The notes beneath the pieces were generated by a model, which worked only from the letters and a program-made list of their open reading frames with translations, was not told the origin of the DNA and did no database searches. 64,000 nucleotides of DNA from Antricoccus suffuscus. GTDB taxonomy: Bacteria > Actinomycetota > Actinomycetes > Mycobacteriales > Antricoccaceae. A program made the position numbers and the translations under genes. Where the stretch lies: NCBI RefSeq assembly GCF_003003235.1, contig NZ_PVUE01000001.1, positions 248,001 to 312,000 on the forward strand, read 5' to 3'. This document shows positions 1-64,000 of the stretch, in pieces. Numbering within the stretch: the stretch's first letter is position 1; each line of letters starts with the position of its first letter.

Positions 1-1
1 G

Positions 2-889
2 GTCAAGAAGATGGTCTTCCGCGTCATGGTCGACGACCAGACTCGACTTAATGCACTCAAAACCGATGAGTTGACGATGGCGTTGCTCCGGCAGAACCAA
101 GTCGATCCCGCGTTGGATGCCGGCCTTAAAGTGCTATCAGGGCAGAGCCCCACCTTCTATTATTTCGGTCTCAATACGAGCAAAGCCCCGTTCGATAACC
201 CCAAGGTTCGGTTGGCGTTGAACCTGGCGATTGATCGCGAGGGGATCGGTGACGGGCTCTTGGAAGGATTCTGCACACCACAGCTGCAGCCTTGGCCGAC
301 CACGAGCTTTGCCTACAGCGAAGATATTGGCAGTGGTCTCAAGAAAGTGCCGCACGATCCGAAGAAGGCGAAGGAACTCCTCAAAGAAGCCGGAGTCGGC
401 GAAGGCTTGGAGTTCGATGCATCCGTCACCAACATCACCGGCTATACCGCCGTAGCCGAGGCAGTACAGGCACAGTTGAAGGACGTCGGGGTGACGATGA
501 ACCTCAAAGTCGTCCCGTCGGTGCAGGCGGCGGAAGAGTTCAACCTCGACAAGACCGTCGCCGCCACGATCTCCGGCTACTCTCCATCGCCGGATCCGCA
601 GGGCGTCATGGATCGCCTCCTGCTGCCGACCGCCGTGGCGAACCCAGGCGGTTACAGCGATCCGAAGGTTGTTGAGCTCAGCGAGAAGGCGGCATCGTCT
701 ATCGACACAAAGGAACGCGCCGGCTATTACGCCGACATCATGGCGGAGCTCATGGACACCATGCCGTCCGCGACCCCGATATGTATGCAGCAACGCACCG
801 AGGCGTATACCTCGAACGTGTCAGGTCTGAGCATCTTCGCCAGCGGTGGTCGCGACTATCGCGGGGTGGCGGTCTCCAAGACCAAGTAG
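2..889 (+). CDS. ABC transporter family 5 solute-binding protein, C-terminal part (5' end outside window)
   Basis: The frame is open from the window edge, so the signal peptide and first domain are missing and at least 295 residues remain. The protein resembles DppA/OppA-type binding lipoproteins, which capture peptides or small organic solutes outside the membrane. It is clearly related to the complete protein at 20060-21640: both have DQTRLNALK, a FDNP/FDDPxVRLA segment, IDR-GIGDGLL, and GGxCTPQxQPWP blocks in the same order. The CoA-transferase gene follows after 45 bp, so the ligand probably feeds the catabolic enzymes encoded downstream. No permease genes lie directly beside it. Confidence 0.85.
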   Translation, partial: VKKMVFRVMVDDQTRLNALKTDELTMALLRQNQVDPALDAGLKVLSGQSPTFYYFGLNTSKAPFDNPKVRLALNLAIDREGIGDGLLEGFCTPQLQPWPTTSFAYSEDIGSGLKKVPHDPKKAKELLKEAGVGEGLEFDASVTNITGYTAVAEAVQAQLKDVGVTMNLKVVPSVQAAEEFNLDKTVAATISGYSPSPDPQGVMDRLLLPTAVANPGGYSDPKVVELSEKAASSIDTKERAGYYADIMAELMDTMPSATPICMQQRTEAYTSNVSGLSIFASGGRDYRGVAVSKTK

Positions 890-934
890 CCATGAATGCG
901 CTCCTAACCCGACTATCGACACGAACGGAACTCC

Positions 935-2131
935 ATGACGCTGGCTCTTGAAGGGATCCGGGTCCTTGAACTCGGACAGATATATAACGGTCCCTACTGC
1001 GGACTGCTGCTAGCGCAGCTCGGCGCGGACGTGATCAAGGTGGAGCCACGCGATGGTGAGCGTCTCAGATTCCGGTCGACGGAGGCCGCGGAGACGCACG
1101 AGTTCCTGATGCTCAACTCCAACAAGCGGAGTGTCGCGGTCAACCTGAAGTCGGCCGGGGGAAAGGCGGCTATCCGGAAGCTGGCCGCAAATGTCGATGT
1201 CATTATCGAGAATTTCGGGCCTGGAACGATGGATCGGCTGGACCTTGCTCCGCAAGACCTACTCGAGCTAAATCCGAGACTCGTCTACGCGTCGGGCAAG
1301 GGTTACGGATCGACGGGTCCCTACGCGCACATGATGGCGATGGACATCACGGTCCAGGCAATGTCCGGCGCGATCTCGAGCACCGGGATGCCCGATGGGC
1401 CGCCGATGAAGGCCGGTCCCGCGTTCATCGACTTCTCCGGAGGGATCCATTTGTATGCCGCGATCATGACGGCGCTCTACCAACGCGAGCGGACGGGGCG
1501 CGGGCAGCTGGTGGAGGTGTCGATGCACGACACCGTCTACCCCATGCTCGCGTCCTCGCTCGGTGCGATCCACAACGACCCGGAGCGGGTACTGCCGGAG
1601 CGCACCGGCAATCGGCACTCGGGCCTGGCCGTGTCGCCGTACAATGTCTATCCCACTCAAGACGGTTGGCTGGCGATCATCTCTATCTCGGACCGGCATT
1701 TCAAAGGTGTGCTTGAGTGCGCCAGTCGTGCCGACTTGCATGACGATCCACGGTTTGCTAACCAGAAGTCGCGGGCCCGCAACATGGATGCCCTGGACGC
1801 CGAGCTCGAAAAGTGGACTCGTCTGCGCACTCGAGATGAGCTCGCGGCGCAGCTCCAAGCGCACGGCGTCCCCTGTGCGCCGGTGCGCACCGTGCGGGAG
1901 GTTGACCAAGATCCGCACCTCATCGAGCGCGGGATGATCCGGTACGTCGAACACCCGGACAAGGGCCGAGTTCCAGTGCCGGGTTCCCCATTGCATCTGG
2001 CCGACTCGCCCGTCGGGCCGCTGACCGTCGCGCCCCGGCTGGGTGAGGCGACCGATGAGGTCATGGCCGACCTGTGTGGCTACACGGCAGAAGAGATATC
2101 CGAGCTCCGGGCGACCGGCGCAATCAGCTAG
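935..2131 (+). CDS. Class III (CaiB/BaiF-type) CoA-transferase
   Basis: A 398-residue protein of the usual family length. The N-terminus GIRVLELGQIYNGPYCG and the following GADVIKVEPRDGERLR are hallmark family blocks, and the segment FIDFSGGIHLYAA holds the Asp expected to form the acyl-anhydride intermediate. The enzyme should move CoA between an acyl-CoA donor and a free carboxylic acid, starting breakdown of an imported acid. It heads a tight operon with two MaoC-type proteins, an acyl-CoA dehydrogenase and an AtuA-like protein. The substrate cannot be read from sequence. A second, divergent family member lies at 15250-16446. Confidence 0.92.
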   Translation: MTLALEGIRVLELGQIYNGPYCGLLLAQLGADVIKVEPRDGERLRFRSTEAAETHEFLMLNSNKRSVAVNLKSAGGKAAIRKLAANVDVIIENFGPGTMDRLDLAPQDLLELNPRLVYASGKGYGSTGPYAHMMAMDITVQAMSGAISSTGMPDGPPMKAGPAFIDFSGGIHLYAAIMTALYQRERTGRGQLVEVSMHDTVYPMLASSLGAIHNDPERVLPERTGNRHSGLAVSPYNVYPTQDGWLAIISISDRHFKGVLECASRADLHDDPRFANQKSRARNMDALDAELEKWTRLRTRDELAAQLQAHGVPCAPVRTVREVDQDPHLIERGMIRYVEHPDKGRVPVPGSPLHLADSPVGPLTVAPRLGEATDEVMADLCGYTAEEISELRATGAIS

Positions 2132-2139
2132 GAGGACAA

Positions 2140-2679
2140 ATGGACTCGGATGTGCTTCCGCAAAATACGCCGCTCGCGACGTACTTCCGCGAATTGCAAA
2201 CCCAAGTGGGCCAAGTCAAGACCCGACCGTTGGGTTCGCTCGACCGCGTTGCTATCCAGCGATACGCGCTGACTATCGGTGCCACCGACCCGGTGCATTT
2301 CGACCTGGATGCCGCGAAGGCTGCGGGCTACCGCGACGTTGTCGCCCCACCCAACATGCTCGCCGGCACCTTTGAATGGGGGTTGGGGACACCGGAGTCC
2401 GAACTCAACCGGGACGGTACCCCCGACCGGGGCTCGCCCGCATCCCGAGAGCTGCGGGGCATGGGGGCCGGCGAAGAGATGACGATCGCCAGTCCGGTCG
2501 TGGCCGGTGACGAGATCGTCCTGGATGAGATCGTCGACTCGGTCGTGGCAAAGCAGACCCGCGGAGGACCGTGCGTGTTCGTCACAACCGCGCACATCTT
2601 CAAGGCGCCGTCCGGTGAAATCTACAACCACAACCGACGCACGATCGTGCTGCGCAATCCTCACGAGGAGTCCGAATGA
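2140..2679 (+). CDS. MaoC-like dehydratase, N-terminal (FAS1-like) hot-dog subunit
   Basis: The start ATG at 2140 is chosen because GGAGG at 2131-2135 sits at good spacing, giving 179 residues; an in-frame start further upstream would overlap the CoA-transferase. The segment IGATDPVHFDLDAAKAAGY followed by VVAPPNMLAG is the pattern of the N-terminal hot-dog domain of two-part MaoC dehydratases. The stop overlaps the next gene by four bases, and that gene encodes a second hot-dog protein, so the two probably form a heterodimeric enoyl-CoA hydratase or 3-hydroxyacyl-CoA dehydratase, as in HadAB-like pairs. The substrate is unknown. Confidence 0.82.
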   Translation: MDSDVLPQNTPLATYFRELQTQVGQVKTRPLGSLDRVAIQRYALTIGATDPVHFDLDAAKAAGYRDVVAPPNMLAGTFEWGLGTPESELNRDGTPDRGSPASRELRGMGAGEEMTIASPVVAGDEIVLDEIVDSVVAKQTRGGPCVFVTTAHIFKAPSGEIYNHNRRTIVLRNPHEESE

Positions 2680-3113
2680 CCCCCGGAGCTCCCATGAACC
2701 CCCGCGCCCCAATGAAACAGTGGCAAGTCGGTCACGAGTTGCCGACGCTGATCCACATGCCAAGCACCGTGCAACTCTTTCGCTACAGCGCCGTGACGTG
2801 GAACCCGCATCGAATCCACTACGAGGCGTCGTACGCACAATCGGAAGGGCACCGAGGCCCGCTCGTCCACTCGCACCTGCGTGCCGCGCTGGCGCTGCGC
2901 TGTGTCACAGAGTCCGTCGGTGCTGACTACACGTTGATCGGCTCCAAATATCGAGTGCGCGTCCCGGCGATTCCAGGTGACGAGCTCCGGTACGGCGCGA
3001 CGCTTGCCGAGGTTGCCGACGATCGCCTTACGTTCGACATCACCGAGACTCTGCCCGACGGGTCGACCGGTCTCGAGGGCACGGCCACCGTCCAACTTCG
3101 CAAGGAGCACTGA
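2676..3113 (+). CDS. MaoC-like dehydratase, C-terminal hot-dog subunit
   Basis: A 145-residue hot-dog protein that overlaps the preceding gene by four bases (ATGA), which suggests translational coupling. The block YSAVTWNPHRIHYEASYA followed by GPLVHSHLRAALAL matches the hydratase motif region of MaoC-type enzymes, with the His and Asn of the helix facing the active site. It probably pairs with the 2140-2679 product to hydrate an enoyl-CoA made by the acyl-CoA dehydrogenase encoded next. Internal Met codons at residues 7 and 12 could also serve as starts. Confidence 0.82.
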   Translation: MTPGAPMNPRAPMKQWQVGHELPTLIHMPSTVQLFRYSAVTWNPHRIHYEASYAQSEGHRGPLVHSHLRAALALRCVTESVGADYTLIGSKYRVRVPAIPGDELRYGATLAEVADDRLTFDITETLPDGSTGLEGTATVQLRKEH

Positions 3114-3117
3114 ACAT

Positions 3118-4296
3118 ATGGACTTCGAACCGACTCCAGAACAGCAAGAACTCATACTGATCGTCCGCAAGTTCGTCCGTGAAGAGATCGTTCCGTTAGA
3201 AGCCGACCTCCCATCTGATGCTGGCCGGCTACCTGACGAGATCGCGTCGCGGCTGAAGAAGAAGGTCGCTCAAATGGGCCTTACCTCCTGGGATGCGCCC
3301 GCCGAAGACGGCGGCCCCGGGCTTGACGTCGTGACCCGAACACTGCTTGCGATGGAGATGTCCCAACACCGCGCGGGCCTCTACGCCTCGTGCTACGGCG
3401 TGTTCGGCGGCTCCGGTCTCGCGCACTTATACGAAGCGAACCCAGACCAGAAAGAGCGCTACCTGTATCCGACCCTGCGCGGCGAGCGCAGCGGGTTCTT
3501 CGCGCTTAGCGAAGCGGGCGGCGGATCCGACCCGGCCCGAAGCATTCGCACCCGGGCGGAACGCGACGGCGACGACTGGGTGATCAACGGGACCAAAATG
3601 TGGATCTCCAACGTCGCGGAGTCCGACTACGGCATCGTGGTCGCGCGCACCGGCGAGGGCCGCAAAGGATTGACCTGTTTCATCGTCGACACGGACGCGC
3701 CCGGCTTCAAGATGCTGCGAGTGATCCCGTCGCTGCGCAAGGTTCACGAGCCCACCGAGTTGGTGTTCGACGACGTACGGGTTCCCGACAGCAACCGGCT
3801 CGGGCCGGTCGGTGAAGGATTCACCCTTGCAGCGGGTCGACTGGCGAACTTCCGGATCCCGTACTCGGCGTCGTGCGTGGGCGTCGCGATCGCGGCGCAC
3901 CGCCTGGCCGTCGACTACGCGCAGATCCGGGAGACCTTCGGCAAACCTTTGGCGCAGCATCAAGGGATCCAGTGGATGCTCGTCGAGAATGAGATCGATA
4001 TCCGAGCCGCGCGGTTATTAGTACTCGATGCTGCCGCAACCGCCGATCGCGGTGGCGACGTGAAGAGCGCTGCTTCGATCGCGAAGATCTACTGCACCGA
4101 GGCTGCATCGCGGGTCGTGGACCGCTCGATGCAGATTCACGGCGGACTTGGCGTCGCGGCGGACATGCCCTTTGAGCGGTGGTTCCGCGAGATGCGGATC
4201 CGCCGTATTGGTGAGGGACCTAACGAGGTCCAGCGGATGGTCGTCGCCCGCAGCATCCTCGGCAGCGCCGCGACAGTCTCGGGGGCAACCAAATGA
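3118..4296 (+). CDS. Acyl-CoA dehydrogenase
   Basis: The start ATG at 3118 is preferred because the protein then begins MDFEPTPEQQELILIVRKF, the normal N-terminus of the family; it lies 4 bp after the previous stop. The 392-residue chain has an alpha-helical N-domain, the FAD-binding block FALSEAGGGSDPA, the beta-domain segment INGTKMWISNV, and a C-terminal IGEGPNEVQRM in which the first Glu is in the position of the usual catalytic base. It should desaturate an acyl-CoA at alpha-beta using FAD and pass electrons to electron-transfer flavoprotein. It is the third enzyme type of the operon, and its last four bases overlap the AtuA-like gene. Confidence 0.93.
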   Translation: MDFEPTPEQQELILIVRKFVREEIVPLEADLPSDAGRLPDEIASRLKKKVAQMGLTSWDAPAEDGGPGLDVVTRTLLAMEMSQHRAGLYASCYGVFGGSGLAHLYEANPDQKERYLYPTLRGERSGFFALSEAGGGSDPARSIRTRAERDGDDWVINGTKMWISNVAESDYGIVVARTGEGRKGLTCFIVDTDAPGFKMLRVIPSLRKVHEPTELVFDDVRVPDSNRLGPVGEGFTLAAGRLANFRIPYSASCVGVAIAAHRLAVDYAQIRETFGKPLAQHQGIQWMLVENEIDIRAARLLVLDAAATADRGGDVKSAASIAKIYCTEAASRVVDRSMQIHGGLGVAADMPFERWFREMRIRRIGEGPNEVQRMVVARSILGSAATVSGATK

Positions 4297-6065
4297 CCGG
4301 GCCCGACCGGCCGATCCGGATAGCGAACTGTTCAGGTTTCTACGGCGACCGGATGAGCGCGCTGCACGAAGTGGTCAGCGGCGGCGACATCGACGTTGTT
4401 ACCGGCGACTACCTAGCCGAGGTCACGATGCTGATCCTCGCCAAGGCGCGATTGAAAGACCCGAATGCCGGCTATGCGACGACATTCCTTCGTCAGCTCG
4501 AGCCGGCGATTAACGAGATCGCCCAGCGCCGGATCAAGGTCGTCGTCAACGCCGGTGGCCTCAATCCCGCCGGCCTCGCCGATGCGACCCGCTCACTGAT
4601 CAACGAGCATGGCGTCACGCTCTCGGTTGCTTACATCGACGGTGACGACATCACTCCTCGGCTCCCGCAGTTACAAGAAGCTGGTCACGAGATCGGGCAT
4701 CTGCACACCGCCAAGCCGTTGGCTACCTGGGGTCACGAGCCGCTCACCGCAAACGCCTACCTGGGCGGCTTTGGAATCGCTCGCGCGCTCGAATCGGGCG
4801 CGGACATCGTGATCACCGGTCGCACCGCAGACGCCTCACTCGTGGTCGGTGCCGCCGCATGGTGGTGGGGATGGCAACCAACTCAATACAACGAGTTGGC
4901 GGGCGCCGTCGCGGCCGGCCACGTTATTGAGTGCGGCACCCAAGCCACCGGAGGCAACTTCTCCGGCTTCCAGGACGTGCCGGGGCTTGAGGAGCCTGGG
5001 TTCCCGCTCGCCGAGATCGATCGTGACGGAACGTCGGTCATCACCAAGCATCCGCACACCGGCGGAGCCGTCACCCCCGACACGATTACCGCTCAACTTC
5101 TGTATGAGATCGGGAGTACGTCGTACTTGAATTCCGACGTCACGACTCACCTGGACACCCTGCAGTTGCGCTCGGTAGGAGCGGACCGCGTCGCCATCGA
5201 AGGAGCGCAGGGGTCGCCTCCTCCCGAGACTACGAAGGTCTCGATCACCGCGCTGGGCGGATGGCAGAACAGTACGGCGTTCATGTTGACCGGGTTAAAC
5301 ATCGACGAAAAGGCGGACCTCATCGAACGGACGGTCCGCCACAAGCTGAACAAGCTGTCCGGTATCGAGGAGCTCGCGTTCACCCGAGTCGGCAACGCGG
5401 CCGACGACTCGGTCACGCAGACCGAAGCAACCTGCATTCTCAAGGTCTCGGTGCGCGGCGACGAAAAGTCTGCTGGCCGGGCGTTCTCCGCGATGTTGGT
5501 GGAAATGGCGCTCGCGAGCTATCCGGGCCATTATCAATTCGGTCCGCCGGGCCGCGGCTCCAGCTTCGGCCTGTACTGGCCGGGCATCATTCGGCAGGAT
5601 CAACTCTCGCACCGTGTCGTTCACCCCGACGGAACCGAAACCCTCGACTCGCCGGCCGTCGTACCCGTCGCCGAAACGGAACGCGCGTCTGGCCCGGTCC
5701 AGGTCGACCTCGAGGCGCTCAGCGGACCGACGAGCACCGTGCCGTTGGGCGAAATCGTCTACGCTCGGTCTGGTGACAAGGGCGGCGACGCGAACGTCGG
5801 CGTGTGGAGCAGCGACGATGCTTCGTGGCAATGGTTGCGATCAGCGTTGAGCGTCGCGAAACTGCGAGAGCTGTTACCGGAGACAGCCGAACTAGAGGTT
5901 TCTCGGTACGAGCTGCCGAAGCTGTACGCGCTTAACTTCTATATCAAAGGGCTCCTTGACGACGGTGCCACCTCGACTACCCGATTGGACAAACAGGCGA
6001 AGGCGCTGGGCGAATGGCTACGATCGCGAGCGATCGAAGTCCCAACGAAACTGCTCGAGCGCTAA
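4293..6065 (+). CDS. AtuA-like protein (acyclic terpene utilization family, DUF1446) with fused C-terminal domain
   Basis: A 590-residue protein. Residues about 8-450 match the AtuA/DUF1446 family, seen in IANCSGFYGDRMSA, VVNAGGLNPAG and ADIVITGRTADASLVVGAA. The last 110 residues, starting near VPLGEIVYARSGDKGGDAN, form the small domain that in some relatives is a separate protein. AtuA is required for citronellol/geraniol use in Pseudomonas, but its reaction is not established, so I claim only family membership. The gene overlaps the acyl-CoA dehydrogenase by four bases and closes the operon before the IclR regulator. No geranyl-CoA carboxylase or other atu gene is visible, so terpene use is not implied. 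Confidence 0.85.
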   Translation: MTGPDRPIRIANCSGFYGDRMSALHEVVSGGDIDVVTGDYLAEVTMLILAKARLKDPNAGYATTFLRQLEPAINEIAQRRIKVVVNAGGLNPAGLADATRSLINEHGVTLSVAYIDGDDITPRLPQLQEAGHEIGHLHTAKPLATWGHEPLTANAYLGGFGIARALESGADIVITGRTADASLVVGAAAWWWGWQPTQYNELAGAVAAGHVIECGTQATGGNFSGFQDVPGLEEPGFPLAEIDRDGTSVITKHPHTGGAVTPDTITAQLLYEIGSTSYLNSDVTTHLDTLQLRSVGADRVAIEGAQGSPPPETTKVSITALGGWQNSTAFMLTGLNIDEKADLIERTVRHKLNKLSGIEELAFTRVGNAADDSVTQTEATCILKVSVRGDEKSAGRAFSAMLVEMALASYPGHYQFGPPGRGSSFGLYWPGIIRQDQLSHRVVHPDGTETLDSPAVVPVAETERASGPVQVDLEALSGPTSTVPLGEIVYARSGDKGGDANVGVWSSDDASWQWLRSALSVAKLRELLPETAELEVSRYELPKLYALNFYIKGLLDDGATSTTRLDKQAKALGEWLRSRAIEVPTKLLER

Positions 6066-6118
6066 TCGCCCGGCACGCTGCGCGCGTTTATCCTTCTACC
6101 CTCGATTTGTGAGGTTTC

Positions 6119-6844
6119 ATGCCACCACGTCCGCATCGAACCGTCGAGCGAATCACCCGGATCCTCGAAGAAGTGGCGTCCGCGAGAGGCGGGCGCACAC
6201 TTGCCGACCTCGCGCGGGCTCTTGATGCCCCAAAGAGCTCCGTCCAGGGTTTCGTCAACGGGCTGATCGACGCCGGCTACATCGAGGAGCAGGACCGCCG
6301 GTATTTCATCGGTCCGGCCATCTACATGGTTGCGACGCAGGCGAATCGGCTCCCCGTGCGCGCCATCACGCATGCCGACCTCGTGGCGTTGAGCGACGCG
6401 CTTGGCTGCTCAGCGTTGCTCGGCGTACTCGTGGGTCGCAATCTGGTCTACATCGATCGAGCCGGCGGGCATCCCAGCCTTTCGTACCTCATCAGGACCC
6501 AGCCTCGGCGCCCTACCTTGCGGACAGCAGGTGGCAGGGTCCTGGTCGCGGGCCTTGATCCAGACACCCTTCACGAGTTCCTCGAGCGCGAAGACGATCA
6601 AGAGTTGGTCGAGAGCTTCCTGTCAGATCTCGAACAGATCCGCACATCTGGCCTCAGCGTCGCCGAGCACAGCATTTCGCCCAACGCCAGCGCGGTCGCG
6701 ACGGCGATCCGGGGGCCAGGAGGAAACCCAGTAGCGGCACTTGTCCTCGCCGGTACGTCGGACACCATACTGCCGCGTCTCGACGAGCTCGGCGCTCGAG
6801 CGAAGCAAGAGGCGGCTGGCTGGTCACGCAGAGTCGCCGAATAG
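6119..6844 (+). CDS. IclR-family transcriptional regulator
   Basis: A 241-residue protein with an N-terminal winged helix at about residues 8-70 (TVERITRILEEVAS, then LADLARALDAPKSSVQGFV) and a C-terminal IclR effector domain of about 160 residues. It starts 53 bp after the AtuA-like gene in the same direction, with GAGG shortly before the ATG. IclR proteins usually control adjacent catabolic operons in response to a small organic ligand, so the 935-6065 operon is the likely target (inference). I could not identify a convincing operator near its start. Confidence 0.92.
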   Translation: MPPRPHRTVERITRILEEVASARGGRTLADLARALDAPKSSVQGFVNGLIDAGYIEEQDRRYFIGPAIYMVATQANRLPVRAITHADLVALSDALGCSALLGVLVGRNLVYIDRAGGHPSLSYLIRTQPRRPTLRTAGGRVLVAGLDPDTLHEFLEREDDQELVESFLSDLEQIRTSGLSVAEHSISPNASAVATAIRGPGGNPVAALVLAGTSDTILPRLDELGARAKQEAAGWSRRVAE

Positions 6845-7321
6845 TCAGAAAGCCGGGCCCAGTGGGCGCCGCGCGGAGTCAGCGGAGCGGCGACGAAATT
6901 GATTGCGGAGGAAACTATCGAAACGGTAACGAAACCGAGCAGCCGTGCTTGTTTTTCGTGCGTTAGTCTGGCACATTCGTAGGGCATCACTTAACGCTGA
7001 TATAACGATCCAAGGTCAGCGGCAGCTCGAGATCCGACCACTGCCGATCGACCATCTCGACTGGTTCAGACAGACCACATCCGACGACCCAACGGAACGT
7101 CCGTGCCGACCGTGAATTTACATAGCAGATATCTGAGCTTCTTCTACTGAATTTGGTCGACGATTTGACGCCGAAGCACTTCAGCTGGGCGAAATCGTCG
7201 ATTCTTTGTGCCATGGCCCCGGAAATTTGATTGGAAATCGCGCATGCAGGTGTCGTTGTTGATGGAGACCAGGTCTGAGCATCGCGCCTGGCCCGACGTG
7301 CGGGCGATGGGGTTCTGAGTT
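6845..7321. other. Intergenic region of 477 bp, no gene supported
   Basis: This stretch separates the IclR gene from the ABC-transporter operon and is richer in A+T than its surroundings, most clearly at 7100-7160. A 75-codon leftward frame lies at 6987-7214, but I see no family match, no ribosome-binding site and no coding pattern. The rightward promoter of the transporter operon should lie near the right end. It may be a degraded gene or an old junction. Confidence 0.5.
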
Positions 7322-8275
7322 ATGTGGGGTTATGCGCTGCGGCGTTTGTTGGTGACGATCCCGTTGGTGGTGATCGTGGCGTGTTTGACGTTCGGTCTGG
7401 TGTATTTGATGCCGGGGGATCCGGCCGCGACGATTGCTGGTGATGGGGCGACGGCGGCGGATATCGCGAAGATTTCCCATGAGCTGGGTTTCGACCGGTC
7501 GTTCTTTGTGCAGTTCGGTGACTGGATGGCTTCTGCGGTGCAGGGCGACCTGGGTAACTCATTCATGTTTAACGTGCCGGTGCTGGACTTGTTGGGTCAA
7601 CGGTTCGGGGTGACGGCCTCGATCGTGGTGGTCGGGTTGGTGTTCTCGGTCCTGATCGGGATCCCGGCGGGTCTGGTCGCGGGTCTGCGCCCGGGCAGTG
7701 TCACCGACCGGGTGGTCACGTTCATCACCACGCTCGGGATCTCGATCCCGGCGTTCTGGTTGGCGATGCTGCTGATCGGCCTGTTCGCGATCAGTTTGGG
7801 CATGTTCAACGCGACCGGTTACACGCCGATCAGTAAGGGCGTGGGGCCGTGGTTCTACTCGATGATCCTGCCGGGGGCCGCGGTCGCGGCGACGTCGGCG
7901 GCCGATATCGCGCGGCAGACCCGCTCGTCGGTGGCGACGGTGGTGGGGATGGACCATGTGCGCACGAGTCGCGCGATGGGGCTACGGACCCGGTCGATCA
8001 ATTTGCGGCACGTGCTGCGTAATAGTGGCGTGCCGGTGGTCACCGTCGCGGGCCTGCAGGTGGAACGGTTGATCGGTGCGGCAGTCGTGGTCGAGTTGTT
8101 GTTCGCGATGCCCGGGATCGGGGATCTGACTCTGAATGCGGTCTTGTCTCAAGACATCCCGACGATCCAGGGCGTGGTGATCCTGATCGCGACGGTCGTG
8201 ATTTTGGTGAATCTGTTGGTGGATATGTCGTACGCGTGGATTAACCCGCGGCTGCGGAAGGCGGTAAACAGGTGA
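7322..8275 (+). CDS. Dpp/Opp-type ABC transporter permease (DppB family)
   Basis: A 317-residue inner-membrane protein with six predicted spans. It opens with MWGYALRRLLVTIPLVVIVA and continues to FGLVYLMPGDPAA, the standard DppB start. The cytoplasmic EAA-like loop MDHVRTSRAMGLRTRSI docks with the ATPase. It forms the channel together with the DppC-type protein encoded next, overlapping by four bases. The operon has two permeases and two ATPases but no binding protein. Leucine is written very often as TTG across this operon, unlike the flanking genes, which may mean a separate origin. Confidence 0.93.
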   Translation: MWGYALRRLLVTIPLVVIVACLTFGLVYLMPGDPAATIAGDGATAADIAKISHELGFDRSFFVQFGDWMASAVQGDLGNSFMFNVPVLDLLGQRFGVTASIVVVGLVFSVLIGIPAGLVAGLRPGSVTDRVVTFITTLGISIPAFWLAMLLIGLFAISLGMFNATGYTPISKGVGPWFYSMILPGAAVAATSAADIARQTRSSVATVVGMDHVRTSRAMGLRTRSINLRHVLRNSGVPVVTVAGLQVERLIGAAVVVELLFAMPGIGDLTLNAVLSQDIPTIQGVVILIATVVILVNLLVDMSYAWINPRLRKAVNR

Positions 8276-9231
8276 CGACCACGAACCAGACTGATCAGGA
8301 CACGGAACTGGTCATAGACGGCGAGGCGGGCCTCGCCGCCGGAGGCTCGGCGCCGAGTGGTGGCACGGTCGGCACGGGTCAGACCGGGTCCCCGTTTAAG
8401 CGGTTCTTCTCCCGGCTGATGCGCGAGAAGCTCGCGATGCTCTCGTTGATCATCCTGGTGTTGCTGTTGTTGGTGGCGATCTTCGCGAACGTGTTGATGC
8501 CGTATGACCCGACCGATCAGGATTTGACGGCGCGGAACCTGCCGCCGCATAACGCGCATCTGCTCGGCACCGATGATTTGGGCCGTGATCAGTTGTCTCG
8601 GTTGATTATCGGGACCCGGATCACGTTGATGGCGCCGTTTATCGCGGTCGGTGTGGGCGTACTGATTGGGGTCCCGCTGGGCCTGCTCGCGGGCTATTTC
8701 GCGGGCTGGTTCGACTGGCTGACCAGCCGGATCGCGGACGCGCTGTTCGCGATTCCGGGCATCATCCTGGCGATGGCGGTGGTCGCGGTGCGTGGCCCGT
8801 CGACGGTGAACGCGATGATCGCGGTCGGGGTCCTGTTCGCGCCTAGGTTGTTCCGCGTGATGCGTGGGGAGACGATGGCGGTCCGGACCTCGATGTTCGT
8901 TGATGCCGCGCGCACGATCGGAGTGAGCCCGGTGCGGGTGATCCGTACTCATATCGTGCCGAACGTCGCGGGGTCACTGATTGTGCAGTGCACGGTCCTG
9001 CTCGGGTTCGGGGTCCTGATCGAGGCGGCGCTGTCGTTCTTCGGGATCGGGGTGCAGCCACCGGACGCGTCGTGGGGCGTGGTGTTACGCCGCACGTTCG
9101 AGAACATTCACGAGTTGCCGTTCCAGTCACTGGGCCCGGGGATCGCGATCACGATTCTGATCCTGGCGTTCCAGTTCTTGGGTGATGGGATGCGCGATTC
9201 GTTGGGTAAGGAGATGCGCCATGCCAAGTAA
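8272..9231 (+). CDS. Dpp/Opp-type ABC transporter permease (DppC family)
   Basis: A 319-residue permease starting at GTG 8272, which overlaps the previous stop (GTGA). The first 45 residues are a polar cytoplasmic tail; after SRLMREKLAMLSLIILVLL come six membrane spans. HLLGTDDLGRDQLSRLIIGT is the diagnostic DppC block, and DAARTIGVSPVRVIRTHIVPN is the ATPase-coupling loop. It pairs with the 7322-8275 product. Its last codons overlap the start of the ATPase gene. Confidence 0.93.
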   Translation: MTTTNQTDQDTELVIDGEAGLAAGGSAPSGGTVGTGQTGSPFKRFFSRLMREKLAMLSLIILVLLLLVAIFANVLMPYDPTDQDLTARNLPPHNAHLLGTDDLGRDQLSRLIIGTRITLMAPFIAVGVGVLIGVPLGLLAGYFAGWFDWLTSRIADALFAIPGIILAMAVVAVRGPSTVNAMIAVGVLFAPRLFRVMRGETMAVRTSMFVDAARTIGVSPVRVIRTHIVPNVAGSLIVQCTVLLGFGVLIEAALSFFGIGVQPPDASWGVVLRRTFENIHELPFQSLGPGIAITILILAFQFLGDGMRDSLGKEMRHAK

Positions 9232-10267
9232 CACCACTACCGCCACCGATGTGGTCACTGGTGCACCCGTCGATATCGCGAGTGATGCGGCGCCGCTTGC
9301 GGTGGCGGGTTTGACGGTGTCGGCGGCGACGATGCAGGGCCGGTTCCCGGTGATCGAGGACGTGAGCCTGACGCTTCGGGCGGGGAAGATCACCGGCCTG
9401 GCGGGGGAGTCGGGGTCGGGGAAGACGGTTACGGCGCTTGCGACGATGCGCTTGTTGGAGGCGCGGGTGCTGCGGGTGGAGTCCGGCAGTGTCCATGTGG
9501 GTGCGACCGACATCCTGGGGTTGAGCACCGGCGCGTTACGGCGGGCGCGGGGCCGCGATATCGCGATGATTTTCCAGGAGCCGATGACGAGTCTGGATCC
9601 GATGTTCACGGTCGGTTCGAGTATCAGTGAGGTGCTGCGCACGCACTTGGGCCTGAGTAAGGCGAAGGCGAAGACGCGGGCGATCGAGTTGTTGGACCGG
9701 GTGGGTATTCCGGACCCGGCGCGGCGCTATAACGCGTACCCGTTTGAGATGAGCGGCGGGATGTTGCAGCGGGTGTTGATCGCGATGGCGATCAGCTGCG
9801 AGCCTGACGTGTTGATCGCCGATGAGCCGACGACGGCGTTGGACGTGACGGTGCAGGCGCAGATCATGCGTTTGTTGCAGTCGTTGGCCGCGGACGGGAT
9901 GGCGGTGTTGTTGGTGACGCACGATATGGGCGTGATCAGTGAGTACACCGATTTCCTTAATGTGATGTATGCCGGTCAGGTGATCGAGTCCGGCACGACG
10001 GCGCAGGTGCTGGAAGATCCGCGGCATCCGTATACGGCGGGGTTGTTGGCGTCGGTGCCCTCGACGCGGACGCGGTTGGCGCGGTTGTCGTCGATTCCGG
10101 GGAAGGTGCCGATGTTGCATGAGATGCCGGCCGGGTGCCGGTTCGCGCCGCGGTGTGGATTCGCGAAGCCGGAATGCGCGTCGCCGCAGGTGCTGGCGCA
10201 GGTCGAGAGTGGGCGTTCGGTGCGGTGTGTGCGTAGTAGCGACCTGGAGTTGGAGGGCGTGGAATGA
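9221..10267 (+). CDS. Dpp/Opp-type ABC transporter ATPase (DppD family)
   Basis: The start ATG at 9221 is chosen because AAGGAG at 9208-9213 stands 7 bp before it; the gene overlaps the preceding one by 11 bp. The 348-residue protein has Walker A GESGSGKT at about residue 62, a Q-loop in MIFQEPMTSLDP, a signature written MSGGMLQRVL (Met-Leu where many relatives have Gln-Arg), Walker B VLIADEPTTALD and a C-terminal oligopeptide-transporter extension with GCRFAPRCGFAKPEC. It should energise uptake with the 10264-11166 ATPase as partner. Confidence 0.92.
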   Translation: MPSNTTTATDVVTGAPVDIASDAAPLAVAGLTVSAATMQGRFPVIEDVSLTLRAGKITGLAGESGSGKTVTALATMRLLEARVLRVESGSVHVGATDILGLSTGALRRARGRDIAMIFQEPMTSLDPMFTVGSSISEVLRTHLGLSKAKAKTRAIELLDRVGIPDPARRYNAYPFEMSGGMLQRVLIAMAISCEPDVLIADEPTTALDVTVQAQIMRLLQSLAADGMAVLLVTHDMGVISEYTDFLNVMYAGQVIESGTTAQVLEDPRHPYTAGLLASVPSTRTRLARLSSIPGKVPMLHEMPAGCRFAPRCGFAKPECASPQVLAQVESGRSVRCVRSSDLELEGVE

Positions 10268-11166
10268 GCACCGAGACTGGTACGACGGGCACGGCTAAAG
10301 ATGTGGCCGGTGCGTCTACGGCCGGTGGAGACGTGGTGTTGGAGGCGTCGGGCCTGTGTAAGAGGTTTGTGACGGGCCGTAACTGGTTGGGCCGCCCGAG
10401 TGTGTGGCTGGACGCGGTGAAGGACGTGTCACTGTCGTTGCGTTCTGGTGAGACGTTGGCGTTGGTAGGTGAGTCGGGGTCGGGGAAGTCGACCACGGCG
10501 CGTCTGGTGACGCAGTTGGAGACTCCCGATGCGGGCACCGTCACGGTGTTAGGTGATGACTGGACCGCGCTGAGTGCGAAGGAGTTGCGTTCGAAGCGGC
10601 GTGGTTTGCAGATGGTGTTTCAGGATCCGTTCGCGTCGTTGAATCCGATGAAGATGATCGTGTTCAATATTGGTGAGCCGTTGATTGTGCATGAGGGCCT
10701 GGGCGGTAAAGCCCTTGATGCGCGGGTGCTGGAGTTGTTGGAGTTGGTGGGTTTGCCGGCGACGGCGTTGCACCGGTATCCGCACGAGTTTTCGGGTGGG
10801 CAGCGTCAGCGGATCGCGATTGCGCGGGCGTTAGCGGCCGATCCGCAGGTGATTGTGGCTGATGAGGCGGTGTCGGCGCTGGATGTGTCGACGCAGGCGC
10901 AGATCCTGAACCTGTTGAAGGATATTCAGGCCGAGCGGGGTTTGGCGTTCTTGTTCATTACGCATGATCTTGGTGTGGTGCGTCAGGTCGCGGACCGGAT
11001 CGCGGTGATGAATTTGGGTGAGATCGTGGAGCAGGGCGACGCGGATCAGGTCTTCGACGCGCCCGCTCAGGAGTACACGCAGTCGTTGTTGTCGGCGGTA
11101 CCGGAAGTGAGCGCAAAAGCCCGCCGCGAACGCGCTGCGGTGGTTTCCGGGTCGCTTGCGGAATAG
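10264..11166 (+). CDS. Dpp/Opp-type ABC transporter ATPase (DppF family)
   Basis: A 300-residue ATPase overlapping its upstream neighbour by four bases. Walker A is GESGSGKST at about residue 69, the signature is FSGGQRQRIAIARA, and Walker B reads VIVADEAVSALD, with Ala in place of the commoner Pro after Glu. The cysteine-bearing C-terminal extension of DppD-type subunits is absent, as is usual for DppF. It closes the transporter operon. The ligand must come through a binding protein encoded elsewhere; those at 2-889 and 20060-21640 are candidates. Confidence 0.92.
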   Translation: MSTETGTTGTAKDVAGASTAGGDVVLEASGLCKRFVTGRNWLGRPSVWLDAVKDVSLSLRSGETLALVGESGSGKSTTARLVTQLETPDAGTVTVLGDDWTALSAKELRSKRRGLQMVFQDPFASLNPMKMIVFNIGEPLIVHEGLGGKALDARVLELLELVGLPATALHRYPHEFSGGQRQRIAIARALAADPQVIVADEAVSALDVSTQAQILNLLKDIQAERGLAFLFITHDLGVVRQVADRIAVMNLGEIVEQGDADQVFDAPAQEYTQSLLSAVPEVSAKARRERAAVVSGSLAE

Positions 11167-11219
11167 TTCTAGGCTGATCGGACTAAGACTGCTGCGCCGA
11201 ACGCCGAAGGAAGTGCCTG

Positions 11220-12893
11220 ATGCCGCGAGATGTCGATTCGAACAAGCCGCACAGCGGGATTCTCACCGCACCGGGCAGGTGGGCACCTCGGGCGATGTTG
11301 CGCGGCGCCGGCTTCGACTCCGACGATCTGGCCAAGCCGATTGTCGGGATTGCCAACACGTGGAGTGGCGCGATGCCGTGCAACTTCCACCTGCGTGACT
11401 TAGGTGAGGACGTTGCGCGCGGGGTGCGCGACGCGGGCGGTACGCCGATGGAGATCAACACCGTCGCGGTCAGTGACGGCGTACTGGCCCGCGGCGGTGC
11501 GTCGTTGATCAGCAGGGACGTCATTGCCGACTCGATCGAACTTGCCGCCACGGCGTACGCCTTCGACGCGATGGTCGCGATCGGTGCCTGCGACAAGACC
11601 AACCCGGGCTGCGTGATGGCGCTGGCGCGGGTGAACATCCCGGCCGTCTACCTGTACGGCGGAAGCGTGCTACCCGGGCGGTTCCACGACCGCGACGTAT
11701 CCATCCAGACGATTGCCGAGGCAGCGGGTGAGTTGGCGGCTGGCAAGGCGACGAGAGAAGACCTCGACGAGCTGGAGCGGACCGCTATCCCGGGCCCTGG
11801 TTCTTGTGCGGGTATGTTCACCGCCAACACGATGGGGTCGGCGATCGAGGCGCTCGGAATAACGGCAGCCAACGTAGCCAGTGCGCCGGCCTCAAGCGAC
11901 CGGCGCCGCGAGATGGCCTATGAGAGCGGCAAACTCGCCGTCGAGGCGCTACGACGCGGCGTCACACCGCGCGACCTCATCACCTCGGAGTCGCTGCACA
12001 ACGCGATGACGGTGGTGGCTTCAATGGGTGGTTCGACCAACGCGGTGTTGCATCTTTTGGCGATCGCGGCCGAAGCCGGTGTCGAGCTGGACATCGACGA
12101 GTTTCAGGCCGTGAGCGACCATACGCCGCACATCGGTGACTTCACGCCATCCGGGCGCTATCTGATGGCCGACCTCGAGCGCATCGGTGGTCTACCCGTG
12201 GTCATGCGTGAACTGCTTGATGCCGGCTTGCTGGCCGGCGACGCTCCGACCGTCGACGGCCGCACTCTCGCCGAGCGGCTTGACGGCGTCAGCCGACCCG
12301 ACGGGCAGGACGTCGTCGTACCGGCTTCGGCACCCCTGGACCCTACTGGTGGCTGGATAATCCTGCGCGGTGACCTCGCGCCAGAAGGCAGTGTGCTCAA
12401 GGCAACCGGTACGACGGTACGACGTCACGTCGGTCGGGCGCGAGTGTTCGATTCCGAGTCCGCGGCGTACAAGGCAGTGCAGGGCGGGCAGATCGAAGCC
12501 GGCGACACCATCGTGGTTCGCTACGAAGGCCCGGTCGGCGGGCCCGGCATGAGCGAGACGGCCCGTACAACGGCAGCGGTCGTCGGCCGCGGCCTCAAGG
12601 ACACGGTCGCATTGATCACCGACGGGCGGTTTTCCGGAATCTCGCATGGCATTGTGATCGGCCATGTCGCGCCGGAGGCAGCGGTCGGCGGCCCGATTGC
12701 GCTCGTGCAGGACGGTGACATCGTGACGGTCGATCTCGACGCGCGTCGAATCGACCTCGACGTAACCGAAAGCGAGCTGGAAGTACGTCGAAACCTTTGG
12801 CGCGCGCCAAAACCGGACTACCCGATGAGCGTGTTCGCGAAGTACGCCCGGACCGTGTCCTCCGCGTCGAGAGGCGCGGTCACGTCCGGCTAG
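11220..12893 (+). CDS. IlvD-type dihydroxy-acid dehydratase
   Basis: A 557-residue Fe-S dehydratase of normal IlvD/Edd family length. Cluster-binding cysteines are visible in MPCNFHLRD, GACDKTNPGC and PGSCAGMFTANTMGS; the closing SDGRFSG-type block reads ITDGRFSGISHG. The classical role is removal of water from 2,3-dihydroxy-3-methylbutanoate and -pentanoate in valine/isoleucine synthesis. Because it lies behind a solute transporter and not with other ilv genes, a catabolic role on a sugar acid or other dihydroxy acid is equally possible. It starts 53 bp after the transporter operon, so it may be co-transcribed. Confidence 0.85.
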   Translation: MPRDVDSNKPHSGILTAPGRWAPRAMLRGAGFDSDDLAKPIVGIANTWSGAMPCNFHLRDLGEDVARGVRDAGGTPMEINTVAVSDGVLARGGASLISRDVIADSIELAATAYAFDAMVAIGACDKTNPGCVMALARVNIPAVYLYGGSVLPGRFHDRDVSIQTIAEAAGELAAGKATREDLDELERTAIPGPGSCAGMFTANTMGSAIEALGITAANVASAPASSDRRREMAYESGKLAVEALRRGVTPRDLITSESLHNAMTVVASMGGSTNAVLHLLAIAAEAGVELDIDEFQAVSDHTPHIGDFTPSGRYLMADLERIGGLPVVMRELLDAGLLAGDAPTVDGRTLAERLDGVSRPDGQDVVVPASAPLDPTGGWIILRGDLAPEGSVLKATGTTVRRHVGRARVFDSESAAYKAVQGGQIEAGDTIVVRYEGPVGGPGMSETARTTAAVVGRGLKDTVALITDGRFSGISHGIVIGHVAPEAAVGGPIALVQDGDIVTVDLDARRIDLDVTESELEVRRNLWRAPKPDYPMSVFAKYARTVSSASRGAVTSG

Positions 12894-12916
12894 CGAGTGG
12901 TTGTGTCACCAACCAC

Positions 12917-12950
12917 GCACTTGTGTCACCGACCTCTGTGACACAAGTGC
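12917..12950. promoter_or_regulatory. Perfect 13-bp inverted repeat with extra half-sites (operator or terminator)
   Basis: GCACTTGTGTCAC at 12917-12929 and its exact complement at 12938-12950 are separated by 8 bp. Two more copies of the GTGTCAC core flank it, at 12903-12909 (direct) and 12959-12965 (inverted). A terminator for the ilvD-type gene is possible, but there is no T-run, and the extra half-sites fit a cluster of regulator sites before the 13022 hydrolase gene better. Confidence 0.6.
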
Positions 12951-13021
12951 ACAATTCGTGACACAGACAACGACATGCCGCGCGCACTACTTCCACTTGC
13001 TCGTGAAAGTCTGGCTGGGTG

Positions 13022-13804
13022 ATGTTTGTAGAGACAGCTGGCAATCAAGCTGGAACGCCCATGCTCATGCTGCACGGGATGCTGTCCAGTAACGCGCAGT
13101 GGGACCTCAACCGTGATGCGCTCGGCCGGGAGTTCCGGTTGCTCATGGTCGAGCTCCCTGGCCACGGACGCTCGCCGGCGTACGACGAGCCGGCGGACTA
13201 TTCGCCGAGTCATGTGATCGCAGAGCTAGAACTGATTAGGGTCGAGGCGGGCATTGACCGTTGGTGGGTCTGTGGCCAGTCGCTGGGCGGCGCGATCGCG
13301 ATCCGCTACTGCCTCGCGCATCCAGAGCACGTCTTCGGCCTCATCTTCACCAACTCGCGCGCGGCGTTTGGGGTGTCCCGGTCGGCTCAGCTGACGCCGG
13401 ACCGATCCGGCAACGGCAACGATGCGACACCTCCAGGACCAAAAGTGACCCGGGACCTTCCCATGCATCCAGCGAATGCCACCCGGCTGCCGCAGCCCCT
13501 GAAAGATCGCATGATCGATGCCGCCGACGCGGTGCAGATGCAGACGTTTTTCGACTTCGCTTCGCGCATGCATGAGTGGCAGTCGGTCGGGGACTTCGCT
13601 CAGCTGCAGGTGCCGGTGCTGTTGGTCAACGGGCGGTGGGAGAAGCGGTTCCAGCCATGCATCCCTGAAGCGCGCTCGGCAATCGCCCGCCTCGATGTCG
13701 TCGATATCGAAGGCGGTCACGCGATCAACGCCGAAAAGTCCGACGACTTCAACGCGGCCGTCCTCGACTTCGTAAGCCGGTCGTCAGAAGCGCATCGGAC
13801 GTAG
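13022..13804 (+). CDS. Alpha/beta hydrolase
   Basis: A 260-residue alpha/beta-hydrolase fold protein. LHGMLSSNAQW forms the oxyanion region, the nucleophile elbow is CGQSLGGAIA with the expected Ser, and the late segment VDIEGGHAINAEK carries the catalytic His; the acid is probably the Asp/Glu after VPVLLVNGRWEKR. The reaction may be ester, lactone or enol-lactone hydrolysis; the substrate is unknown. A GTG three bases upstream (13019) is an alternative start. The gene is behind the repeat cluster at 12900-12967 and converges on the MmgE/PrpD operon. Confidence 0.85.
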   Translation: MFVETAGNQAGTPMLMLHGMLSSNAQWDLNRDALGREFRLLMVELPGHGRSPAYDEPADYSPSHVIAELELIRVEAGIDRWWVCGQSLGGAIAIRYCLAHPEHVFGLIFTNSRAAFGVSRSAQLTPDRSGNGNDATPPGPKVTRDLPMHPANATRLPQPLKDRMIDAADAVQMQTFFDFASRMHEWQSVGDFAQLQVPVLLVNGRWEKRFQPCIPEARSAIARLDVVDIEGGHAINAEKSDDFNAAVLDFVSRSSEAHRT

Positions 13805-13855
13805 CCGAGACGGACACGTCCAAGTTGCGAGGATTCGGCTACGCTCGTTCCTCGC
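13801..13855. terminator. Stem-loop region between convergent genes
   Basis: GTAGCCGA at 13801-13808 can pair with TCGGCTAC at 13835-13842, and GCGAGGA at 13827-13833 with TCCTCGC at 13849-13855. The two hairpins are mutually exclusive. They sit between the stop of the hydrolase and the stop of the leftward MmgE/PrpD gene, so they could end transcription from either side. No T-run follows. Confidence 0.4.
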
Positions 13856-13860
13856 TTCGC

Positions 13861-15201
13861 TCAACCACCGAAATTCGGTCGGGTGAGCGCGGTCAGTTTC
13901 GCAACGTTGTCGAGGTCGGCCAATTTCGCCACTGTGTCGACGATCTGTCCGGCCCGCTCGATGCCGCAGATCGGGTCAACCAGCGAGTGGAACTTCGCCG
14001 CGAGTTTGTCCCATTGAGCGTCGAGTTGCCCTTCGGGTACGGCGAGCGACATGTCGACCTCCTCGCGCAGCGTCGTACCGTCCGCCAGGTGTACGCGTAC
14101 GTCGGTCAGGTGGAAGTCCCTATTGTCCTCGGCCGTGGTGGTCACCTTGCCGGCGAGTGTCTGCAACGCGCCATCACTGACGACGGCCGGGGCGAAGTCT
14201 TCGCGGGCCGCGCTGCCGCGTGCCCATGCCAGGGCGCTGGTAAACGCGAGGCTGAACTTCGCCTGCAGCGGCGTACTCACGTCGACCTGCGTGCACATGC
14301 CGACATGCCGTGGTGAGATTGCGAGGTCGATTCCGCTGACCTCGGCGGCCCCGGCATGCTCCCGTAGTCGCAGTAGCGACTCGATACTGGAATGCGTGCC
14401 GTAACACGAGGCGTGATACTTGAACAGCACATCCTTTGTGTGCCAGGGTTTTCCGACCGGCTGCATGGCTGCGGCAAAGTCCTGCTCAGTCGAGTGGGTC
14501 CGGGCGAATCCCTGGTCGCACTCGATCCCGTCCGCCGGACCGACCGCGCCCTTGCCGGCAAGTGTCGCAGCCAGTGCGCCTTCGTGCGCCGCGTGTCCCA
14601 CTTGCAGCGACTTGCCCCAGGTCCCAAATCCGGACTTCAGCCCGGAGGCACTGATCGAGGCCAGCCCGAGGGCGTGTGCCGTCTGGTCGGGATCGAGGGA
14701 CATCAGCCGTGCTGCGGCGGCCGCCGCACCGAAGACGCCGACCGACGCGGTGGTGTGAAACCCCATCGCGTAGTGCGAGGGCGCAACGATCGCATTGATC
14801 CGGGACTCCGTCTCGAGCCCCGCGACAAAGGCAGTGATCAGCTCCCGACCGCTGGAGCCGTCCGACTCTGCGAGTGCGAGGATGGCCGGCAGGATCGGGA
14901 CCGTCGGGTGACCGCCGAACTCGGCGTGCACGTCGTCGTAGTCAAGGACATGCCCGGCCGTGCCGTTGATCCGGGCTGCGGCTAGAGGTGTGGCCGCCCG
15001 ATCCGAGCCGACCAAAGTGCAGTCTCCGCCTCCGGACAGCGTGTCGCGGACCGCGACGACCACCGACTCGTCGGCGGCCGCGATCGTGACCCCGAGCCAG
15101 TCCAAGATGCAGGACTGCGCCACCCGTATGACGTGCGGCGGCAGACTATCGAACTCGTACTGGGTAGCCGACTGTGCAAGGAACGCGGTTACTGATTCCA
15201 T
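13861..15201 (-). CDS. MmgE/PrpD family protein
   Basis: ATG at 15201 is preferred because GGAG lies 6 bp before it; a TTG four codons upstream is the alternative. The 446-residue protein matches the MmgE/PrpD family, which includes 2-methylcitrate dehydratase and cis-aconitate decarboxylase. Visible family blocks include SCILDWLGVTIAAADE, NGTAGHVLDYDDVHAE and GLASISASGLKSGFG. In this operon (CitE-type lyase, CoA-transferase, MaoC proteins) a dehydratase or decarboxylase acting on a tricarboxylic or branched dicarboxylic acid is likely, but the exact reaction cannot be assigned. It is the last gene of the leftward operon. Confidence 0.88.
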   Translation of the reverse strand: MESVTAFLAQSATQYEFDSLPPHVIRVAQSCILDWLGVTIAAADESVVVAVRDTLSGGGDCTLVGSDRAATPLAAARINGTAGHVLDYDDVHAEFGGHPTVPILPAILALAESDGSSGRELITAFVAGLETESRINAIVAPSHYAMGFHTTASVGVFGAAAAAARLMSLDPDQTAHALGLASISASGLKSGFGTWGKSLQVGHAAHEGALAATLAGKGAVGPADGIECDQGFARTHSTEQDFAAAMQPVGKPWHTKDVLFKYHASCYGTHSSIESLLRLREHAGAAEVSGIDLAISPRHVGMCTQVDVSTPLQAKFSLAFTSALAWARGSAAREDFAPAVVSDGALQTLAGKVTTTAEDNRDFHLTDVRVHLADGTTLREEVDMSLAVPEGQLDAQWDKLAAKFHSLVDPICGIERAGQIVDTVAKLADLDNVAKLTALTRPNFGG

Positions 15202-15249
15202 GAGGTGCTCCAATCTTGATGCTTCCTGGCGCAGTTGGTACTAGCTACG

Positions 15250-16446
15250 TCAGACGTTCGAGGTCTGTGCGATCCATTCGTTGAGGATGTCCGTCGGGTT
15301 CTGCTCGCCGAGCAATGGTGCCCGACGGCGGACGGCGGCGGGCGTGGCGCTGAGTTTGATGGGGGCGCCTGCGATGGTGACCGGTACGGCGCTTCCGGGT
15401 TGCTCGACCTGGACGAGCATCTCGCGCACCTTCGCATGTGGATCGCCAAATATGTCTGCGATTGAGTTGACCGGGCCGATCGGGATACGACCGCCAAACA
15501 GGGCGACCAGGTCTGCATTGCTTCGTGCCCGGATCCACGGTTCGACGATGGGCCGCAGCTCGGCGTTACGGACGGCGCGGTCGGCGTTCGTGGCATAGCG
15601 GGGATCGGTCGCGAGCTCGGGATGTCCCATCTCGTCGACCAGGATCCTCCAGTGTGGCTCCTTGTTGGCCGCGACCGCGATCCAGCCGTCCGCGGTCTGC
15701 ATGATGTCGAACGGATACAGCAATGGGTGCGAGTTTCCCTGCTGCTTGGGCACGGCTCCGGTGTAAGAGTGCTGATATACGGCGCGTTCACATAACGCGA
15801 GGACAGCGTCGTACATAGCGATATCGACGAACTGTCCGAGTCCGGTGTGTTCGGCGTGGCGGACGGCCGAGACGATCCCGAGTGCGAGCAAGGTGCCGGG
15901 GAAGATGTCACCGACCCCGGGTCCGGACTTGATTGGGGTGCCGTCGGGCGTGCCGGTGATTCCTAGGAAGCCGCCCATGGCCTGAGCGACGACGTCGAAC
16001 GCGGGCCAGTTCGTGTAGGGGCTCTCCCCGGAGCGGGGATCGCCAAATCCGCGCAGTGTGCCGTAGACCAGTCGCGGGTTGATCTCGGCCAGGACCTCGT
16101 AGTTCAGTCCAAGGCGGCCCATGACACCGGCGGAGTAGTTCTCGACCACTACATCGGCCGCCTCGACCAGCCGAAGAAACGTCGCCTTGTCCTGCTCGGC
16201 ACGAAGGTTGAGTACGACGCTCTTCTTGCCTCGGTTGATCGACTGGAAGTAACCGGCCAATCCCTCCGGCGAATCGCCGTCTCGAAAAGGCCCGACCGCG
16301 CGCGTGTTATCGCCATCCGGTGGCTCGACCTTGACCACGTCCGCGCCGAGGTCGGCCAGCAGCATCGTGGCGTATGGCCCAGCGAGCATCGCGGTCAGGT
16401 CGAGGACTTTGATGCCGTGCAGCGGCCCGTTGGTTTCTGTCGGCAT
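15250..16446 (-). CDS. Class III (CaiB/BaiF-type) CoA-transferase
   Basis: The start ATG at 16446 shares one base with the stop of the CitE-type gene (TGATG), so the pair is translationally coupled; this gives 398 residues. GIKVLDLTAMLAGPYATM and GADVVKVEPPDGDNTR are the N-terminal family blocks, and GVGDIFPGTLLALG holds the expected catalytic Asp. Class III transferases for itaconate, mesaconate and citramalate exist, and the CitE-type lyase next door makes such a dicarboxylate a reasonable guess. This is inference from context only. Confidence 0.9.
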   Translation of the reverse strand: MPTETNGPLHGIKVLDLTAMLAGPYATMLLADLGADVVKVEPPDGDNTRAVGPFRDGDSPEGLAGYFQSINRGKKSVVLNLRAEQDKATFLRLVEAADVVVENYSAGVMGRLGLNYEVLAEINPRLVYGTLRGFGDPRSGESPYTNWPAFDVVAQAMGGFLGITGTPDGTPIKSGPGVGDIFPGTLLALGIVSAVRHAEHTGLGQFVDIAMYDAVLALCERAVYQHSYTGAVPKQQGNSHPLLYPFDIMQTADGWIAVAANKEPHWRILVDEMGHPELATDPRYATNADRAVRNAELRPIVEPWIRARSNADLVALFGGRIPIGPVNSIADIFGDPHAKVREMLVQVEQPGSAVPVTIAGAPIKLSATPAAVRRRAPLLGEQNPTDILNEWIAQTSNV

Positions 16447-17378
16447 CAGCTGACGAGTCCGCACTGCTGCGCGCGCTCGAGGACGCCTTCGAAGATCCGT
16501 GCGGTCGCCGCGTCGATCATCACGCCATCGAGGTTCGCCGCGCCCAGGCCGTTCTCTTCCGCGTCGCGGACGGCCGCCACCACGGCGGTCGCCTTCTCGA
16601 TCTCCGACGCGGTGGGTGCGTAGACCTCGTTACAGATCTCGATCTGGCTCGGGTGAATGCACCACTTACCGACCGCGCCCAGCGTCGTCGACCACATAGC
16701 CTGCTGCCGGTAGCCCTCCGGGTCCTTGAAGTCGCCATATGGGCCGTCGATTGCGTCGATGCCGTTAGCACGGGCCGCGACGATCATCCGGTTACGGGCG
16801 TAGTGCCACATGTCGCCGGGGTAGCCGTCACCGCCGCCGATGTGCCCGGCCCGGATGCCTTGGCTGGCCGAGAGGTCACCGACACCGAGGATGATCGCTT
16901 CGAGTCGTGGGCTGCACCCGGCGATGTCCTCGACACAGGCGAGTGCCTCTGTCTCCTCGATGAGCAGCTCGAGACCGATCCGGCCAACCTCGAGGCCGAG
17001 CTTGGTCTCCAGCTGGGTCAGTAGGTCATCGACGAACCACACGTCGCGAGGCGACTTCACCTTCGGGATGATGATGACGTCGAGGTTCGCGCCGGCGCCG
17101 GTGACGACCTCGATGACGTCTCCGTGGCACCACTGCGTGTGTACGCCGTTGATGCGCACCGATCGGGTCTTCTTGCCCCAGTCCTGCTCGTTGAGGCCGG
17201 CGACGATCTTCGCGCGGGAAGCCTCTTTTTCGGTGGGTGCGACGGCGTCCTCGAGGTCGAGGAAGACGAAGTCGGCGTCGCTGGTCGCGGCCTTGGCGAT
17301 CATCTTCTCACTGCTGCCGGGCGTGGACAACTCGCTCCGGCGCAGCCGGTTCGGTCGTGGTGCGTACTTGTTGCTCAT
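16446..17378 (-). CDS. HpcH/HpaI- or CitE-type acyl-CoA lyase
   Basis: A 310-residue TIM-barrel protein of the CitE family. Family blocks are RRSELSTPGSSEKM near the start, DFVFLDLEDAVAPTEKEASR, SVRINGVHTQW (substrate Arg), VIIIPKVKSPRDV and LGVGDLSASQGI with the metal-binding Asp; the ligand Glu is probably in ELLIEETEAL. Stand-alone members cleave malyl-CoA, beta-methylmalyl-CoA or citramalyl-CoA to a 2-oxoacid or glyoxylate plus an acyl-CoA. No CitD or CitF gene is present, so true citrate lyase is unlikely. Coupling with the CoA-transferase suggests the thioester is made by that enzyme. Confidence 0.9.
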   Translation of the reverse strand: MSNKYAPRPNRLRRSELSTPGSSEKMIAKAATSDADFVFLDLEDAVAPTEKEASRAKIVAGLNEQDWGKKTRSVRINGVHTQWCHGDVIEVVTGAGANLDVIIIPKVKSPRDVWFVDDLLTQLETKLGLEVGRIGLELLIEETEALACVEDIAGCSPRLEAIILGVGDLSASQGIRAGHIGGGDGYPGDMWHYARNRMIVAARANGIDAIDGPYGDFKDPEGYRQQAMWSTTLGAVGKWCIHPSQIEICNEVYAPTASEIEKATAVVAAVRDAEENGLGAANLDGVMIDAATARIFEGVLERAQQCGLVS

Positions 17379-17391
17379 ATGAATACTTTCC

Positions 17392-17883
17392 TTAGCTCCA
17401 GTGACTTTTACGTTTAATCAGTACGGTCCGCTCGCCTTCGAAGACGATCACCCCGTCGTGCTTAAGGCCCCAGTGTTTGAAGACCACGACACCGGCGTCC
17501 TCGCGGTCCGGGGCATCAGCGACGCTGAGCACCTCGGTGTACGCCGAGACGGTGTCGCCGTGGTGGACGGGGGAGCGGAAGCGGAACTTGTCGCACCCGA
17601 GCTCGGTGATGGCATGTTCGGTGCAGTCCTGCGACGACAGGCCCATCACCATCGACGCGGTCGCGAGGCCGAACACCACCCGACCCTCGCCCATTCCGTG
17701 CTGGACGTGGTCATTGAAATGCGCTTGCGCGGTGTTCATCACCTGCTTGGCGATGAACGAGCCCTCGATCTCGTCGATGGTCGAGGCCCGCGCGTGCCGG
17801 ATCTGCTGGCCCTCGGTGAAGTCCTCGAACCAGCCGGTCGCGCCGAGCAGTCTCGATGCTTCGACGTTGTTGGTGGCGCTCAT
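17392..17883 (-). CDS. MaoC-like hydratase
   Basis: A 163-residue hot-dog protein. It begins with a FEDFTEGQQIRHARASTID segment and contains AKQVMNTAQAHFNDHVQ, where Asn and His stand in the hydratase active-site positions, then GRVVFGLATASMVMGL. It should hydrate an enoyl-CoA; in a dicarboxylate pathway this could be mesaconyl- or itaconyl-CoA hydration before cleavage by the CitE-type lyase (inference). It overlaps the acyl-CoA dehydrogenase gene by four bases on its 5' side and lies 13 bp before the lyase gene. Confidence 0.86.
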   Translation of the reverse strand: MSATNNVEASRLLGATGWFEDFTEGQQIRHARASTIDEIEGSFIAKQVMNTAQAHFNDHVQHGMGEGRVVFGLATASMVMGLSSQDCTEHAITELGCDKFRFRSPVHHGDTVSAYTEVLSVADAPDREDAGVVVFKHWGLKHDGVIVFEGERTVLIKRKSHWS

Positions 17884-19088
17884 ACCCGTCCTCCTCGTGG
17901 CAGCAGCCGATCGGAGATGATGCGCTGCTGGATCTGGCTCGTACCCTCGAATATCGTCGTCAGTCGCGCATCGCGCCAGTACCGTTCGATGGAGTACTCG
18001 GTGGTGTAGCCATTACCGCCGTGCATTTGTAGCGCCTGTCCGGTCACTTCTACGGCCATCTCGGTGGCGAGCAGCTTGATCATCGCGGACTCTTTCTCGG
18101 CTGGTTCGCCGCTGTCGATGAGATGTGCGACATGGTGGTAGAACGACCGGGCCTGCTCGACGCGGGCCGCCATCTCGGCCAGCATGAACCGAAGCGCCTG
18201 GAAGTTCGCCAGCGGTTCGCCGAACTGCTCGCGCTTCTGGATATAGACGGTGGTGTCCTCGACGGCGGCGCGGGCCAAGCCGACCGCGCGGGCAGCAGTG
18301 TGCACGCGTGCCCGGTTGAGCATGGCCTGCACACTCTTGAACGCCGCCGTGCCGCCCTCGTCTTCGACCTTGTGCGTGGCCGGTATGCGCACGTTGTCCA
18401 GGGTGAGCTGCCAGGTGGTGAAGCCGTGGTAGCCGATCTTGTCAATCAGGGTGCCGGTGATGCCTTCTGGGAACGAGCCCCGCTTCTTCTCGATGACGAA
18501 GTTGGCCATCCCGGCTGCCCGGCGTTCACCTTTCTTCGGGTCCCGAGTTCGCGCGAGGATCCTGATGTAGTCCGAGCCCTTCGCGAAACCGGTCCATCGT
18601 TTCTGCCCGTTGAGCACCCATTCGTCGCCATCACGTGTGGCCCGAGTGGAGACCGACGCGAGGTCGCTTCCCGTGCCCGGCTCGGACAGGGCGGTCGAAC
18701 CGATCCACTGTCCCGCAGCGCTTTTGCGGAGTAGCTCTTCGCGGCGCTTTTCGTCGCCGACCACGCCGCCGCCCTGCGCGCGGGCGATGATGCTCGCGGC
18801 GCTCATCCAGCCGCGGGCGAGTTCCTCGGAGATCATGCAGTACTCGAACGCGCCGAGACCCATGCCGCCGTACTTCTTGTCGACCAGGATCCCGAAATAG
18901 CCCTGCTTACCCATCTGGTCCAGGAACGAGCGCGGGAACTCACCTTTCTTCTTGTCCAGCTTGTTAGCCAGGGGAGTGACGACGTTGGCCGCGAACTCGC
19001 GTGCCTCCTGTTGCAGCCGGAGCCGTTCGGGTGTGGCCCAGGGACTTTTAAGGATGGGGACGGGGGCTTCGCGAATGTCGTCGCTCAT
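17880..19088 (-). CDS. Acyl-CoA dehydrogenase
   Basis: A 402-residue flavoenzyme. TALSEPGTGSDLASVSTRA is the FAD/substrate block, LNGQKRWTGFAKGSDY follows, and the C-terminal TTIFEGTSQIQQRIISDR includes the Glu in the usual catalytic-base position. It should oxidise an acyl-CoA to a 2-enoyl-CoA. It overlaps MaoC-type genes by four bases on each side, so all three are made together. The pairing of this enzyme with two hydratases and a lyase suggests desaturation, hydration and C-C cleavage of a branched acyl-CoA. Confidence 0.93.
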   Translation of the reverse strand: MSDDIREAPVPILKSPWATPERLRLQQEAREFAANVVTPLANKLDKKKGEFPRSFLDQMGKQGYFGILVDKKYGGMGLGAFEYCMISEELARGWMSAASIIARAQGGGVVGDEKRREELLRKSAAGQWIGSTALSEPGTGSDLASVSTRATRDGDEWVLNGQKRWTGFAKGSDYIRILARTRDPKKGERRAAGMANFVIEKKRGSFPEGITGTLIDKIGYHGFTTWQLTLDNVRIPATHKVEDEGGTAAFKSVQAMLNRARVHTAARAVGLARAAVEDTTVYIQKREQFGEPLANFQALRFMLAEMAARVEQARSFYHHVAHLIDSGEPAEKESAMIKLLATEMAVEVTGQALQMHGGNGYTTEYSIERYWRDARLTTIFEGTSQIQQRIISDRLLPRGGRV

Positions 19089-19573
19089 GCGGCGGCCGCC
19101 TTTCGGATCAGGTTGGTGCGCGAGTAGCGCAGCACGCTCTCGCCGTTCTGGTTAGTCGCCTCGGTGCGCCACGTGACGATCCCGGCGTCTGGGTGGCTCG
19201 TCGATTCGCGCTTGTCGAGCACTTCGGAGTGCGCGGTGATCGTGTCGCCGGGATAGACCGACTGAACGAAGTCGATGTCGTTGACCCCGAGGAACGGTCC
19301 GCCACCTTCACTGAGGTCCTCGACCGACATCCCGACCGCCGTACACAGCACGAGCATCGGGTTGATGACGATGTCCGGGTGCTCGTGGGCCTTGGCGTAT
19401 TCGGCGTTGACGTACATCGGGGTCCAGTTACACGTGCCGGTCGAGAAGAGGATCGAATCGGCGGCGGTGAACGTTCGGCCCCAGTGGTGGGTAAACCGCT
19501 GACCCACCTCGAAGAATTCGTACTGGTTGCCCTTCTTCGCGAGAATAAACTGGTCAAAATCGGGATCGGTCAC
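19085..19573 (-). CDS. MaoC-like hydratase
   Basis: A 162-residue hot-dog protein and the first gene of the leftward operon. It contains FEVGQRFTHHWGRTFTAAD followed by PMYVNAEYAKAHEHPDIV, the MaoC active-site helix region. It is distinct from the second MaoC protein of the operon (17392-17883); the two could form a heterodimer or act at different steps. Its promoter must lie in the 486-bp divergent region, where an operator-like site is found at 19735-19760. Confidence 0.84.
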   Translation of the reverse strand: MTDPDFDQFILAKKGNQYEFFEVGQRFTHHWGRTFTAADSILFSTGTCNWTPMYVNAEYAKAHEHPDIVINPMLVLCTAVGMSVEDLSEGGGPFLGVNDIDFVQSVYPGDTITAHSEVLDKRESTSHPDAGIVTWRTEATNQNGESVLRYSRTNLIRKAAAA

Positions 19574-19734
19574 GAGCAGACGGCCCTTTCAGTTGGGGGA
19601 TTGGTCGAGGCCGGGCTGCAAATCATTGGGCTCCCGCTAGGTTGTAACGCTTCGACGACCTCGACCGCAACGGACGGCGACTGGGTCCAGACGCGAGTCC
19701 ACGCCGCCCACGGTGTCGCACCGCGTACGGGTAA

Positions 19735-19760
19735 AACGTAGATTGTCAGCAACAAACGTT
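19735..19760. promoter_or_regulatory. Operator-like site 1 (26 bp)
   Basis: The site begins AACGTAGAT and ends ACGTT; AACGT and ACGTT are inverted arms and the centre holds TTGTCAGCAA. It matches site 2 at 19899-19924 in 20 of 26 positions by direct comparison. It lies 162 bp upstream of the 19573 start. Confidence 0.65.
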
Positions 19761-19898
19761 ACTGGGAACCTTACGCGGCTATTCGTTATCTGTTCGTTAC
19801 CTTGCGAAGACGGGAGTCGCTTCAAGCCGTGCCCGGACACCCGCGTGCGCAGCGGAAGTGCTAACTAGCCGTCCCTCGAGAGGGCGCAGGTGGGGGAT

Positions 19899-19924
19899 AA
19901 CGTAGATAGTTGACAACCTACGTT
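19899..19924. promoter_or_regulatory. Operator-like site 2 (26 bp)
   Basis: AACGTAG and CTACGTT form 7-bp inverted arms around a 12-bp centre containing GTTGACAAC, itself a short inverted repeat. The site lies 136 bp upstream of the 20060 start. Same length and end sequences as site 1 suggest one dimeric regulator serving both directions. Confidence 0.68.
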
Positions 19925-20059
19925 AGCCCGTTGTTAACTATCCGACACCGATAGGGCATCGGTCGCCAGGCGAGGTATGCGACAGGGGCCGTTGAACATG
20001 AGAGTGCCCCGTCGGAATCTCAAAATCCCGGAACGCTACCGCTCTGATTGGACCCCTCT

Positions 20060-21640
20060 ATGCTTTCGCGATCTCGATTTGCCATGTCTGCGGTCGCAGC
20101 CAGCCTGATGCTTCTGTCGGCCTGTGGCGCGCCACCGGACAAGGCAAAGTCAAATGACGCATCGTTGCCCAGCAGCATCGCGTTGGAGAAAGACGTCGAT
20201 CCCAACGCGGAGTTCAGCTTTGGTTACACCTATCCGAACTCGAGCCTGGATCCGGTTAAGAGCGCATCCGGTCAAGACCAGACTTATATGTATCCGATTT
20301 ATGACCGGTTGCTATACCTCACCGAGGACGGCAAGTTTGAGCCGATGCTTGCCACCAGCTGGGAAGAATCCGCGGACAAAACCGCCCTGACTTTGAAACT
20401 GCGCGACAACCTGAAGTTCTCCGATGGAGTTGCGTTTAACGCCGAGGCCGTCAAGGTCAACCTGGACCGAGCAAAAGGTGCAGGAAGCAAGATCGCTCAA
20501 GAGATTGCGACCCTGACCGACGTGCAGGTCGTGGACGACCTCACCGTGAAGTTAACCGTCAGTAGTGGACTCGGTGCGCTCCTGACCTCCCTCGCGGCCA
20601 GACCGGGAATGATCGCGTCGCCCAAAGCGATTGCCGAAGGGACAATGGAGTCGGCGCCAGCCGGGATTGGCCCTTACGTTGCAACGGATATCGTCCCGGG
20701 CGCCTCGATCAGCTACAAGAAATCGGAAGGCTACTGGGACCCGGACGCTCAGAAGGTCGCGACGATGGCGATCAAGTCGATGCCGGAGGACCAGACCCGG
20801 TTGAACGCTCTTAAGTCAGGGGAGTTGTCGGGGATCCAGGTGTCGCCGGATCAGCGCAGCAGTGCCGAAAGTACCGGCGCAACCCTTATATCGCGGCCAA
20901 GCTACCTGGTCTATTTCCTTGCGGTGAACACGAGCGTGGCGCCCTTCGACGATCCGTCGGTACGGCTAGCGATGAACTATCTGATCGATAGAAAAGCAAT
21001 CGGGGACGGACTCCTCGGAGGCTCATGTACACCTCAGATCCAGCCATGGCCCGAGAGCAGCGTTGGATACGACAAGAAAATCGGCGACGGTCTCGATGTG
21101 TGGCCGCACGACGTGAAGAAAGCCAAGGATCTGCTGAAGAAGGCCGGGCTTACGAAGGGCAGCAAATTCAAGGTCGTGACGACGAACCTGACTACTACGG
21201 TCAAAATCCTCGAAGTCCTTCAGGAGCAGTTCAAAGAGGCCGGACTCGACATCGAGGCTCAGCCAGTGCCCGCAGGAGGGATCACCGAACACTTCGCGAT
21301 CACGAAGCAGACACCGGTGACGTTATCGGCATATACCGGCTCACCCGACCCGGCGGCTGTCATCGACCGCAACCTACTTCCCGAGTCTCAGTACAACCCG
21401 GGAGGCGCCACGTCGCAGAACTTGATCGATACGGCGGTCGAAGGGGCGTCGGCGACCGATCCTGCGACCCGCACAGCCACGTACTCGAAGTTCATGGATC
21501 TGTTCATTAAAGAGCCGACGAGTCTCATGCCCATCTGTGCGGCGCATTCGGTGATGGCGCTCGCGGACGGCGTCTCCAACGTGACGATGCCGGCAGATGC
21601 GGCGTACCAATTCCGAGGGGTCGCGGTCAAGAAGAAGTAG
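20060..21640 (+). CDS. ABC transporter family 5 solute-binding lipoprotein
   Basis: ATG 20060 gives 526 residues with a lipoprotein signal: positive N-terminus (MLSRSRF), hydrophobic core and lipobox LLSACG with Cys at residue 22. A TTG four codons upstream is less likely. The mature protein has the family 5 blocks PIYDRLLYLTEDGKFEP near the start and FDDPSVRLAMNYLIDRKAIG in the second lobe. It is related throughout its second half to the cut-off protein at 2-889. It stands alone, without permease genes, divergent from the dicarboxylate-type operon, so it may supply that pathway through the orphan transporter at 7322-11166 (inference). Confidence 0.93.
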   Translation: MLSRSRFAMSAVAASLMLLSACGAPPDKAKSNDASLPSSIALEKDVDPNAEFSFGYTYPNSSLDPVKSASGQDQTYMYPIYDRLLYLTEDGKFEPMLATSWEESADKTALTLKLRDNLKFSDGVAFNAEAVKVNLDRAKGAGSKIAQEIATLTDVQVVDDLTVKLTVSSGLGALLTSLAARPGMIASPKAIAEGTMESAPAGIGPYVATDIVPGASISYKKSEGYWDPDAQKVATMAIKSMPEDQTRLNALKSGELSGIQVSPDQRSSAESTGATLISRPSYLVYFLAVNTSVAPFDDPSVRLAMNYLIDRKAIGDGLLGGSCTPQIQPWPESSVGYDKKIGDGLDVWPHDVKKAKDLLKKAGLTKGSKFKVVTTNLTTTVKILEVLQEQFKEAGLDIEAQPVPAGGITEHFAITKQTPVTLSAYTGSPDPAAVIDRNLLPESQYNPGGATSQNLIDTAVEGASATDPATRTATYSKFMDLFIKEPTSLMPICAAHSVMALADGVSNVTMPADAAYQFRGVAVKKK

Positions 21641-21985
21641 CGCGCCCCGATTTAATCGGCCGACGCTCCACGGGAGGAGCTGCAGCCGTCCGTCACGACC
21701 GGCAATCCGATACAAATGTGGAGTTGCGCAGCAAGAGACACCGGCCGGCGATGCAAAACAGCACACCTGTGACGGCCCCACCCGGCGAGGACCTGCCGCG
21801 CGTGGGTATTCGGCGGCAGTGATCGTGGCTTTTGGAGGGTTCCGCCGCGCGGTTAACGAAGCCAGTAAATATGCCCTGACCACTAGACAAGCGCGTGGGC
21901 GGCGATTAGAATCGAACATATGTACTTCGATCATTAGTACGATCGGTGCGATAGGGATGTTCTGAGCGGGAGGGGGTGAGCAGTC
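21641..21985. other. Intergenic region of 345 bp
   Basis: No gene is supported. Near its right end is the SOS-box-like site at 21912-21930. The remainder has no clear repeat or RNA signature that I can see. Confidence 0.6.
21912..21930. promoter_or_regulatory. Possible degenerate LexA (SOS) box
   Basis: TCGAACATAT at 21912-21921 equals the left half and spacer of the actinobacterial SOS box (TCGAAC-N4-GTTCGA), but the right half reads GTAC then TTCGA, so the match is imperfect. Genes of the 13E12/HNH family are often damage-inducible in mycobacteria, which is why I list it. Confidence 0.35.
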
Positions 21986-23548
21986 GTGAGCGTGGCGTAC
22001 CTACCGGAGCGTGACCAGCTCGCCGAGGGCCAGCACGCTCTCGCTGACGCAGCCGCTGGGTTGATCGGTACTGCTATTCGTTCCTCGCTCAGTGGGCTCG
22101 GGCCCACCGACTTGCTCGCGTTCGCAGGCGACCTGGAGAAGATCCGCAATAGTCTCGCGGTCCTCGATCACGCGATCATCGGCGCACTGGAGGACACCCG
22201 AGCCGCCGAGGTACTCACCTGCCGTAACACGGTCACGCTGCTTACCGAGACACTGCGGATTACCCGCGCCGACGCGTACCAGCGTGTGGAGGCCGCGAAG
22301 AGTCTCGGCGAACGGATCACCCTCGGCGGGCAGCCCATGCCACCCGCACGCGCCTACCTCGCCGAACGGCAGGCCGCCGGGCGGGTCACCCCGGCCCAAG
22401 CCCGTGTCATCCACAAGATGTTGCACCGGCTCACCCCACATCCCGGCATAGACCCGGCGGACCTCGACGAGGCAGAGACCATCCTCGTCAACCACACGGA
22501 CACTCTTGGGGTGCGGGACCTCGAAGGGCTCGCCGCCGAAATCACGGACCGTCTGGATCCGGACGGGAACGAGCCGCGTGATGATGAACGTTTACGGCAG
22601 CGGTTCCTGCGCGTCCACGATTCTGGCAAGGTCACCGGCCAGGTGACCGCGGAACTACTGGCGACACTGCGCGCAGTCCTGGACCCGCTGGCCGCTCCCC
22701 GGCCCGCAGACGTGTCCGGGCGCGATGCTCGTACCGCTGGTCAGCGGATGCACGATGCGCTCCTGGACGCGCTGCATCACGTCCAGGACACGGGCAATAC
22801 TTCCGACGCGCTACACCGCCTTCAGGACACCGGCGCTATCTCCGACACCAGCGCCGCGGGCTCCGGATCCGACGCGGGCAGCGCCGCCAGCCTGGGCGCT
22901 GCCGCCGATTGGAGCGCCGGTGGCACCACCGATTCCGGCACTGCCACCACCGGTTCCGGCACTGCCACCCCCGGTTCCAGCACTGCCACCCCCGGTTCCA
23001 GCACTGCCACCACCGGTTCCAGCCCGGTCACCGCCGGCCCGTCGCGGACTGGTGCTAGGGCGCGGGGGACCGTGATCACCACGATCCGCCTCGAAGACCT
23101 GATCAGTGGCTGCGGGTACGCGACCAGCACGCACGGCGTACCCATCCCCATCCGGGACCTGCTCCGCGAGGCCGCGCAGCTACGGTTCCTGCCCGCGGTC
23201 CTCGACTCCCGCGGAGTCGTGCTCTACCTCGGCCGGGCGCAACGGCTCGCAACCGCGAGCCAGTACATCGCCCTCGTCGCCCGTGATGGCGGCTGCAGCT
23301 TCCCCGGCTGCGACGTACCACCGGAATGGTGCGACATCCACCACGTCACCTCCTGGCGCGACCTCGGACCCACCGATATCGACGACTTGACCCTCGCGTG
23401 CGGATACCACCACCGCGAATTCGAGGACCGGGGCTGGGAATCAGTCATGGTCGATGGACTCCCGCACTGGCGCCCGCCGGCGTGGATTGAGCCGACCCGT
23501 ACACCGGTCCTGCATCATCGCATCACCCTCGCCAATCGACGCGAATAG
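21986..23548 (+). CDS. DUF222 / HNH endonuclease (13E12 repeat family)
   Basis: A 520-residue protein starting at GTG 21986 behind GGGAGGGGG. Residues about 20-270 are DUF222-like and helical. A linker of about 90 residues rich in Gly, Ser, Thr, Ala and Asp contains two QDTG repeats and a run of TATPGSS-type heptads. The C-terminal HNH nuclease domain shows CSFPGCDVPPEWCDIHH followed by LACGYHHREFEDRGW, with the Cys and His expected for zinc and catalysis. Such proteins are multi-copy in many actinobacteria and their role is unclear; a link to mobile elements or DNA damage is suspected. Confidence 0.9.
   Translation: MSVAYLPERDQLAEGQHALADAAAGLIGTAIRSSLSGLGPTDLLAFAGDLEKIRNSLAVLDHAIIGALEDTRAAEVLTCRNTVTLLTETLRITRADAYQRVEAAKSLGERITLGGQPMPPARAYLAERQAAGRVTPAQARVIHKMLHRLTPHPGIDPADLDEAETILVNHTDTLGVRDLEGLAAEITDRLDPDGNEPRDDERLRQRFLRVHDSGKVTGQVTAELLATLRAVLDPLAAPRPADVSGRDARTAGQRMHDALLDALHHVQDTGNTSDALHRLQDTGAISDTSAAGSGSDAGSAASLGAAADWSAGGTTDSGTATTGSGTATPGSSTATPGSSTATTGSSPVTAGPSRTGARARGTVITTIRLEDLISGCGYATSTHGVPIPIRDLLREAAQLRFLPAVLDSRGVVLYLGRAQRLATASQYIALVARDGGCSFPGCDVPPEWCDIHHVTSWRDLGPTDIDDLTLACGYHHREFEDRGWESVMVDGLPHWRPPAWIEPTRTPVLHHRITLANRRE
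22931..23035 (+). repeat. 21-bp tandem repeat, about five units, inside the HNH gene
   Basis: Units begin at 22931, 22952, 22973, 22994 and 23015; the first four differ at one to three positions and the fifth is degenerate. A typical unit starts GGTTCCAGCACTGCC and encodes a heptad close to GSSTATP. The repeat is in frame and lies in the linker between DUF222 and HNH domains, so unit number could vary without disrupting the gene. Confidence 0.85.
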
Positions 23549-23676
23549 CCGCCGGCCATCGTGCATCGATCCTCGGCGTACTAATTGCCCACTCGCCGAT
23601 CGCTGTGGCACGCCGTCAATTCCGCCGGTCGTTCGGTCCTCTGTGGGGGCGAACTCAATGCGATAGCGTGCAACGC

Positions 23677-24114
23677 ATGCCAATCAAATTCGAGAACGTC
23701 GGTGTTGCCGTCCGTGATCTCGAGGCGACTATCGCCTTTTTTACCGATCTCGGCCTGACCGTCCTCGGCCGCGATACAGTCAGCGGCGATTGGGCCGACA
23801 CGGCCGTCGGCCTCGATGGCAACCACGCCAACATTGCCATGCTTCAGACACCCGATGGCAGCGGTCGCCTCGAACTCTTCGAATACATACACCCCAACGC
23901 GATCGAAACCGAGCCCACGCAGCCCAACGAGATCGGCATGCACCGCGTCGCCTTCTCAGTCGACGACATCGACGAGGCTCTTGAGATCGCCGCCGCGCAC
24001 GGGTGTTATCCGCTACGCGGAGTTGCGACTTACGAGGACATCTACAAACTCAGCTATATCCGCGGCCCCAGCGGGATCATCGTGATGCTCGCTCAGGAAC
24101 TGAAAAAGAGTTGA
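23677..24114 (+). CDS. VOC (glyoxalase/dioxygenase superfamily) protein
   Basis: ATG 23677 gives 145 residues. The chain starts MPIKFENVGVAVRDLEATI, a typical first beta-alpha-beta unit, and has a second unit from GMHRVAFSVDDIDEALEIA. Metal ligands of VOC enzymes would include the Glu in LELFEY and the His of GMHRVAF; the N-terminal position that is often His is not obvious. Function could be an isomerase, lyase or resistance protein; nothing in context decides. The ATG follows directly on a promoter-like TAGCGT, so the mRNA may be leaderless. Confidence 0.82.
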   Translation: MPIKFENVGVAVRDLEATIAFFTDLGLTVLGRDTVSGDWADTAVGLDGNHANIAMLQTPDGSGRLELFEYIHPNAIETEPTQPNEIGMHRVAFSVDDIDEALEIAAAHGCYPLRGVATYEDIYKLSYIRGPSGIIVMLAQELKKS

Positions 24115-24145
24115 TCGGTACGCCAGGGCTGCGGTAAGTCGTGAC

Positions 24146-24814
24146 TTACTTCTTCGTTGCTGACTTCTTCGGGCTGGCCGACTTGCCGGCGACCGGCACC
24201 AGTCGGTCGACGAGTAGGTCTAGATCGTCGAGTGCGTCGTAGATGTCGACTGCCTCGGGATCGAGCATTGCCTGGTACGCCGCGCCGCGCAGCGCTCCAA
24301 GGAAGAGCCGTGCGACACGTTCTGAATCGACTGTTGGATCGACGCTGCCGTCGGCGACGCCGAGCTGGATCAACTCAATAACCGACTCCCGGCTGTACCG
24401 ATGCAGTTCGACCATGCGCTCCTTGAGATGCGGGATCGGTCCGAGCGCTTCAAACATCAATGTGTAGAGGGCGCGCATGCGACGCTCGGACTTGCGCCAG
24501 CTGGATCGAAACGCATTCACTCGGATGTGCAGCGCCTCGCGGCCCGTCGTACTGCCGATCGCTGGCTTCAGGTGAGTCTCGGTCCAGCCCATCGCCATCT
24601 TCTCGATGAGTGCGATCAGGAGACCTTCTTTGGAACCGAACCGGCGCGTGACAATGCCGTGGCTGTAACCCGCGTGTTTCCCGATCGCCGCAAGGGTCGT
24701 GCGCTCATATCCGTTTTCAGCGATGAGTTCGGCGGCCGAGTTGATCAAGCGGGTCGTCGACAATTCGGATCGCGACTGGCGCGGTGCCGTCATCACGTGC
24801 GGTCGGTCGGTCAT
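24146..24814 (-). CDS. TetR-family transcriptional regulator
   Basis: ATG 24814 gives 222 residues; the open frame extends further upstream but without family similarity. Residues about 14-60 form the helix-turn-helix: TRLINSAAELIAENGYERTT, then IGKHAGYSHGIVTRRFGSK. The rest is a variable ligand domain ending in a Lys-rich tail (SASPKKSATKK). Its own upstream region has AACGTAG at 24850 and CTAC at 24865, similar to the left half of the operator-like sites at 19735 and 19899. It is divergent from the cobalamin-riboswitch operon. Confidence 0.9.
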   Translation of the reverse strand: MTDRPHVMTAPRQSRSELSTTRLINSAAELIAENGYERTTLAAIGKHAGYSHGIVTRRFGSKEGLLIALIEKMAMGWTETHLKPAIGSTTGREALHIRVNAFRSSWRKSERRMRALYTLMFEALGPIPHLKERMVELHRYSRESVIELIQLGVADGSVDPTVDSERVARLFLGALRGAAYQAMLDPEAVDIYDALDDLDLLVDRLVPVAGKSASPKKSATKK

Positions 24815-24849
24815 GAAGTCCATCCAATGGTGCGAATTCGGGATACTCA

Positions 24850-24868
24850 AACGTAGTTGTTTGTCTAC
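24850..24868. promoter_or_regulatory. Possible TetR autoregulatory operator
   Basis: AACGTAG at 24850-24856 is followed by TTGT and by CTAC at 24865-24868; GTAG and CTAC form a short inverted repeat 8 bp apart. It lies 36 bp upstream of the TetR start. The AACGTAG element is shared with the paired sites at 19735 and 19899, but the spacing of the arms differs. Confidence 0.35.
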
Positions 24869-24924
24869 CAATGTGGAATCAGGGTAGCCGATTTCGCTAC
24901 GCGGCGGCCTCCCTAACCGGACGA

Positions 24925-25110
24925 ACGTGAAGGCGATGAACGGTCTGCTAATGTGCGCGAAGCGAGCCAAGGGGAATCCGGCGAAATTCCGGAACTGTCC
25001 CGCAACCGTGAGCGGCCGAGTAATTGTCGCTAAGTCGGAATACCGAGGCTTCGCGTTGATGACCGCTCACATTGCCGAGGATTGCAATAGGCGGCGGTGG
25101 CCGCGTCCCG
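24925..25110 (+). promoter_or_regulatory. Cobalamin riboswitch
   Basis: The core is plain: GGGGAATCCGGCGAAATTCC at 24972-24991, then GTCCCGCAACCGTGAG at 24998-25013 (the B12-box region), and AAGTCGGAATACCGAGG further on, in the order and spacing of known cobalamin riboswitches. It lies in the 351-bp gap before the binding-protein start at 25166. The outer limits are approximate. Bound cobalamin normally shuts down expression, so the downstream importer should be made when B12 is scarce. Confidence 0.9.
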
Positions 25111-25165
25111 GTTGATGCCATCGCTTCCGGTCCTTCGCATACCGACTGCCCGCGAAGGACCATTC

Positions 25166-26191
25166 ATGCGCTACCGCGTCGCCGTACTTACGAAGTGTCT
25201 CGCCGTCACTATCGTCGCGCTTGTCGCGGTGGCAGGATGTGGCAGCGCCGTCGCCGACAAGCAGGCAACCTCGTCCCGATCCGCGGTGGCCAAGGGCAAG
25301 CAGACGGCGTACCCGTTGGCGGTAGAGAGTTGCGGCGTGACGCAGACCTACGACGCGCCACCTCAACGTGCCGTCACCCTTACTTCGACTGCCACCGAGA
25401 CGATGCTTGAGCTCGGACTCGGCGATCGGATGGTGGGTACGGCGTACCTGAAGGGTCGCAAGATCGGACCGCAGTACAAGTCGGCGTACGACAAGATCCC
25501 GGTCCTCGCAGCCGGACAACCGAGCATGGAGCAGCTACTCGCCGCGAATCCCGACTTCGTGTACGCCGGATATGGCGATGGATTCTCCGCGAGCACCGGC
25601 CACACTCGGCAGCAGTTGCAGGACTTGGGCATCAAAACGCACCTGAGCCCGGTCGGCTGCACCGATGAACCCAAGACGCTTCAAGACATGCCGGACGAGC
25701 TCAAGACCATTGGCAAGATCTTCAACGTCAACGCCGCGGCCGAGAAGGCGGTGAAGAAGTTCGATGCCACAGTGGACAAGGTCAAAGACGCGGTCAAGGG
25801 TTCGGATCGGCCGAAGGTTTTCCTCTACAACTCGGGCACGGACGCGCCGCAGACGGTCGGCGGTTGGGCCTACGCGTCGGTCATGATCGATGCGGCCGGC
25901 GGGAGGAACATCCTCGCCGACGAGCCACTGCGGTGGGGCAAGGTGTCGTGGGAGCAGGTGGCCGCCGCCAACCCCGACATTATCCTGATCTACGACTACC
26001 TTGACCCGAGCGTCGAATCGAAGATCGCGACGTTGAAGGACATTCCGGCGCTTGCCGATACGACTGCCATCAAGAAGGGAAACTTCGCGACGATCAGCCT
26101 CTCGCTCGCACAACCCGGGCCGCGGTCGGCCGAGGGTGTCGAGCAACTTGCTGAGCAGTTTCACCCTGACCTTTATCCGAAGAAGAAGTAG
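25166..26191 (+). CDS. ABC transporter cobalamin-type solute-binding lipoprotein (BtuF-like)
   Basis: ATG 25166 is chosen because GAAGGA lies 8 bp before it and it gives a clean signal: MRYRVAVLTKC, a hydrophobic core, and lipobox VAVAGCG with Cys at residue 25; total 341 residues. The mature part has the two-lobe FecB/BtuF layout with VTLTSTATETMLELGLGDR in lobe one and WEQVAAANPDIILIYDY in lobe two. FecB-type folds also bind ferric siderophores, but the cobalamin riboswitch directly upstream makes B12 or a corrinoid precursor the likely ligand. First gene of the importer operon. Confidence 0.88.
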   Translation: MRYRVAVLTKCLAVTIVALVAVAGCGSAVADKQATSSRSAVAKGKQTAYPLAVESCGVTQTYDAPPQRAVTLTSTATETMLELGLGDRMVGTAYLKGRKIGPQYKSAYDKIPVLAAGQPSMEQLLAANPDFVYAGYGDGFSASTGHTRQQLQDLGIKTHLSPVGCTDEPKTLQDMPDELKTIGKIFNVNAAAEKAVKKFDATVDKVKDAVKGSDRPKVFLYNSGTDAPQTVGGWAYASVMIDAAGGRNILADEPLRWGKVSWEQVAAANPDIILIYDYLDPSVESKIATLKDIPALADTTAIKKGNFATISLSLAQPGPRSAEGVEQLAEQFHPDLYPKKK

Positions 26192-26200
26192 GTCGGCATT

Positions 26201-27346
26201 GTGACCGAGACCGATACCGAAGTCGACGAGCGGGCGAGCCTCATTGCACGGCTGCGGTCGTCGCCGACCCAGGCATCGGTACGTCGGGTCCACGTCGCCT
26301 CACCAGGCGGTCACCGTCTCCGACTGGCCGCGACGGTGACCACGTTGACGGTGGTCCTCATCGCCGTCACCGGCTTCGCTCTGTCCATCGGCTCGGTACA
26401 CATACCGCTGGCGGACGTATGGGGGGTCATCGGTCACCGAATCTTTCCACCCGGGCTGATCACGCCAACCTGGAACGCCGTCACCGACCGGATCGTTGCG
26501 GATGTGCGGCTGCCGCGGGTCCTGCTCGCGGCCATCGCGGGCATGAGCCTGACCGTTGTCGGCACGGTCGTTCAGGCAGTCATGCGCAATCCGCTCGCCG
26601 GGCCGACGGTGCTTGGCGTCTCCGCCGGAGCCGCGACCGGCGCCGTATTCGTCATGCGGTTCGGGCTGCTAGTCCTTGGGGCGTACACGCTGAACATCGC
26701 CGCGTTCCTCGGCGCGCTGCTTACCCTGCTTCTCGTGCTGAGTATCGCCAAGTACGGCGGGCGTATCTCGGCCACGACGTTGGTCCTGACGGGTATGGCG
26801 ATCAGCGCGGTGCTCTCGGCGATCACCAGCTTCCTTGTCCTGACCGCCGACGATCGGACCCTTGCCTCCCAGGTCTTGTTCTGGACATTGGGCGGTTTCG
26901 GCTCAGCGCAATGGAAGTTGATCCCGATTCCGGCGATCGTCCTCGTGCTCGGCGTCAGCTACGCGTTGGCCCAAGCGCGCAATCTCAACCTGTTACTGAC
27001 CGGCGAAGAGAGCGCCATCTCCATGGGCCTCGACGTGCACCGCTTCCGGCAGCGAATGTTCGTCCTGTCCGCAGCGATGATCGGCGTGACTGTCGCGGTC
27101 TGCGGTGTGATCGGATTCGTCGGACTTGTCATGCCCCACATCACCCGACTGCTGGTGGGCGCGAACCACCGCAGGTGCCTGCCTGTAGGGATGCTGCTCG
27201 GCGCGATCTTCACCATCGGCGCCGATCTGCTGGCCCGCACGGTCATTTCCCCGGAAGAGTTGCCGGTCGGCATCATCACCGCGCTCGTCGGCGGTCCGTT
27301 CTTCCTCTACCTGTTGCGCCGTACCAGTAAGGGCCCCGGCCGATGA
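26201..27346 (+). CDS. FecCD-family ABC permease (BtuC-like)
   Basis: Starts at GTG 26201, 9 bp after the binding-protein gene; 381 residues. A polar tail of about 40 residues precedes the first span. Family signatures are VRLPRVLLAAIAGMSL, then VMRNPLAGPTVLGVSAGA, ALAQARNLNLLLTGEESA and the late VCGVIGFVGLVMPHITRLL, the coupling region that touches the ATPase. About ten spans are expected. It should form the homodimeric channel for the 25166 binding protein. Confidence 0.9.
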   Translation: MTETDTEVDERASLIARLRSSPTQASVRRVHVASPGGHRLRLAATVTTLTVVLIAVTGFALSIGSVHIPLADVWGVIGHRIFPPGLITPTWNAVTDRIVADVRLPRVLLAAIAGMSLTVVGTVVQAVMRNPLAGPTVLGVSAGAATGAVFVMRFGLLVLGAYTLNIAAFLGALLTLLLVLSIAKYGGRISATTLVLTGMAISAVLSAITSFLVLTADDRTLASQVLFWTLGGFGSAQWKLIPIPAIVLVLGVSYALAQARNLNLLLTGEESAISMGLDVHRFRQRMFVLSAAMIGVTVAVCGVIGFVGLVMPHITRLLVGANHRRCLPVGMLLGAIFTIGADLLARTVISPEELPVGIITALVGGPFFLYLLRRTSKGPGR

Positions 27347-28131
27347 GAGCCCGACAAGCGGGCGACATGCCCGCCCGCGTGCATGTAGATGGCATCGACG
27401 TCCGGATCGGTGACGCGCACATCCTCGAGGCCGTCGGTCTGGTCGCCGAACCGGGGACAGTCGTCGGACTGCTCGGGCCCAATGGGAGCGGCAAATCCAC
27501 GCTGCTGCGCACCATCTTCCGTTCGCTGCCTCCGACCGCGGGGCAGGTGCATCTCGATCGCGACGATGTATGGACGCATTCGGTGAAATGGAACGCGAAG
27601 CAGACCGCCGTCGTACTGCAGGATGCGCCGACCGAATTTCCGCTCACCTGCAGCGAGATCGTCCGAATGGGGCGCACCGCACACAAGCGGCTGCTGGAGC
27701 CGGACACGGCCTTCGACGAAGATCTGTGCGACGCGGCGATGGAACTGATGGAGATCACTTCGCTGGCGCACAAGGTGTTTTCGCATGTCTCGGGCGGGGA
27801 ACGCCAGCGAGTGCTTATCGCTCGAGCGCTGGTGCAGCAACCGAGGCTACTGATCATGGACGAGCCGACCAACCACCTCGACCTCCATCACCAGCTCTCG
27901 CTGCTCGACCTCGCGACGAAGTTGGGTACGACGGTCGTCGTTGCGCTGCACGACCTCAATCTCGCGGCCCGCTACTGCGACTCCGTCGTACTGCTGGATC
28001 GTGGGCGAGTCGTCGCGCAAGGTACGCCGGCCGACGTACTCACGACCGAGCGCATCGCCGAGGTCTATCGGGTGGACGTGCAGATTATTGAGCACCCGAC
28101 TACCGGCAAGCCGCACATCATGCTGTGTTGA
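27343..28131 (+). CDS. ABC transporter ATPase (BtuD/FecE-like)
   Basis: A 262-residue ATPase overlapping the permease gene by four bases. Walker A GPNGSGKST is near residue 46, the signature is VSGGERQRVLIARAL, Walker B is LLIMDEPTNHLD and the switch His follows in VVALHDLNLAARYCD. This arrangement is typical of iron-siderophore and cobalamin importers. With the two preceding genes it completes an importer under a cobalamin riboswitch. Confidence 0.92.
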   Translation: MRARQAGDMPARVHVDGIDVRIGDAHILEAVGLVAEPGTVVGLLGPNGSGKSTLLRTIFRSLPPTAGQVHLDRDDVWTHSVKWNAKQTAVVLQDAPTEFPLTCSEIVRMGRTAHKRLLEPDTAFDEDLCDAAMELMEITSLAHKVFSHVSGGERQRVLIARALVQQPRLLIMDEPTNHLDLHHQLSLLDLATKLGTTVVVALHDLNLAARYCDSVVLLDRGRVVAQGTPADVLTTERIAEVYRVDVQIIEHPTTGKPHIMLC

Positions 28132-28141
28132 GGTCACCGCG

Positions 28142-29080
28142 ATGAGGTACGGGTTGATCAGCCACGTCGTCGGAGACGGCGACAGCGCGCAGGTCCTGCG
28201 CGAGACCGTCGCGCTCGCGAGCATCGCCGAGGAGGCGGGCTTCTCGTCGTTCTGGGTTGCACAACATCACTTCGGCTCGCATCGCGGGCATCTTCCGTCG
28301 CCATTCGTCCTGCTTGGCGCGGTCGCGCAGGTGACCGAGTCCATTGACATCGGTACGGCGGTCGTCGCGGCGGCGTTGGAGGACCCGATTCGGCTTGCCG
28401 AAGACGCGGCGGTCGTCGATGCGCTTAGCGGCGGGCGGCTTCACCTCGGCCTGGGCGCTGGTGCGGATCCGGCGGCCAGCGAGGCATTTGGGATCACCCA
28501 CGCGGACCGGCACGAGATCCTCCTTGAGCGGCTGCACGCCTTGTGTGCCGAGCTGGAAGGCGATCGAATTGTGCCGCGGCCCGACGGAATCCGTGAGCGA
28601 CTCTGGCTGGCTACCGGCACGGACGAGGGATGTCGGATCGCCTCGGAGTATCGGCTCGGGATCATGGCGGGTCGGCGTGGCTCGCCCGTCGCGCGCGAAG
28701 ATGCTGACACTGCCGTCCGGCTGGCCGACTTCAGCGCGCGTGAACGCGCACTCGGTCGAACGCCGCGCACTGGACTATCTCGATCGGTCTTCTGCGCCAG
28801 GCACCAAGGCGAGGCTCGGAGCCTACGGCGAGGTGTGGCGAAATGGCTGAAAGCGCACGCACCGGCCGGGCGCTTTCCAGATGGCTACGCCGCAGAGGAC
28901 TATCTGGCCGACGGACACATCATCACCGGAGCGCCGGACGTGGTGGCGCGTCAGATCGCCGCCGACCCGGGTACGTCGTACGCAACCGACTTCCTGATGA
29001 ACGTTCCGCAGCCGTACCCCGACTTCGCCGACAACGCTCGCAGCATCAAGGAATTCGGTGCAGAGGTCATCCATTCGTGA
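28142..29080 (+). CDS. Luciferase-like FMN-dependent oxidoreductase in a cobalamin-uptake operon
   Basis: ATG 28142 lies 10 bp after the ATPase stop; 312 residues. Luciferase-like TIM-barrel blocks are visible: EEAGFSSFWVAQHHFG near the start, IDIGTAVVAAALEDPIRLAE and DALSGGRLHLGLGAG. These place it among bacterial LLM flavoenzymes using reduced flavin or F420. Its place as the fourth gene of the riboswitch operon, with minimal spacing, suggests it handles the imported ligand, perhaps corrinoid reduction or dealkylation, but no precedent lets me name the reaction. Only its family is certain. Confidence 0.85.
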   Translation: MRYGLISHVVGDGDSAQVLRETVALASIAEEAGFSSFWVAQHHFGSHRGHLPSPFVLLGAVAQVTESIDIGTAVVAAALEDPIRLAEDAAVVDALSGGRLHLGLGAGADPAASEAFGITHADRHEILLERLHALCAELEGDRIVPRPDGIRERLWLATGTDEGCRIASEYRLGIMAGRRGSPVAREDADTAVRLADFSARERALGRTPRTGLSRSVFCARHQGEARSLRRGVAKWLKAHAPAGRFPDGYAAEDYLADGHIITGAPDVVARQIAADPGTSYATDFLMNVPQPYPDFADNARSIKEFGAEVIHS

Positions 29081-29215
29081 GGTTGAACGGCACGTGGTCG
29101 CCCGGGCTCTTGTTTCAAGCATGGATGTTTGGTTTTTTATGTGGAATAGTCCGCGATAGTTAGCTTCAATTACGAATTCTTTCGGCTCGCTGCCTCAATT
29201 CAGGGAGAAACTGTC

Positions 29216-30940
29216 ATGACCGAATTCGATCTAGTTATTCGTGGCGGAACCATCATCGATGGTTCCGGCTCCGAAGGCTTTACCGGCGACGTCGCCGTGA
29301 CCGGCGGCAAGATCGCCGAAGTTGGCACGGTCAACGGCAAGGGCAAACGCGAAATCGACGCCGCGGGCGCGGTCGTGGCGCCCGGCTTCGTCGACATCCA
29401 TACGCACTACGACGGCCAGGCGACGTGGGACAGCTACTTGCAGCCGACGTCGTGGCATGGCGTCACCACCGTCATCATGGGCAACTGCGGCGTCGGCTTT
29501 GCTCCCGCGCAGCCGGCCGACCATCAACGACTAATTCAGCTGATGGAAGGCGTCGAAGACATTCCCGGTGTCGCGCTGACCGAAGGCCTTTCCTGGGACT
29601 GGGAGACTTTCCCCGAGTTTCTTGACGCGCTGGAGAAGAACCCGCACGACGTCGACTTCGCCGCGCAAGTGCCGCATGCCGCTCTCCGGGTGCGCGCGAT
29701 GGGCAACCGGGCCGCGGCGCACGAAATCGCGACCGAAGAGGAAGTCGCGATGATGGCCAAGCTCGCGGCCGAAGCAATTGAGGCTGGGGCGATTGGGTTC
29801 TCGACCTCGCGCACGCTCAACCACAAGAGTGTCACCGGGGAACTGACCCCGTCGTACCGGGCCGGAGTCGAAGAGCTCGTCGCGATCGCGCGCGCGATCG
29901 GCGAGACCGGGGCCGGCGTACTGCAGTTGGTGTCTGATCTGCCCGTCAAGGAAGAGGCCGAGTTCGAGCTCGTCACCAAGATGCTCGAGGCCTCGGGCCG
30001 GCCGATGTCGCTGTCGTTGGCGCAGGGCGGTCCGGATCCGGACAAGTACAGGTCGATTCTTGCCTTCATCACCGAGATGAACGAGCAAGGGCACACGCTA
30101 AGAGGACAGGCGGCCGCCCGCGCGATTGGGATCATCCAGGGGCTCGAGTGCACGCTGCACCCGTTCATGCTCAATCCTGTCTGGAAAGAACTGTCTCACC
30201 TCCCGGTGCCCGAGCAGGCCGCAAAGATGGCCGATCCGGGGGTCAAGGCGCGCATGCTGGCCGCGCAGACGGATGAGAAGGACCCCAACCTCATTGGCGG
30301 CGCGCTCATCGACCTGTATTCACACATGGTCTACCTCGCAGATCCCCCGGACTACGAGCCGGACCTGAAGACACAGTCACTGGAGAACCGCGCGATCGCC
30401 GAGGGTCGCACGCCCGAGGACATCGCCTACGACATCCTTGTCTCGGACGAGGGTCGCGGCAAGATTTACGCGCCGCTGCTCAACTACGGCCACGGCAACC
30501 TCGACGGCGTACGGGAGATGCTGACCCACCCGCACACGATCCCGGGGCTCTCCGACGGCGGCGCGCACGTCGGCACGATCTGCGACGGAAGCTTCCCGAC
30601 AACGCTGCTGCAGTACTGGGCACGCGACCGCTCGCACGGCAAGATCGATCTGCCGTTCGTGATCGCGCGCCAGGCGAGAGGTACGGCGGAGGCCGTCGGG
30701 CTGCTCGACCGCGGACTGCTGCAGCCGGGCTACAAAGCAGACATCAACATCATCGATATGGATGCACTGCATCTCTACCGGCCGTCTGTGCGCTACGACC
30801 TGCCGGCCGGTGGACGGCGTCTTCTCCAGCGGGCCGATGGCTACCGGCACACGTTCGTCAGTGGCGTTGAGACTTACCACGACGGCGAGGCAACGGGCGA
30901 ACTTCCGGGCAAACTGGTGCGCGGCGCGCAGACCGTCTAG
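29216..30940 (+). CDS. N-acyl-D-amino-acid deacylase family amidohydrolase
   Basis: A 574-residue member of the D-aminoacylase branch of amidohydrolases. [15 protein letters not shown] opens the composite beta domain, [16 protein letters not shown] carries the HxH zinc ligands, and [16 protein letters not shown] holds the late catalytic Asp. VVIRGGT-type proteins hydrolyse N-acyl amino acids, hydantoins or related amides. GGGAGAAACTGTC precedes the ATG. The 135-bp leader is A+T-rich; the gene is transcribed alone and ended by the hairpin at 31095. Substrate unknown. Confidence 0.87.
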
Positions 30941-31094
30941 CTTGGGGCCCCGAAGAGGCCGGCGATAGGTCGCTGAAAGTCGGTGCTCACTGGTCGAGGT
31001 ACGTCGAAACGTTATCTGGGTCACAAGGGTGGAAGGGCGAGGTCTCGGATACGTTTGCCTTCGGTTTAGCGTGTAGCCGGCTCCCTGTCGCGGC

Positions 31095-31142
31095 AAACTC
31101 CTCCTCATGACGGCAAAAGAGCCGTCGCGAGGAGGAGTTTTT
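31095..31142 (+). terminator. Strong intrinsic terminator (nested stem)
   Basis: AAACTCCTCCTC at 31095-31106 pairs perfectly with GAGGAGGAGTTT at 31129-31140, and inside it GACGGC at 31109-31114 pairs with GCCGTC at 31121-31126 around the loop AAAAGA. The outer stem runs into TTTTT. It lies 154 bp after the amidohydrolase stop. Confidence 0.82.
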
Positions 31143-31247
31143 GTCGACAAGGGGGCAGTGACCAGTACGGGTTGTGTGAGTTCCCGGTGCGTGTGATAAG
31201 AGCAGTCGGCTTAATCACTTGCTCAAGGGGGCGCGCTGAGGGCCAAC

Positions 31248-31287
31248 CTACGGTACCGTAGCCCTAGCCGAACCTACGGTAACGTAG
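31248..31287. promoter_or_regulatory. Tandem palindromic operators before acyl-CoA dehydrogenase gene
   Basis: CTACGGTACCGTAG at 31248-31261 is a perfect 14-bp palindrome; CTACGGTAACGTAG at 31274-31287 differs by one base. Both sit in a repeated 19-bp context (AACCTACGGTA then CGTAGCC), exactly 26 bp apart. The second site ends 66 bp before the ATG at 31354. A TetR-type regulator of fatty-acid genes is the most likely ligand (inference). Confidence 0.75.
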
Positions 31288-31353
31288 CCGTAAGCAAGGT
31301 GTGCGCCACGAGGGCGCTATGCGTTTCCGCGCCGCACACGATGAAGGAGTTTG

Positions 31354-32901
31354 ATGACCGCTCAGACACTGACCAGGTCCACTACCGCCAAGCCCAGCAC
31401 CACAAACATCAACGACGCGGAGAAGTTTCTGGCTAACTTCTCCTCGACACTCGATCGGGTCTTCCACGACCGGATCGATGCCGACCTCATGGAGTCGTCT
31501 CGCGGCATACCGTCGTTTGTCATGCGCGATGTGTTGGCGGCGGAACCGGTCAGGGCGTTCATTCCCAGCAAGTTCGGCGGTTACGGCGACACACCGATCG
31601 CCGGCCAGGCCATGCTCGACCTCGCGTCGTACCACTCGATGTCGCTTGGGCTCACGCTCGGTATCAACAGCGCGCTATTCGTCCAGCCGGTCGCGAAGTA
31701 CGCCGACGAGCAGGTCGCCGCTCGCGTGCTCAACAAGATCGGATCCGGTGCCGCAATGGGCGGGCTGATGATCACCGAGCCCGACTTCGGCACCGATGCG
31801 CTCGGCATGCGTACGTCGTGGCACGACGAGAACGGCCGCTACCGCATTCGCGGCACCAAGCACTGGGCCGGCCTGACCGGGTGCGCGGACTACTGGCTCA
31901 TGATGGCCCGCCCCATGAACGACTCCGGCGATCTCAGCCAGGGCGTCGACATGTTCATCTGCGAGCAGGACGATCCGCAGCAGAAGATCGAGGTCATCGA
32001 GTACTACAAGTCGCTTGGCCTCTATGGCATTCCTTACGGCAAGAACAAGGTCGATGTATCGGTTCCTGCGGATCATCGCCTGCAAGGCGGCCGCGGTGGC
32101 CTGCGGATGATGCTCGATACGCTGCACCGCAGCCGAGTGCAGTTTCCGGCCATGTCCGTCGGGTTCGTACGCCGGATGGTCGACGAGGCGATCGATCACT
32201 GCCACACCCGGGTCGCCGGCGGCAAACGGCTCGTCGAGCACGACCAGGTGCGCTCCCGGCTCGCCCGCATGCAGGGCCAGCTGACGGCGATCTCCGCGCT
32301 CGGCCTGTATGCCGCCGAAAACGCGCATCTTGAGCACGACCTGTCACGGATCGGTCGCGAGGCCAACGCGATCAAGTCCGTCTGCACCGATTACATGCAT
32401 GACTCCGCGCATTCGCTGCTGCAGCTGGTCGGCGCTAAGGGCTACCGGCAGGACCACATCGCCGGCCGCGCGATCGTCGATGCCCGTCCGTTCCAGATCT
32501 TCGAGGGCTCCAACGACGTGCTCTACGCACAGGTGGGCACCAAGATCGTCGAGACCATGCGCAAAAAGGGCACCGACAATCTCGGTGAGTACCTGCGCAA
32601 CGATCCAGCGACGGCACGCGCCGCCGAGGTCATGGGCGCGGCGCTCAACGTAGTCGTCTGCGACCGTCCGCAGCAGCGTCGACTCGTCGAGGTCGGCGCG
32701 GTATTCGCCCGCGTCTTTGCACTTGAAGCCGTGCTGGAGCTCGGCTCTCGCGGGTTCGCTCCGGACCATATTGCCGCCGCCATCGGAATGCTCCGCGAGG
32801 ACGCGGGTCGCTGGCTCAACGACTTGCGCGCACAGCTCGCGCCCGACGTCGCACCGGACTCGATCGGCTACGGCGCCTGGATGCCTTACCTCAAGGCTTG
32901 A
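31354..32901 (+). CDS. Acyl-CoA dehydrogenase (long form)
   Basis: ATG 31354 follows GAAGGAG at good spacing; 515 residues, longer than the usual 380-400. MITEPDFGTDALGMRT is the FAD/substrate block, IRGTKHWAGLTGCADYWL follows, and FQIFEGSNDVLYAQVG has the Glu in the usual base position. An extra C-terminal helical part of about 90 residues (from NDPATARAAEVMG) resembles the long-form members. The substrate is unknown; a long-chain or aromatic acyl-CoA is possible. Its tandem upstream palindromes suggest tight repression. Confidence 0.9.
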   Translation: MTAQTLTRSTTAKPSTTNINDAEKFLANFSSTLDRVFHDRIDADLMESSRGIPSFVMRDVLAAEPVRAFIPSKFGGYGDTPIAGQAMLDLASYHSMSLGLTLGINSALFVQPVAKYADEQVAARVLNKIGSGAAMGGLMITEPDFGTDALGMRTSWHDENGRYRIRGTKHWAGLTGCADYWLMMARPMNDSGDLSQGVDMFICEQDDPQQKIEVIEYYKSLGLYGIPYGKNKVDVSVPADHRLQGGRGGLRMMLDTLHRSRVQFPAMSVGFVRRMVDEAIDHCHTRVAGGKRLVEHDQVRSRLARMQGQLTAISALGLYAAENAHLEHDLSRIGREANAIKSVCTDYMHDSAHSLLQLVGAKGYRQDHIAGRAIVDARPFQIFEGSNDVLYAQVGTKIVETMRKKGTDNLGEYLRNDPATARAAEVMGAALNVVVCDRPQQRRLVEVGAVFARVFALEAVLELGSRGFAPDHIAAAIGMLREDAGRWLNDLRAQLAPDVAPDSIGYGAWMPYLKA

Positions 32902-32928
32902 CTCTTACGTAGCGTCAAGTTGCAGACT
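32897..32928 (+). promoter_or_regulatory. MerR-type promoter/operator before the TipA-like gene
   Basis: CTTGAC at 32897-32902 and GTCAAG at 32914-32919 form an inverted repeat. TTGACT at 32898 can act as -35 and CAGACT at 32923 as -10, with a 19-bp spacer, the long spacing that MerR proteins correct. The site overlaps the last codons of the acyl-CoA dehydrogenase gene and lies 36 bp before the MerR start. Confidence 0.5.
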
Positions 32929-32963
32929 GGTCTCACCGACGCATTTCGGAGGGAGACACGGTC

Positions 32964-33707
32964 ATGGAGTGGTCGATACACGAGCTGTCCACGGCCGCCG
33001 GTACGACGAGCCGCACGCTGCGGCACTACGGCGAGCTGGGGCTGCTTGAGCCGACCCGGTTAGGCGCCAACGGCTACCGCTACTACGACCAGTCGTCTCT
33101 GCTCCGCCTGCAACGCATCCTCATCCTGCGCGAACTAGGCGTCGGATTGGGCTCGATCGCGGACATCCTGCACGGTCAGGAAGATACAGCCGAGGCGTTG
33201 CGGGGCCATCTCGAGGACCTGAGGCGCGACCAAGAGCGGCTTGGCCGGCAGATCGCGTCGGTGTCATCAACTATCGAGAAACTCGAAAGGGGTGAAGCGC
33301 TGATGGCAACGGAATCCCTCAATGGCTTCGACCACACGCAATACAAGGACGAGGTCGTCGAACGCTGGGGCAAGGAAGCTTACGAAAGTGGCGATCGCTG
33401 GTGGCGGTCGATGTCCGACGACGACAAAAAGCGGCATCACCAGGTGCATCTGGATCTCGTCCGGGATTACGGCGAGGCCCAGATGGCTGGGCGATCGGTT
33501 GACTCGGACGAGGTGCAGGACGTCGTACGTCGGCATTACGACTGGATCGCGGCTAGCGGTACGAGGCCGGGCAAGGACTATTTCACCGGTCTAGGCCAGA
33601 TGTACGTCGACGATCCACGGTTCGGCGCGAACTACACCACCCAACGCGCCGACGGTGCCGAGTACGTGCGAGACGCGATGAAGGTCTACGCCGAGCGCAA
33701 CCTGTAG
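32964..33707 (+). CDS. MerR-family regulator with TipAS effector domain
   Basis: A 247-residue TipA-like protein. Residues 1-70 are the MerR winged helix (WSIHELSTAAGTTSRTLRHY, then YRYYDQSSLLRLQRI), followed by a coiled-coil around residues 75-110. The C-terminal part (FNGFDHTQYKDEV-type region, WGKEAYESGDRWW) is the all-helical TipAS domain, which in Streptomyces traps thiopeptide antibiotics. An internal Met at about residue 113 in front of the TipAS part parallels the separate short TipAS product of tipA, so two products are possible. GGAGGGAGA lies before the ATG. Confidence 0.9.
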   Translation: MEWSIHELSTAAGTTSRTLRHYGELGLLEPTRLGANGYRYYDQSSLLRLQRILILRELGVGLGSIADILHGQEDTAEALRGHLEDLRRDQERLGRQIASVSSTIEKLERGEALMATESLNGFDHTQYKDEVVERWGKEAYESGDRWWRSMSDDDKKRHHQVHLDLVRDYGEAQMAGRSVDSDEVQDVVRRHYDWIAASGTRPGKDYFTGLGQMYVDDPRFGANYTTQRADGAEYVRDAMKVYAERNL

Positions 33708-33732
33708 GCCGCTCTGATCTCCCGGTAGTCGA

Positions 33733-33764
33733 CAGCCGATCCAGCCGGTTGGCTGGATCGGCTG
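33733..33764. terminator. 14-bp perfect hairpin between convergent genes
   Basis: CAGCCGATCCAGCC at 33733-33746 pairs exactly with its complement at 33751-33764 around GGTT. It lies between the stops of the MerR gene and the leftward DUF1707 gene and can end both transcripts. There is no T-run. Confidence 0.75.
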
Positions 33765-33790
33765 CGGCCGGTTAGTCGCGGGACGGATCG

Positions 33791-34315
33791 CTACTGGTCG
33801 CGGTGCGAGCGACGGCGAGCAATCCCCATGGCGATAAACAGCCCGATCAGGATCGGCAGGACGAGGAACTGCGGCCCGCCGCCGTGCTCGTAGTCGCCGC
33901 CCCCGCCGTGCATGGCCCCGAAATGCTCGCCGTGCTCGAAGTCCGGGCCTCCGCCGCTAGCGATTCCCGCGACGGTCCACGCGATCATGTTGAGCAGCAG
34001 CACGATGCCGACGGCCGTCAGCACTTTGTGCGAGCCCCAGGCGGTACGTGCACCGCTCTCGATCTTCGCGGCGCCCCTGGCCAGCGCGTTCTTGCGTGGT
34101 TCGGTCTTCGATCCGTCGGGATCAGGCAAATCGCTGGTGAGGTCGGCGAGGTCGTTACGCGTCTTCGCGTTGACCGCCGCTTCGTTGCGTTCGGCGTACT
34201 CGTCAGCGTCGAGTTGGCCGAGTGAATGGGCAAGGCTGAGACGGCCGATCACGATTTCGCGCTCGGCGTCGCCGATGCGCAAGTGTCCGTCCGACGTGTG
34301 TGGTGTGTCCGTCAT
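33791..34315 (-). CDS. DUF1707 membrane protein
   Basis: A 174-residue protein. Residues about 10-62 are the DUF1707 (SHOCT-like) domain: LRIGDAEREIVIGRLSLAHS, then LDADEYAERNEAAVNAKT. Two membrane spans follow, VLTAVGIVLLLNMIAWTVAG and FLVLPILIGLFIAMGIA, separated by a loop rich in Gly, His and Glu (FEHGEHFGAMHGGGG) that might bind metal. The domain is common in actinobacteria and its role is unknown; it may help assemble membrane protein complexes. Confidence 0.88.
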   Translation of the reverse strand: MTDTPHTSDGHLRIGDAEREIVIGRLSLAHSLGQLDADEYAERNEAAVNAKTRNDLADLTSDLPDPDGSKTEPRKNALARGAAKIESGARTAWGSHKVLTAVGIVLLLNMIAWTVAGIASGGGPDFEHGEHFGAMHGGGGDYEHGGGPQFLVLPILIGLFIAMGIARRRSHRDQ

Positions 34316-34465
34316 GTGGTGTCCTTCCGTGACTACCGATGACGACCAGTCTTATCCCAAATTGGCGAGCGTGCCGCAAATTCACAGGTACCTATAGCGA
34401 AATACGTCAGATTTCGTACGAGGCTGTACGACGACTGTGTAGGTACTTTTTGCGTGCAATGCAAA

Positions 34466-35293
34466 TTATGGACGCACGACCCGGCCAGCATGCGTGTAGA
34501 TGTTCATTTCCGCTCCGCGCAGGAAACCGACGAGCGTCACGTGACTGTCCTCGGCTAGGTCGGCCGCGAGGGAGGACGGCGCCGAAACCGCAGCCAGGAC
34601 CGGTATTCCCGCCATCACCGCCTTTTGCACCAGCTCGAACGACGCGCGCCCGCTCACGAGCAGCACGGTGCGCCGCAGCGGGACACGGCCCTGCTCAAGT
34701 GCCCAGCCGATCACCTTGTCGACGGCGTTGTGCCGGCCGACGTCCTCGCGGATAGCCAGCAGTTCGCCGTCAGGTGTGAATAGCCCGGCCGCGTGCAGGC
34801 CACCTGTGCTTTCGAAGATTCGTTGTGCCGCCCGCAGTTTCGGTGGCATCGCGCAGAGTAAGGCGGCCGAGATGGTGAGGTCCGCGTCCGCCGTCGCATA
34901 TCGAGAGGTGCTGCGGACGGCGTCGAGCGAGGCCTTTCCGCACACCCCGCACGACGAGGATACGTAGAGGTTGCGCTGCAGGCTCGGTGCGTCCAGATCG
35001 ACGTCCGCCGCGAAGTCGACGTCGAGCACGTTGTAGGTATTGCGACCCTCGTCGTCCACCCCGTCGCAGTATCGGATCGTCCGGATGTCCTCGCGGCTGC
35101 CGATGAGGCCTTCGGTCAGTAAGAAGCCTTGGGTGAGCTCGATGTCGTCGCCCGGAGTGCGCATTGTGACGGCGAACTGCCGTCCGGCCGCCCGGATCTC
35201 GAGCGGCTCTTCGACGGCTAAGGTGTCGCGGCGGGTAGTACTGCCGCCCTCAGTGAGGCGGACGACGTCGCGTCGCGCGGTCAGGCGGCCCAT
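34466..35293 (-). CDS. fdhD: Formate dehydrogenase accessory sulfurtransferase FdhD
   Basis: A 275-residue FdhD. The CxxC pair sits in [15 protein letters not shown] near residue 118, and [18 protein letters not shown] and [13 protein letters not shown] are diagnostic. FdhD takes sulfur from a cysteine desulfurase and passes it to the bis-MGD molybdenum cofactor of formate dehydrogenase. No formate dehydrogenase gene lies in the window. It follows the acyl-CoA ligase gene by 13 bp on the same strand, so the two are probably co-transcribed; the link between them is not explained. Confidence 0.95.
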
Positions 35294-35306
35294 CAGTGGC
35301 GCCCGC

Positions 35307-36854
35307 TCATTCGGCGTCGTACTGGGCGCGCAGCTGCGCTTTCGCGATCTTGCCGGATGGGGTCAGCGGCAACTCGTCGACGAATACGATCTCGCGTGGC
35401 ACCTTGTAGTTGGCGACCTTCTCCTTGCAGTAGGCCAGCAGGTCCCCGGCGTCGGCTGTTGCGCCTTGAGCCGGTACGACGTAGAAGCGCCCCACCTCTC
35501 CGAGGACCGTGTCGGGTACGCCGATGCCGGCCACCATCGCGACCGTTGGATGATCGGCTAGCAGGTTTTCGATCTCGACGGGGTAAACGTTGTAGCCGCC
35601 CTGCAAGTACATCTCCTTCGCGCGGCCGAGCAGTCGCACGTGGCCGGACTCGTCGATGGTGCCTATGTCGCCGGTGTTGAGCCAACCGTCGGCGAACGTC
35701 GCCGCGGTCTCCTCGGGCATCTCCCAGTATCCGGCCGCGACACCGGGCCCGCGTAGCTGAAGCTCACCGGCGCCGTCGGCGTTGGGATCAGGATCGACGA
35801 TTCGCGCCTCCACTCCCGGAATCGGTACGCCGATGCTGGAAGACACGATCGCGACGCCGTCTTCAGGTGCCGACATGACGCCGGCGCCGGAGGACTCTGA
35901 CAGGCCGTAGAGGTTGATCAGTCGGACGCCCGGTATCGCGGCGGTGATCTGCTGGCACAGGGCGGGATCGGCGTTCGATCCGCCGATGATCGCCATCCGT
36001 AGTGCGCTCGTGTCGCGTTGCGGGAAGGTCTCGTGATCGAGCATGAGCTTCCACATTGTCGGTACGCCGCCAAAGGACGTGCCGCGATACTTCTCTAAGG
36101 CCTCAAGAGCCGACGCCGGCGAGAACGCCGGGAGCATCACCACGGTGCCACCGATCGCCAGTGAGCTCGTCGTCGTACAGGTCAGGCCACCGACGTGGTT
36201 AAGCGGCATGAGACCGAGCGTGACGTCGTCGTGCCGTGCGTCCACGTGCTTGTTTTGGGCGCTGCCGGAAGCGATCAGGCTGGCGTGGGTCAGCGTCGCG
36301 CCCTTGGGACGCCCGGTCGTACCCGAGGTGAAAAGGATGACCGCCGGGTCCTCTGGTTTCGGTGCCGGCAGGTCGCCGTCGTACGACGCGCCCGCGGCGA
36401 GCAGATCGGCGTAGGTGCTGCCGGCGCGCGTACCGCCGAGGAAGAAGACGTCTTCGACCGAGGGGACGTGCGGCCGCAGCGTGTCGTAGAGCGACTCGAA
36501 GTCGAAGTCGCCTTGCCGAGCCGAACTGACGACCAGCTTCGTCCCGGACTTGGTGAGCATGTAGCTCAGTTCGCTTTCGCGGTAGCGAATGTTGAGGGTG
36601 ACGGTGATGATCCCGACGCGGGCCGCGCCGAACAGCAGCTCTAGCCATTCGATCTGGTTGGGCGCGGCGATAGCGACTCGATCGCCGGGCTTGAGCCCGC
36701 GGGCGAGCAAGGCGCGGGCCATCGCGATGCTGCGCTCGTTCATGTCGCGGTAGGTCACCGCGACCATGGACTCATCCTGCGAGTCGACGTAAAGGAAAAC
36801 CTTGTCCGGGTGCTTTTCGGCACCGTCCGTCAGCAAAGTCGCGTAGGTCGTCAT
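35307..36854 (-). CDS. AMP-forming acyl-CoA synthetase
   Basis: A 515-residue ANL-superfamily ligase. The ATP-binding loop is [18 protein letters not shown], the A5 motif is [10 protein letters not shown], the A7 motif is GWLNTGDIG, and the C-terminal catalytic Lys lies in [15 protein letters not shown]. It activates a carboxylic acid to acyl-AMP and then acyl-CoA. Chain-length specificity cannot be judged. It is upstream of fdhD in a two-gene leftward unit; its promoter region holds the nested inverted repeat at 36935-36981. Confidence 0.92.
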
Positions 36855-36934
36855 ATCGAAGACGCTAGGCCATCGCGCCGTGTTTCGTCACTACCTTCCG
36901 GACGTTCGTGCTTTCTGGACCGCTGTTGAAGATC

Positions 36935-36981
36935 TCGTGTGTAGAGGAAGGGCGTCTATAGCGCCCAATGTCTACACACGA
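36935..36981. promoter_or_regulatory. Nested inverted repeat (11-bp outer arms)
   Basis: TCGTGTGTAGA at 36935-36945 is complementary to 36971-36981, and GGGCG at 36950-36954 to CGCCC at 36962-36966 within it. It sits in the 158-bp gap between the ferredoxin stop and the ligase start on the same strand. It could be a terminator of the ferredoxin operon or an operator of the ligase operon; no T-run is seen. Confidence 0.5.
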
Positions 36982-37012
36982 ACCGTGCGCGCGACGTTGG
37001 CGCTGGTCCAGA

Positions 37013-37354
37013 TCAGCCTTGGGGTGCGTGCGTGCCGACGAGTTCGGTGTCCACTCCAAGGGCGCCGGTCTTGGCCGCGCCGCCCGGCGACCCGAGCGGT
37101 TCGCTGCGGTCGGTGAGCAGATCGGTGAAGAAGCGCGCGTTGTCGTTGAGGTAAATGACCCACTCGTCGGGTAGATCGTCTTCGTAGAAGATGGCCTCGA
37201 CCGGGCACACCGGCTCGCAGGCGCCGCAGTCGACGCACTCGTCCGGATGAATGTAGAGCGCACGTTCGCCTTCATAGATGCAATCGACAGGGCATTCTTC
37301 GACGCAGGCGCGGTCGATGATGTCGATACAAGGTTCGGCGATTACATAGGTCAT
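37013..37354 (-). CDS. Seven-iron ferredoxin (FdxA-like)
   Basis: A 113-residue ferredoxin. Cysteines at 9, 17, 21, 25 and 40, 43, 46, 50 ([12 protein letters not shown] and [16 protein letters not shown]) fit the [3Fe-4S][4Fe-4S] pattern of actinobacterial FdxA, in which Cys25 is not a ligand. It should be a cytoplasmic low-potential electron carrier. It overlaps the AhpD-like gene by four bases. Known mycobacterial fdxA is induced by hypoxia and nitric oxide; whether that holds here is unknown. Confidence 0.93.
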
Positions 37355-37830
37355 GCCGTGGACTCACAAACACTAGCGGGCGGATTTTCGGTCGGGTGAT
37401 GCGTGCTGGACTCCAGCAGGCTCCACCCATTGATCGAGCTGATGACGATGAGTAGGTCAACGACTTCGCGTTCTTCGAATGCCAATGACGCGTCGTGCCA
37501 GACCGGCTTCGGCACCGAACACTCACCGTGGGCGTGCAGCGACTCGGCGAACGCCAACGCGGCTTGCTCTCGCGCAGAGAAGAAGCCCGGTGAGTCCGCC
37601 CAAGTCTGAAGTACGTCGAGGCGCCCCGGGGACTCGCCCATCGCGAGCGCCTGATCGGCGTACATCGCGCGGCAATAGGAGCAACCGTTGAGCTCTGCGG
37701 TGCGGACCTTGACCAGTAGGACTAGCCGAGGATCAAGCGCGCCTTCGTCAAGGTAGCGCTCCATCCCGAGTTCATTGTCGAGCGCGATCGGGTCGATATC
37801 GCCGTACTGTAAGTGACTGTGCTTGCTCAT
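37351..37830 (-). CDS. AhpD/carboxymuconolactone decarboxylase-like peroxidase
   Basis: A 159-residue protein with [19 protein letters not shown], the CxxC and downstream His-containing helix arrangement of the AhpD fold, and a second half ending in an [12 protein letters not shown] helix. AhpD-like proteins reduce peroxides with the CxxC pair. Genetic coupling to the ferredoxin gene (4-nt overlap) suggests ferredoxin as electron source or a shared redox regulon. It is divergent from the SufR-like regulator; the 133-bp gap holds paired operator-like sites. Confidence 0.85.
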
Positions 37831-37865
37831 CTCGCCCCCGCTGATCTGACTCGGTACTTATTTAT

Positions 37866-37952
37866 ACGACTAAATCGTGTTAATTACAAGCCGTAGAATG
37901 AGGCCGGACAGGGACTGTAGCGACACCCAAGGTATTTACACGAACGAGTGAT
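37866..37952. promoter_or_regulatory. Inverted pair of operator-like sites between ferredoxin operon and SufR-like gene
   Basis: On the minus strand 37883-37866 reads TTAACACGATTTAGTCGT; on the plus strand 37935-37952 reads TTTACACGAACGAGTGAT. They share TT-A/T-ACACGA and AGT at the same spacing and face opposite directions, one toward each divergent gene. The region is A+T-rich. The adjacent regulator is the obvious candidate ligand. Confidence 0.45.
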
Positions 37953-37963
37953 ACATTCGAACG

Positions 37964-38656
37964 ATGGTCTCGCGGACGGGCAATAATGCTCTCCAGATGC
38001 TCGGCGGCAGTAGGCGCCGGGTGCTAGGCGTACTCCGGGAGGCGCGCCGTCCCATCGACGTGCAAGAGGTCGTCCAGCGTGTTGGGTTACACGCCAACAC
38101 GGTTCGATTTCATCTCGATGGCCTCGTGGAGGCCGGCTTGGCCAAACGTGGGGCCGAGGATCGCACGCGCCCGGGTCGTCCTCGCACGACGTACGCCGCC
38201 GCCGTGCTTGACGACCCGAGTGACCAGCGTGGCTACCGATTGCTCGCCAACATGCTGACCGGCTACGTCGCCACCGAAGTGAAAGACCCGGCCGCCGCGG
38301 CCCGACGTACCGGACGGGACTGGGGCCGCTACCTGGCCGGACGCCCAACCCCCGCCCAGAATCTAGATGCGCACGGCGCCACCGAGCAGGTCGTGCGGAG
38401 GTTGGCCGACGTCGGGTTTGCGCCGGAGGCGGTCGAGCATGACGGCGCGACACAAGTCCTTATGCGGCACTGTCCTTTTCTGGAGACAGCCGAGCGACAC
38501 TCCAACGTTGTGTGCTCGCTGCATCTTGGGTTGATGCAAGGCATGTTGGCCGAGACTGGAGCGCCGGTGCATACCGATCGGCTTGAGCCGTTCGTCGAAC
38601 CGTCGCTGTGTATTGCCTACCTGGCCATGGACGGCACCGGCAAGCACGACGACTAG
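37964..38656 (+). CDS. SufR/ArsR-like winged-helix regulator with conserved-type cysteines
   Basis: A 230-residue regulator. Residues about 15-75 form the winged helix (RRRVLGVLREARRPIDVQEV, then LHANTVRFHLDGLVEAGLA). The C-terminal part has Cys in MRHCPFLE, VVCSLHLG (13 residues later) and PSLCIAYL (31 further on), a spacing close to Fe-S-binding SufR-type regulators, though not identical. It could therefore sense redox state or iron. It is divergent from the AhpD-ferredoxin operon, which it probably controls. Confidence 0.82.
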   Translation: MVSRTGNNALQMLGGSRRRVLGVLREARRPIDVQEVVQRVGLHANTVRFHLDGLVEAGLAKRGAEDRTRPGRPRTTYAAAVLDDPSDQRGYRLLANMLTGYVATEVKDPAAAARRTGRDWGRYLAGRPTPAQNLDAHGATEQVVRRLADVGFAPEAVEHDGATQVLMRHCPFLETAERHSNVVCSLHLGLMQGMLAETGAPVHTDRLEPFVEPSLCIAYLAMDGTGKHDD

Positions 38657-38691
38657 CGAGCCCGGAAATGCCCAACGGCTATGGTCGAGCC

Positions 38692-39339
38692 ATGACGATT
38701 ACTGCCGAACAGAAGCAGGCCGCCGACTGGCTGCTGAGCACGACCCGCGCCGTACGCAAGAGGCTCGACCTCGAACGCCCCGTCGAACCCGAGGTAATTC
38801 TTGACTGTCTACGCCTCGCCGTACAGGCACCTACTGGAAGCAACTCTCAGGGCTGGCGCTGGATGGTTGTCACCGACCAGGCCAAGCGCGCGAAGCTTGC
38901 CGAGTTCTACAAATCGGTGGGCAACAAGTACATGGCCGCGAAGGGCCAGGAAGACACCGATGCGCAGACCCGCAAGGTGCGCGACTCGGCGGGCTACCTC
39001 GTCGACGTGATCGAGAAGGTCCCTGCGCTCGTGATCCCTTGCATCGCCGGAAAACCGACGAGTGTTGAGCAAGCGGCCGGGTTCTTCGGCTCGATCCATC
39101 CGGCGATCTGGAGCTTCTCGCTGGCGCTGCGCTCGCGTGGCCTCGGTTCGGTGTGGACGACCTTCCATCTCGCGCATGCTCAGGAAACCGCGGAGCTGCT
39201 CGGGATTCCTGAGGGCTTCACGCAGGCCGCGATGCTTCCGGTTGCCTACACCAAGGGCACCGACTTCAAGCCCGCCGTCCGCGGTCCGATCGAGGACATC
39301 ACCTTCTGGAACACCTGGGACAACTCGACTCCGGAATAG
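38692..39339 (+). CDS. Nitroreductase-family FMN oxidoreductase
   Basis: ATG 38692 gives 215 residues; an in-frame ATG at 38668 is the alternative, but the promoter-like TATGGT just before 38692 suggests a leaderless start there. Family blocks include LRLAVQAPTGSNSQGWRWM (FMN contact), IHPAIWSFSLALRSRGLGS and the late LLGIPEGFTQAAMLPVAY. It reduces nitro compounds, quinones or similar acceptors with NAD(P)H. It starts 35 bp after the SufR-like gene, and with AhpD and OsmC nearby it forms a redox-stress neighbourhood. Confidence 0.88.
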   Translation: MTITAEQKQAADWLLSTTRAVRKRLDLERPVEPEVILDCLRLAVQAPTGSNSQGWRWMVVTDQAKRAKLAEFYKSVGNKYMAAKGQEDTDAQTRKVRDSAGYLVDVIEKVPALVIPCIAGKPTSVEQAAGFFGSIHPAIWSFSLALRSRGLGSVWTTFHLAHAQETAELLGIPEGFTQAAMLPVAYTKGTDFKPAVRGPIEDITFWNTWDNSTPE

Positions 39340-39350
39340 ACATGGCCTAA

Positions 39351-39398
39351 CTGAAAGGGAGCCGACGGCTGAAACGCCAGCGGTCGACTCCCTTTCAG
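39351..39398. terminator. Bidirectional terminator between convergent genes
   Basis: CTGAAAGGGAG at 39351-39361 pairs exactly with CTCCCTTTCAG at 39388-39398. The A-rich and T-rich tracts inside the arms make it usable in both directions. It separates the nitroreductase and OsmC genes. Confidence 0.75.
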
Positions 39399-39408
39399 GT
39401 GCGCCGTA

Positions 39409-39849
39409 CTACTTCTCGAGGCTGGCGTCGACGGTAATTTGCGCACCGGCGAACAGCCGGGAGATCGGGCAGAATGCCGCAGCTTCCTCGGCCGTCTTGA
39501 TGAACGCTGCCTCCTCGATTCCCGGTACTCGACCGACGACGGTGAGTTCCGAGGATACGATCGTGGGTGCTCCATCGACTTCGTCCAGAGTCACCTCGGC
39601 CGTGACCGTAAGTTTCTCCGGGGGCGTTTTCGCCTTGCCAAGCATCAACGACAGCGCCATCGAATAGCAGGAGGAGTGTGCCGCTGCGGCCAACTCCTCG
39701 GGACTGGTCTTCCCGCCTGGGGCCTCGGTGCGCGCCGCCCATGTGACCGCGAGGTCTTTCAACGCGCCGCTGCCACCGTTGACTGTGCCCGCGCCTTCGG
39801 GGAGGTTACCTTCCCACACCGTCTGGGCCGTACGTTCCGCGATTGCCAT
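39409..39849 (-). CDS. OsmC-family peroxiredoxin
   Basis: ATG 39849 follows GAGGGAG by 6 bp and gives 146 residues. SSCYSMALSLMLGKAK has the first redox Cys and AAFCPISRLFAGAQ the second, as in OsmC; GKTSPEELAAAAHSSC is the preceding helix. OsmC reduces organic and lipid hydroperoxides. It converges on the nitroreductase gene and probably forms its own transcription unit. Confidence 0.92.
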   Translation of the reverse strand: MAIAERTAQTVWEGNLPEGAGTVNGGSGALKDLAVTWAARTEAPGGKTSPEELAAAAHSSCYSMALSLMLGKAKTPPEKLTVTAEVTLDEVDGAPTIVSSELTVVGRVPGIEEAAFIKTAEEAAAFCPISRLFAGAQITVDASLEK

Positions 39850-39944
39850 TGCTAACTCCCTCTCGTTGAGTGAATGTGGCCTCACCATAGGCGTGGAGGC
39901 GGCCGCGTGGCCAGGGACAAACGGCTACGACTGAGCGCCTCGAC

Positions 39945-40733
39945 TCAGGACGCTTCGGCCACCTGGCGTGGTAGGTAAATTGCCGTGTGCGTGATGGTCG
40001 AGACGATCGAGTCGTCGGCGAACACGGCGAGGTCGAGCTCGACGAACCGGTGACCGGACCGCTCGTATTCGCGGCCGACCGTCCCGCGGGTCACCAGATG
40101 TGCCCCCGCCGAGACGGGCGCGTAGTTCTGCACTGCGCTGCCCACGTGGATCCACGGACCCAGTACGACGTTACTGACCAGGATCCGGTTACCCATCCGA
40201 AGCATCCAGCCGGGATGGGCGAGTCCGTCCTCGGCGTACAGCGACAGGTCTTCGCGTACGTCGTCCAGGTACGTCGTCGATGTGTCGTCGGGGAAGTCGG
40301 TCACGAAGCTGGCCAGGATCGTGCCGGTCGCGAGGCTCTTGGGTGAGGCGGCCGGTTTGTCCCCGTGCAGCTCTGCGAAGGGGAAACGTGAGGGATCGGG
40401 CGGTTCCGGTGCCGCATCTGGCAGAGTCGCCTGGCCGGTGGAGACGACTTCGCCGTCCGGATTGCGCAGCCGGCACTCGCCGCTGTCCTCATCAAACTCG
40501 ACCGTCACGAGGTCGCCGTCATAAGCCGGCTTGCCGAAGCGGGCCTCAAGGGTGCCGCGACTGAGCCAGTCGGCGCCCCACGTGGAGACCGGACCCCAAC
40601 TCAGATAGCCGTATACTTCGACCCCGGGCACTAGGCCGCCGGTAAACCCGAAACGCTGCGCGGTGGCGTCGTCGTGGATCTTGTTTTCGGACTCGGCCGC
40701 GGTGTTGTATGCACGGAGTGCTCGACTAATCAT
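39945..40733 (-). CDS. Hot-dog fold protein of unknown function (MaoC/thioesterase-like)
   Basis: ATG 40733 gives 262 residues starting MISRALRAYNTAAESENKIH; the frame continues upstream without similarity. GFTGGLVPGVEVYGYL is the hot-dog helix region seen in MaoC-type and thioesterase-type proteins, and FGKPAYDGDLVTVEFDED the following strand. The second half, including GNRILVSNVVLGPWIHVGS, looks like a second hot-dog repeat. The usual MaoC Asp/His pair is not obvious, so catalysis cannot be asserted. It stands alone. Confidence 0.6.
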   Translation of the reverse strand: MISRALRAYNTAAESENKIHDDATAQRFGFTGGLVPGVEVYGYLSWGPVSTWGADWLSRGTLEARFGKPAYDGDLVTVEFDEDSGECRLRNPDGEVVSTGQATLPDAAPEPPDPSRFPFAELHGDKPAASPKSLATGTILASFVTDFPDDTSTTYLDDVREDLSLYAEDGLAHPGWMLRMGNRILVSNVVLGPWIHVGSAVQNYAPVSAGAHLVTRGTVGREYERSGHRFVELDLAVFADDSIVSTITHTAIYLPRQVAEAS

Positions 40734-40908
40734 GCTCGGGAGCGTATCGCGATTAGCAGTCCATGCGCAGGTCCGAGTGGTCGGAAGCCAGTCATGAGTC
40801 ACCCAACCGGTCAACGGGGGATGGTCTTGTGCCACAGTGGCCACGTCGGCCGCGGATGGCGCTCTTGCGAGTGCACGTCGTATTGCGGTCGTTGTGTCAA
40901 TCCCATCG

Positions 40909-41211
40909 ATGGACAGGAATCGTGCTGTGATCGCCCTGGTCAACTCTTATCCACTTCCGATGCGACCGTCGGCGGCCGCGCCCGACCGCAGCGCCGTGTG
41001 GGAATGGCTCGCCCCACTCCAGGCCGACGGCACGGTGAAGTACTTCTACCCGAAGCTGGGTCGCGGCGCCGTCGCCTTGTTTGAGGTCGACTCGGCCGAG
41101 ACGTTGCAGGGATACCTGACCCAGTGGGCGGAGTTCGTGCCGTGCACGTTCGACGTCACAGTCCTCGTTGACCCGGGCTACCAGAAGCGGCTCGTTGGAG
41201 CCGACGACTAA
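40909..41211 (+). CDS. Small protein of unknown function, muconolactone isomerase-like fold possible
   Basis: About 100 residues from ATG 40909; GTG 40926 is another possible start. The chain has an alternating beta-alpha-beta pattern (RAVIALVNSYPLP, KYFYPKLGRGAVALFEVDS, VPCTFDVTVLVDPGYQK) like ferredoxin-fold proteins of the muconolactone isomerase/DUF3303 type. I see no catalytic motif. It is divergent from the hot-dog protein gene and converges on the response-regulator gene. Confidence 0.55.
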   Translation: MDRNRAVIALVNSYPLPMRPSAAAPDRSAVWEWLAPLQADGTVKYFYPKLGRGAVALFEVDSAETLQGYLTQWAEFVPCTFDVTVLVDPGYQKRLVGADD

Positions 41212-41254
41212 TACTTGCTTGTTCCCGTCTGAGGCCGACATTGCGGCGGGCTCA

Positions 41255-41881
41255 CTAACCGAGCAGGCCGCGCTTGTACGCCTCGCCGACCGCCGCCGCC
41301 CGATCGCGCACGCCGAGCTTCTCGTAGACGTGCAGCAGGTGGGTCTTGATCGTGGTCTCGCCGATGTAGAGCTTTTCTGCGGCCTGGCGGTTGGTGGAGC
41401 CGTCGGCGATCAGCCGCAGGACCTCGGTCTCGCGGGGGCTCAGTGTCGCCGCGGCGGGTTTTCCGACCTGGCCCATCAGCCGCCCGGCGACACTGGGCGC
41501 GAGCATGGGCCTCCCGGCGTACGCCGCACGCACCCCTTCCTTGAGCTCAGCCGCGGAGGAGTCCTTCAGTAGATAGCCAATAGCGCCGGCCTCGATCGCC
41601 GGCAGCACGTCGCTGTCCGTGTCGAACGTCGTCAGGACCAACGCGCGCACGCTCGGCCAGCGTTCGCGGATGGCGCCGATTGCCTCCACGCCGCCCATTT
41701 CGGGCATCCGCAGATCCATCAGTACGACGTCGACCAACTCCTGCTCCAGCCGGCGCAGCGCCTCGATGCCGTTACCGGCCTCGCCGACAACCTCGAAGCT
41801 CGCGTCGCTGGCAAAAACTCCGTGCAGACCGTCCCGGACGATCGGGTGGTCGTCGACGATCAGGATCTTGATCGGGCTCAC
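41255..41881 (-). CDS. NarL/LuxR-type response regulator
   Basis: A 208-residue response regulator. IKILIVDDHPIVRDGL has the acidic pocket, VDVVLMDLRMPEMGG the phosphoacceptor Asp, and GYLLKDSSAAEL the switch Lys. The C-terminal LuxR helix-turn-helix reads LSPRETEVLRLIADGSTNRQ. It overlaps the sensor kinase gene by four bases and probably regulates the ABC exporter encoded upstream in the same operon. Confidence 0.95.
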   Translation of the reverse strand: MSPIKILIVDDHPIVRDGLHGVFASDASFEVVGEAGNGIEALRRLEQELVDVVLMDLRMPEMGGVEAIGAIRERWPSVRALVLTTFDTDSDVLPAIEAGAIGYLLKDSSAAELKEGVRAAYAGRPMLAPSVAGRLMGQVGKPAAATLSPRETEVLRLIADGSTNRQAAEKLYIGETTIKTHLLHVYEKLGVRDRAAAVGEAYKRGLLG

Positions 41882-43173
41882 GACTCTCCTTGGACGGCAG
41901 GCTGTGCGGTGACCGGTACGACGGCGCTGACCGTTGTACCCTCGCCGGGCGTGGAATCGAGTGAGAACTCGCCGCCGGCTCGTTCAATCCTGTCACGCAT
42001 CGCGCGCAGCCCATACCCGCCGAGCGCGGACGCGCCCACGCGCGCGTCCTTGTCAAAGCCGGTCCCGTCGTCGCGTACGTCGAGAGCGACCGCGTAGTCC
42101 ATATACGAGAGGGTAAGTACGACGTTGCCGGACGAGGCGTGCTTGGCGATATTGGTCAGCGACTCCTGCGTAACGCGATAGAGCGCGACCTCAAGGTCGG
42201 CGAGGATCTGGAAACTTTCCCCGGTGACACGTACGTCGACGTTGACGTTGTTGACCTCGGCCCAATGCTTCGCGAGCGCGGTCACCGCCTCTGGGAGCCG
42301 AGCTTCCTCCAGCGGCGCCGGCTGCAACGCATGCACCGAACGGCGCGCCTCGGTGAGGCTTTCCCGGGCGATCGACCGGGCGACTTCGAGATGGCGCGAC
42401 CTCGCTTCGTCGTCGACCGACTGGTCCGCCGCCTCCAGCTGGGTGATGACCCCGGCCAGCCCTTGCGCGATCGTATCGTGGATTTCGCGGGCCATCCGCT
42501 GACGCTCATCGGTGATGCCGGCCTCGCGCGCCTGAGCGACCAACTGGACGTGAAGCCCGGCGTTCTCCGCCAGCGCGCTCTCGAGTCGAGAATTTGATTC
42601 TTGAAGGCGCTCGATGTCACGTAGGCGCTGTTCTCCGCGGACCTCGCTGACATGCTCGAACTGGACCATCGCGCCGCCAATTCCTGCGTTGACCAAGAAA
42701 AGGGCGGGCCACGCAAACCATCCACCGTGCAGCACCGTCGCTTGACCGCCGCATTGCCCGAAGCCGAGGATGGCCGCCGTCGCGAGAAGGAAACCCCAGC
42801 GTGGCCCTTTGCGGGACGTCGCCTCCACCGAGCGCAACAGGAGAAACCAGGTAGCGAGCGCGAACCAGGGCTGGAGCCAGACAAGCGAGGCAGCGATGAG
42901 CATGTGCCCCGACAGGTACACGGACGTATACCTCGAGGAGAGATCAGCACGAGGCGCCGGGCGTGAGGTCCAAAACAGGTATTCCCACGCCGCGCTCGCG
43001 ATGACCAGGCAGCCGACGGCGACGCGGGCCGCTACGGTTGCCGGGGGAATCGCGATCGAGGTAGCGAACGCGATCGCCAGCAACACATACGGAGCGCCGA
43101 GATAGAACGCCGGCTGGCGACGTTCCCACACCGCGAGCCGATGTTCTACCTTCGCCTGCGAGTCCTTGGCCAT
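41878..43173 (-). CDS. Membrane sensor histidine kinase (LiaS/NarX-like)
   Basis: A 431-residue kinase. Five or six N-terminal membrane spans (residues about 20-180) are followed by a coiled-coil (ERLQESNSRLESALAENAG). The phosphoacceptor His lies in RMAREIHDTIAQGLAG, the N-box in YRVTQESLTNIAKHAS, and the glycine-rich ATP lid in RDDGTGFDKDARVG and GGYGLRAMRDRIERAGG. With the response regulator it should sense membrane or antibiotic stress and control the linked ABC exporter (inference). Confidence 0.94.
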   Translation of the reverse strand: MAKDSQAKVEHRLAVWERRQPAFYLGAPYVLLAIAFATSIAIPPATVAARVAVGCLVIASAAWEYLFWTSRPAPRADLSSRYTSVYLSGHMLIAASLVWLQPWFALATWFLLLRSVEATSRKGPRWGFLLATAAILGFGQCGGQATVLHGGWFAWPALFLVNAGIGGAMVQFEHVSEVRGEQRLRDIERLQESNSRLESALAENAGLHVQLVAQAREAGITDERQRMAREIHDTIAQGLAGVITQLEAADQSVDDEARSRHLEVARSIARESLTEARRSVHALQPAPLEEARLPEAVTALAKHWAEVNNVNVDVRVTGESFQILADLEVALYRVTQESLTNIAKHASSGNVVLTLSYMDYAVALDVRDDGTGFDKDARVGASALGGYGLRAMRDRIERAGGEFSLDSTPGEGTTVSAVVPVTAQPAVQGES

Positions 43174-43182
43174 CTATGAGTA

Positions 43183-43920
43183 TTACTCCCAGCGAAATGT
43201 TTTCACGGCGATACCGCCGAATACAACTATGTAAGCGACGAGAACACCGACGTGCCCGATCTGCGGCCATCCGCCGGAAGCGGCCGCCTCCAGGCATCTC
43301 GTGGCTGCACCGAGCGGAGTGTATTCGGAAATGGTGGCCAGCGTCTTAGGCATCGCCTGGATCGGAATCCACAAACCGGCAAAGAACATCAGTGGGAAGA
43401 ACAGGATAGTGCCAACTGCGGTGGCCACCTTCGCGGTCTTCGCGATGGACGCGACCAGGAGCCCGAGTGAGAGCAGCACGACGGCGATCAGTATCAGGCT
43501 GAGTAGGTAGCCGACGATGTTGTCAGCCAGCGGTACGTCGAACGCCAGCCGCGCGATCACGATTACGGCGACGATCATGACGGCCGCAAAAATGAGGTTG
43601 ATCAGGAGCTGCGCGGCGAGCATCTTCGAACGGCCGATTGGCGTGGTCGCGAGCCGCTTGAGGATGAGCCGCTCGCGGTACGTCGTAAGTGTGGTCGGCA
43701 GGCCGGACACCGCGAGGAACGTCATCGCCATCAACAGCAGCGTCGGCGTATAGGTGTTGATCAGCCGCAGGCCGGTATCCGGATCGGTGTCCCGGAACGC
43801 GGGGATGAGACCGAAGATGATCAGCAGCCCGATGGGGAAGGCGAGTGACCAGAAGACGGCTGCCGGCTCGCGCAAGAACAGCCGTCCCTCGTTCTTGGTC
43901 ATGACAGTGAGTGCAGACAT
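43183..43920 (-). CDS. ABC-2 type transporter permease
   Basis: A 245-residue protein with six predicted spans and the ABC-2 layout: an N-terminal cytoplasmic piece (MTKNEGRLFLREPAAVFW), FPIGLLIIFGLIPAF as span one, and the motif ERLILKRLATTPIGRSKMLA between spans two and three. Such permeases export lipids, antibiotics or peptides. It lies between its ATPase gene and the sensor kinase gene, 9 bp upstream of the latter. Confidence 0.92.
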   Translation of the reverse strand: MSALTVMTKNEGRLFLREPAAVFWSLAFPIGLLIIFGLIPAFRDTDPDTGLRLINTYTPTLLLMAMTFLAVSGLPTTLTTYRERLILKRLATTPIGRSKMLAAQLLINLIFAAVMIVAVIVIARLAFDVPLADNIVGYLLSLILIAVVLLSLGLLVASIAKTAKVATAVGTILFFPLMFFAGLWIPIQAMPKTLATISEYTPLGAATRCLEAAASGGWPQIGHVGVLVAYIVVFGGIAVKTFRWE

Positions 43921-43954
43921 AACAGAAATCCTTATGCGGTAGAGAAGTCAGTGG

Positions 43955-44857
<903 letters not shown>

Positions 44858-44959
44858 CGGTCTGCCTCTCTCGATACGTCATGTTCGCTATCGAGAGTGC
44901 CCGCTCGCAGGCCGCGGCGGTATCGGGCAACAGGACAGAATCCATACGCCTTAAGGATG

Positions 44960-44995
44960 AGGGCCGGCATCCTCCAGATGGTGGATGCCGGCCCT
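44960..44995 (-). terminator. Hairpin downstream of the SDR operon
   Basis: A GGGCCGGCATCC at 44960-44972 pairs perfectly with GGATGCCGGCCCT at 44983-44995 around a 10-nt loop. It lies 58 bp after the stop of the leftward SDR gene and 103 bp upstream of the ATPase start, so it should insulate the exporter operon. Confidence 0.72.
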
Positions 44996-45052
44996 TCGCT
45001 CGTTTGCGCTGCCCGTCCGTTGCGCTGTCGGTCCGTTGTGTGGACCCGACGC

Positions 45053-45832
45053 TCAGGTGTTCTGCGCGATCATGCCGCCGTCGACCGGGATGATCGCTCC
45101 GTTGAGGTACGACGCCGCGGGGAGCACCAGCGACAGCGTGATCTGGGCGACCTCTTCGGGGTCGCCGTACCGGCGCAGCGGCACCCGGCGGCGGGCGAAC
45201 TTGTTCTTCGCCTCGTCGTTGATCCCTGCGGTCATGCCCGTGCGGATCGGTCCCGGGCAGATGCAGTTGACGGTCACCCCGCGGTCGCCGTACTCCAGGG
45301 CGAGCGAGCGGGTCAGTCCGGTGACTCCGGTCTTAGACGCCGTGTAGGGGCTCATGCCCTTGGTCGCGCCAAGTCCTTCTGTGGAGGCGATGTTGACGAT
45401 CCGGCCATCCGCGTTGCGCACGAGGTCGTCATGACAGGCGCGGACGAGCTTGGCCTGGGCGGTGATGTTGACGGCGAAGCTCTTGATCCAGTTCTCTTCC
45501 CAGTGATCGTCGGTGATCACGCCAGGAAGGCTGATGCCCGCGTTGTTGATTAGGATGTCAATCGGCCCGAGGTCCCCGCGGACCTGATCGACGAGGCCTG
45601 GAATCGCGTCGCCGTCGGCAAGATCGGCGACGTATCCCTTCGCCGTACCGCCGGCATCGGTGATCTCGCGGACTACGGACTCGACGCCCTCGGAGTTGCG
45701 GTCGACCACGGCGACCTTCGCTCCTTCATCGGCGAACAGGTGGCTGGTCGCGCGGCCCATCCCTGACGCGGCCCCGGTGACGATCGCTACGCGACCATCG
45801 ATTGAACGGCTCAGTGTGCTTAGTCTCGACAT
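45053..45832 (-). CDS. Short-chain dehydrogenase/reductase
   Basis: A 259-residue classical SDR. The cofactor loop is IVTGAASGMGRATSHLF with VVDRNSEGVE placing Asp for NAD preference, ILINNAGISLPG follows, and the active site is Ser in VNIASTEGLG with YTASKTG (Tyr and Lys). The substrate is an alcohol or ketone of unknown type. It lies 21 bp downstream of a second SDR gene on the same strand. Confidence 0.92.
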   Translation of the reverse strand: MSRLSTLSRSIDGRVAIVTGAASGMGRATSHLFADEGAKVAVVDRNSEGVESVVREITDAGGTAKGYVADLADGDAIPGLVDQVRGDLGPIDILINNAGISLPGVITDDHWEENWIKSFAVNITAQAKLVRACHDDLVRNADGRIVNIASTEGLGATKGMSPYTASKTGVTGLTRSLALEYGDRGVTVNCICPGPIRTGMTAGINDEAKNKFARRRVPLRRYGDPEEVAQITLSLVLPAASYLNGAIIPVDGGMIAQNT

Positions 45833-45853
45833 ATTCGGACACTAGCGCACCGG

Positions 45854-46621
45854 CTAGTTGGGCGGCTCGTAGCGGCCGTCGATCGCGGTCCACCCGCCGT
45901 CGACGTACAGCACGCTGCCGGTCACGAACGACGACGCGTCGCTACACAGATACACTGCCGCGCCGGCCATCTCGTCGGCCCGCGCCCATCTGCCGAGCGC
46001 GCTCTTGGTCGCGTATGCGTCGTACCACTCCTTGTTGTCGCGGATCTGTTGCGTCAGGGGCGTTTCGACGACTCCTGGGGCGATCGCGTTGAGGCGTACG
46101 CCGGACGGGCCGAACTCGGCGGCCGCCGTCCGTAACAGCTGCACCAGGCCGGCCTTGGTTGCGGCGTACACCGACTGGCCGGGCTCCACGGCGACGGCGC
46201 GGATGGACGAGAAGCCGACGATCGAGCCGCGACCGCGTGCGGCCATGACCTTGCCGAACTCGCGAATGAGGTTGAACGACGCGCGCATATTGAGTGACAC
46301 CACGCGGTCGAACTCGTCGACGCTGTAGTCGGCTATCCGTTTGCGGACGTTGGTAGCCGCGGTGAACACCAGCGCGTCGACGGCGCCCAGATTCCTTGCC
46401 GCAGTGGCAATCGCGGCCTCATCGAGTACGTCGAGCTCGTACGACGTGAGCCGGTCGCCAAGCGCGCACGTATGCGCGGCAGCGTCGGCATCGCGATCCG
46501 CGACAGTCACCCTCGCGCCGTGCGCCGACAGGGCCAGTGCGCACTCGCGGCCGATTCCGCTGCCGCCACCGATGACGACCGCGTGCCGGCCACTCATGTC
46601 AAACAACCTGCCGTAGTCCAT
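45854..46621 (-). CDS. Short-chain dehydrogenase/reductase
   Basis: ATG 46621 follows GGGAGAG; 255 residues. The cofactor loop is VIGGGSGIGRECALAL with VADRDADAAA, and the active site has Ser in GFSSIRAVA and YAATKAGLVQL. The usual NNAG motif is replaced by VFTAATNV, a less common variant. Together with the downstream SDR it forms a two-gene unit. The unit is separated from the GntR operon, which has the same direction, only by the repeat-bracketed endonuclease gene. Confidence 0.9.
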   Translation of the reverse strand: MDYGRLFDMSGRHAVVIGGGSGIGRECALALSAHGARVTVADRDADAAAHTCALGDRLTSYELDVLDEAAIATAARNLGAVDALVFTAATNVRKRIADYSVDEFDRVVSLNMRASFNLIREFGKVMAARGRGSIVGFSSIRAVAVEPGQSVYAATKAGLVQLLRTAAAEFGPSGVRLNAIAPGVVETPLTQQIRDNKEWYDAYATKSALGRWARADEMAGAAVYLCSDASSFVTGSVLYVDGGWTAIDGRYEPPN

Positions 46622-46639
46622 CAACTCTCCCTATTAGGT

Positions 46640-46688
46640 GTTAGCGGGAGAGTTTGGTGCGCTGAGCGCACCAAATCTTCCAGCTAAG
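46640..46688. repeat. 49-bp palindromic repeat, copy 1
   Basis: It starts GTTAGCGGGAGAG, has the perfect stem TTTGGTGCGC-TGA-GCGCACCAAA in the middle and ends CCAGCTAAG; the outer parts are also partly complementary (TTAGC with GCTAA, GGA with TCC). It matches copy 2 at 47551 in 46 of 49 positions, in the same orientation. It lies 7 bp beyond the stop of the DUF559 gene. Confidence 0.9.
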
Positions 46689-46695
46689 TCTCAGA

Positions 46696-47517
46696 CTAGG
46701 GGCATTTGCGGCAACGCACGAACGACCCCGCCCAACCCAGCTGGATGAGCTGACCGACTACTTCAACCGCGACGCCGCACGGTTCCACGAAAATCTCCTC
46801 GGGCCCGTAGCGCAATGTCGGATGACCGGCGCGCACGTTGCGGTTGTCGCGAGCCCGGTCCCGAAATGCATCGGCATGCCAACGCCGCCCATCAACTTCA
46901 ACGACGAGCCCGCAATCCTCGTACAGATTGTCGACCCATTCCCGTTCACTCCCGGCATGAGCTTGCCGGTGCGCGGTCGGTAAGCCGTGCGGTCGTTCGA
47001 CCCGATTGACGTAGTCGAGTTCGATCACGCTGTGTACGCCGGCGCCGACGTCATCGAGCAACTTCTCAATCAACTCGCGGTGTGGCATTCGTTGGCGGCG
47101 AGAAAGAGCTTCCTTTAACCGCGCTGGTGTCGTGAGCCGACGCTGAGCAACGACGGTCACCCACCCGACGATCTCGCGCGGCGTGGCTGTGCTGCACAAA
47201 TCCAGCACCGTGTCCTCGACTCCTACGCACCGCAGCCCACTTCGGGTGCGGTGTCGACGTACCGTCGGATCGACGCGGATGTACGACGCGTACTTCCGGG
47301 CGGTCACGCGCTGATGATGCGGGACCATCAGCTCGATCGGAAATCCAGGCTCATCCGCGAAGTCCTGGAGGTACGCCGCGGCATGCCCCGAGATGAGCGC
47401 CTCGCTACCTCCAACGATGAAAGCCGACCACGCGAGCGCTGACCAGGGAGGCGTCGCGGTGCCGGTCCAAAACATGCCCCGATCGATCGCGAACCGCTGG
47501 CAGGGTGCTTGCCGCAA
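46696..47517 (-). CDS. DUF559 / Vsr-like endonuclease domain protein
   Basis: From the TTG at 47517 the protein has 273 residues; an ATG at 47475 (MFWTGTATPPW) is the alternative. The first 170 residues resemble the AbiEi-type DNA-binding and wing region common in actinobacterial proteins of this class. The C-terminal 100 residues carry a PD-(D/E)xK nuclease core of Vsr/DUF559 type: WVDNLYEDCGLVVEVDGRRW, then HADAFRDRARDNRNV and TLRYGPEEI. The gene is bracketed by two copies of a 49-bp palindromic repeat and interrupts an otherwise catabolic gene order. Its biological role is not established. Confidence 0.8.
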   Translation of the reverse strand: MRQAPCQRFAIDRGMFWTGTATPPWSALAWSAFIVGGSEALISGHAAAYLQDFADEPGFPIELMVPHHQRVTARKYASYIRVDPTVRRHRTRSGLRCVGVEDTVLDLCSTATPREIVGWVTVVAQRRLTTPARLKEALSRRQRMPHRELIEKLLDDVGAGVHSVIELDYVNRVERPHGLPTAHRQAHAGSEREWVDNLYEDCGLVVEVDGRRWHADAFRDRARDNRNVRAGHPTLRYGPEEIFVEPCGVAVEVVGQLIQLGWAGSFVRCRKCP

Positions 47518-47550
47518 ATCTGTGGATAGCGCGAAAGGCTGTGGACGGCG

Positions 47551-47599
47551 GTTAGCGGGAAAGTTTGGTGCGCTGAGCGCATCAAGTCTTCCAGCTAAG
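47551..47599. repeat. 49-bp palindromic repeat, copy 2
   Basis: It has the same orientation as copy 1 with three substitutions (at 47561, 47582 and 47586), two of which weaken the central stem. It lies 14 bp beyond the GntR stop and 33 bp upstream of the TTG start of the DUF559 gene. The distance between the two copies is 911 bp from start to start. Confidence 0.9.
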
Positions 47600-47613
47600 G
47601 CGGCGTACGACGA

Positions 47614-48243
47614 CTAGCCGACGATTTCCTTGCTGTAGATCTCAAGGCGCAGGTTGCGCGCGGTTTCCATGTGCGCCCCGGCGAGTTCGGCCGCGCGCAC
47701 GTGATCGCGCGCCTCGATCGCCGCGATGATTGCCTCGTGCTCGGCGAGCGCCTCGTCCCAGCGACCGGCGGAGGAAAGCGTGGTCGCCGGGTAACGGGTG
47801 AGGTGGTTGTTGAGCCGGGTCAGCAGGTCGACGATGGTGCCGTTGTGGCTCGCCGCCCAGATCGTCTCGTGCACATTGCGGTTTGCCGCGGCCATCGCGT
47901 GCGGGTCGCTCGGCGAGACCCTGGCCATCGCGGACTGCGCGGCCTTGATTCGCATCAGGTCCAGTTCGGTACGCCGCTGCGCTGCCGCTCCACTCGCCGT
48001 GGCCTCGAGGGTGATCCGCACTTCGTAGATCTCCAGAATTTCCTCTGGGCTGCGGGTGCGCACGCACATCCCGCGCGATCCGCGTTCGACGAGCCCATCT
48101 TGTTCGAGCCGGCGTAGAGCCTCGCGGATCGGCGTACGGCTCGTTCCGTAGCGTTCGGCGAGCGAGACCTCGACGAGCGCCGTACCGGGTGCGAACTCGC
48201 CTTCGACGATCTCTGCGCGTAAGCGTTCGTATGCGTCCGGCAT
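47614..48243 (-). CDS. GntR-family regulator with FCD domain
   Basis: ATG 48243 follows GGAGG by 7 bp; 209 residues. Residues about 1-65 are the winged helix (YERLRAEIVEGEFAPGTALV, then YGTSRTPIREALRRLEQDGL), and the rest is an FCD ligand domain with metal-type ligands in NRNVHETIWAASH and AEHEAIIAAIEARDH. FCD proteins usually bind carboxylic acids. It follows the flavoprotein gene by 31 bp, so it is the last gene of the operon it probably regulates. Confidence 0.93.
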   Translation of the reverse strand: MPDAYERLRAEIVEGEFAPGTALVEVSLAERYGTSRTPIREALRRLEQDGLVERGSRGMCVRTRSPEEILEIYEVRITLEATASGAAAQRRTELDLMRIKAAQSAMARVSPSDPHAMAAANRNVHETIWAASHNGTIVDLLTRLNNHLTRYPATTLSSAGRWDEALAEHEAIIAAIEARDHVRAAELAGAHMETARNLRLEIYSKEIVG

Positions 48244-48274
48244 TCCGGTACCTCCGTCTATTCGGGTGTGGCGG

Positions 48275-49768
48275 TTATCCGGAGACTTTGTTGAGCGCGG
48301 TGAGCGCCGCGTGCTCCCCAGCAAGTCGCCCAAACACTGCCCCGGAGGTCAGACCCGAACCACCGGGGTAGTTGCCTGAGAATAGCCCGCCGACCATCTC
48401 GCCGGCCGCATACAGGCCGCGAATGGACGAGCCGTCACGATCAAGAACGTTGGCCGTGTCGTCGACGTGTACGCCGCCGAAGGTGAACGTCACGCCGCAG
48501 CCGACGGCGTACCCGTAGTACGGCGGGGTCTGCAGCGCCATCGCCCAGTTGGACTTGGGCGGCATGACCTGCGCGGCGCGCCCGTCGAAGACCGCCGGGT
48601 CGAACGGTTTGTCGATGATCGAGGCGTTGAAAGCGTCCACGGTCTCGACGAGCCCGTCGGGATCGATGCCGAGCTTTGTGGCCAGCTCGGGCAGGCTGTC
48701 GGCGACCGCGTCGGAGATCGGTGTCGAGTCGTACTCTTCCTTGCGCAGCAGCGGCCGGGTTGTCGCGTCGAATAGCTGAAAGGCGCGGCCTTCCGGCTGC
48801 GCCAGGATCTCCTTGCCGTACTTCGCGTAGGTGTAGTTGCGGAAGTCGGCGCCCTCGTCAACGAAGCGCTCACCGGCGGTGTTGACGACAATCCCGATCG
48901 GGTAGCTCTGTCGGGTCAGCTGGTTAGTCAGCTCACGGTTGCCGCCCTGTGGCGGTGCTCCGGCGTCCCACGCGACGCTGTGACATGAGGTCCAGTCGCC
49001 GTACGGCGCCGCGCCCGCCGCCAGCGCCAATTCGAGTACGTCGCCGGTGTTTGTCGGGCAGCCACGCACCATCGCCGCGCCCCAGCCGGCCCCTAGGTAC
49101 TTCTCGCGGCGTTCAGGGCTCGACTCGAAGCCGCCTGCGGCGAGGACGATCGCGCCGGCGTATACCTGCGTAGCCTTGCCGTCGCCAAACCGGTAGTTGA
49201 CCATTGGCTGGCCGGTCAGGGAGAAGCCCGTGACGTCCGCGCCGTACCGGATCTCGACCCCGGCGGCGCGCGCGGCCGCGGTGTGCCGGGCGATCAGGCC
49301 CTTGCCGCCGCTGACGGTGCCGACGTACAGGCCGCCGGAGAAGACCCACTTGCCTCCAGAGAGGTAGGACTGTCGTTCATACATCAGGCGCCACTGCAGA
49401 CCGCGGCCCGCGAGCCAGCGCACCGTGTCCGCAGATCGGCTGACCAGTACGTCGGTCAGTAACGGGTCGCAGCGGCCCTCGGTGACTCGCTCCATGTCAT
49501 GGCGGAAGTCCGCCACGGTGTACGGCGGAAGCACCGAGTCGGAGAGCCGCTCAGTAGTTATCTCGTCGTCGAAGAGGTCCACCACGTCGTCGAGACTGTC
49601 TATCGCGAAGCGAAAGGCGCCCGCAGTGTAGAAGGAATTGCCCCCGGCTTCGGTTTCGGGCGCGCGTTCGAGCATGAGCACCGAGGCGCCTTGCTCGGCT
49701 GCGGCGTGCGCTGCGCAGAACCCCGCGTTGCCGCCGCCGATGATCACTACGTCGTAGTCGGCAGGCAT
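48275..49768 (-). CDS. FAD-dependent dehydrogenase (tricarballylate dehydrogenase/fumarate reductase flavoprotein type)
   Basis: ATG 49768 shares a base with the previous stop (TAATG) and follows GGAGG; 497 residues. DYDVVIIGGGNAGFCAAHAA is the FAD loop, AIVLAAGGFESSP and GLYAAGEMVGGLFSGNYPGG are the second and third FAD blocks. The layout is that of TcuA, fumarate reductase flavoproteins and ketosteroid dehydrogenases. In a GntR/FCD-controlled operon with a beta-hydroxyacid dehydrogenase and aldehyde dehydrogenase, a carboxylic acid substrate is more likely than a steroid. Confidence 0.85.
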   Translation of the reverse strand: MPADYDVVIIGGGNAGFCAAHAAAEQGASVLMLERAPETEAGGNSFYTAGAFRFAIDSLDDVVDLFDDEITTERLSDSVLPPYTVADFRHDMERVTEGRCDPLLTDVLVSRSADTVRWLAGRGLQWRLMYERQSYLSGGKWVFSGGLYVGTVSGGKGLIARHTAAARAAGVEIRYGADVTGFSLTGQPMVNYRFGDGKATQVYAGAIVLAAGGFESSPERREKYLGAGWGAAMVRGCPTNTGDVLELALAAGAAPYGDWTSCHSVAWDAGAPPQGGNRELTNQLTRQSYPIGIVVNTAGERFVDEGADFRNYTYAKYGKEILAQPEGRAFQLFDATTRPLLRKEEYDSTPISDAVADSLPELATKLGIDPDGLVETVDAFNASIIDKPFDPAVFDGRAAQVMPPKSNWAMALQTPPYYGYAVGCGVTFTFGGVHVDDTANVLDRDGSSIRGLYAAGEMVGGLFSGNYPGGSGLTSGAVFGRLAGEHAALTALNKVSG

Positions 49769-50679
49769 TAGTGATCCTCCGCCGTCGGCTTGGCGGACAT
49801 CGGGCGGTCGGTCCACCGCTCCCAGAGGGTCGCGATCGATGAGTAGTCGAGACGTCCTAGGCCTTCGCTCATGGCGAGTTCGTAGACCGTGTGCGCGGCC
49901 TGTGTGGCAAACAGCGGTACGCCGGTCTCCTGCGCGAGGGTGAGGGCCAGCGTCGAGTCCTTGCGGGCCGCGTCGGTCGGCATCCCGCCGGCATAGTCAC
50001 CATTCATGATTCGCTCGGCGAACCGGTAGGTCAGCGGCCGGGTCAAGCCGGCGTCCGGGCCGCTGAGCAGGTCGACTAGTGCCTGCGCCTCGACACCGGT
50101 CGCCGACGCGAGCGCCCCCGCCTCAACGAGGATGACCATTACGGCATGCGCGACCGCGTTGTTGATGACCTTCGCGGCCATCCCGCTGCCGAGCGCGCCG
50201 AACCTCTTCACGGTGGGCGCCAAGGCATCCAGTACGCGGCTCGCTTTCTCGATGTGCTCGTCCGCGCCGCCGACCAGCAAGGTCGACGTACCTTGCGCCA
50301 TCTGCGCGACGCCGGACAGGATTGCCGCGTCGATCAGGCCGACGCCGTACGTCGTACACAACTCGTTTTGGTGCGCGATGTCCTGCGGGTTGACGGTGCT
50401 TGTCTCCACGATGACGCTGCCGTCGCCCAACGCGGGCGCCAACGTGGACACGACGTGCAGTGACGACTGTGGTGTGGGCAGCGAGAGTACGACGAGACTG
50501 GATTCGGCGAGTTCGCGTACGTCGGACGCCGGCGTGATGCCGTGCTCGTCGACGGCCGCGGCGAGCCTGTCGGGGTCGAGGTCGAAGCCGAGCACCGGAC
50601 CGACGGCGGCGAGCCGCCCTGCCACAGCATGGCCCATGTTGCCCAGTCCGCAGAGCGAGACGGTCGGGATATCTGTCAC
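49768..50679 (-). CDS. NAD(P)-dependent beta-hydroxyacid dehydrogenase family oxidoreductase
   Basis: A 303-residue member of the 3-hydroxyisobutyrate/tartronate semialdehyde reductase family. VSLCGLGNMGHAVAGRLA is the nucleotide-binding loop, DAAILSGVAQMAQGTSTLLV the substrate region, and GSGMAAKVINNAVAHAV contains the catalytic Lys and following Asn. It interconverts a beta-hydroxyacid and a semialdehyde, which could then go to the aldehyde dehydrogenase encoded upstream in the same operon. Its stop overlaps the flavoprotein start by one base. Confidence 0.9.
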   Translation of the reverse strand: MTDIPTVSLCGLGNMGHAVAGRLAAVGPVLGFDLDPDRLAAAVDEHGITPASDVRELAESSLVVLSLPTPQSSLHVVSTLAPALGDGSVIVETSTVNPQDIAHQNELCTTYGVGLIDAAILSGVAQMAQGTSTLLVGGADEHIEKASRVLDALAPTVKRFGALGSGMAAKVINNAVAHAVMVILVEAGALASATGVEAQALVDLLSGPDAGLTRPLTYRFAERIMNGDYAGGMPTDAARKDSTLALTLAQETGVPLFATQAAHTVYELAMSEGLGRLDYSSIATLWERWTDRPMSAKPTAEDH

Positions 50680-50722
50680 GAGATGACTCCTAAGAAGCGT
50701 TGGTACGAAGGAAGACTGCCGG

Positions 50723-52213
50723 TCAGGTGCGGATAGAGAACGGGTCGGCGGTCTTGCCGGACAGGTCGATCATGACGTTCTTCGTGGTCAGGTATTCCTG
50801 CAGCGCCTCGAGTCCGCGCTCGCGGCCGTAGCCGGACTGCCGGGTGCCCCCGAACGGCGCCTGCGCGGCGCTCGCGCGGTACGTGTTTACCCACACCGTG
50901 CCGGCCCGCAGCCGACGGGCGACCTTGTGCGCGCGGGTCAGGTCGTTGGTCCAGATGCCCGAGGCCAGGCCATAGTTGCTGTCGTTGGCGATCGCGATGG
51001 CCTCTTCGTCGTCCTCGAACGGGATCGCGCTGAGGACCGGACCGAAGATCTCCTCGCGCGCCAGTGGTGAGGTATTGGAGACGTCCCCAAACACGGTCGG
51101 CCGCACGAACAGGCCGTTGCCGAGCCCCGCGCCGTCCAGCGGCCCCGTCGTCGTCACGGCGTGTGCCCCGGACTCCAGTCCGCCGGCGATCACCGCCTGG
51201 ATTCGCTCGAACTGGGGCCGGTTGGCGACCGGTCCCATCTGGGTCTGCGGGTCGCGCGGGTCTCCTAGCCGGATTTCGTCGGCACGCTTCGCTACCGCGG
51301 AAACTACCTCGTCGTACACGGCGCGCTGGACGAGCAGGCGGCTGCCGGCGATGCAGGTCTGGCCGCCGGCGGCGAAGATGCCCGCGACGGCACCGGTCAC
51401 GGCGCGGTCCAGGTCGGCGTCGGCGAAGACGATGTTGGGCGACTTGCCCCCGAGCTCTAACGTCACCGGCACCAGGTTCTGGGCGGCGGCCGTCGCGATC
51501 GCTCGGCCAGTGGGCACACTGCCGGTGAAACTGATCCGATCCAGGCCGGGGTGACTGGTCAGGGCGGCTCCGGCGGCAGCGCCACCGGAGATGATATTGA
51601 TGACGCCGGCCGGAAAACCGGCTTGCTCGATGAGGTCGGCTATCGCCAGCGTGGACAGTGACGCGTGTTCCGATGGCTTGATCACCACGCAGTTGCCCGC
51701 AGCGAGGGCCGGCGCCAGTTTGTTGGCCAGCAACTGCATCGGTGAGTTCCACGCAGTGATCAGCGCGGCGACGCCGGCTGGCTCGGCCAGGGTGTAGTCG
51801 AAGGTGTCGATCGAGTCCATCGGGATCGTGCGACCGGACAGCTTGTCCGCGGCGCCGGCGAAGAACCGGTAATTGCGTGCAGCGAACCGTGCCTGGCTCG
51901 TGGTCTCGCGGACCAGCTTGCCGTTGTCGCGGGACTCGAGCAGCCCGATCTGCTCGGCGTTCTCCTCCAGAAGGTCGGCGAAGCGGTGCATCAGGGCCGC
52001 CCGTTGTACGCCGGGAGTGTCGCGCCAGGTCCCGTCGAACGCCGCGCGGGCAGCCTCGATGGCGACGTCGACGTCGGGTGCGCCGGCGTCCGGAATAGTG
52101 GCGAAGTCCTCGCCAAGGTAAGGATCGGTGACCGGCAGCTCGGCGCCGGAGGAGGCCGGCACCCGGTTGCCGTTGATGAGCATCGTCGTAGTGGGTGCAA
52201 TTGCTGAAGTCAC
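50723..52213 (-). CDS. NAD(P)-dependent aldehyde dehydrogenase
   Basis: GTG 52213 is preferred because GGAG lies 9 bp before it, giving 496 residues; ATG 52183 is an alternative. PVTLELGGKSPNIVFADADL has the general-base Glu and AAGGQTCIAGSRLLVQ the nucleophilic Cys; SFTGSVPTGRAIA is the cofactor contact. It oxidises an aldehyde or semialdehyde to the acid and is the first gene of the leftward operon. Its upstream region, shared with the CoA-transferase genes, contains a 7-bp-arm inverted repeat at 52322-52338. Confidence 0.94.
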   Translation of the reverse strand: MTSAIAPTTTMLINGNRVPASSGAELPVTDPYLGEDFATIPDAGAPDVDVAIEAARAAFDGTWRDTPGVQRAALMHRFADLLEENAEQIGLLESRDNGKLVRETTSQARFAARNYRFFAGAADKLSGRTIPMDSIDTFDYTLAEPAGVAALITAWNSPMQLLANKLAPALAAGNCVVIKPSEHASLSTLAIADLIEQAGFPAGVINIISGGAAAGAALTSHPGLDRISFTGSVPTGRAIATAAAQNLVPVTLELGGKSPNIVFADADLDRAVTGAVAGIFAAGGQTCIAGSRLLVQRAVYDEVVSAVAKRADEIRLGDPRDPQTQMGPVANRPQFERIQAVIAGGLESGAHAVTTTGPLDGAGLGNGLFVRPTVFGDVSNTSPLAREEIFGPVLSAIPFEDDEEAIAIANDSNYGLASGIWTNDLTRAHKVARRLRAGTVWVNTYRASAAQAPFGGTRQSGYGRERGLEALQEYLTTKNVMIDLSGKTADPFSIRT

Positions 52214-52321
52214 AGGGGACCGCTCCGTTCGTCGTGGGTCGAGGGCGAGGCCCACTGGGCAATGTATACCATGGCATGCGATGTGAGCGGTGGTTGGCGG
52301 ACCAGGTCCGGCGCCGCAGGT

Positions 52322-52338
52322 ACTTAGGATGCCTAAGT
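52322..52338. promoter_or_regulatory. Palindromic operator-like site in divergent region
   Basis: ACTTAGG at 52322-52328 and CCTAAGT at 52332-52338 are perfect inverted arms 3 bp apart. The site is 108 bp upstream of the aldehyde dehydrogenase and 162 bp upstream of the CoA-transferase start. A second short palindrome, GTATAC at 52264-52269, is nearer the aldehyde dehydrogenase. The GntR protein encoded at 47614-48243 is a candidate ligand. Confidence 0.55.
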
Positions 52339-52500
52339 GAATGTGAGGTCGGAAACCAACTGGCCTCTGACGAGCATCCATCCGGTAACCTTTGGCTGCG
52401 CGACCATCCGTGAGTAAGTACCGCTCAGCCGTGAGTCTGTCTGCGCAATCTGTCCCCCTCGCTTGGTACTGCGCACATCCTAATCCTGTGGAGGAAGAGC

Positions 52501-53169
52501 TTGATCGACAAGAGAGTGGCGTCCCTCGAGGACGCCGTCGCCGGAATCTCCGATGGTGCGACCATCCTGGTTGGCGGTTTCGGTGACTCGGGAGTACCGA
52601 CGGAACTCGTCGATGCGGTGCTCGACCTCGGCGTCGCAGACCTGACGATTGTCACCAACAACGGCGGGGCAGGCGACAACGGCGTCGCGGCGTTGATCCG
52701 CGAGAAGAGGGTCGCCAAGCTGATCTGTTCCTACCCCAGGACCAAGGAAGCTCATTGGTTCAAGCAGCGCTGGGCGGAGGGACAACTCGAGCTGGAACTC
52801 GTACCGCAGGGCACGATGAGCGAACGGATGCGGGCGGCCGGCGCCGGCCTCGGAGGATTCTTTACTCCCACCGGAGCGGACACCGAGTTGGCCAAGGGCA
52901 AGGAAACCCGGATGATCAACGGCCGGCTGCACGTGCTGGAAGATCCGCTTCCGGGAGATGTCTCGCTCGTGCATGCCCAGCGTGCGGATCGCTGGGGCAA
53001 CCTGACCTACCACTCGGCGGCACGTAACTTCGGACCGACGATGGTCACGGCCGGCAAGCTCAGCGTCGTACAGGTCCATGAGTTCGTCGAGCTCGGCGAC
53101 CTCGACCCCGAACACATCATCACCCCAGGCATCTTCGTCGACCGAGTAGTAAAGGTGGGGTCCAAATGA
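52501..53169 (+). CDS. 3-oxoacid CoA-transferase subunit A
   Basis: Starts at TTG 52501 after GGAGGAAGAGC; 222 residues. GATILVGGFGDSGVPTELVD and TIVTNNGGAGDNGVAALI are family I CoA-transferase alpha-subunit blocks. With the subunit B encoded next it should transfer CoA from succinyl-CoA or acetyl-CoA to a 3-oxoacid such as acetoacetate or 3-oxoadipate. The operon is divergent from the GntR-linked dehydrogenases, so the acid made there may be the acceptor. Confidence 0.92.
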   Translation: MIDKRVASLEDAVAGISDGATILVGGFGDSGVPTELVDAVLDLGVADLTIVTNNGGAGDNGVAALIREKRVAKLICSYPRTKEAHWFKQRWAEGQLELELVPQGTMSERMRAAGAGLGGFFTPTGADTELAKGKETRMINGRLHVLEDPLPGDVSLVHAQRADRWGNLTYHSAARNFGPTMVTAGKLSVVQVHEFVELGDLDPEHIITPGIFVDRVVKVGSK

Positions 53170-53816
53170 CCGCAGTGACCACTCATGGTTTCACCAAGGA
53201 AGCAATGGCCGCGCGTGTCGCGCAGGACATCCCCGATGGTTCGTATGTGAACCTTGGGATCGGCATGCCGACCACGGTCGGAGACGCACTGCCGCATGAC
53301 AAAGAAATCCTGCTGCACAGCGAAAACGGCATCCTGGGTATGGGACCGACGCCGACGCCTGAGCAGCTCGACCCTGAGCTGATCAACGCCGGTAAACAGC
53401 ACGTCACGCTGCTCACCGGTGGCTCCTACTTCCACCACACCGACTCGTTCATGATCATGCGCGGGGGGCACCTCGACATCTCCGTGCTCGGCGGATTCGA
53501 GGTTTCGGAGTACGGCGACCTGGCGAACTGGTCGACCGGCGACCCCACGGTTGCGCCCGCCGTTGGAGGGGCGATGGATCTCGCGGTGGGAGCCAAAAGC
53601 GTCTTCGCGATCATGTCGCACACGACCAAGGACGGTAAGCCAAAGGTCGTCCGCGAATGCAGCTATCCGCTGACCGCGGGACGCGTCGTCGATCGCATCT
53701 ACACCGACCTCGCAGTCATGGCGGTCGAAGAGGACGGGCTGCACGTCGTCGAGCTCGCACCCGGGGTCACTAAAGACGAGCTGCAGTCGGCCACCGAGCC
53801 GAAACTGCACTTCTAG
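53166..53816 (+). CDS. 3-oxoacid CoA-transferase subunit B
   Basis: A 216-residue partner overlapping subunit A by four bases. YVNLGIGMPTTVGDAL and LLHSENGILGMGPTPTPEQ are diagnostic; the Glu of HSENG is the covalent catalytic residue in this family. LTAGRVVDRIYTDLAVM lies near the end. It converges on the decayed monooxygenase gene with only 3 bp between them. Confidence 0.94.
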   Translation: MTAVTTHGFTKEAMAARVAQDIPDGSYVNLGIGMPTTVGDALPHDKEILLHSENGILGMGPTPTPEQLDPELINAGKQHVTLLTGGSYFHHTDSFMIMRGGHLDISVLGGFEVSEYGDLANWSTGDPTVAPAVGGAMDLAVGAKSVFAIMSHTTKDGKPKVVRECSYPLTAGRVVDRIYTDLAVMAVEEDGLHVVELAPGVTKDELQSATEPKLHF

Positions 53817-53819
53817 TCG

Positions 53820-55062
53820 TCACTCCTCGACCGGACGAAGGACCTTAGCGCGGTACGCCGCAAGCCCATCTCCCGACACCGTCGCCGACCTGGCAGCGAG
53901 ATAGCGGTCGGGGCGGACGAGATACCAGCAACCGCCGCGGGCGCCGTACGCCGCCCGGAAACTCCCCGTGTGGTCGACGATCGCCGGCATCCTGAGAGTC
54001 GCCGGCTCGAGACCAGGCGCCACGACCAGCCGTGTATTGAGCTCGCCTCGCCACGTATCGGCGCCCAAACTCTCCAAGGCGCGCAGTTGTTCCGCGCCGA
54101 CGGTGGGATCGGCGTACAGCAGCAACCTGTGGCCAGGACTGTCCATGACTTCGAACAGTCGCACCGGAAAACTGACGCCGTCACGCGTCAGGTCGAAGGC
54201 GTCAGGAGCGCGTTCACCAGCGGACGGCGCGCCGTCGTCGAATCCGCCGTCATCCGGTACGGCGAGTGGCCCGCCGCGATAGCCGACCAGGAGTTGCGCT
54301 TCACGCATGATCACCGTCTCCGGCGACTCTTTGGTGCTCTCGATGCCCTCGCGCGCGTTTCGTACAGTGCGGCCGACGACCTCCTCGCCCACGGGGTCGC
54401 CGCTCGGCGACGTACTCGCCAGTAGCCCGTCGGCGGCCTGCCCGTTTGCCGCGAGTGCGATCTTCCAGGCCAGGTTGTAACCATCCTGAATCCCGGTGTT
54501 CATCCCTTGCGCGCCGGTAGGCGGATGGATGTGCGCGGCGTCGCCCGCGACGAATACCCGGTAAGTGCCGTAGCTGTTGACAATGCGGTGTGAAATTCGG
54601 AAGACCGATGCTCACCGCAGGTGTGATGCGACCGTCGGCTCAGGGGACAGCCGGTCGAGCACCGCCTGTATATGACGCAGTTCCGGTGCGCGACCACCTT
54701 CGAGACCGTGCGCGACCGCGCCGGGATCGTCAGACTTCGCGGTACGCAGCTCATCGGGCACGAGCATCGGCATGCGGTAGCGGTTGTGGCCCGGTAGCGG
54801 GATGCAGACCAGGAGGTCGTCGGTGTCGCCGTCGGTCTGATGCATGGCGCGAATACCCCAACCGGGCGGCTGATGCCAGTCCACCTCGACGTCGCCGAGC
54901 ATGTACTCCTCCGGGAAAGCGTCACCATCGAAGTCCAACCCGAGTCCACGCCGTACGACGCTATGCGCGCCGTCGCACCCCACTAGGTAGCGAGCCCCTG
55001 ATCTCTTCGACTCCCGCACTCGTGGTCACCTTAGCGGCGACTCCGGGTTCTTGCCACCTTCC
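53820..55062 (-). pseudogene. Decayed FAD-binding aromatic monooxygenase gene (nonsense, frameshift, 5' truncation)
   Basis: Two pieces in the same frame, 55019-54615 (ARYLVGCDGAHSVVRRGL) and 54611-53820 (RVFVAGDAAHIHPPTGAQGM), are parts of one PheA/TfdB-type FAD monooxygenase. They are separated only by TGA at 54612-54614, exactly where relatives have Trp before a FRISHR-like motif, so TGG has changed to TGA. Further upstream the similarity moves to another frame at a CCCC run (54995-54998), consistent with one inserted base. The N-terminal FAD-binding GxGxxG region is absent, because the next gene remnant begins there. The downstream half alone cannot be active. Confidence 0.85.
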
Positions 55063-55559
55063 TCACCGAGACGCTGGGCCGCGGTCAGGTCAACAGCGAC
55101 CTGCTGGTCCTCGCCTCGATCCTCACGGTCGTCGTATTCATCCTCCTGGTGGGCCGGGTGAGCGACTATATCGGCCGCAGGCCGGTGTTCTTCATCGGCG
55201 CCATCGCGCAGATTGTGCTGGCGTTTCCATGTTTCATGCTGATCACCAGTTCGGGCACCTGGCGACCGCTGGTCGGGTGCGTGGTGCTTGGTCTGACGCT
55301 TGCATGCTTCGCCGCGCCATCCGTGTCGACCTTCGGCGGTACGACGCCTTTGGCTACGACGGCGCTGATCAAGATGACGGGAAGCAATCTGGTGCCGGCG
55401 TTCTATCTGGTCGTCAGCGGCATCATCGGGCTGGTCGCGGTGTATTTCCTCCGCGAGTCGGCGACTCAGCCGCTGTGGGGGTCCCCTCCGATCGTGGCCG
55501 ACGACCTAGAAGCCGACCGACTGGTGAAGTACGCCGAAGGCCTGAACAAGAAGACTTGA
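55038..55559 (+). pseudogene. MFS transporter gene remnant (5' truncated, probable internal deletion)
   Basis: The open frame, without a plausible start, reads LATFLTETLGRG, then GRVSDYIGRRPVFFIGAIAQ, the cytoplasmic loop of metabolite:H+ symporters of the MFS, and ends FYLVVSGIIGLVAVYFLRES. The first half of the protein is missing. Between LGLTLACFAAPSV and STFGGTTPLATTALI about 25-30 residues seen in relatives appear to be absent. It lies head to head with the monooxygenase remnant, suggesting that one deletion removed both 5' ends. Confidence 0.75.
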
Positions 55560-55605
55560 GCAAGTAGGCGGATCTATGGTGAGGGCACCTTTGATCGGAG
55601 GAACC

Positions 55606-56496
55606 ATGTACGAGACCATTCTTTACTCCGTGTCGGACGCGGTCGCGACCATCACTCTCAATCGTCCGGAGCGGCTCAACACGATCGTGCCGCCGATGCC
55701 GGATGAGTTCCAGAGCGCGATCGTCGAGGCGACGAGGGACACCAACGTCAAAGTGGTCGTCGTGCGTGGCGCCGGGAGATCCTTCTGCGCGGGATATGAC
55801 TTCGGTGGCGGGTTTCATCACTGGGACGACCAGATGAACACGGACGGCGCGTGGGACCCGGGCAAGGACTTTGTCATGGCGACGACACCGAGTGAGTCGC
55901 CGACGCAAAAGTTCATGAGCATGTGGCGTTGTCCTAAGCCGGTGATCGTGCAGGTGCATGGCTGGTGTGTCGGCGGTGGCAGCGAGTCGGCGCTGTGCGG
56001 CGACATCGTGATTGCGTCGGATGATGCGCGGATTGGTACGCCGTACGCCCGCATGTGGGGCGCACACCTCTCAGGTATGTGGATCTATCGCCTGGGCCTG
56101 GCGAAGGCGAAGGAATACGCACTGACCGGTAAGGCTGTGTCAGGCAAGGAAGCCGCAGAGATCGGCCTGATCAACAAGTCGGTGCCATTCGCACAGCTTG
56201 AGGAAGAGGTGGCGCGGCAGGCCGCGCAGTTGGCCAGTATCCCCGTGTCGCAGCTGTCCGCGATGAAGCTCGTTGTCAACCAAGCCTACGAGAACGTGGG
56301 CCTGGCCAGCACCCAGACGCTCGGACCGATCTTGGACGGACTGATGCGCAACACCCCTGATGCGAGACGGTTTATCACGATCGCCGAGCAGCAGGGGGTG
56401 GCGGCGGTGGTCGCGCAACGCGACGGCCCGTTTGGTGACTACAGCGCGGCTCCGAAGGACCAGCAGCCCGATCCGGGCAACGTGATCATCCCGTGA
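55606..56496 (+). CDS. Enoyl-CoA hydratase/isomerase family protein
   Basis: ATG 55606 follows CGGAGG; 296 residues. VVVVRGAGRSFCAGYDFGG is the oxyanion-hole region and VHGWCVGGGSESALCGDIV the second conserved block. The position that is usually Glu in hydratases is occupied within GTPYARMWGAHLSG without a clear Glu, so the exact reaction (hydration, isomerisation or another crotonase chemistry) is open. The protein has an extended loop (FHHWDDQMNTDGAWDPG) not found in short members. It lies 47 bp after the MFS remnant. Confidence 0.87.
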   Translation: MYETILYSVSDAVATITLNRPERLNTIVPPMPDEFQSAIVEATRDTNVKVVVVRGAGRSFCAGYDFGGGFHHWDDQMNTDGAWDPGKDFVMATTPSESPTQKFMSMWRCPKPVIVQVHGWCVGGGSESALCGDIVIASDDARIGTPYARMWGAHLSGMWIYRLGLAKAKEYALTGKAVSGKEAAEIGLINKSVPFAQLEEEVARQAAQLASIPVSQLSAMKLVVNQAYENVGLASTQTLGPILDGLMRNTPDARRFITIAEQQGVAAVVAQRDGPFGDYSAAPKDQQPDPGNVIIP

Positions 56497-56558
56497 TCCC
56501 CGCTTCGCCGTACGCACCGTTCCCTGTCACGGTCGTCCCCAGTCACGTGGTGGGTCGG

Positions 56559-56909
56559 TCACGCGGGCAGGTCGATGTGCCAGACCACGGCCGTCACGGC
56601 GATCCCGAGCCCGCAGAACACCCACGCACCGAGGGCGCCGACGCGCCGTGCCGCCAGCCAGCCGCTCAGTACGACCACGACGAACAACGAAATGCTCGCC
56701 GATACCCGCGCCCAGGTGAGCGCGGATGCCGCCGTACGCAATGTCGCATCGGACGGCTCGGTCCCGAAGAACCACGCCGTGGAGATGGCGTATCCATAGA
56801 GCAAGATCGCGGGGAGCACGACCAGTCCGAAAATCCCGATCAGCGAGCGCGCCAACAGAAACCAACTGGTCGACGTACGGCGCGGGTCGGTCGGGTCCGG
56901 ATTCGGCAT
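56559..56909 (-). CDS. Small membrane protein, unknown function
   Basis: A 116-residue protein with three predicted spans: SLIGIFGLVVLPAILLYGYA, ASISLFVVVVLSGWLA and GAWVFCGLGIAVTAVVWHI. A Pro- and Asp-rich N-terminus (MPNPDPTDPRRTS) precedes them. I recognise no family. The hydrophobic pattern and the position between an acyl-CoA ligase and a hydratase gene support a real gene. It is on the ligase strand, 34 bp downstream of it. Confidence 0.65.
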   Translation of the reverse strand: MPNPDPTDPRRTSTSWFLLARSLIGIFGLVVLPAILLYGYAISTAWFFGTEPSDATLRTAASALTWARVSASISLFVVVVLSGWLAARRVGALGAWVFCGLGIAVTAVVWHIDLPA

Positions 56910-56926
56910 AGCTAAGTATGTCCTTG

Positions 56927-56961
56927 ACCGCTTCTACGTGCCCCTAGCTGGTAGAAGCGGT
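56927..56961 (-). terminator. Hairpin at the end of the acyl-CoA ligase gene
   Basis: ACCGCTTCTAC at 56927-56937 pairs with GTAGAAGCGGT at 56951-56961. The right arm overlaps the last codons and stop of the leftward ligase gene. It may reduce read-through into the small membrane-protein gene. Confidence 0.5.
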
Positions 56962-58617
56962 TGGTACGTCGGCAAGCGAGTCGCGTAGTTCCCGGCGCAG
57001 CACCTTGCCTGCTGCCGACACCGGGATCTCGTCGACGAGGTGGACTTCGCGAAGCTTCTTGTAGGGCACGACTCGTTCGTTGACGTAGTCCTGGATTGCC
57101 TGCGGGGTAGCGACAATGCCGTCGCGGAGCTTGACGAACGCGACCGGCAGCTCGCCGACCTCGTCATCCTTGCGTCCGACCACCGCCGCTCCGGCGATGT
57201 CTGGATGGCTGTGCAAGATCTCCTCGAGCTCGCGAGGGTAAACGTTGTATCCCTTGTATAGCAGCATGTCTTTGGCGCGATCGACGATCGACAGGTAGCC
57301 GTCTTCATCGATAGATCCGATGTCGCCGGTGTGCAACCAGCCATCCCGCAACGTTTCTGCCGTCGCGTCGGGCCGGTTGTGGTATCCCTGCATGACCTGC
57401 GGGCCGCGCACGCATACTTCGCCGGTTTCACCCGGGCCTACCTCGACGCCGGCCGGGTCCATCAGGCAGATGTCGGCGCCGTACGTCGAGATGCCGACCG
57501 TGCCCGCCTTCCGTATGCCGGACCGCCATCCCGGGTTGCCGCTTGCTGCCATCGTCACCTCCGTCAGGCCGTAGCCTTCGCCGATGATCGCGTCCGGGAA
57601 TCTCGCTTCGAGTGCCTCGATCACCGCGACCGGCAGCGGGGCGGCGCCGGAGGAGAGCCCGCGGACCGAGGACAGGTCTCGGGTCTGGAAGTCCGGGTGC
57701 CGGATCAGCGCCACAAAGATCGGGGGTGCCCCGCCGATGATGGTCACCTGGAACTTCTCCGCGTCGGCGAGGTAGGCGCCCGGGTCGAAACGGGAGTGCA
57801 GGACGGTCGTCATGCCCGAGATGATCGGTAGGTTCAGATAGCCGATTGCCCCCATGGCGTGGAACCAGGGCGTCAGGTTGATGGCTACCGCCGTACCCAA
57901 CCGGGTCGGCCATTCCTCGACGGAGCCAACCTGATCGAGCGCGAGGTCACCTTCGGCGTCGAGTGTGGGCACCGAACCGCCGCCGCGCGCGGACTGCAGC
58001 ACGTTGGCGATGATGTTTGCGTGGGTGATGATGACACCCTTGGAGCGGCCTGTGGTTCCGCCTGTGTAGGCGAGGTGGCCGAGTTTCGTCGCCGCATCCT
58101 CGATCGGTGGTGGCGGGGTCGTCGAGGCATCCGCTACAAAGTCGCTGAGGGTAACCGCACCTGGTAGTTCGGCGTCGACAGTGATCACCAGACGCGCCGG
58201 AATCTCTTCCCGAACCGACTGGAGCACCGCTGATGCCGGACCCCACGTAACGACAGCCTTTGCCCCGCAATCACTGAGCTGGAAGGCAAGGTCGTGTGGT
58301 GGAAGTAGCGGATTAGTCGGCCCGAACGCGGCCCCCGACATCATGATTCCGAAGTAGATGGCCGGGTATTCGAGACAGTTGGGCAGGTGTACCGCGACGA
58401 CATCGCCTTCGCCGATGCCATTGTTGTTCAGCGCGTTGGCAAACGCGGCGGCCTGGCTAAGCAACTCGGTGAAGGTGACGTCTGTGCCGTCCTTGTGGAA
58501 GGCGACTCGGTCGCCGTACCGGCGCGCGCCACCCCGCAAAATTGAACCGACGTCGACCGCCGGAAACTTAAACTCCTCCGGCAGCCCGGGTGGGGTGATC
58601 GATGCGACACGGTTCAT
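56944..58617 (-). CDS. AMP-forming acyl-CoA synthetase
   Basis: A 557-residue ANL ligase. LAYTGGTTGRSKGVIITH is the ATP loop (Gly in place of the first Ser), EGYGLTEVTMAA the A5 motif, GWLHTGDIGSIDEDGYLS the A7/A8 region and VSAAGKVLRRELR holds the catalytic Lys. It activates a carboxylic acid to its CoA ester. It differs from the ligase at 35307-36854 in length and most loops. GGAGGGACC lies before the ATG. Confidence 0.92.
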   Translation of the reverse strand: MNRVASITPPGLPEEFKFPAVDVGSILRGGARRYGDRVAFHKDGTDVTFTELLSQAAAFANALNNNGIGEGDVVAVHLPNCLEYPAIYFGIMMSGAAFGPTNPLLPPHDLAFQLSDCGAKAVVTWGPASAVLQSVREEIPARLVITVDAELPGAVTLSDFVADASTTPPPPIEDAATKLGHLAYTGGTTGRSKGVIITHANIIANVLQSARGGGSVPTLDAEGDLALDQVGSVEEWPTRLGTAVAINLTPWFHAMGAIGYLNLPIISGMTTVLHSRFDPGAYLADAEKFQVTIIGGAPPIFVALIRHPDFQTRDLSSVRGLSSGAAPLPVAVIEALEARFPDAIIGEGYGLTEVTMAASGNPGWRSGIRKAGTVGISTYGADICLMDPAGVEVGPGETGEVCVRGPQVMQGYHNRPDATAETLRDGWLHTGDIGSIDEDGYLSIVDRAKDMLLYKGYNVYPRELEEILHSHPDIAGAAVVGRKDDEVGELPVAFVKLRDGIVATPQAIQDYVNERVVPYKKLREVHLVDEIPVSAAGKVLRRELRDSLADVPTASTS

Positions 58618-58796
58618 GCGTGGTCCCTCCGTTTTGTGGCGTGATGGCAGGCGAAGAGTCCGGGATCCCCGCCCGGACTCTGGTGTTGCGATAGCGCGAC
58701 CATATCGGGAACGGGGTCACTCGACAATCCCAACCGAGAATCACGTTCTAATTTGTGATCAACGGGGTCCGGAAGCGTAATCGGGACTGTGACAGC

Positions 58797-59453
58797 ATGG
58801 AAACTTCGTACGCCGAAGATCGGAGAGTTGTGCAAGAGACGAAAAACGAACTGTTGAAGAAGGTCTACGGCCTCACTAACACCGCCGACGCCGAGCGTGT
58901 CTACGACGATTGGGCGACGACGTACGACTCCGACACGGTCGGCGGCATGGGGTACGTCGCTCCCGCGCTGGCGGCCGAGCGGCTGGCCAGCCTGACCGCG
59001 CCCGGCGCCGTCGTACTTGACGCTGGCTGTGGCACGGGGCTTGCCGGCGCCGAACTGGCCAAGCGGGCGGACGTCGTACTCGATGGCGTGGATCTGTCGC
59101 CGGGGATGTTGGACCAGGCCCGCGCCCGCGGTATTTATCGCAACCTGTCGACCGCAGACCTCACCAAGCCGCTCGAGCCGGCAAACGACTCGTACGACGC
59201 GGTCCTGTGCGTCGGCACGCTGACCGCCGGCCACGTGGGCCCCGCCGTCCTCGACGAGCTTGTGCGGGTCACCAAGCCCGGTGGTTACGTCGTCGCCACC
59301 GTGCATTCATTCGTCTGGGAGTCTGAAGGATTCCGTGCCCACCTCGAAGAATTGGACGCTGGCACCGCGGTGACCGTGCGACAGATGGACGAGCAGCCGT
59401 ACCACACGATCGAGGGCCTCACCTGTCGGTTGTGCGTCCTCGAGGTCCGTTAG
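58797..59453 (+). CDS. Class I SAM-dependent methyltransferase
   Basis: ATG 58797 gives 218 residues; the frame extends upstream without similarity. VVLDAGCGTGLAGAELAKR is the SAM-binding motif I, LDGVDLSPGMLDQARARG motif II, and DAVLCVGTLTAGHVG motif IV. The N-terminal ERVYDDWATTYDSDTVGGMG is typical of UbiE/SAM_11-like proteins. The substrate is unknown. It is divergent from the acyl-CoA ligase and overlaps the end of the convergent aldehyde dehydrogenase gene by four bases. Confidence 0.9.
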   Translation: METSYAEDRRVVQETKNELLKKVYGLTNTADAERVYDDWATTYDSDTVGGMGYVAPALAAERLASLTAPGAVVLDAGCGTGLAGAELAKRADVVLDGVDLSPGMLDQARARGIYRNLSTADLTKPLEPANDSYDAVLCVGTLTAGHVGPAVLDELVRVTKPGGYVVATVHSFVWESEGFRAHLEELDAGTAVTVRQMDEQPYHTIEGLTCRLCVLEVR

Positions 59454-60901
59454 GCCTCGCGCGATGGCGAGGGTCGGATGGCGACCATGCGGGTCACCGT
59501 CATTTCCTCCATCGCGAAGCGCGGTCCTTCGCGGCCGATCCCCGAGTCCTTGACGCCGCCGTACGGCGCGATGTCCGAGCGGAAGCCGGGGACCTCGTTA
59601 ATGACGATGCCGCCGGCTTCGATCCGGTCGACCGCGTCGTACGCCGTCGCCAGTGACGACGTGAAGATGCTGCAGTGCAGGCCATACCGCGAATTGTTGA
59701 GAGTGTCGTACGCCGCGTCGAGGTCCGGTACGCCGCGGACCGCGACGACCGGGCCGAAGATCTCCTCGTCCCACGCATCTGCACCGTCGGGTACGTCGAG
59801 CAGCACAGTCGGCTCGAGCGCCGTACCGCTTATGCCCCCGCCCGCGGCGAGCGTGGCGCCGGCCGACACCGCCGAGTAGACCCACGACCGCACTCGACCG
59901 GTCGACCCAGAATCGATCAGCGCGGCGACCCTTGTTTCAGGCAGGCGTGGGTCACCCACCGCGACTCTGTCCAATGCCGGCAGTAGTTTTGCCATGAAAG
60001 CGTCCTTGACGGACTCGACGACAATCACTCGCTGGACGCTGATACAGGCCTGCCCGTTGGCGTAGTAGCCACCGCGGATCACGGCGTCGGCCGCGGCATC
60101 GAGGTCCGCATCTGCAGCAACGATGAGCGCCGCATTGGATCCCAGTTCGAGCACGACCTTGGTCGGGGCCGCCGCTCGCGCAATCTGATGCCCGACTTCC
60201 GCCGATCCGGTAAACGACACGCAGCCGATGCGCGGGTCGGTGGTCAGTGCTTCACCGACGTCGGGACCGCCGGTGACAAGCTGTACGCCGCCCTCCGGTC
60301 CACCGACTCCACTAAGGGCGTCACGTAGCAGGGTCACCAGCATGATGGTCGTTATCGGCGCCTGCGGTGGGGGCTTGATGATGACCGGGCAGCCGGCCGC
60401 GATCGCCGGCGCGAGTTTGTGCACGGCCAGGAGCAGCGGGTAGTTGAAGCCGGTGATCGCGACGACCACGCCGATGGGCTTGCGAACCCAAAAGCCGAAC
60501 ATCCCTTCTCCCGCAGGCGAAACGTCCAGCGGAACGGTTTCTCCATGCAACTTCGAGATCTCCTCGGCCGCGGTCTGGAGAGTCAGCAGCGTGCGCGCGA
60601 CCTCGACCTTGCAGTCCACGAGTGGTTTACCGGTCTCGAGGACCAGTATCTGCTCGATCTCGTCGGCGCGGGCAGCAATGTCGTCGTACGTGTCCATGAG
60701 TGCCTTGCGCCGAGCGTGTGACGGCATGGCCGCCATTTCGGCGCGGATGGACACCGCTTGCTCGACGGCCTCCTTTGCCAGCCTGGCGTTACCCACAGGC
60801 GTTTTCGCGATCACAGATCCGTCGTACGGGAAGGTGATGTCGGCCGATTCCTTGACCGGTACCCATTTGTTACCGATCGCCAACTCTAAAGGGAACTTCA
60901 T
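59450..60901 (-). CDS. Aldehyde dehydrogenase family protein
   Basis: ATG 60901 starts 1 bp after the M20 peptidase stop; 483 residues. KVVLELGSNAALIVAADADL has the general-base Glu, YYANGQACISVQRVIV the nucleophilic Cys and SFTGSAEVGHQIARAA the cofactor contact. The Ser-Asn-Ala after ELG and CISVQR resemble phosphonoacetaldehyde and lactaldehyde dehydrogenases more than the betaine aldehyde group. It is the last gene of the leftward peptide-uptake operon and may oxidise an aldehyde released from the deacylated product. Confidence 0.92.
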   Translation of the reverse strand: MKFPLELAIGNKWVPVKESADITFPYDGSVIAKTPVGNARLAKEAVEQAVSIRAEMAAMPSHARRKALMDTYDDIAARADEIEQILVLETGKPLVDCKVEVARTLLTLQTAAEEISKLHGETVPLDVSPAGEGMFGFWVRKPIGVVVAITGFNYPLLLAVHKLAPAIAAGCPVIIKPPPQAPITTIMLVTLLRDALSGVGGPEGGVQLVTGGPDVGEALTTDPRIGCVSFTGSAEVGHQIARAAAPTKVVLELGSNAALIVAADADLDAAADAVIRGGYYANGQACISVQRVIVVESVKDAFMAKLLPALDRVAVGDPRLPETRVAALIDSGSTGRVRSWVYSAVSAGATLAAGGGISGTALEPTVLLDVPDGADAWDEEIFGPVVAVRGVPDLDAAYDTLNNSRYGLHCSIFTSSLATAYDAVDRIEAGGIVINEVPGFRSDIAPYGGVKDSGIGREGPRFAMEEMTVTRMVAIRPSPSREA

Positions 60902-60902
60902 C

Positions 60903-62126
60903 CTACTTCGCCTTCCTGGCAGCAATATCGGAATTGAGGAATTCGGCGGCCGCCTCGGCGTACACGTGCGCGTTGATCACGATGTCCTCGACACTGACCC
61001 ATTCGTTTGCCTGATGGGCGATCCATTTGTCGCCGGGACCATAGACGACCGTGGGTATCGCGGCGTCGCGGGTGAGGATCGTGCCGTCGGTCGTACCGGG
61101 TACGCCGCCGTACACCGGCGTGCCACCGGTGACCCGTTCGTGCGCCGCGGCGAGGGCCGCCACCACAGGGTCGTCGATCGGGGTGTCAACGGGCGGCCGG
61201 TCATCGATGACGACGAAGGTAGCTTCGCAGCCGGCTTCTAACGCTGACTGATCGACGAGGGAATGTATGTGCGACAACAATGTTGGGTGGTCGACGGCCG
61301 TCGTCGTACGTATGTCAGCGGCTAATGAGCAGACCGTCGGGATGACGTTGATCTGGTCGTTGTCTCCGCCGTCGAGCACCGTCGGAGTGAGGTAGATGTC
61401 GCCGAGTGTCGGATGCTCGCCATGCTCCTTCTGCAGCTCGTCCTGCAGCGCGGCGAGTTTGCTGATGATCGCGGCCGCTACCGGGATCGGGTTGCGGCCA
61501 TGTTGCGGCATCGCGCCGTGCGCCATTTTCCCCTTGATGATCACCTTCATTCGGATCGCGCCCTTGGCGACGTTGCAGATCTCGCCATCTTCGGGTTCGC
61601 AAATGATGGCGCCGTCGACTCCGAGGGCGAGTGATGAACCGGCGAATGCCTTCGCGCCGATCATCATGCCCTCCTCGTCAGCAAGTGCACCAACGACAAG
61701 CGTGCCGGGGAAGTCTCCGGCACGCTCGACGGCCCGAGCCGCATAAATCATCGCGGCGAGCCCGGACTTCATGTCGGCGCTGCCGCGTCCAAGCAGCTTG
61801 CCGTCGCGGATCTCGGCGCCGTACGGGTCAAACGTCCACTCCGAGAGGTCGCCCTCGGTGACGACGTCGGTGTGCCCCTCGAACATCAGCGTCGGCCCCG
61901 GGCGGTTCCCATGCAGTACGGCGATCACGTTGGGCCGCCCCGGTTCGATCTCGATGACCTCTGGGTCCCAGCCAAACGACCGCATCTTCGCCTCGACGAG
62001 GGCCGCCGCCTGCCCTTCGGTGTTGCTCGTCGCCGCATCATGCACGCTGCGCACCCGCACCAGGGCCTGGGTGAACGCGACCAGCCCGTCCGCGTCGATG
62101 TTGAATTTCGACGTAGCGCCGTTCAT
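60903..62126 (-). CDS. M20-family deacylase/peptidase (ArgE/DapE type)
   Basis: ATG 62126 overlaps the ATPase stop by four bases; 407 residues. TLMFEGHTDVVTEGD holds the first metal ligands, GRGSADMKSGLAAMIYAARA the bridging Asp, and ALADEEGMMIGAKAF the catalytic and metal Glu pair; the dimerisation domain includes KMAHGAMPQHGRNPIPVAAA. ArgE/DapE-type enzymes hydrolyse N-acyl amino acids or small peptides. Placed between ABC-uptake genes and an aldehyde dehydrogenase gene, it probably processes the imported amide. Confidence 0.92.
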   Translation of the reverse strand: MNGATSKFNIDADGLVAFTQALVRVRSVHDAATSNTEGQAAALVEAKMRSFGWDPEVIEIEPGRPNVIAVLHGNRPGPTLMFEGHTDVVTEGDLSEWTFDPYGAEIRDGKLLGRGSADMKSGLAAMIYAARAVERAGDFPGTLVVGALADEEGMMIGAKAFAGSSLALGVDGAIICEPEDGEICNVAKGAIRMKVIIKGKMAHGAMPQHGRNPIPVAAAIISKLAALQDELQKEHGEHPTLGDIYLTPTVLDGGDNDQINVIPTVCSLAADIRTTTAVDHPTLLSHIHSLVDQSALEAGCEATFVVIDDRPPVDTPIDDPVVAALAAAHERVTGGTPVYGGVPGTTDGTILTRDAAIPTVVYGPGDKWIAHQANEWVSVEDIVINAHVYAEAAAEFLNSDIAARKAK

Positions 62127-63013
62127 CGGTCTCCCCGTTCGTTGGGTTGGTCTGACTCGGTGAGCAAGTCTCTCGTGGTCGCGCCGCTCATCGATTTGGC
62201 TAACGTCGGGATCGCGGCGACGAGGCGGCGGGTGTAGTCGCTTTGCGGATTGGCATACAAGGCCTTGGTCTCGCTCAACTCGACGATCTGGCCGTCCTTC
62301 ATCACCGCGACGCGGCGGCACAGATGGCGTACGACGCTGAGGTCGTGCGACACGAACACGAGCGTGAGCTCGCGGTCACGGACGAGGTCGGTGATCAGGT
62401 TGAGCACCTGCGCGCGCACCGACACGTCCAACGCGCTGACCGGTTCGTCGGCGACGAGGATCGATGGCTCCGGTGCGAGCGCGCGAGCGATCGAGATGCG
62501 TTGCCGTTGGCCGCCAGAGAACTGATGCGGATAACGCCGAGCCCCGGACGGGTCGATGCCGACATCGCGCAACAGCCGGTGCACATCCGCGTCGGTGAAA
62601 GGTTTGCGTTGAGCGACAAGCGGTTCGGCGACGATGTCGTACACACGCATCTGCGGGTCCAGGGAACCCATGGGGTCCTGGAAAACCATCTGGAGCCGCG
62701 AACGAAGCCCGTGAAGATTACGCCGGTAGTCCGGCGAGCCCGGCGGCGTACGCCCCCAAGGTGTGCGATGGCGCGAGATGTCCAGTCCGTCGACCTCGAT
62801 GTGACCGCTCGTCGGCTCGTCGAGCCCGGCGAGCAGCCGCAGGAGGGTCGACTTGCCCGAACCGGACTCGCCGACAATGCCGAACCGCTCGCCGGCCTCG
62901 ACCTCGAACGTCGCCTTGTCCAGCCCGATTACCTGCCCGGGTTGGCCAAACATCGAGGCCCGCGGAGTGCGGTAGTGCCGCGACAGGTCCGTCGCCGAGA
63001 TAATCGCACTCAT
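62123..63013 (-). CDS. Dpp/Opp-type ABC transporter ATPase (DppF family)
   Basis: ATG 63013 gives 296 residues; a start five codons upstream (63028) is possible. Walker A GESGSGKSTLLRLLAG is near residue 49, the signature is FSGGQRQRISIARAL, and Walker B ILVADEPVSALD. It is paired with the DppD-type ATPase encoded upstream, from which it is separated by 79 bp that contain a 40-bp palindrome. Permease and binding-protein genes are expected beyond the right edge. Confidence 0.93.
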   Translation of the reverse strand: MSAIISATDLSRHYRTPRASMFGQPGQVIGLDKATFEVEAGERFGIVGESGSGKSTLLRLLAGLDEPTSGHIEVDGLDISRHRTPWGRTPPGSPDYRRNLHGLRSRLQMVFQDPMGSLDPQMRVYDIVAEPLVAQRKPFTDADVHRLLRDVGIDPSGARRYPHQFSGGQRQRISIARALAPEPSILVADEPVSALDVSVRAQVLNLITDLVRDRELTLVFVSHDLSVVRHLCRRVAVMKDGQIVELSETKALYANPQSDYTRRLVAAIPTLAKSMSGATTRDLLTESDQPNERGDR

Positions 63014-63035
63014 GCGCACCACCCACATCGGTAGC

Positions 63036-63075
63036 GTCCGGCAAAGTGGTCGCTATGACGACCACTTTGCCGGAC
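63036..63075. repeat. 40-bp palindromic element, copy 1 (intergenic)
   Basis: GTCCGGCAAAGTGGTCG at 63036-63052 and its exact complement at 63059-63075 flank CTATGA, a 17-bp perfect stem. It lies between the two ATPase genes, 22 bp upstream of the DppF start and 17 bp downstream of the DppD stop. Confidence 0.9.
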
Positions 63076-63092
63076 CCTGTGCTCATACATCG

Positions 63093-64000
63093 TCATTCGG
63101 CGTTCTCCCCAAGTGGGTGGAAGCACGCGTACCCGAAGTCCTGCCCGCCCGTTTCGTCGCGTCCGGCGGGGTGGTCGCTATGACGACCACTTTGCCGGAC
63201 GTCAGCCGGTACGCCGGTCCACGGCGGCTGGGTCTTACAGATGTCGGTCGCGAAGTCGCACCGGTTGGCGAACACGCACCCCTCCGGGAACTTCCCGGCC
63301 GGCGGCACGCTGCCACGGATCGTCGTCAAATGGCCCTCGGCGTCGACCGCGTCCAGGTCGGAGGCGGCGATCAGCCCCGCCGTGTACGGGTGCTGCGGGT
63401 TGGTGAAGACATCGGCAACCGTGCCGGCCTCGACTATCCGCCCGCCGTACATGACAAGGACTCGCTGGCAGAGCATCGCGACGACGGCGAGGTCGTGCGT
63501 GATGAACAGCAGCGCGGCGTTCTGGCGATCGGCTTCGCTGACGACGAGGTCGAGCACTTGTGCCTGGACGGTCACGTCGAGCGCCGTGGTGGGCTCGTCG
63601 CAGATCAGCAGGTCGGGTTCGTTGGCCATCGCGATCGCGATCACGGCGCGTTGCCGCTGACCGCCGGACAACTGGTGAGGGTATGAACGCGCGGCGCGTT
63701 CCGGGTCGGGCAAACCCACCCGCTCGAGGAGGCGCACCGCTTCGCCGTACGCCGCCTTCTTGTTCGGCTGCGTATCGTGCAGCAGCATGGTTTCGGCGAT
63801 CTGCTTGCCGACCCGCATCGTCGGGTTAAGCGCGGTCATCGGTTCCTGGAAGACCATCGCGAGGTCCCGGCCGCGACGGCCGGCAAGAGCGGACTCCTTG
63901 GCGCCGATCACTTCGCCGTCCAGCACGCTGATCGAGCCGCTGGCGGTGAGGCCGGGAGAGAGCAGGCCCATGATCGACAGCGCCGTCAGCGACTTGCCGG
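63093..64000 (-). CDS. Dpp/Opp-type ABC transporter ATPase (DppD family), 5' end outside window
   Basis: The gene runs off the right edge just inside Walker A (GKSLTALSIMG); about 302 residues are visible. MVFQEPMTALNP is the Q-loop, LSGGQRQRAVIAIAMA the signature, LLICDEPTTALDV Walker B, and the oligopeptide C-terminal extension GCVFANRCDFATDICKTQPP has the usual cysteines. Between PP and YACFHPL, where relatives have a short link, there are about 20 extra residues (from DVRQSGRHSDHPAG) encoded by palindromic element copy 2. The rest of the protein looks intact. Confidence 0.92.
   Translation of the reverse strand, partial: GKSLTALSIMGLLSPGLTASGSISVLDGEVIGAKESALAGRRGRDLAMVFQEPMTALNPTMRVGKQIAETMLLHDTQPNKKAAYGEAVRLLERVGLPDPERAARSYPHQLSGGQRQRAVIAIAMANEPDLLICDEPTTALDVTVQAQVLDLVVSEADRQNAALLFITHDLAVVAMLCQRVLVMYGGRIVEAGTVADVFTNPQHPYTAGLIAASDLDAVDAEGHLTTIRGSVPPAGKFPEGCVFANRCDFATDICKTQPPWTGVPADVRQSGRHSDHPAGRDETGGQDFGYACFHPLGENAE
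63161..63200. repeat. 40-bp palindromic element, copy 2 (inside DppD gene)
   Basis: It has the same 40 bp as copy 1 except that AAA in the left arm is GGG (63168-63170). It begins GTCCGGCGGGGTGGTCG and ends with the intact right arm CGACCACTTTGCCGGAC. It lies in the coding region for the C-terminal extension, in frame, 125 bp from copy 1 in the same orientation. Confidence 0.9.

Follow-up and report, generated by a model that had tools for sequence, protein, structure and literature searches.

A DUF559/Vsr-like endonuclease gene enclosed by direct palindromes in Antricoccus suffuscus, probably one of a family of mobile units in Actinobacteria

REPtrons, in which TnpA-REP is found together with REP palindromes (PMC8266576, PMC3116915), are the known system that comes closest in layout and behaviour to the unit described here, a gene for an AbiEi-like domain joined to a Vsr-like nuclease that lies between two palindromes. 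As in the REPtron/RAYT systems, a single-gene nuclease unit adjoins palindromes, the genome contains numerous extragenic, non-autonomous palindromes that match these in sequence type, and the palindrome classes pair with distinct protein clusters. The differences are in the protein, RAYTs being HUH/Y1 transposases whereas the protein of this unit combines an AbiEi-like winged helix-turn-helix (wHTH) with a Vsr-like nuclease, and in the ends, which here consist of directly oriented full palindromes of 40-60 bp. EDxHD homing genes encode the same class of nuclease with conserved E/D/H/D residues and would be expected to spread selfishly to a specific site, but the present unit is free-standing, outside any intron or intein, enclosed by palindromes and equipped with an AbiEi-like domain. 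The AbiEi antitoxins of type IV AbiE systems share the N-terminal AbiEi_4 domain and bind inverted repeats, whereas the unit has no AbiEii toxin and carries a C-terminal DUF559/Vsr-like nuclease instead; a type IV AbiE pair was therefore rejected on the absence of an adjacent AbiEii (DUF1814) toxin gene. The DUF559/PRK09767 "endonuclease-like" proteins (PDB 3hrl) share the C-terminal nuclease domain, but the solved protein is a single domain of 104 aa. As far as titles and abstracts go, papers mentioning DUF559 describe no palindromic flanks, and a full-text literature search, whose coverage did not extend to subscription papers and most preprints, returned no description of the unit, which thus looks previously undescribed.

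The window analysed here, a stretch of 64,000 nucleotides of the A. suffuscus genome, contains the following features.

46640..46688, no strand: 3' flanking palindrome, type A (direct repeat, fold, flank alignment score 41.5)
46696-47517, minus strand: DUF559/Vsr-like nuclease gene, 273 aa, TTG start (catalytic residues present)
47551..47599, no strand: 5' flanking palindrome, type A (direct repeat, fold, flank alignment)
63032..63075, no strand: type F solo palindrome whose cognate DUF559 unit is G000:C1:477061; not part of the window unit
63155..63205, no strand: another type F solo palindrome, diverged, about 80 bp beyond the preceding one

The sequence-only reading had pointed to two 49-bp direct repeats around the DUF559 gene, each a long imperfect hairpin situated directly after a stop codon, and these repeats were recovered together with their coordinates. 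The two copies, 49 bp each, are identical at 46/49 positions, have the same orientation and are 911 bp apart from start to start. Each is a 47-bp near-palindrome with the core TTTGGTGCGCT-N-AGCGCACCAAA, a pattern for which the chance expectation in the window is 0.00 occurrences, and each forms a stable hairpin when folded as RNA (z-score -4.3 to -6.5). The 3' copy lies 7 bp past the DUF559 stop codon. The 5' copy, on the other side of the gene, is separated from the TTG start by about 34 bp and follows the stop codon of the neighbouring GntR gene after 14 bp; SDR genes are the other neighbours. The GntR-SDR junction was also sought in relatives, where carriers of the GntR operon had no SDR genes downstream. 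An RNA element was rejected as a reading of the window palindrome, given that an Rfam search gave no match of note and that no covariation signal beyond column make-up was seen in the window's own palindrome family.

The type A palindrome is present at eight further places in the source genome, each just 3' of a gene, and none of these eight copies has a DUF559 paralogue beside it. It is absent from four other genomes of the same family. On its own the type A repeat therefore resembles a dispersed gene-end hairpin, and a genome search with the 49-mer, proposed earlier as a check, failed to place any of these further copies beside a DUF559 gene. Since each DUF559 gene has its own palindrome sequence, such a search turns up nothing but solo copies. 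Taken alone it would wrongly have appeared to refute the idea of a cassette, a result that was reversed by the flanks of the paralogues themselves.

Paired cognate palindromes were found at 6/7 full-length DUF559 paralogues of the source genome, i.e. at the window copy and at C1:172225, C1:19454, C3:73287, C3:151377 and C1:477061, the only paralogue without a pair being C1:594755 at the end of contig C1. Each pair is a direct repeat of one palindrome of 38-50 bp, the sequence of which differs from unit to unit. In four intact paralogues the 5' palindrome ends 90-97 bp ahead of the start codon, and the match to the 3' palindrome sets in anywhere from 8 bp before the end of the stop codon to 35 bp past it. 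The intact units, 1.1-1.2 kb long, have room for one gene. When the two flanks of a gene were compared by local alignment, 0/151 non-DUF559 genes of similar size in the source genome (genes called with a simple codon-usage finder) had a flank score ≥20; the one control gene that did reach this score (in L169) was by its coordinates the C1:172225 DUF559 gene itself. At C1:164025 a palindrome is joined to about 100 bp from the 3' end of the C1:172225 gene, and this truncated copy has 154 bp in common with the C1:172169 unit at 98% identity. This stretch starts, to within 3 bp, at the outer edge of the palindrome and breaks off inside the gene; the palindrome is therefore the end of the duplicated unit. 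The units are thus bounded by cognate palindromes that constitute the ends of the element, and they can be present in either orientation. As a separate observation, a type F pair (G000:C8:30535-30584 and 32363-32410, L328) surrounds a 534-aa non-DUF559 gene, which may be due to chance or may represent a unit with other cargo.

Intact members of the protein family have about 305-340 residues, with an AbiEi-like winged-helix start and a DUF559/Vsr-like nuclease end. Pfam AbiEi_4 was matched in 8/11 members and DUF559 in 6/11, the N-terminal part matched PDB 6y8q and 9hlo (E ~1e-4), and the family profile matched PDB 3hrl ("endonuclease-like protein", E 1.3e-4). Among 105 proteins the residues E198, D228, E239, D241, H246, D252 and D256, as well as Cys 279, 301 and 304 (L058 numbering), were nearly or fully invariant. 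Given this conservation of the active-site residues, the nuclease appears to be under selection to work, although no activity data are available. The pattern expected of an EDxHD homing endonuclease, conserved E, D, H and D in a Vsr-like fold, is met, with the fold itself inferred by sequence from PDB 3hrl in the absence of a structure of this protein. The window protein gave only a weak match to Pfam DUF559 (E 0.0017, below the Pfam cut-off), and its single-sequence structure prediction was unusable (pLDDT 41). Compared with the paralogues it lacks about 45 residues of the N-terminal AbiEi-like wHTH, and the leader 5' of its gene measures about 34 bp as against about 90 bp in intact paralogues. 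This late start with a short leader indicates that the DNA-binding segment has been lost, and the window copy is therefore, as judged from its sequence, probably defective and no longer mobile. Its palindromic ends are intact, and the eight solo type A copies remain in the genome.

AbiEi antitoxins bind inverted repeats in their own promoter (PMC7319586), and this is a reason to expect that the AbiEi-like domain of the nuclease recognises the palindromes. The same property, together with the AbiEi-like N terminus and the position of the 5' palindrome some 90 bp ahead of the start codon in four intact paralogues, would also fit an autoregulated defence gene or type IV toxin-antitoxin-like gene, with the upstream palindrome serving as the operator to which the domain binds and the downstream palindrome serving as a terminator. 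We give this explanation only a slim chance, as the units of about 1.1 kb hold no toxin partner, the 3' copy and the dispersed gene-end solo copies are not operators, and the empty, solo and inverted states found at one and the same site (see below) point to mobility. Use as an operator could coexist with mobility.

Solo palindromes of the six types found in the source genome number at least 39 and are dispersed, far outnumbering the units. This meets, with 39 solo copies, the expectation for RAYT systems that dispersed extragenic palindromes should be cognate to the flanks of the gene; no shared tetranucleotide of the GTAG/CGTC type was apparent at the foot of the hairpins, as judged by inspection only. 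The solo copies prefer gene ends, and 34/39 follow a stop codon at a distance of no more than 60 bp. Convergent genes flank 18 copies and divergent genes 3. Near the right end of the window a pair of type F palindromes was observed, of which the copy at 63155-63205 falls within a predicted ORF.

The position of the solo copies just past stop codons and between convergent genes, together with the stable hairpins of both window copies, raises the alternative, in part already noted from the sequence, that these are ordinary bidirectional terminators or mRNA-protecting gene-end hairpins that became duplicated around the gene by chance, with the nuclease unrelated to them. However, terminators have no need of identical sequence, direct matched pairs, each with a sequence of its own, enclose many DUF559 genes across many genera but none of the 151 other genes of similar size, and whole units come and go at orthologous sites (see below). 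The window hairpins are stable but have no T-run on either side, and an intrinsic terminator was rejected on that criterion. A secondary role in termination is possible, but it leaves the matched pairs unexplained; as a full explanation the terminator is largely refuted, and we regard it as very improbable.

The flanks of related genes in a sample of the class were compared by local alignment, with flanks from different loci paired as control. A score ≥20 was obtained for 55/119 genes as compared with 3/352 mismatched flank pairs, and the 55 loci with cognate flanks are spread over about 16 genera (counted from genome labels). Likewise, a strong palindrome was present at the 3' end of 55/119 genes as compared with 2/119 equal stretches inside genes. 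Roughly half of the 119 loci have no clearly matched palindrome pair, and these could be either decayed units or genes that were never part of a unit. Similarity between proteins was correlated with similarity between palindromes (rho 0.47, n = 23), a value reached in 2/1000 permutations, and at three non-orthologous loci in different species (L281, L282 and L286) a common palindrome goes with a common protein cluster; as a counter-example, the proteins of L291 and L297 are 88% identical and have different palindromes. The prediction that other palindrome copies would adjoin DUF559 genes was thus fulfilled in the source genome and in these genera, each time with the unit's own palindrome sequence, and the units have dispersed to non-orthologous places.

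No copies were present among the plasmids in PLSDB and nothing was found in viral contigs. Carriage by phages or plasmids was rejected on these grounds, with only two unverified faecal scaffolds matched, one of them with a palindrome pair. In that scaffold (MT837139.1, human faecal, labelled phage; L403) a distant DUF559 relative lies within the matched pair TCGGTGATGCA...TGCATCACCG, and the arrangement may extend to gut bacteria. Several genomes contain repeated palindromes of 43-47 bp with a GCGCTNAGCGC-like core (L117/L132 in G010, L120/L129/L137 in G035 and L118/L127 in G038), and no DUF559 match was obtained in these three genomes at E 1e-5. RNA-model matches in G010, G035, G038 and G046 were rejected as palindromes of the window type and belong to other palindrome families. 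Two near-identical palindromes in G046 (C1:112725-114756, L119/L128) are 1,983 bp apart and have the same outer flanks, a sequence arrangement that suggests tandem duplication of a palindrome-containing segment.

Gain and loss of units were examined by comparing two orthologous junctions in 12 species of the genus g71. Site 1 lies between a cation transporter gene and a convergent fumarylacetoacetase-like gene (names from reading the flanks). Here a full unit was present in six species (G177, G245, G288, G227, G116 and G166, the last running towards a contig end and read from the left side only) and, in opposite orientation, in G270. The unit was decayed in G207 and reduced to a remnant in G099, G197 had a solo palindrome next to a small Hsp20-like gene (L356), and G131 had no gene. 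At the same site G187 has an insert of about 2.85 kb between the flanks, comprising a DUF559 gene plus further sequence (L285). Site 2 is bordered by an IclR-like gene and, convergent with it, an oxidoreductase-like gene. Here G177 has a full unit of 1125 bp, G270 and G197 have one clean palindrome with the same boundary as the G177 unit, G227 has a solo palindrome with some extra sequence, and G288 and G207 have no palindrome and only a TGATCA core. At a given site the inner stems of the units often differ between species, and no clear target duplication was seen outside the unit ends in these comparisons. Units, solo palindromes and empty sites thus alternate at orthologous positions, although the order of gains and losses is undetermined given that the states come from species and not from strains. 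The clean sites with a single repeat that had been anticipated were found, along with sites lacking any palindrome. With occupied and empty orthologous sites on the one hand and non-orthologous copies with boundaries at their ends on the other, the criteria for a mobile element are met. We consider it likely that an actinobacterial mobile unit is involved, consisting of one gene for an AbiEi-like domain joined to a Vsr-like (EDxHD-type) endonuclease between unit-specific palindromes of 40-60 bp. Points against this reading are the loci without a clearly matched pair, the close proteins with different palindromes, the absence of copies from PLSDB plasmids and the lack of covariation in the window's own palindrome family. 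The paralogue pairs and the states of the orthologous sites also support the earlier proposal of a cassette of about 0.9 kb in which nuclease and REP-like hairpin move together.

That several species have a solo palindrome exactly where another has a full unit is also what would be expected of a homing-type selfish gene, the nuclease of which breaks both strands of a solo palindrome without the gene so that recombinational repair copies the gene in; the solo copies would then be pre-existing gene-end hairpins that serve as targets and not derivatives of the unit. The nearly invariant EDxHD-type residues, the listing of EDxHD among six homing endonuclease families (PMC6083498) and the large excess of solo copies over units are in line with this. 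However, repair would have only about 25 bp of homology on either side to work with, both ends of every unit are full palindromes, and the truncated C1:164025 copy gives the impression of a unit copied incompletely, or partly deleted after insertion, and not of homing. Such homing is possible, and on balance we find it doubtful.

Two further types of element were rejected. A system driven by an HUH transposase was excluded by the lack of any match to the Y1 (HUH) transposase family PF01797 in the whole source genome (0 matches, controls positive), and a DDE insertion sequence or MITE by the single AbiEi-DUF559 gene, the whole-palindrome direct ends and the lack of a clear duplication outside them.

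For the mobile unit the following mechanism may be envisaged, all steps of which are inferred. The AbiEi-like domain would recognise the cognate palindrome, the nuclease would nick or cut a solo or empty target site, and repair or strand transfer would copy the gene and one palindrome into that site. Recombination or slippage between the direct palindromes could subsequently delete the gene and leave a solo palindrome. That the nuclease drives the turnover of the units is likewise an inference, and another host enzyme could spread the palindromes instead. The solo palindromes may for the most part be remnants of units, for the most part be targets, or be mobile by themselves.

The behaviour of the units is REPtron- or homing-like, and a new class of element remains possible. 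In our judgement the chances are about even that these units form a new class of bacterial mobile element, present in many actinobacterial families and based on an AbiEi-Vsr-like nuclease that recognises palindromes, brings about its own movement and seeds palindromes at gene ends without a transposase, recombinase, intron or intein, the inner stem of the palindrome diversifying with the specificity of the enzyme. The dozens of natural variants, each enzyme with its own palindrome of 40-60 bp, provide ready pairs of nuclease and recognition site for testing. If true, the unit would be a second, unrelated solution to the RAYT/REP arrangement, it would explain the origin of gene-end palindrome families in Actinobacteria, and it would provide the large, multi-copy family of "DUF559" proteins, which are uncharacterised, with a function.
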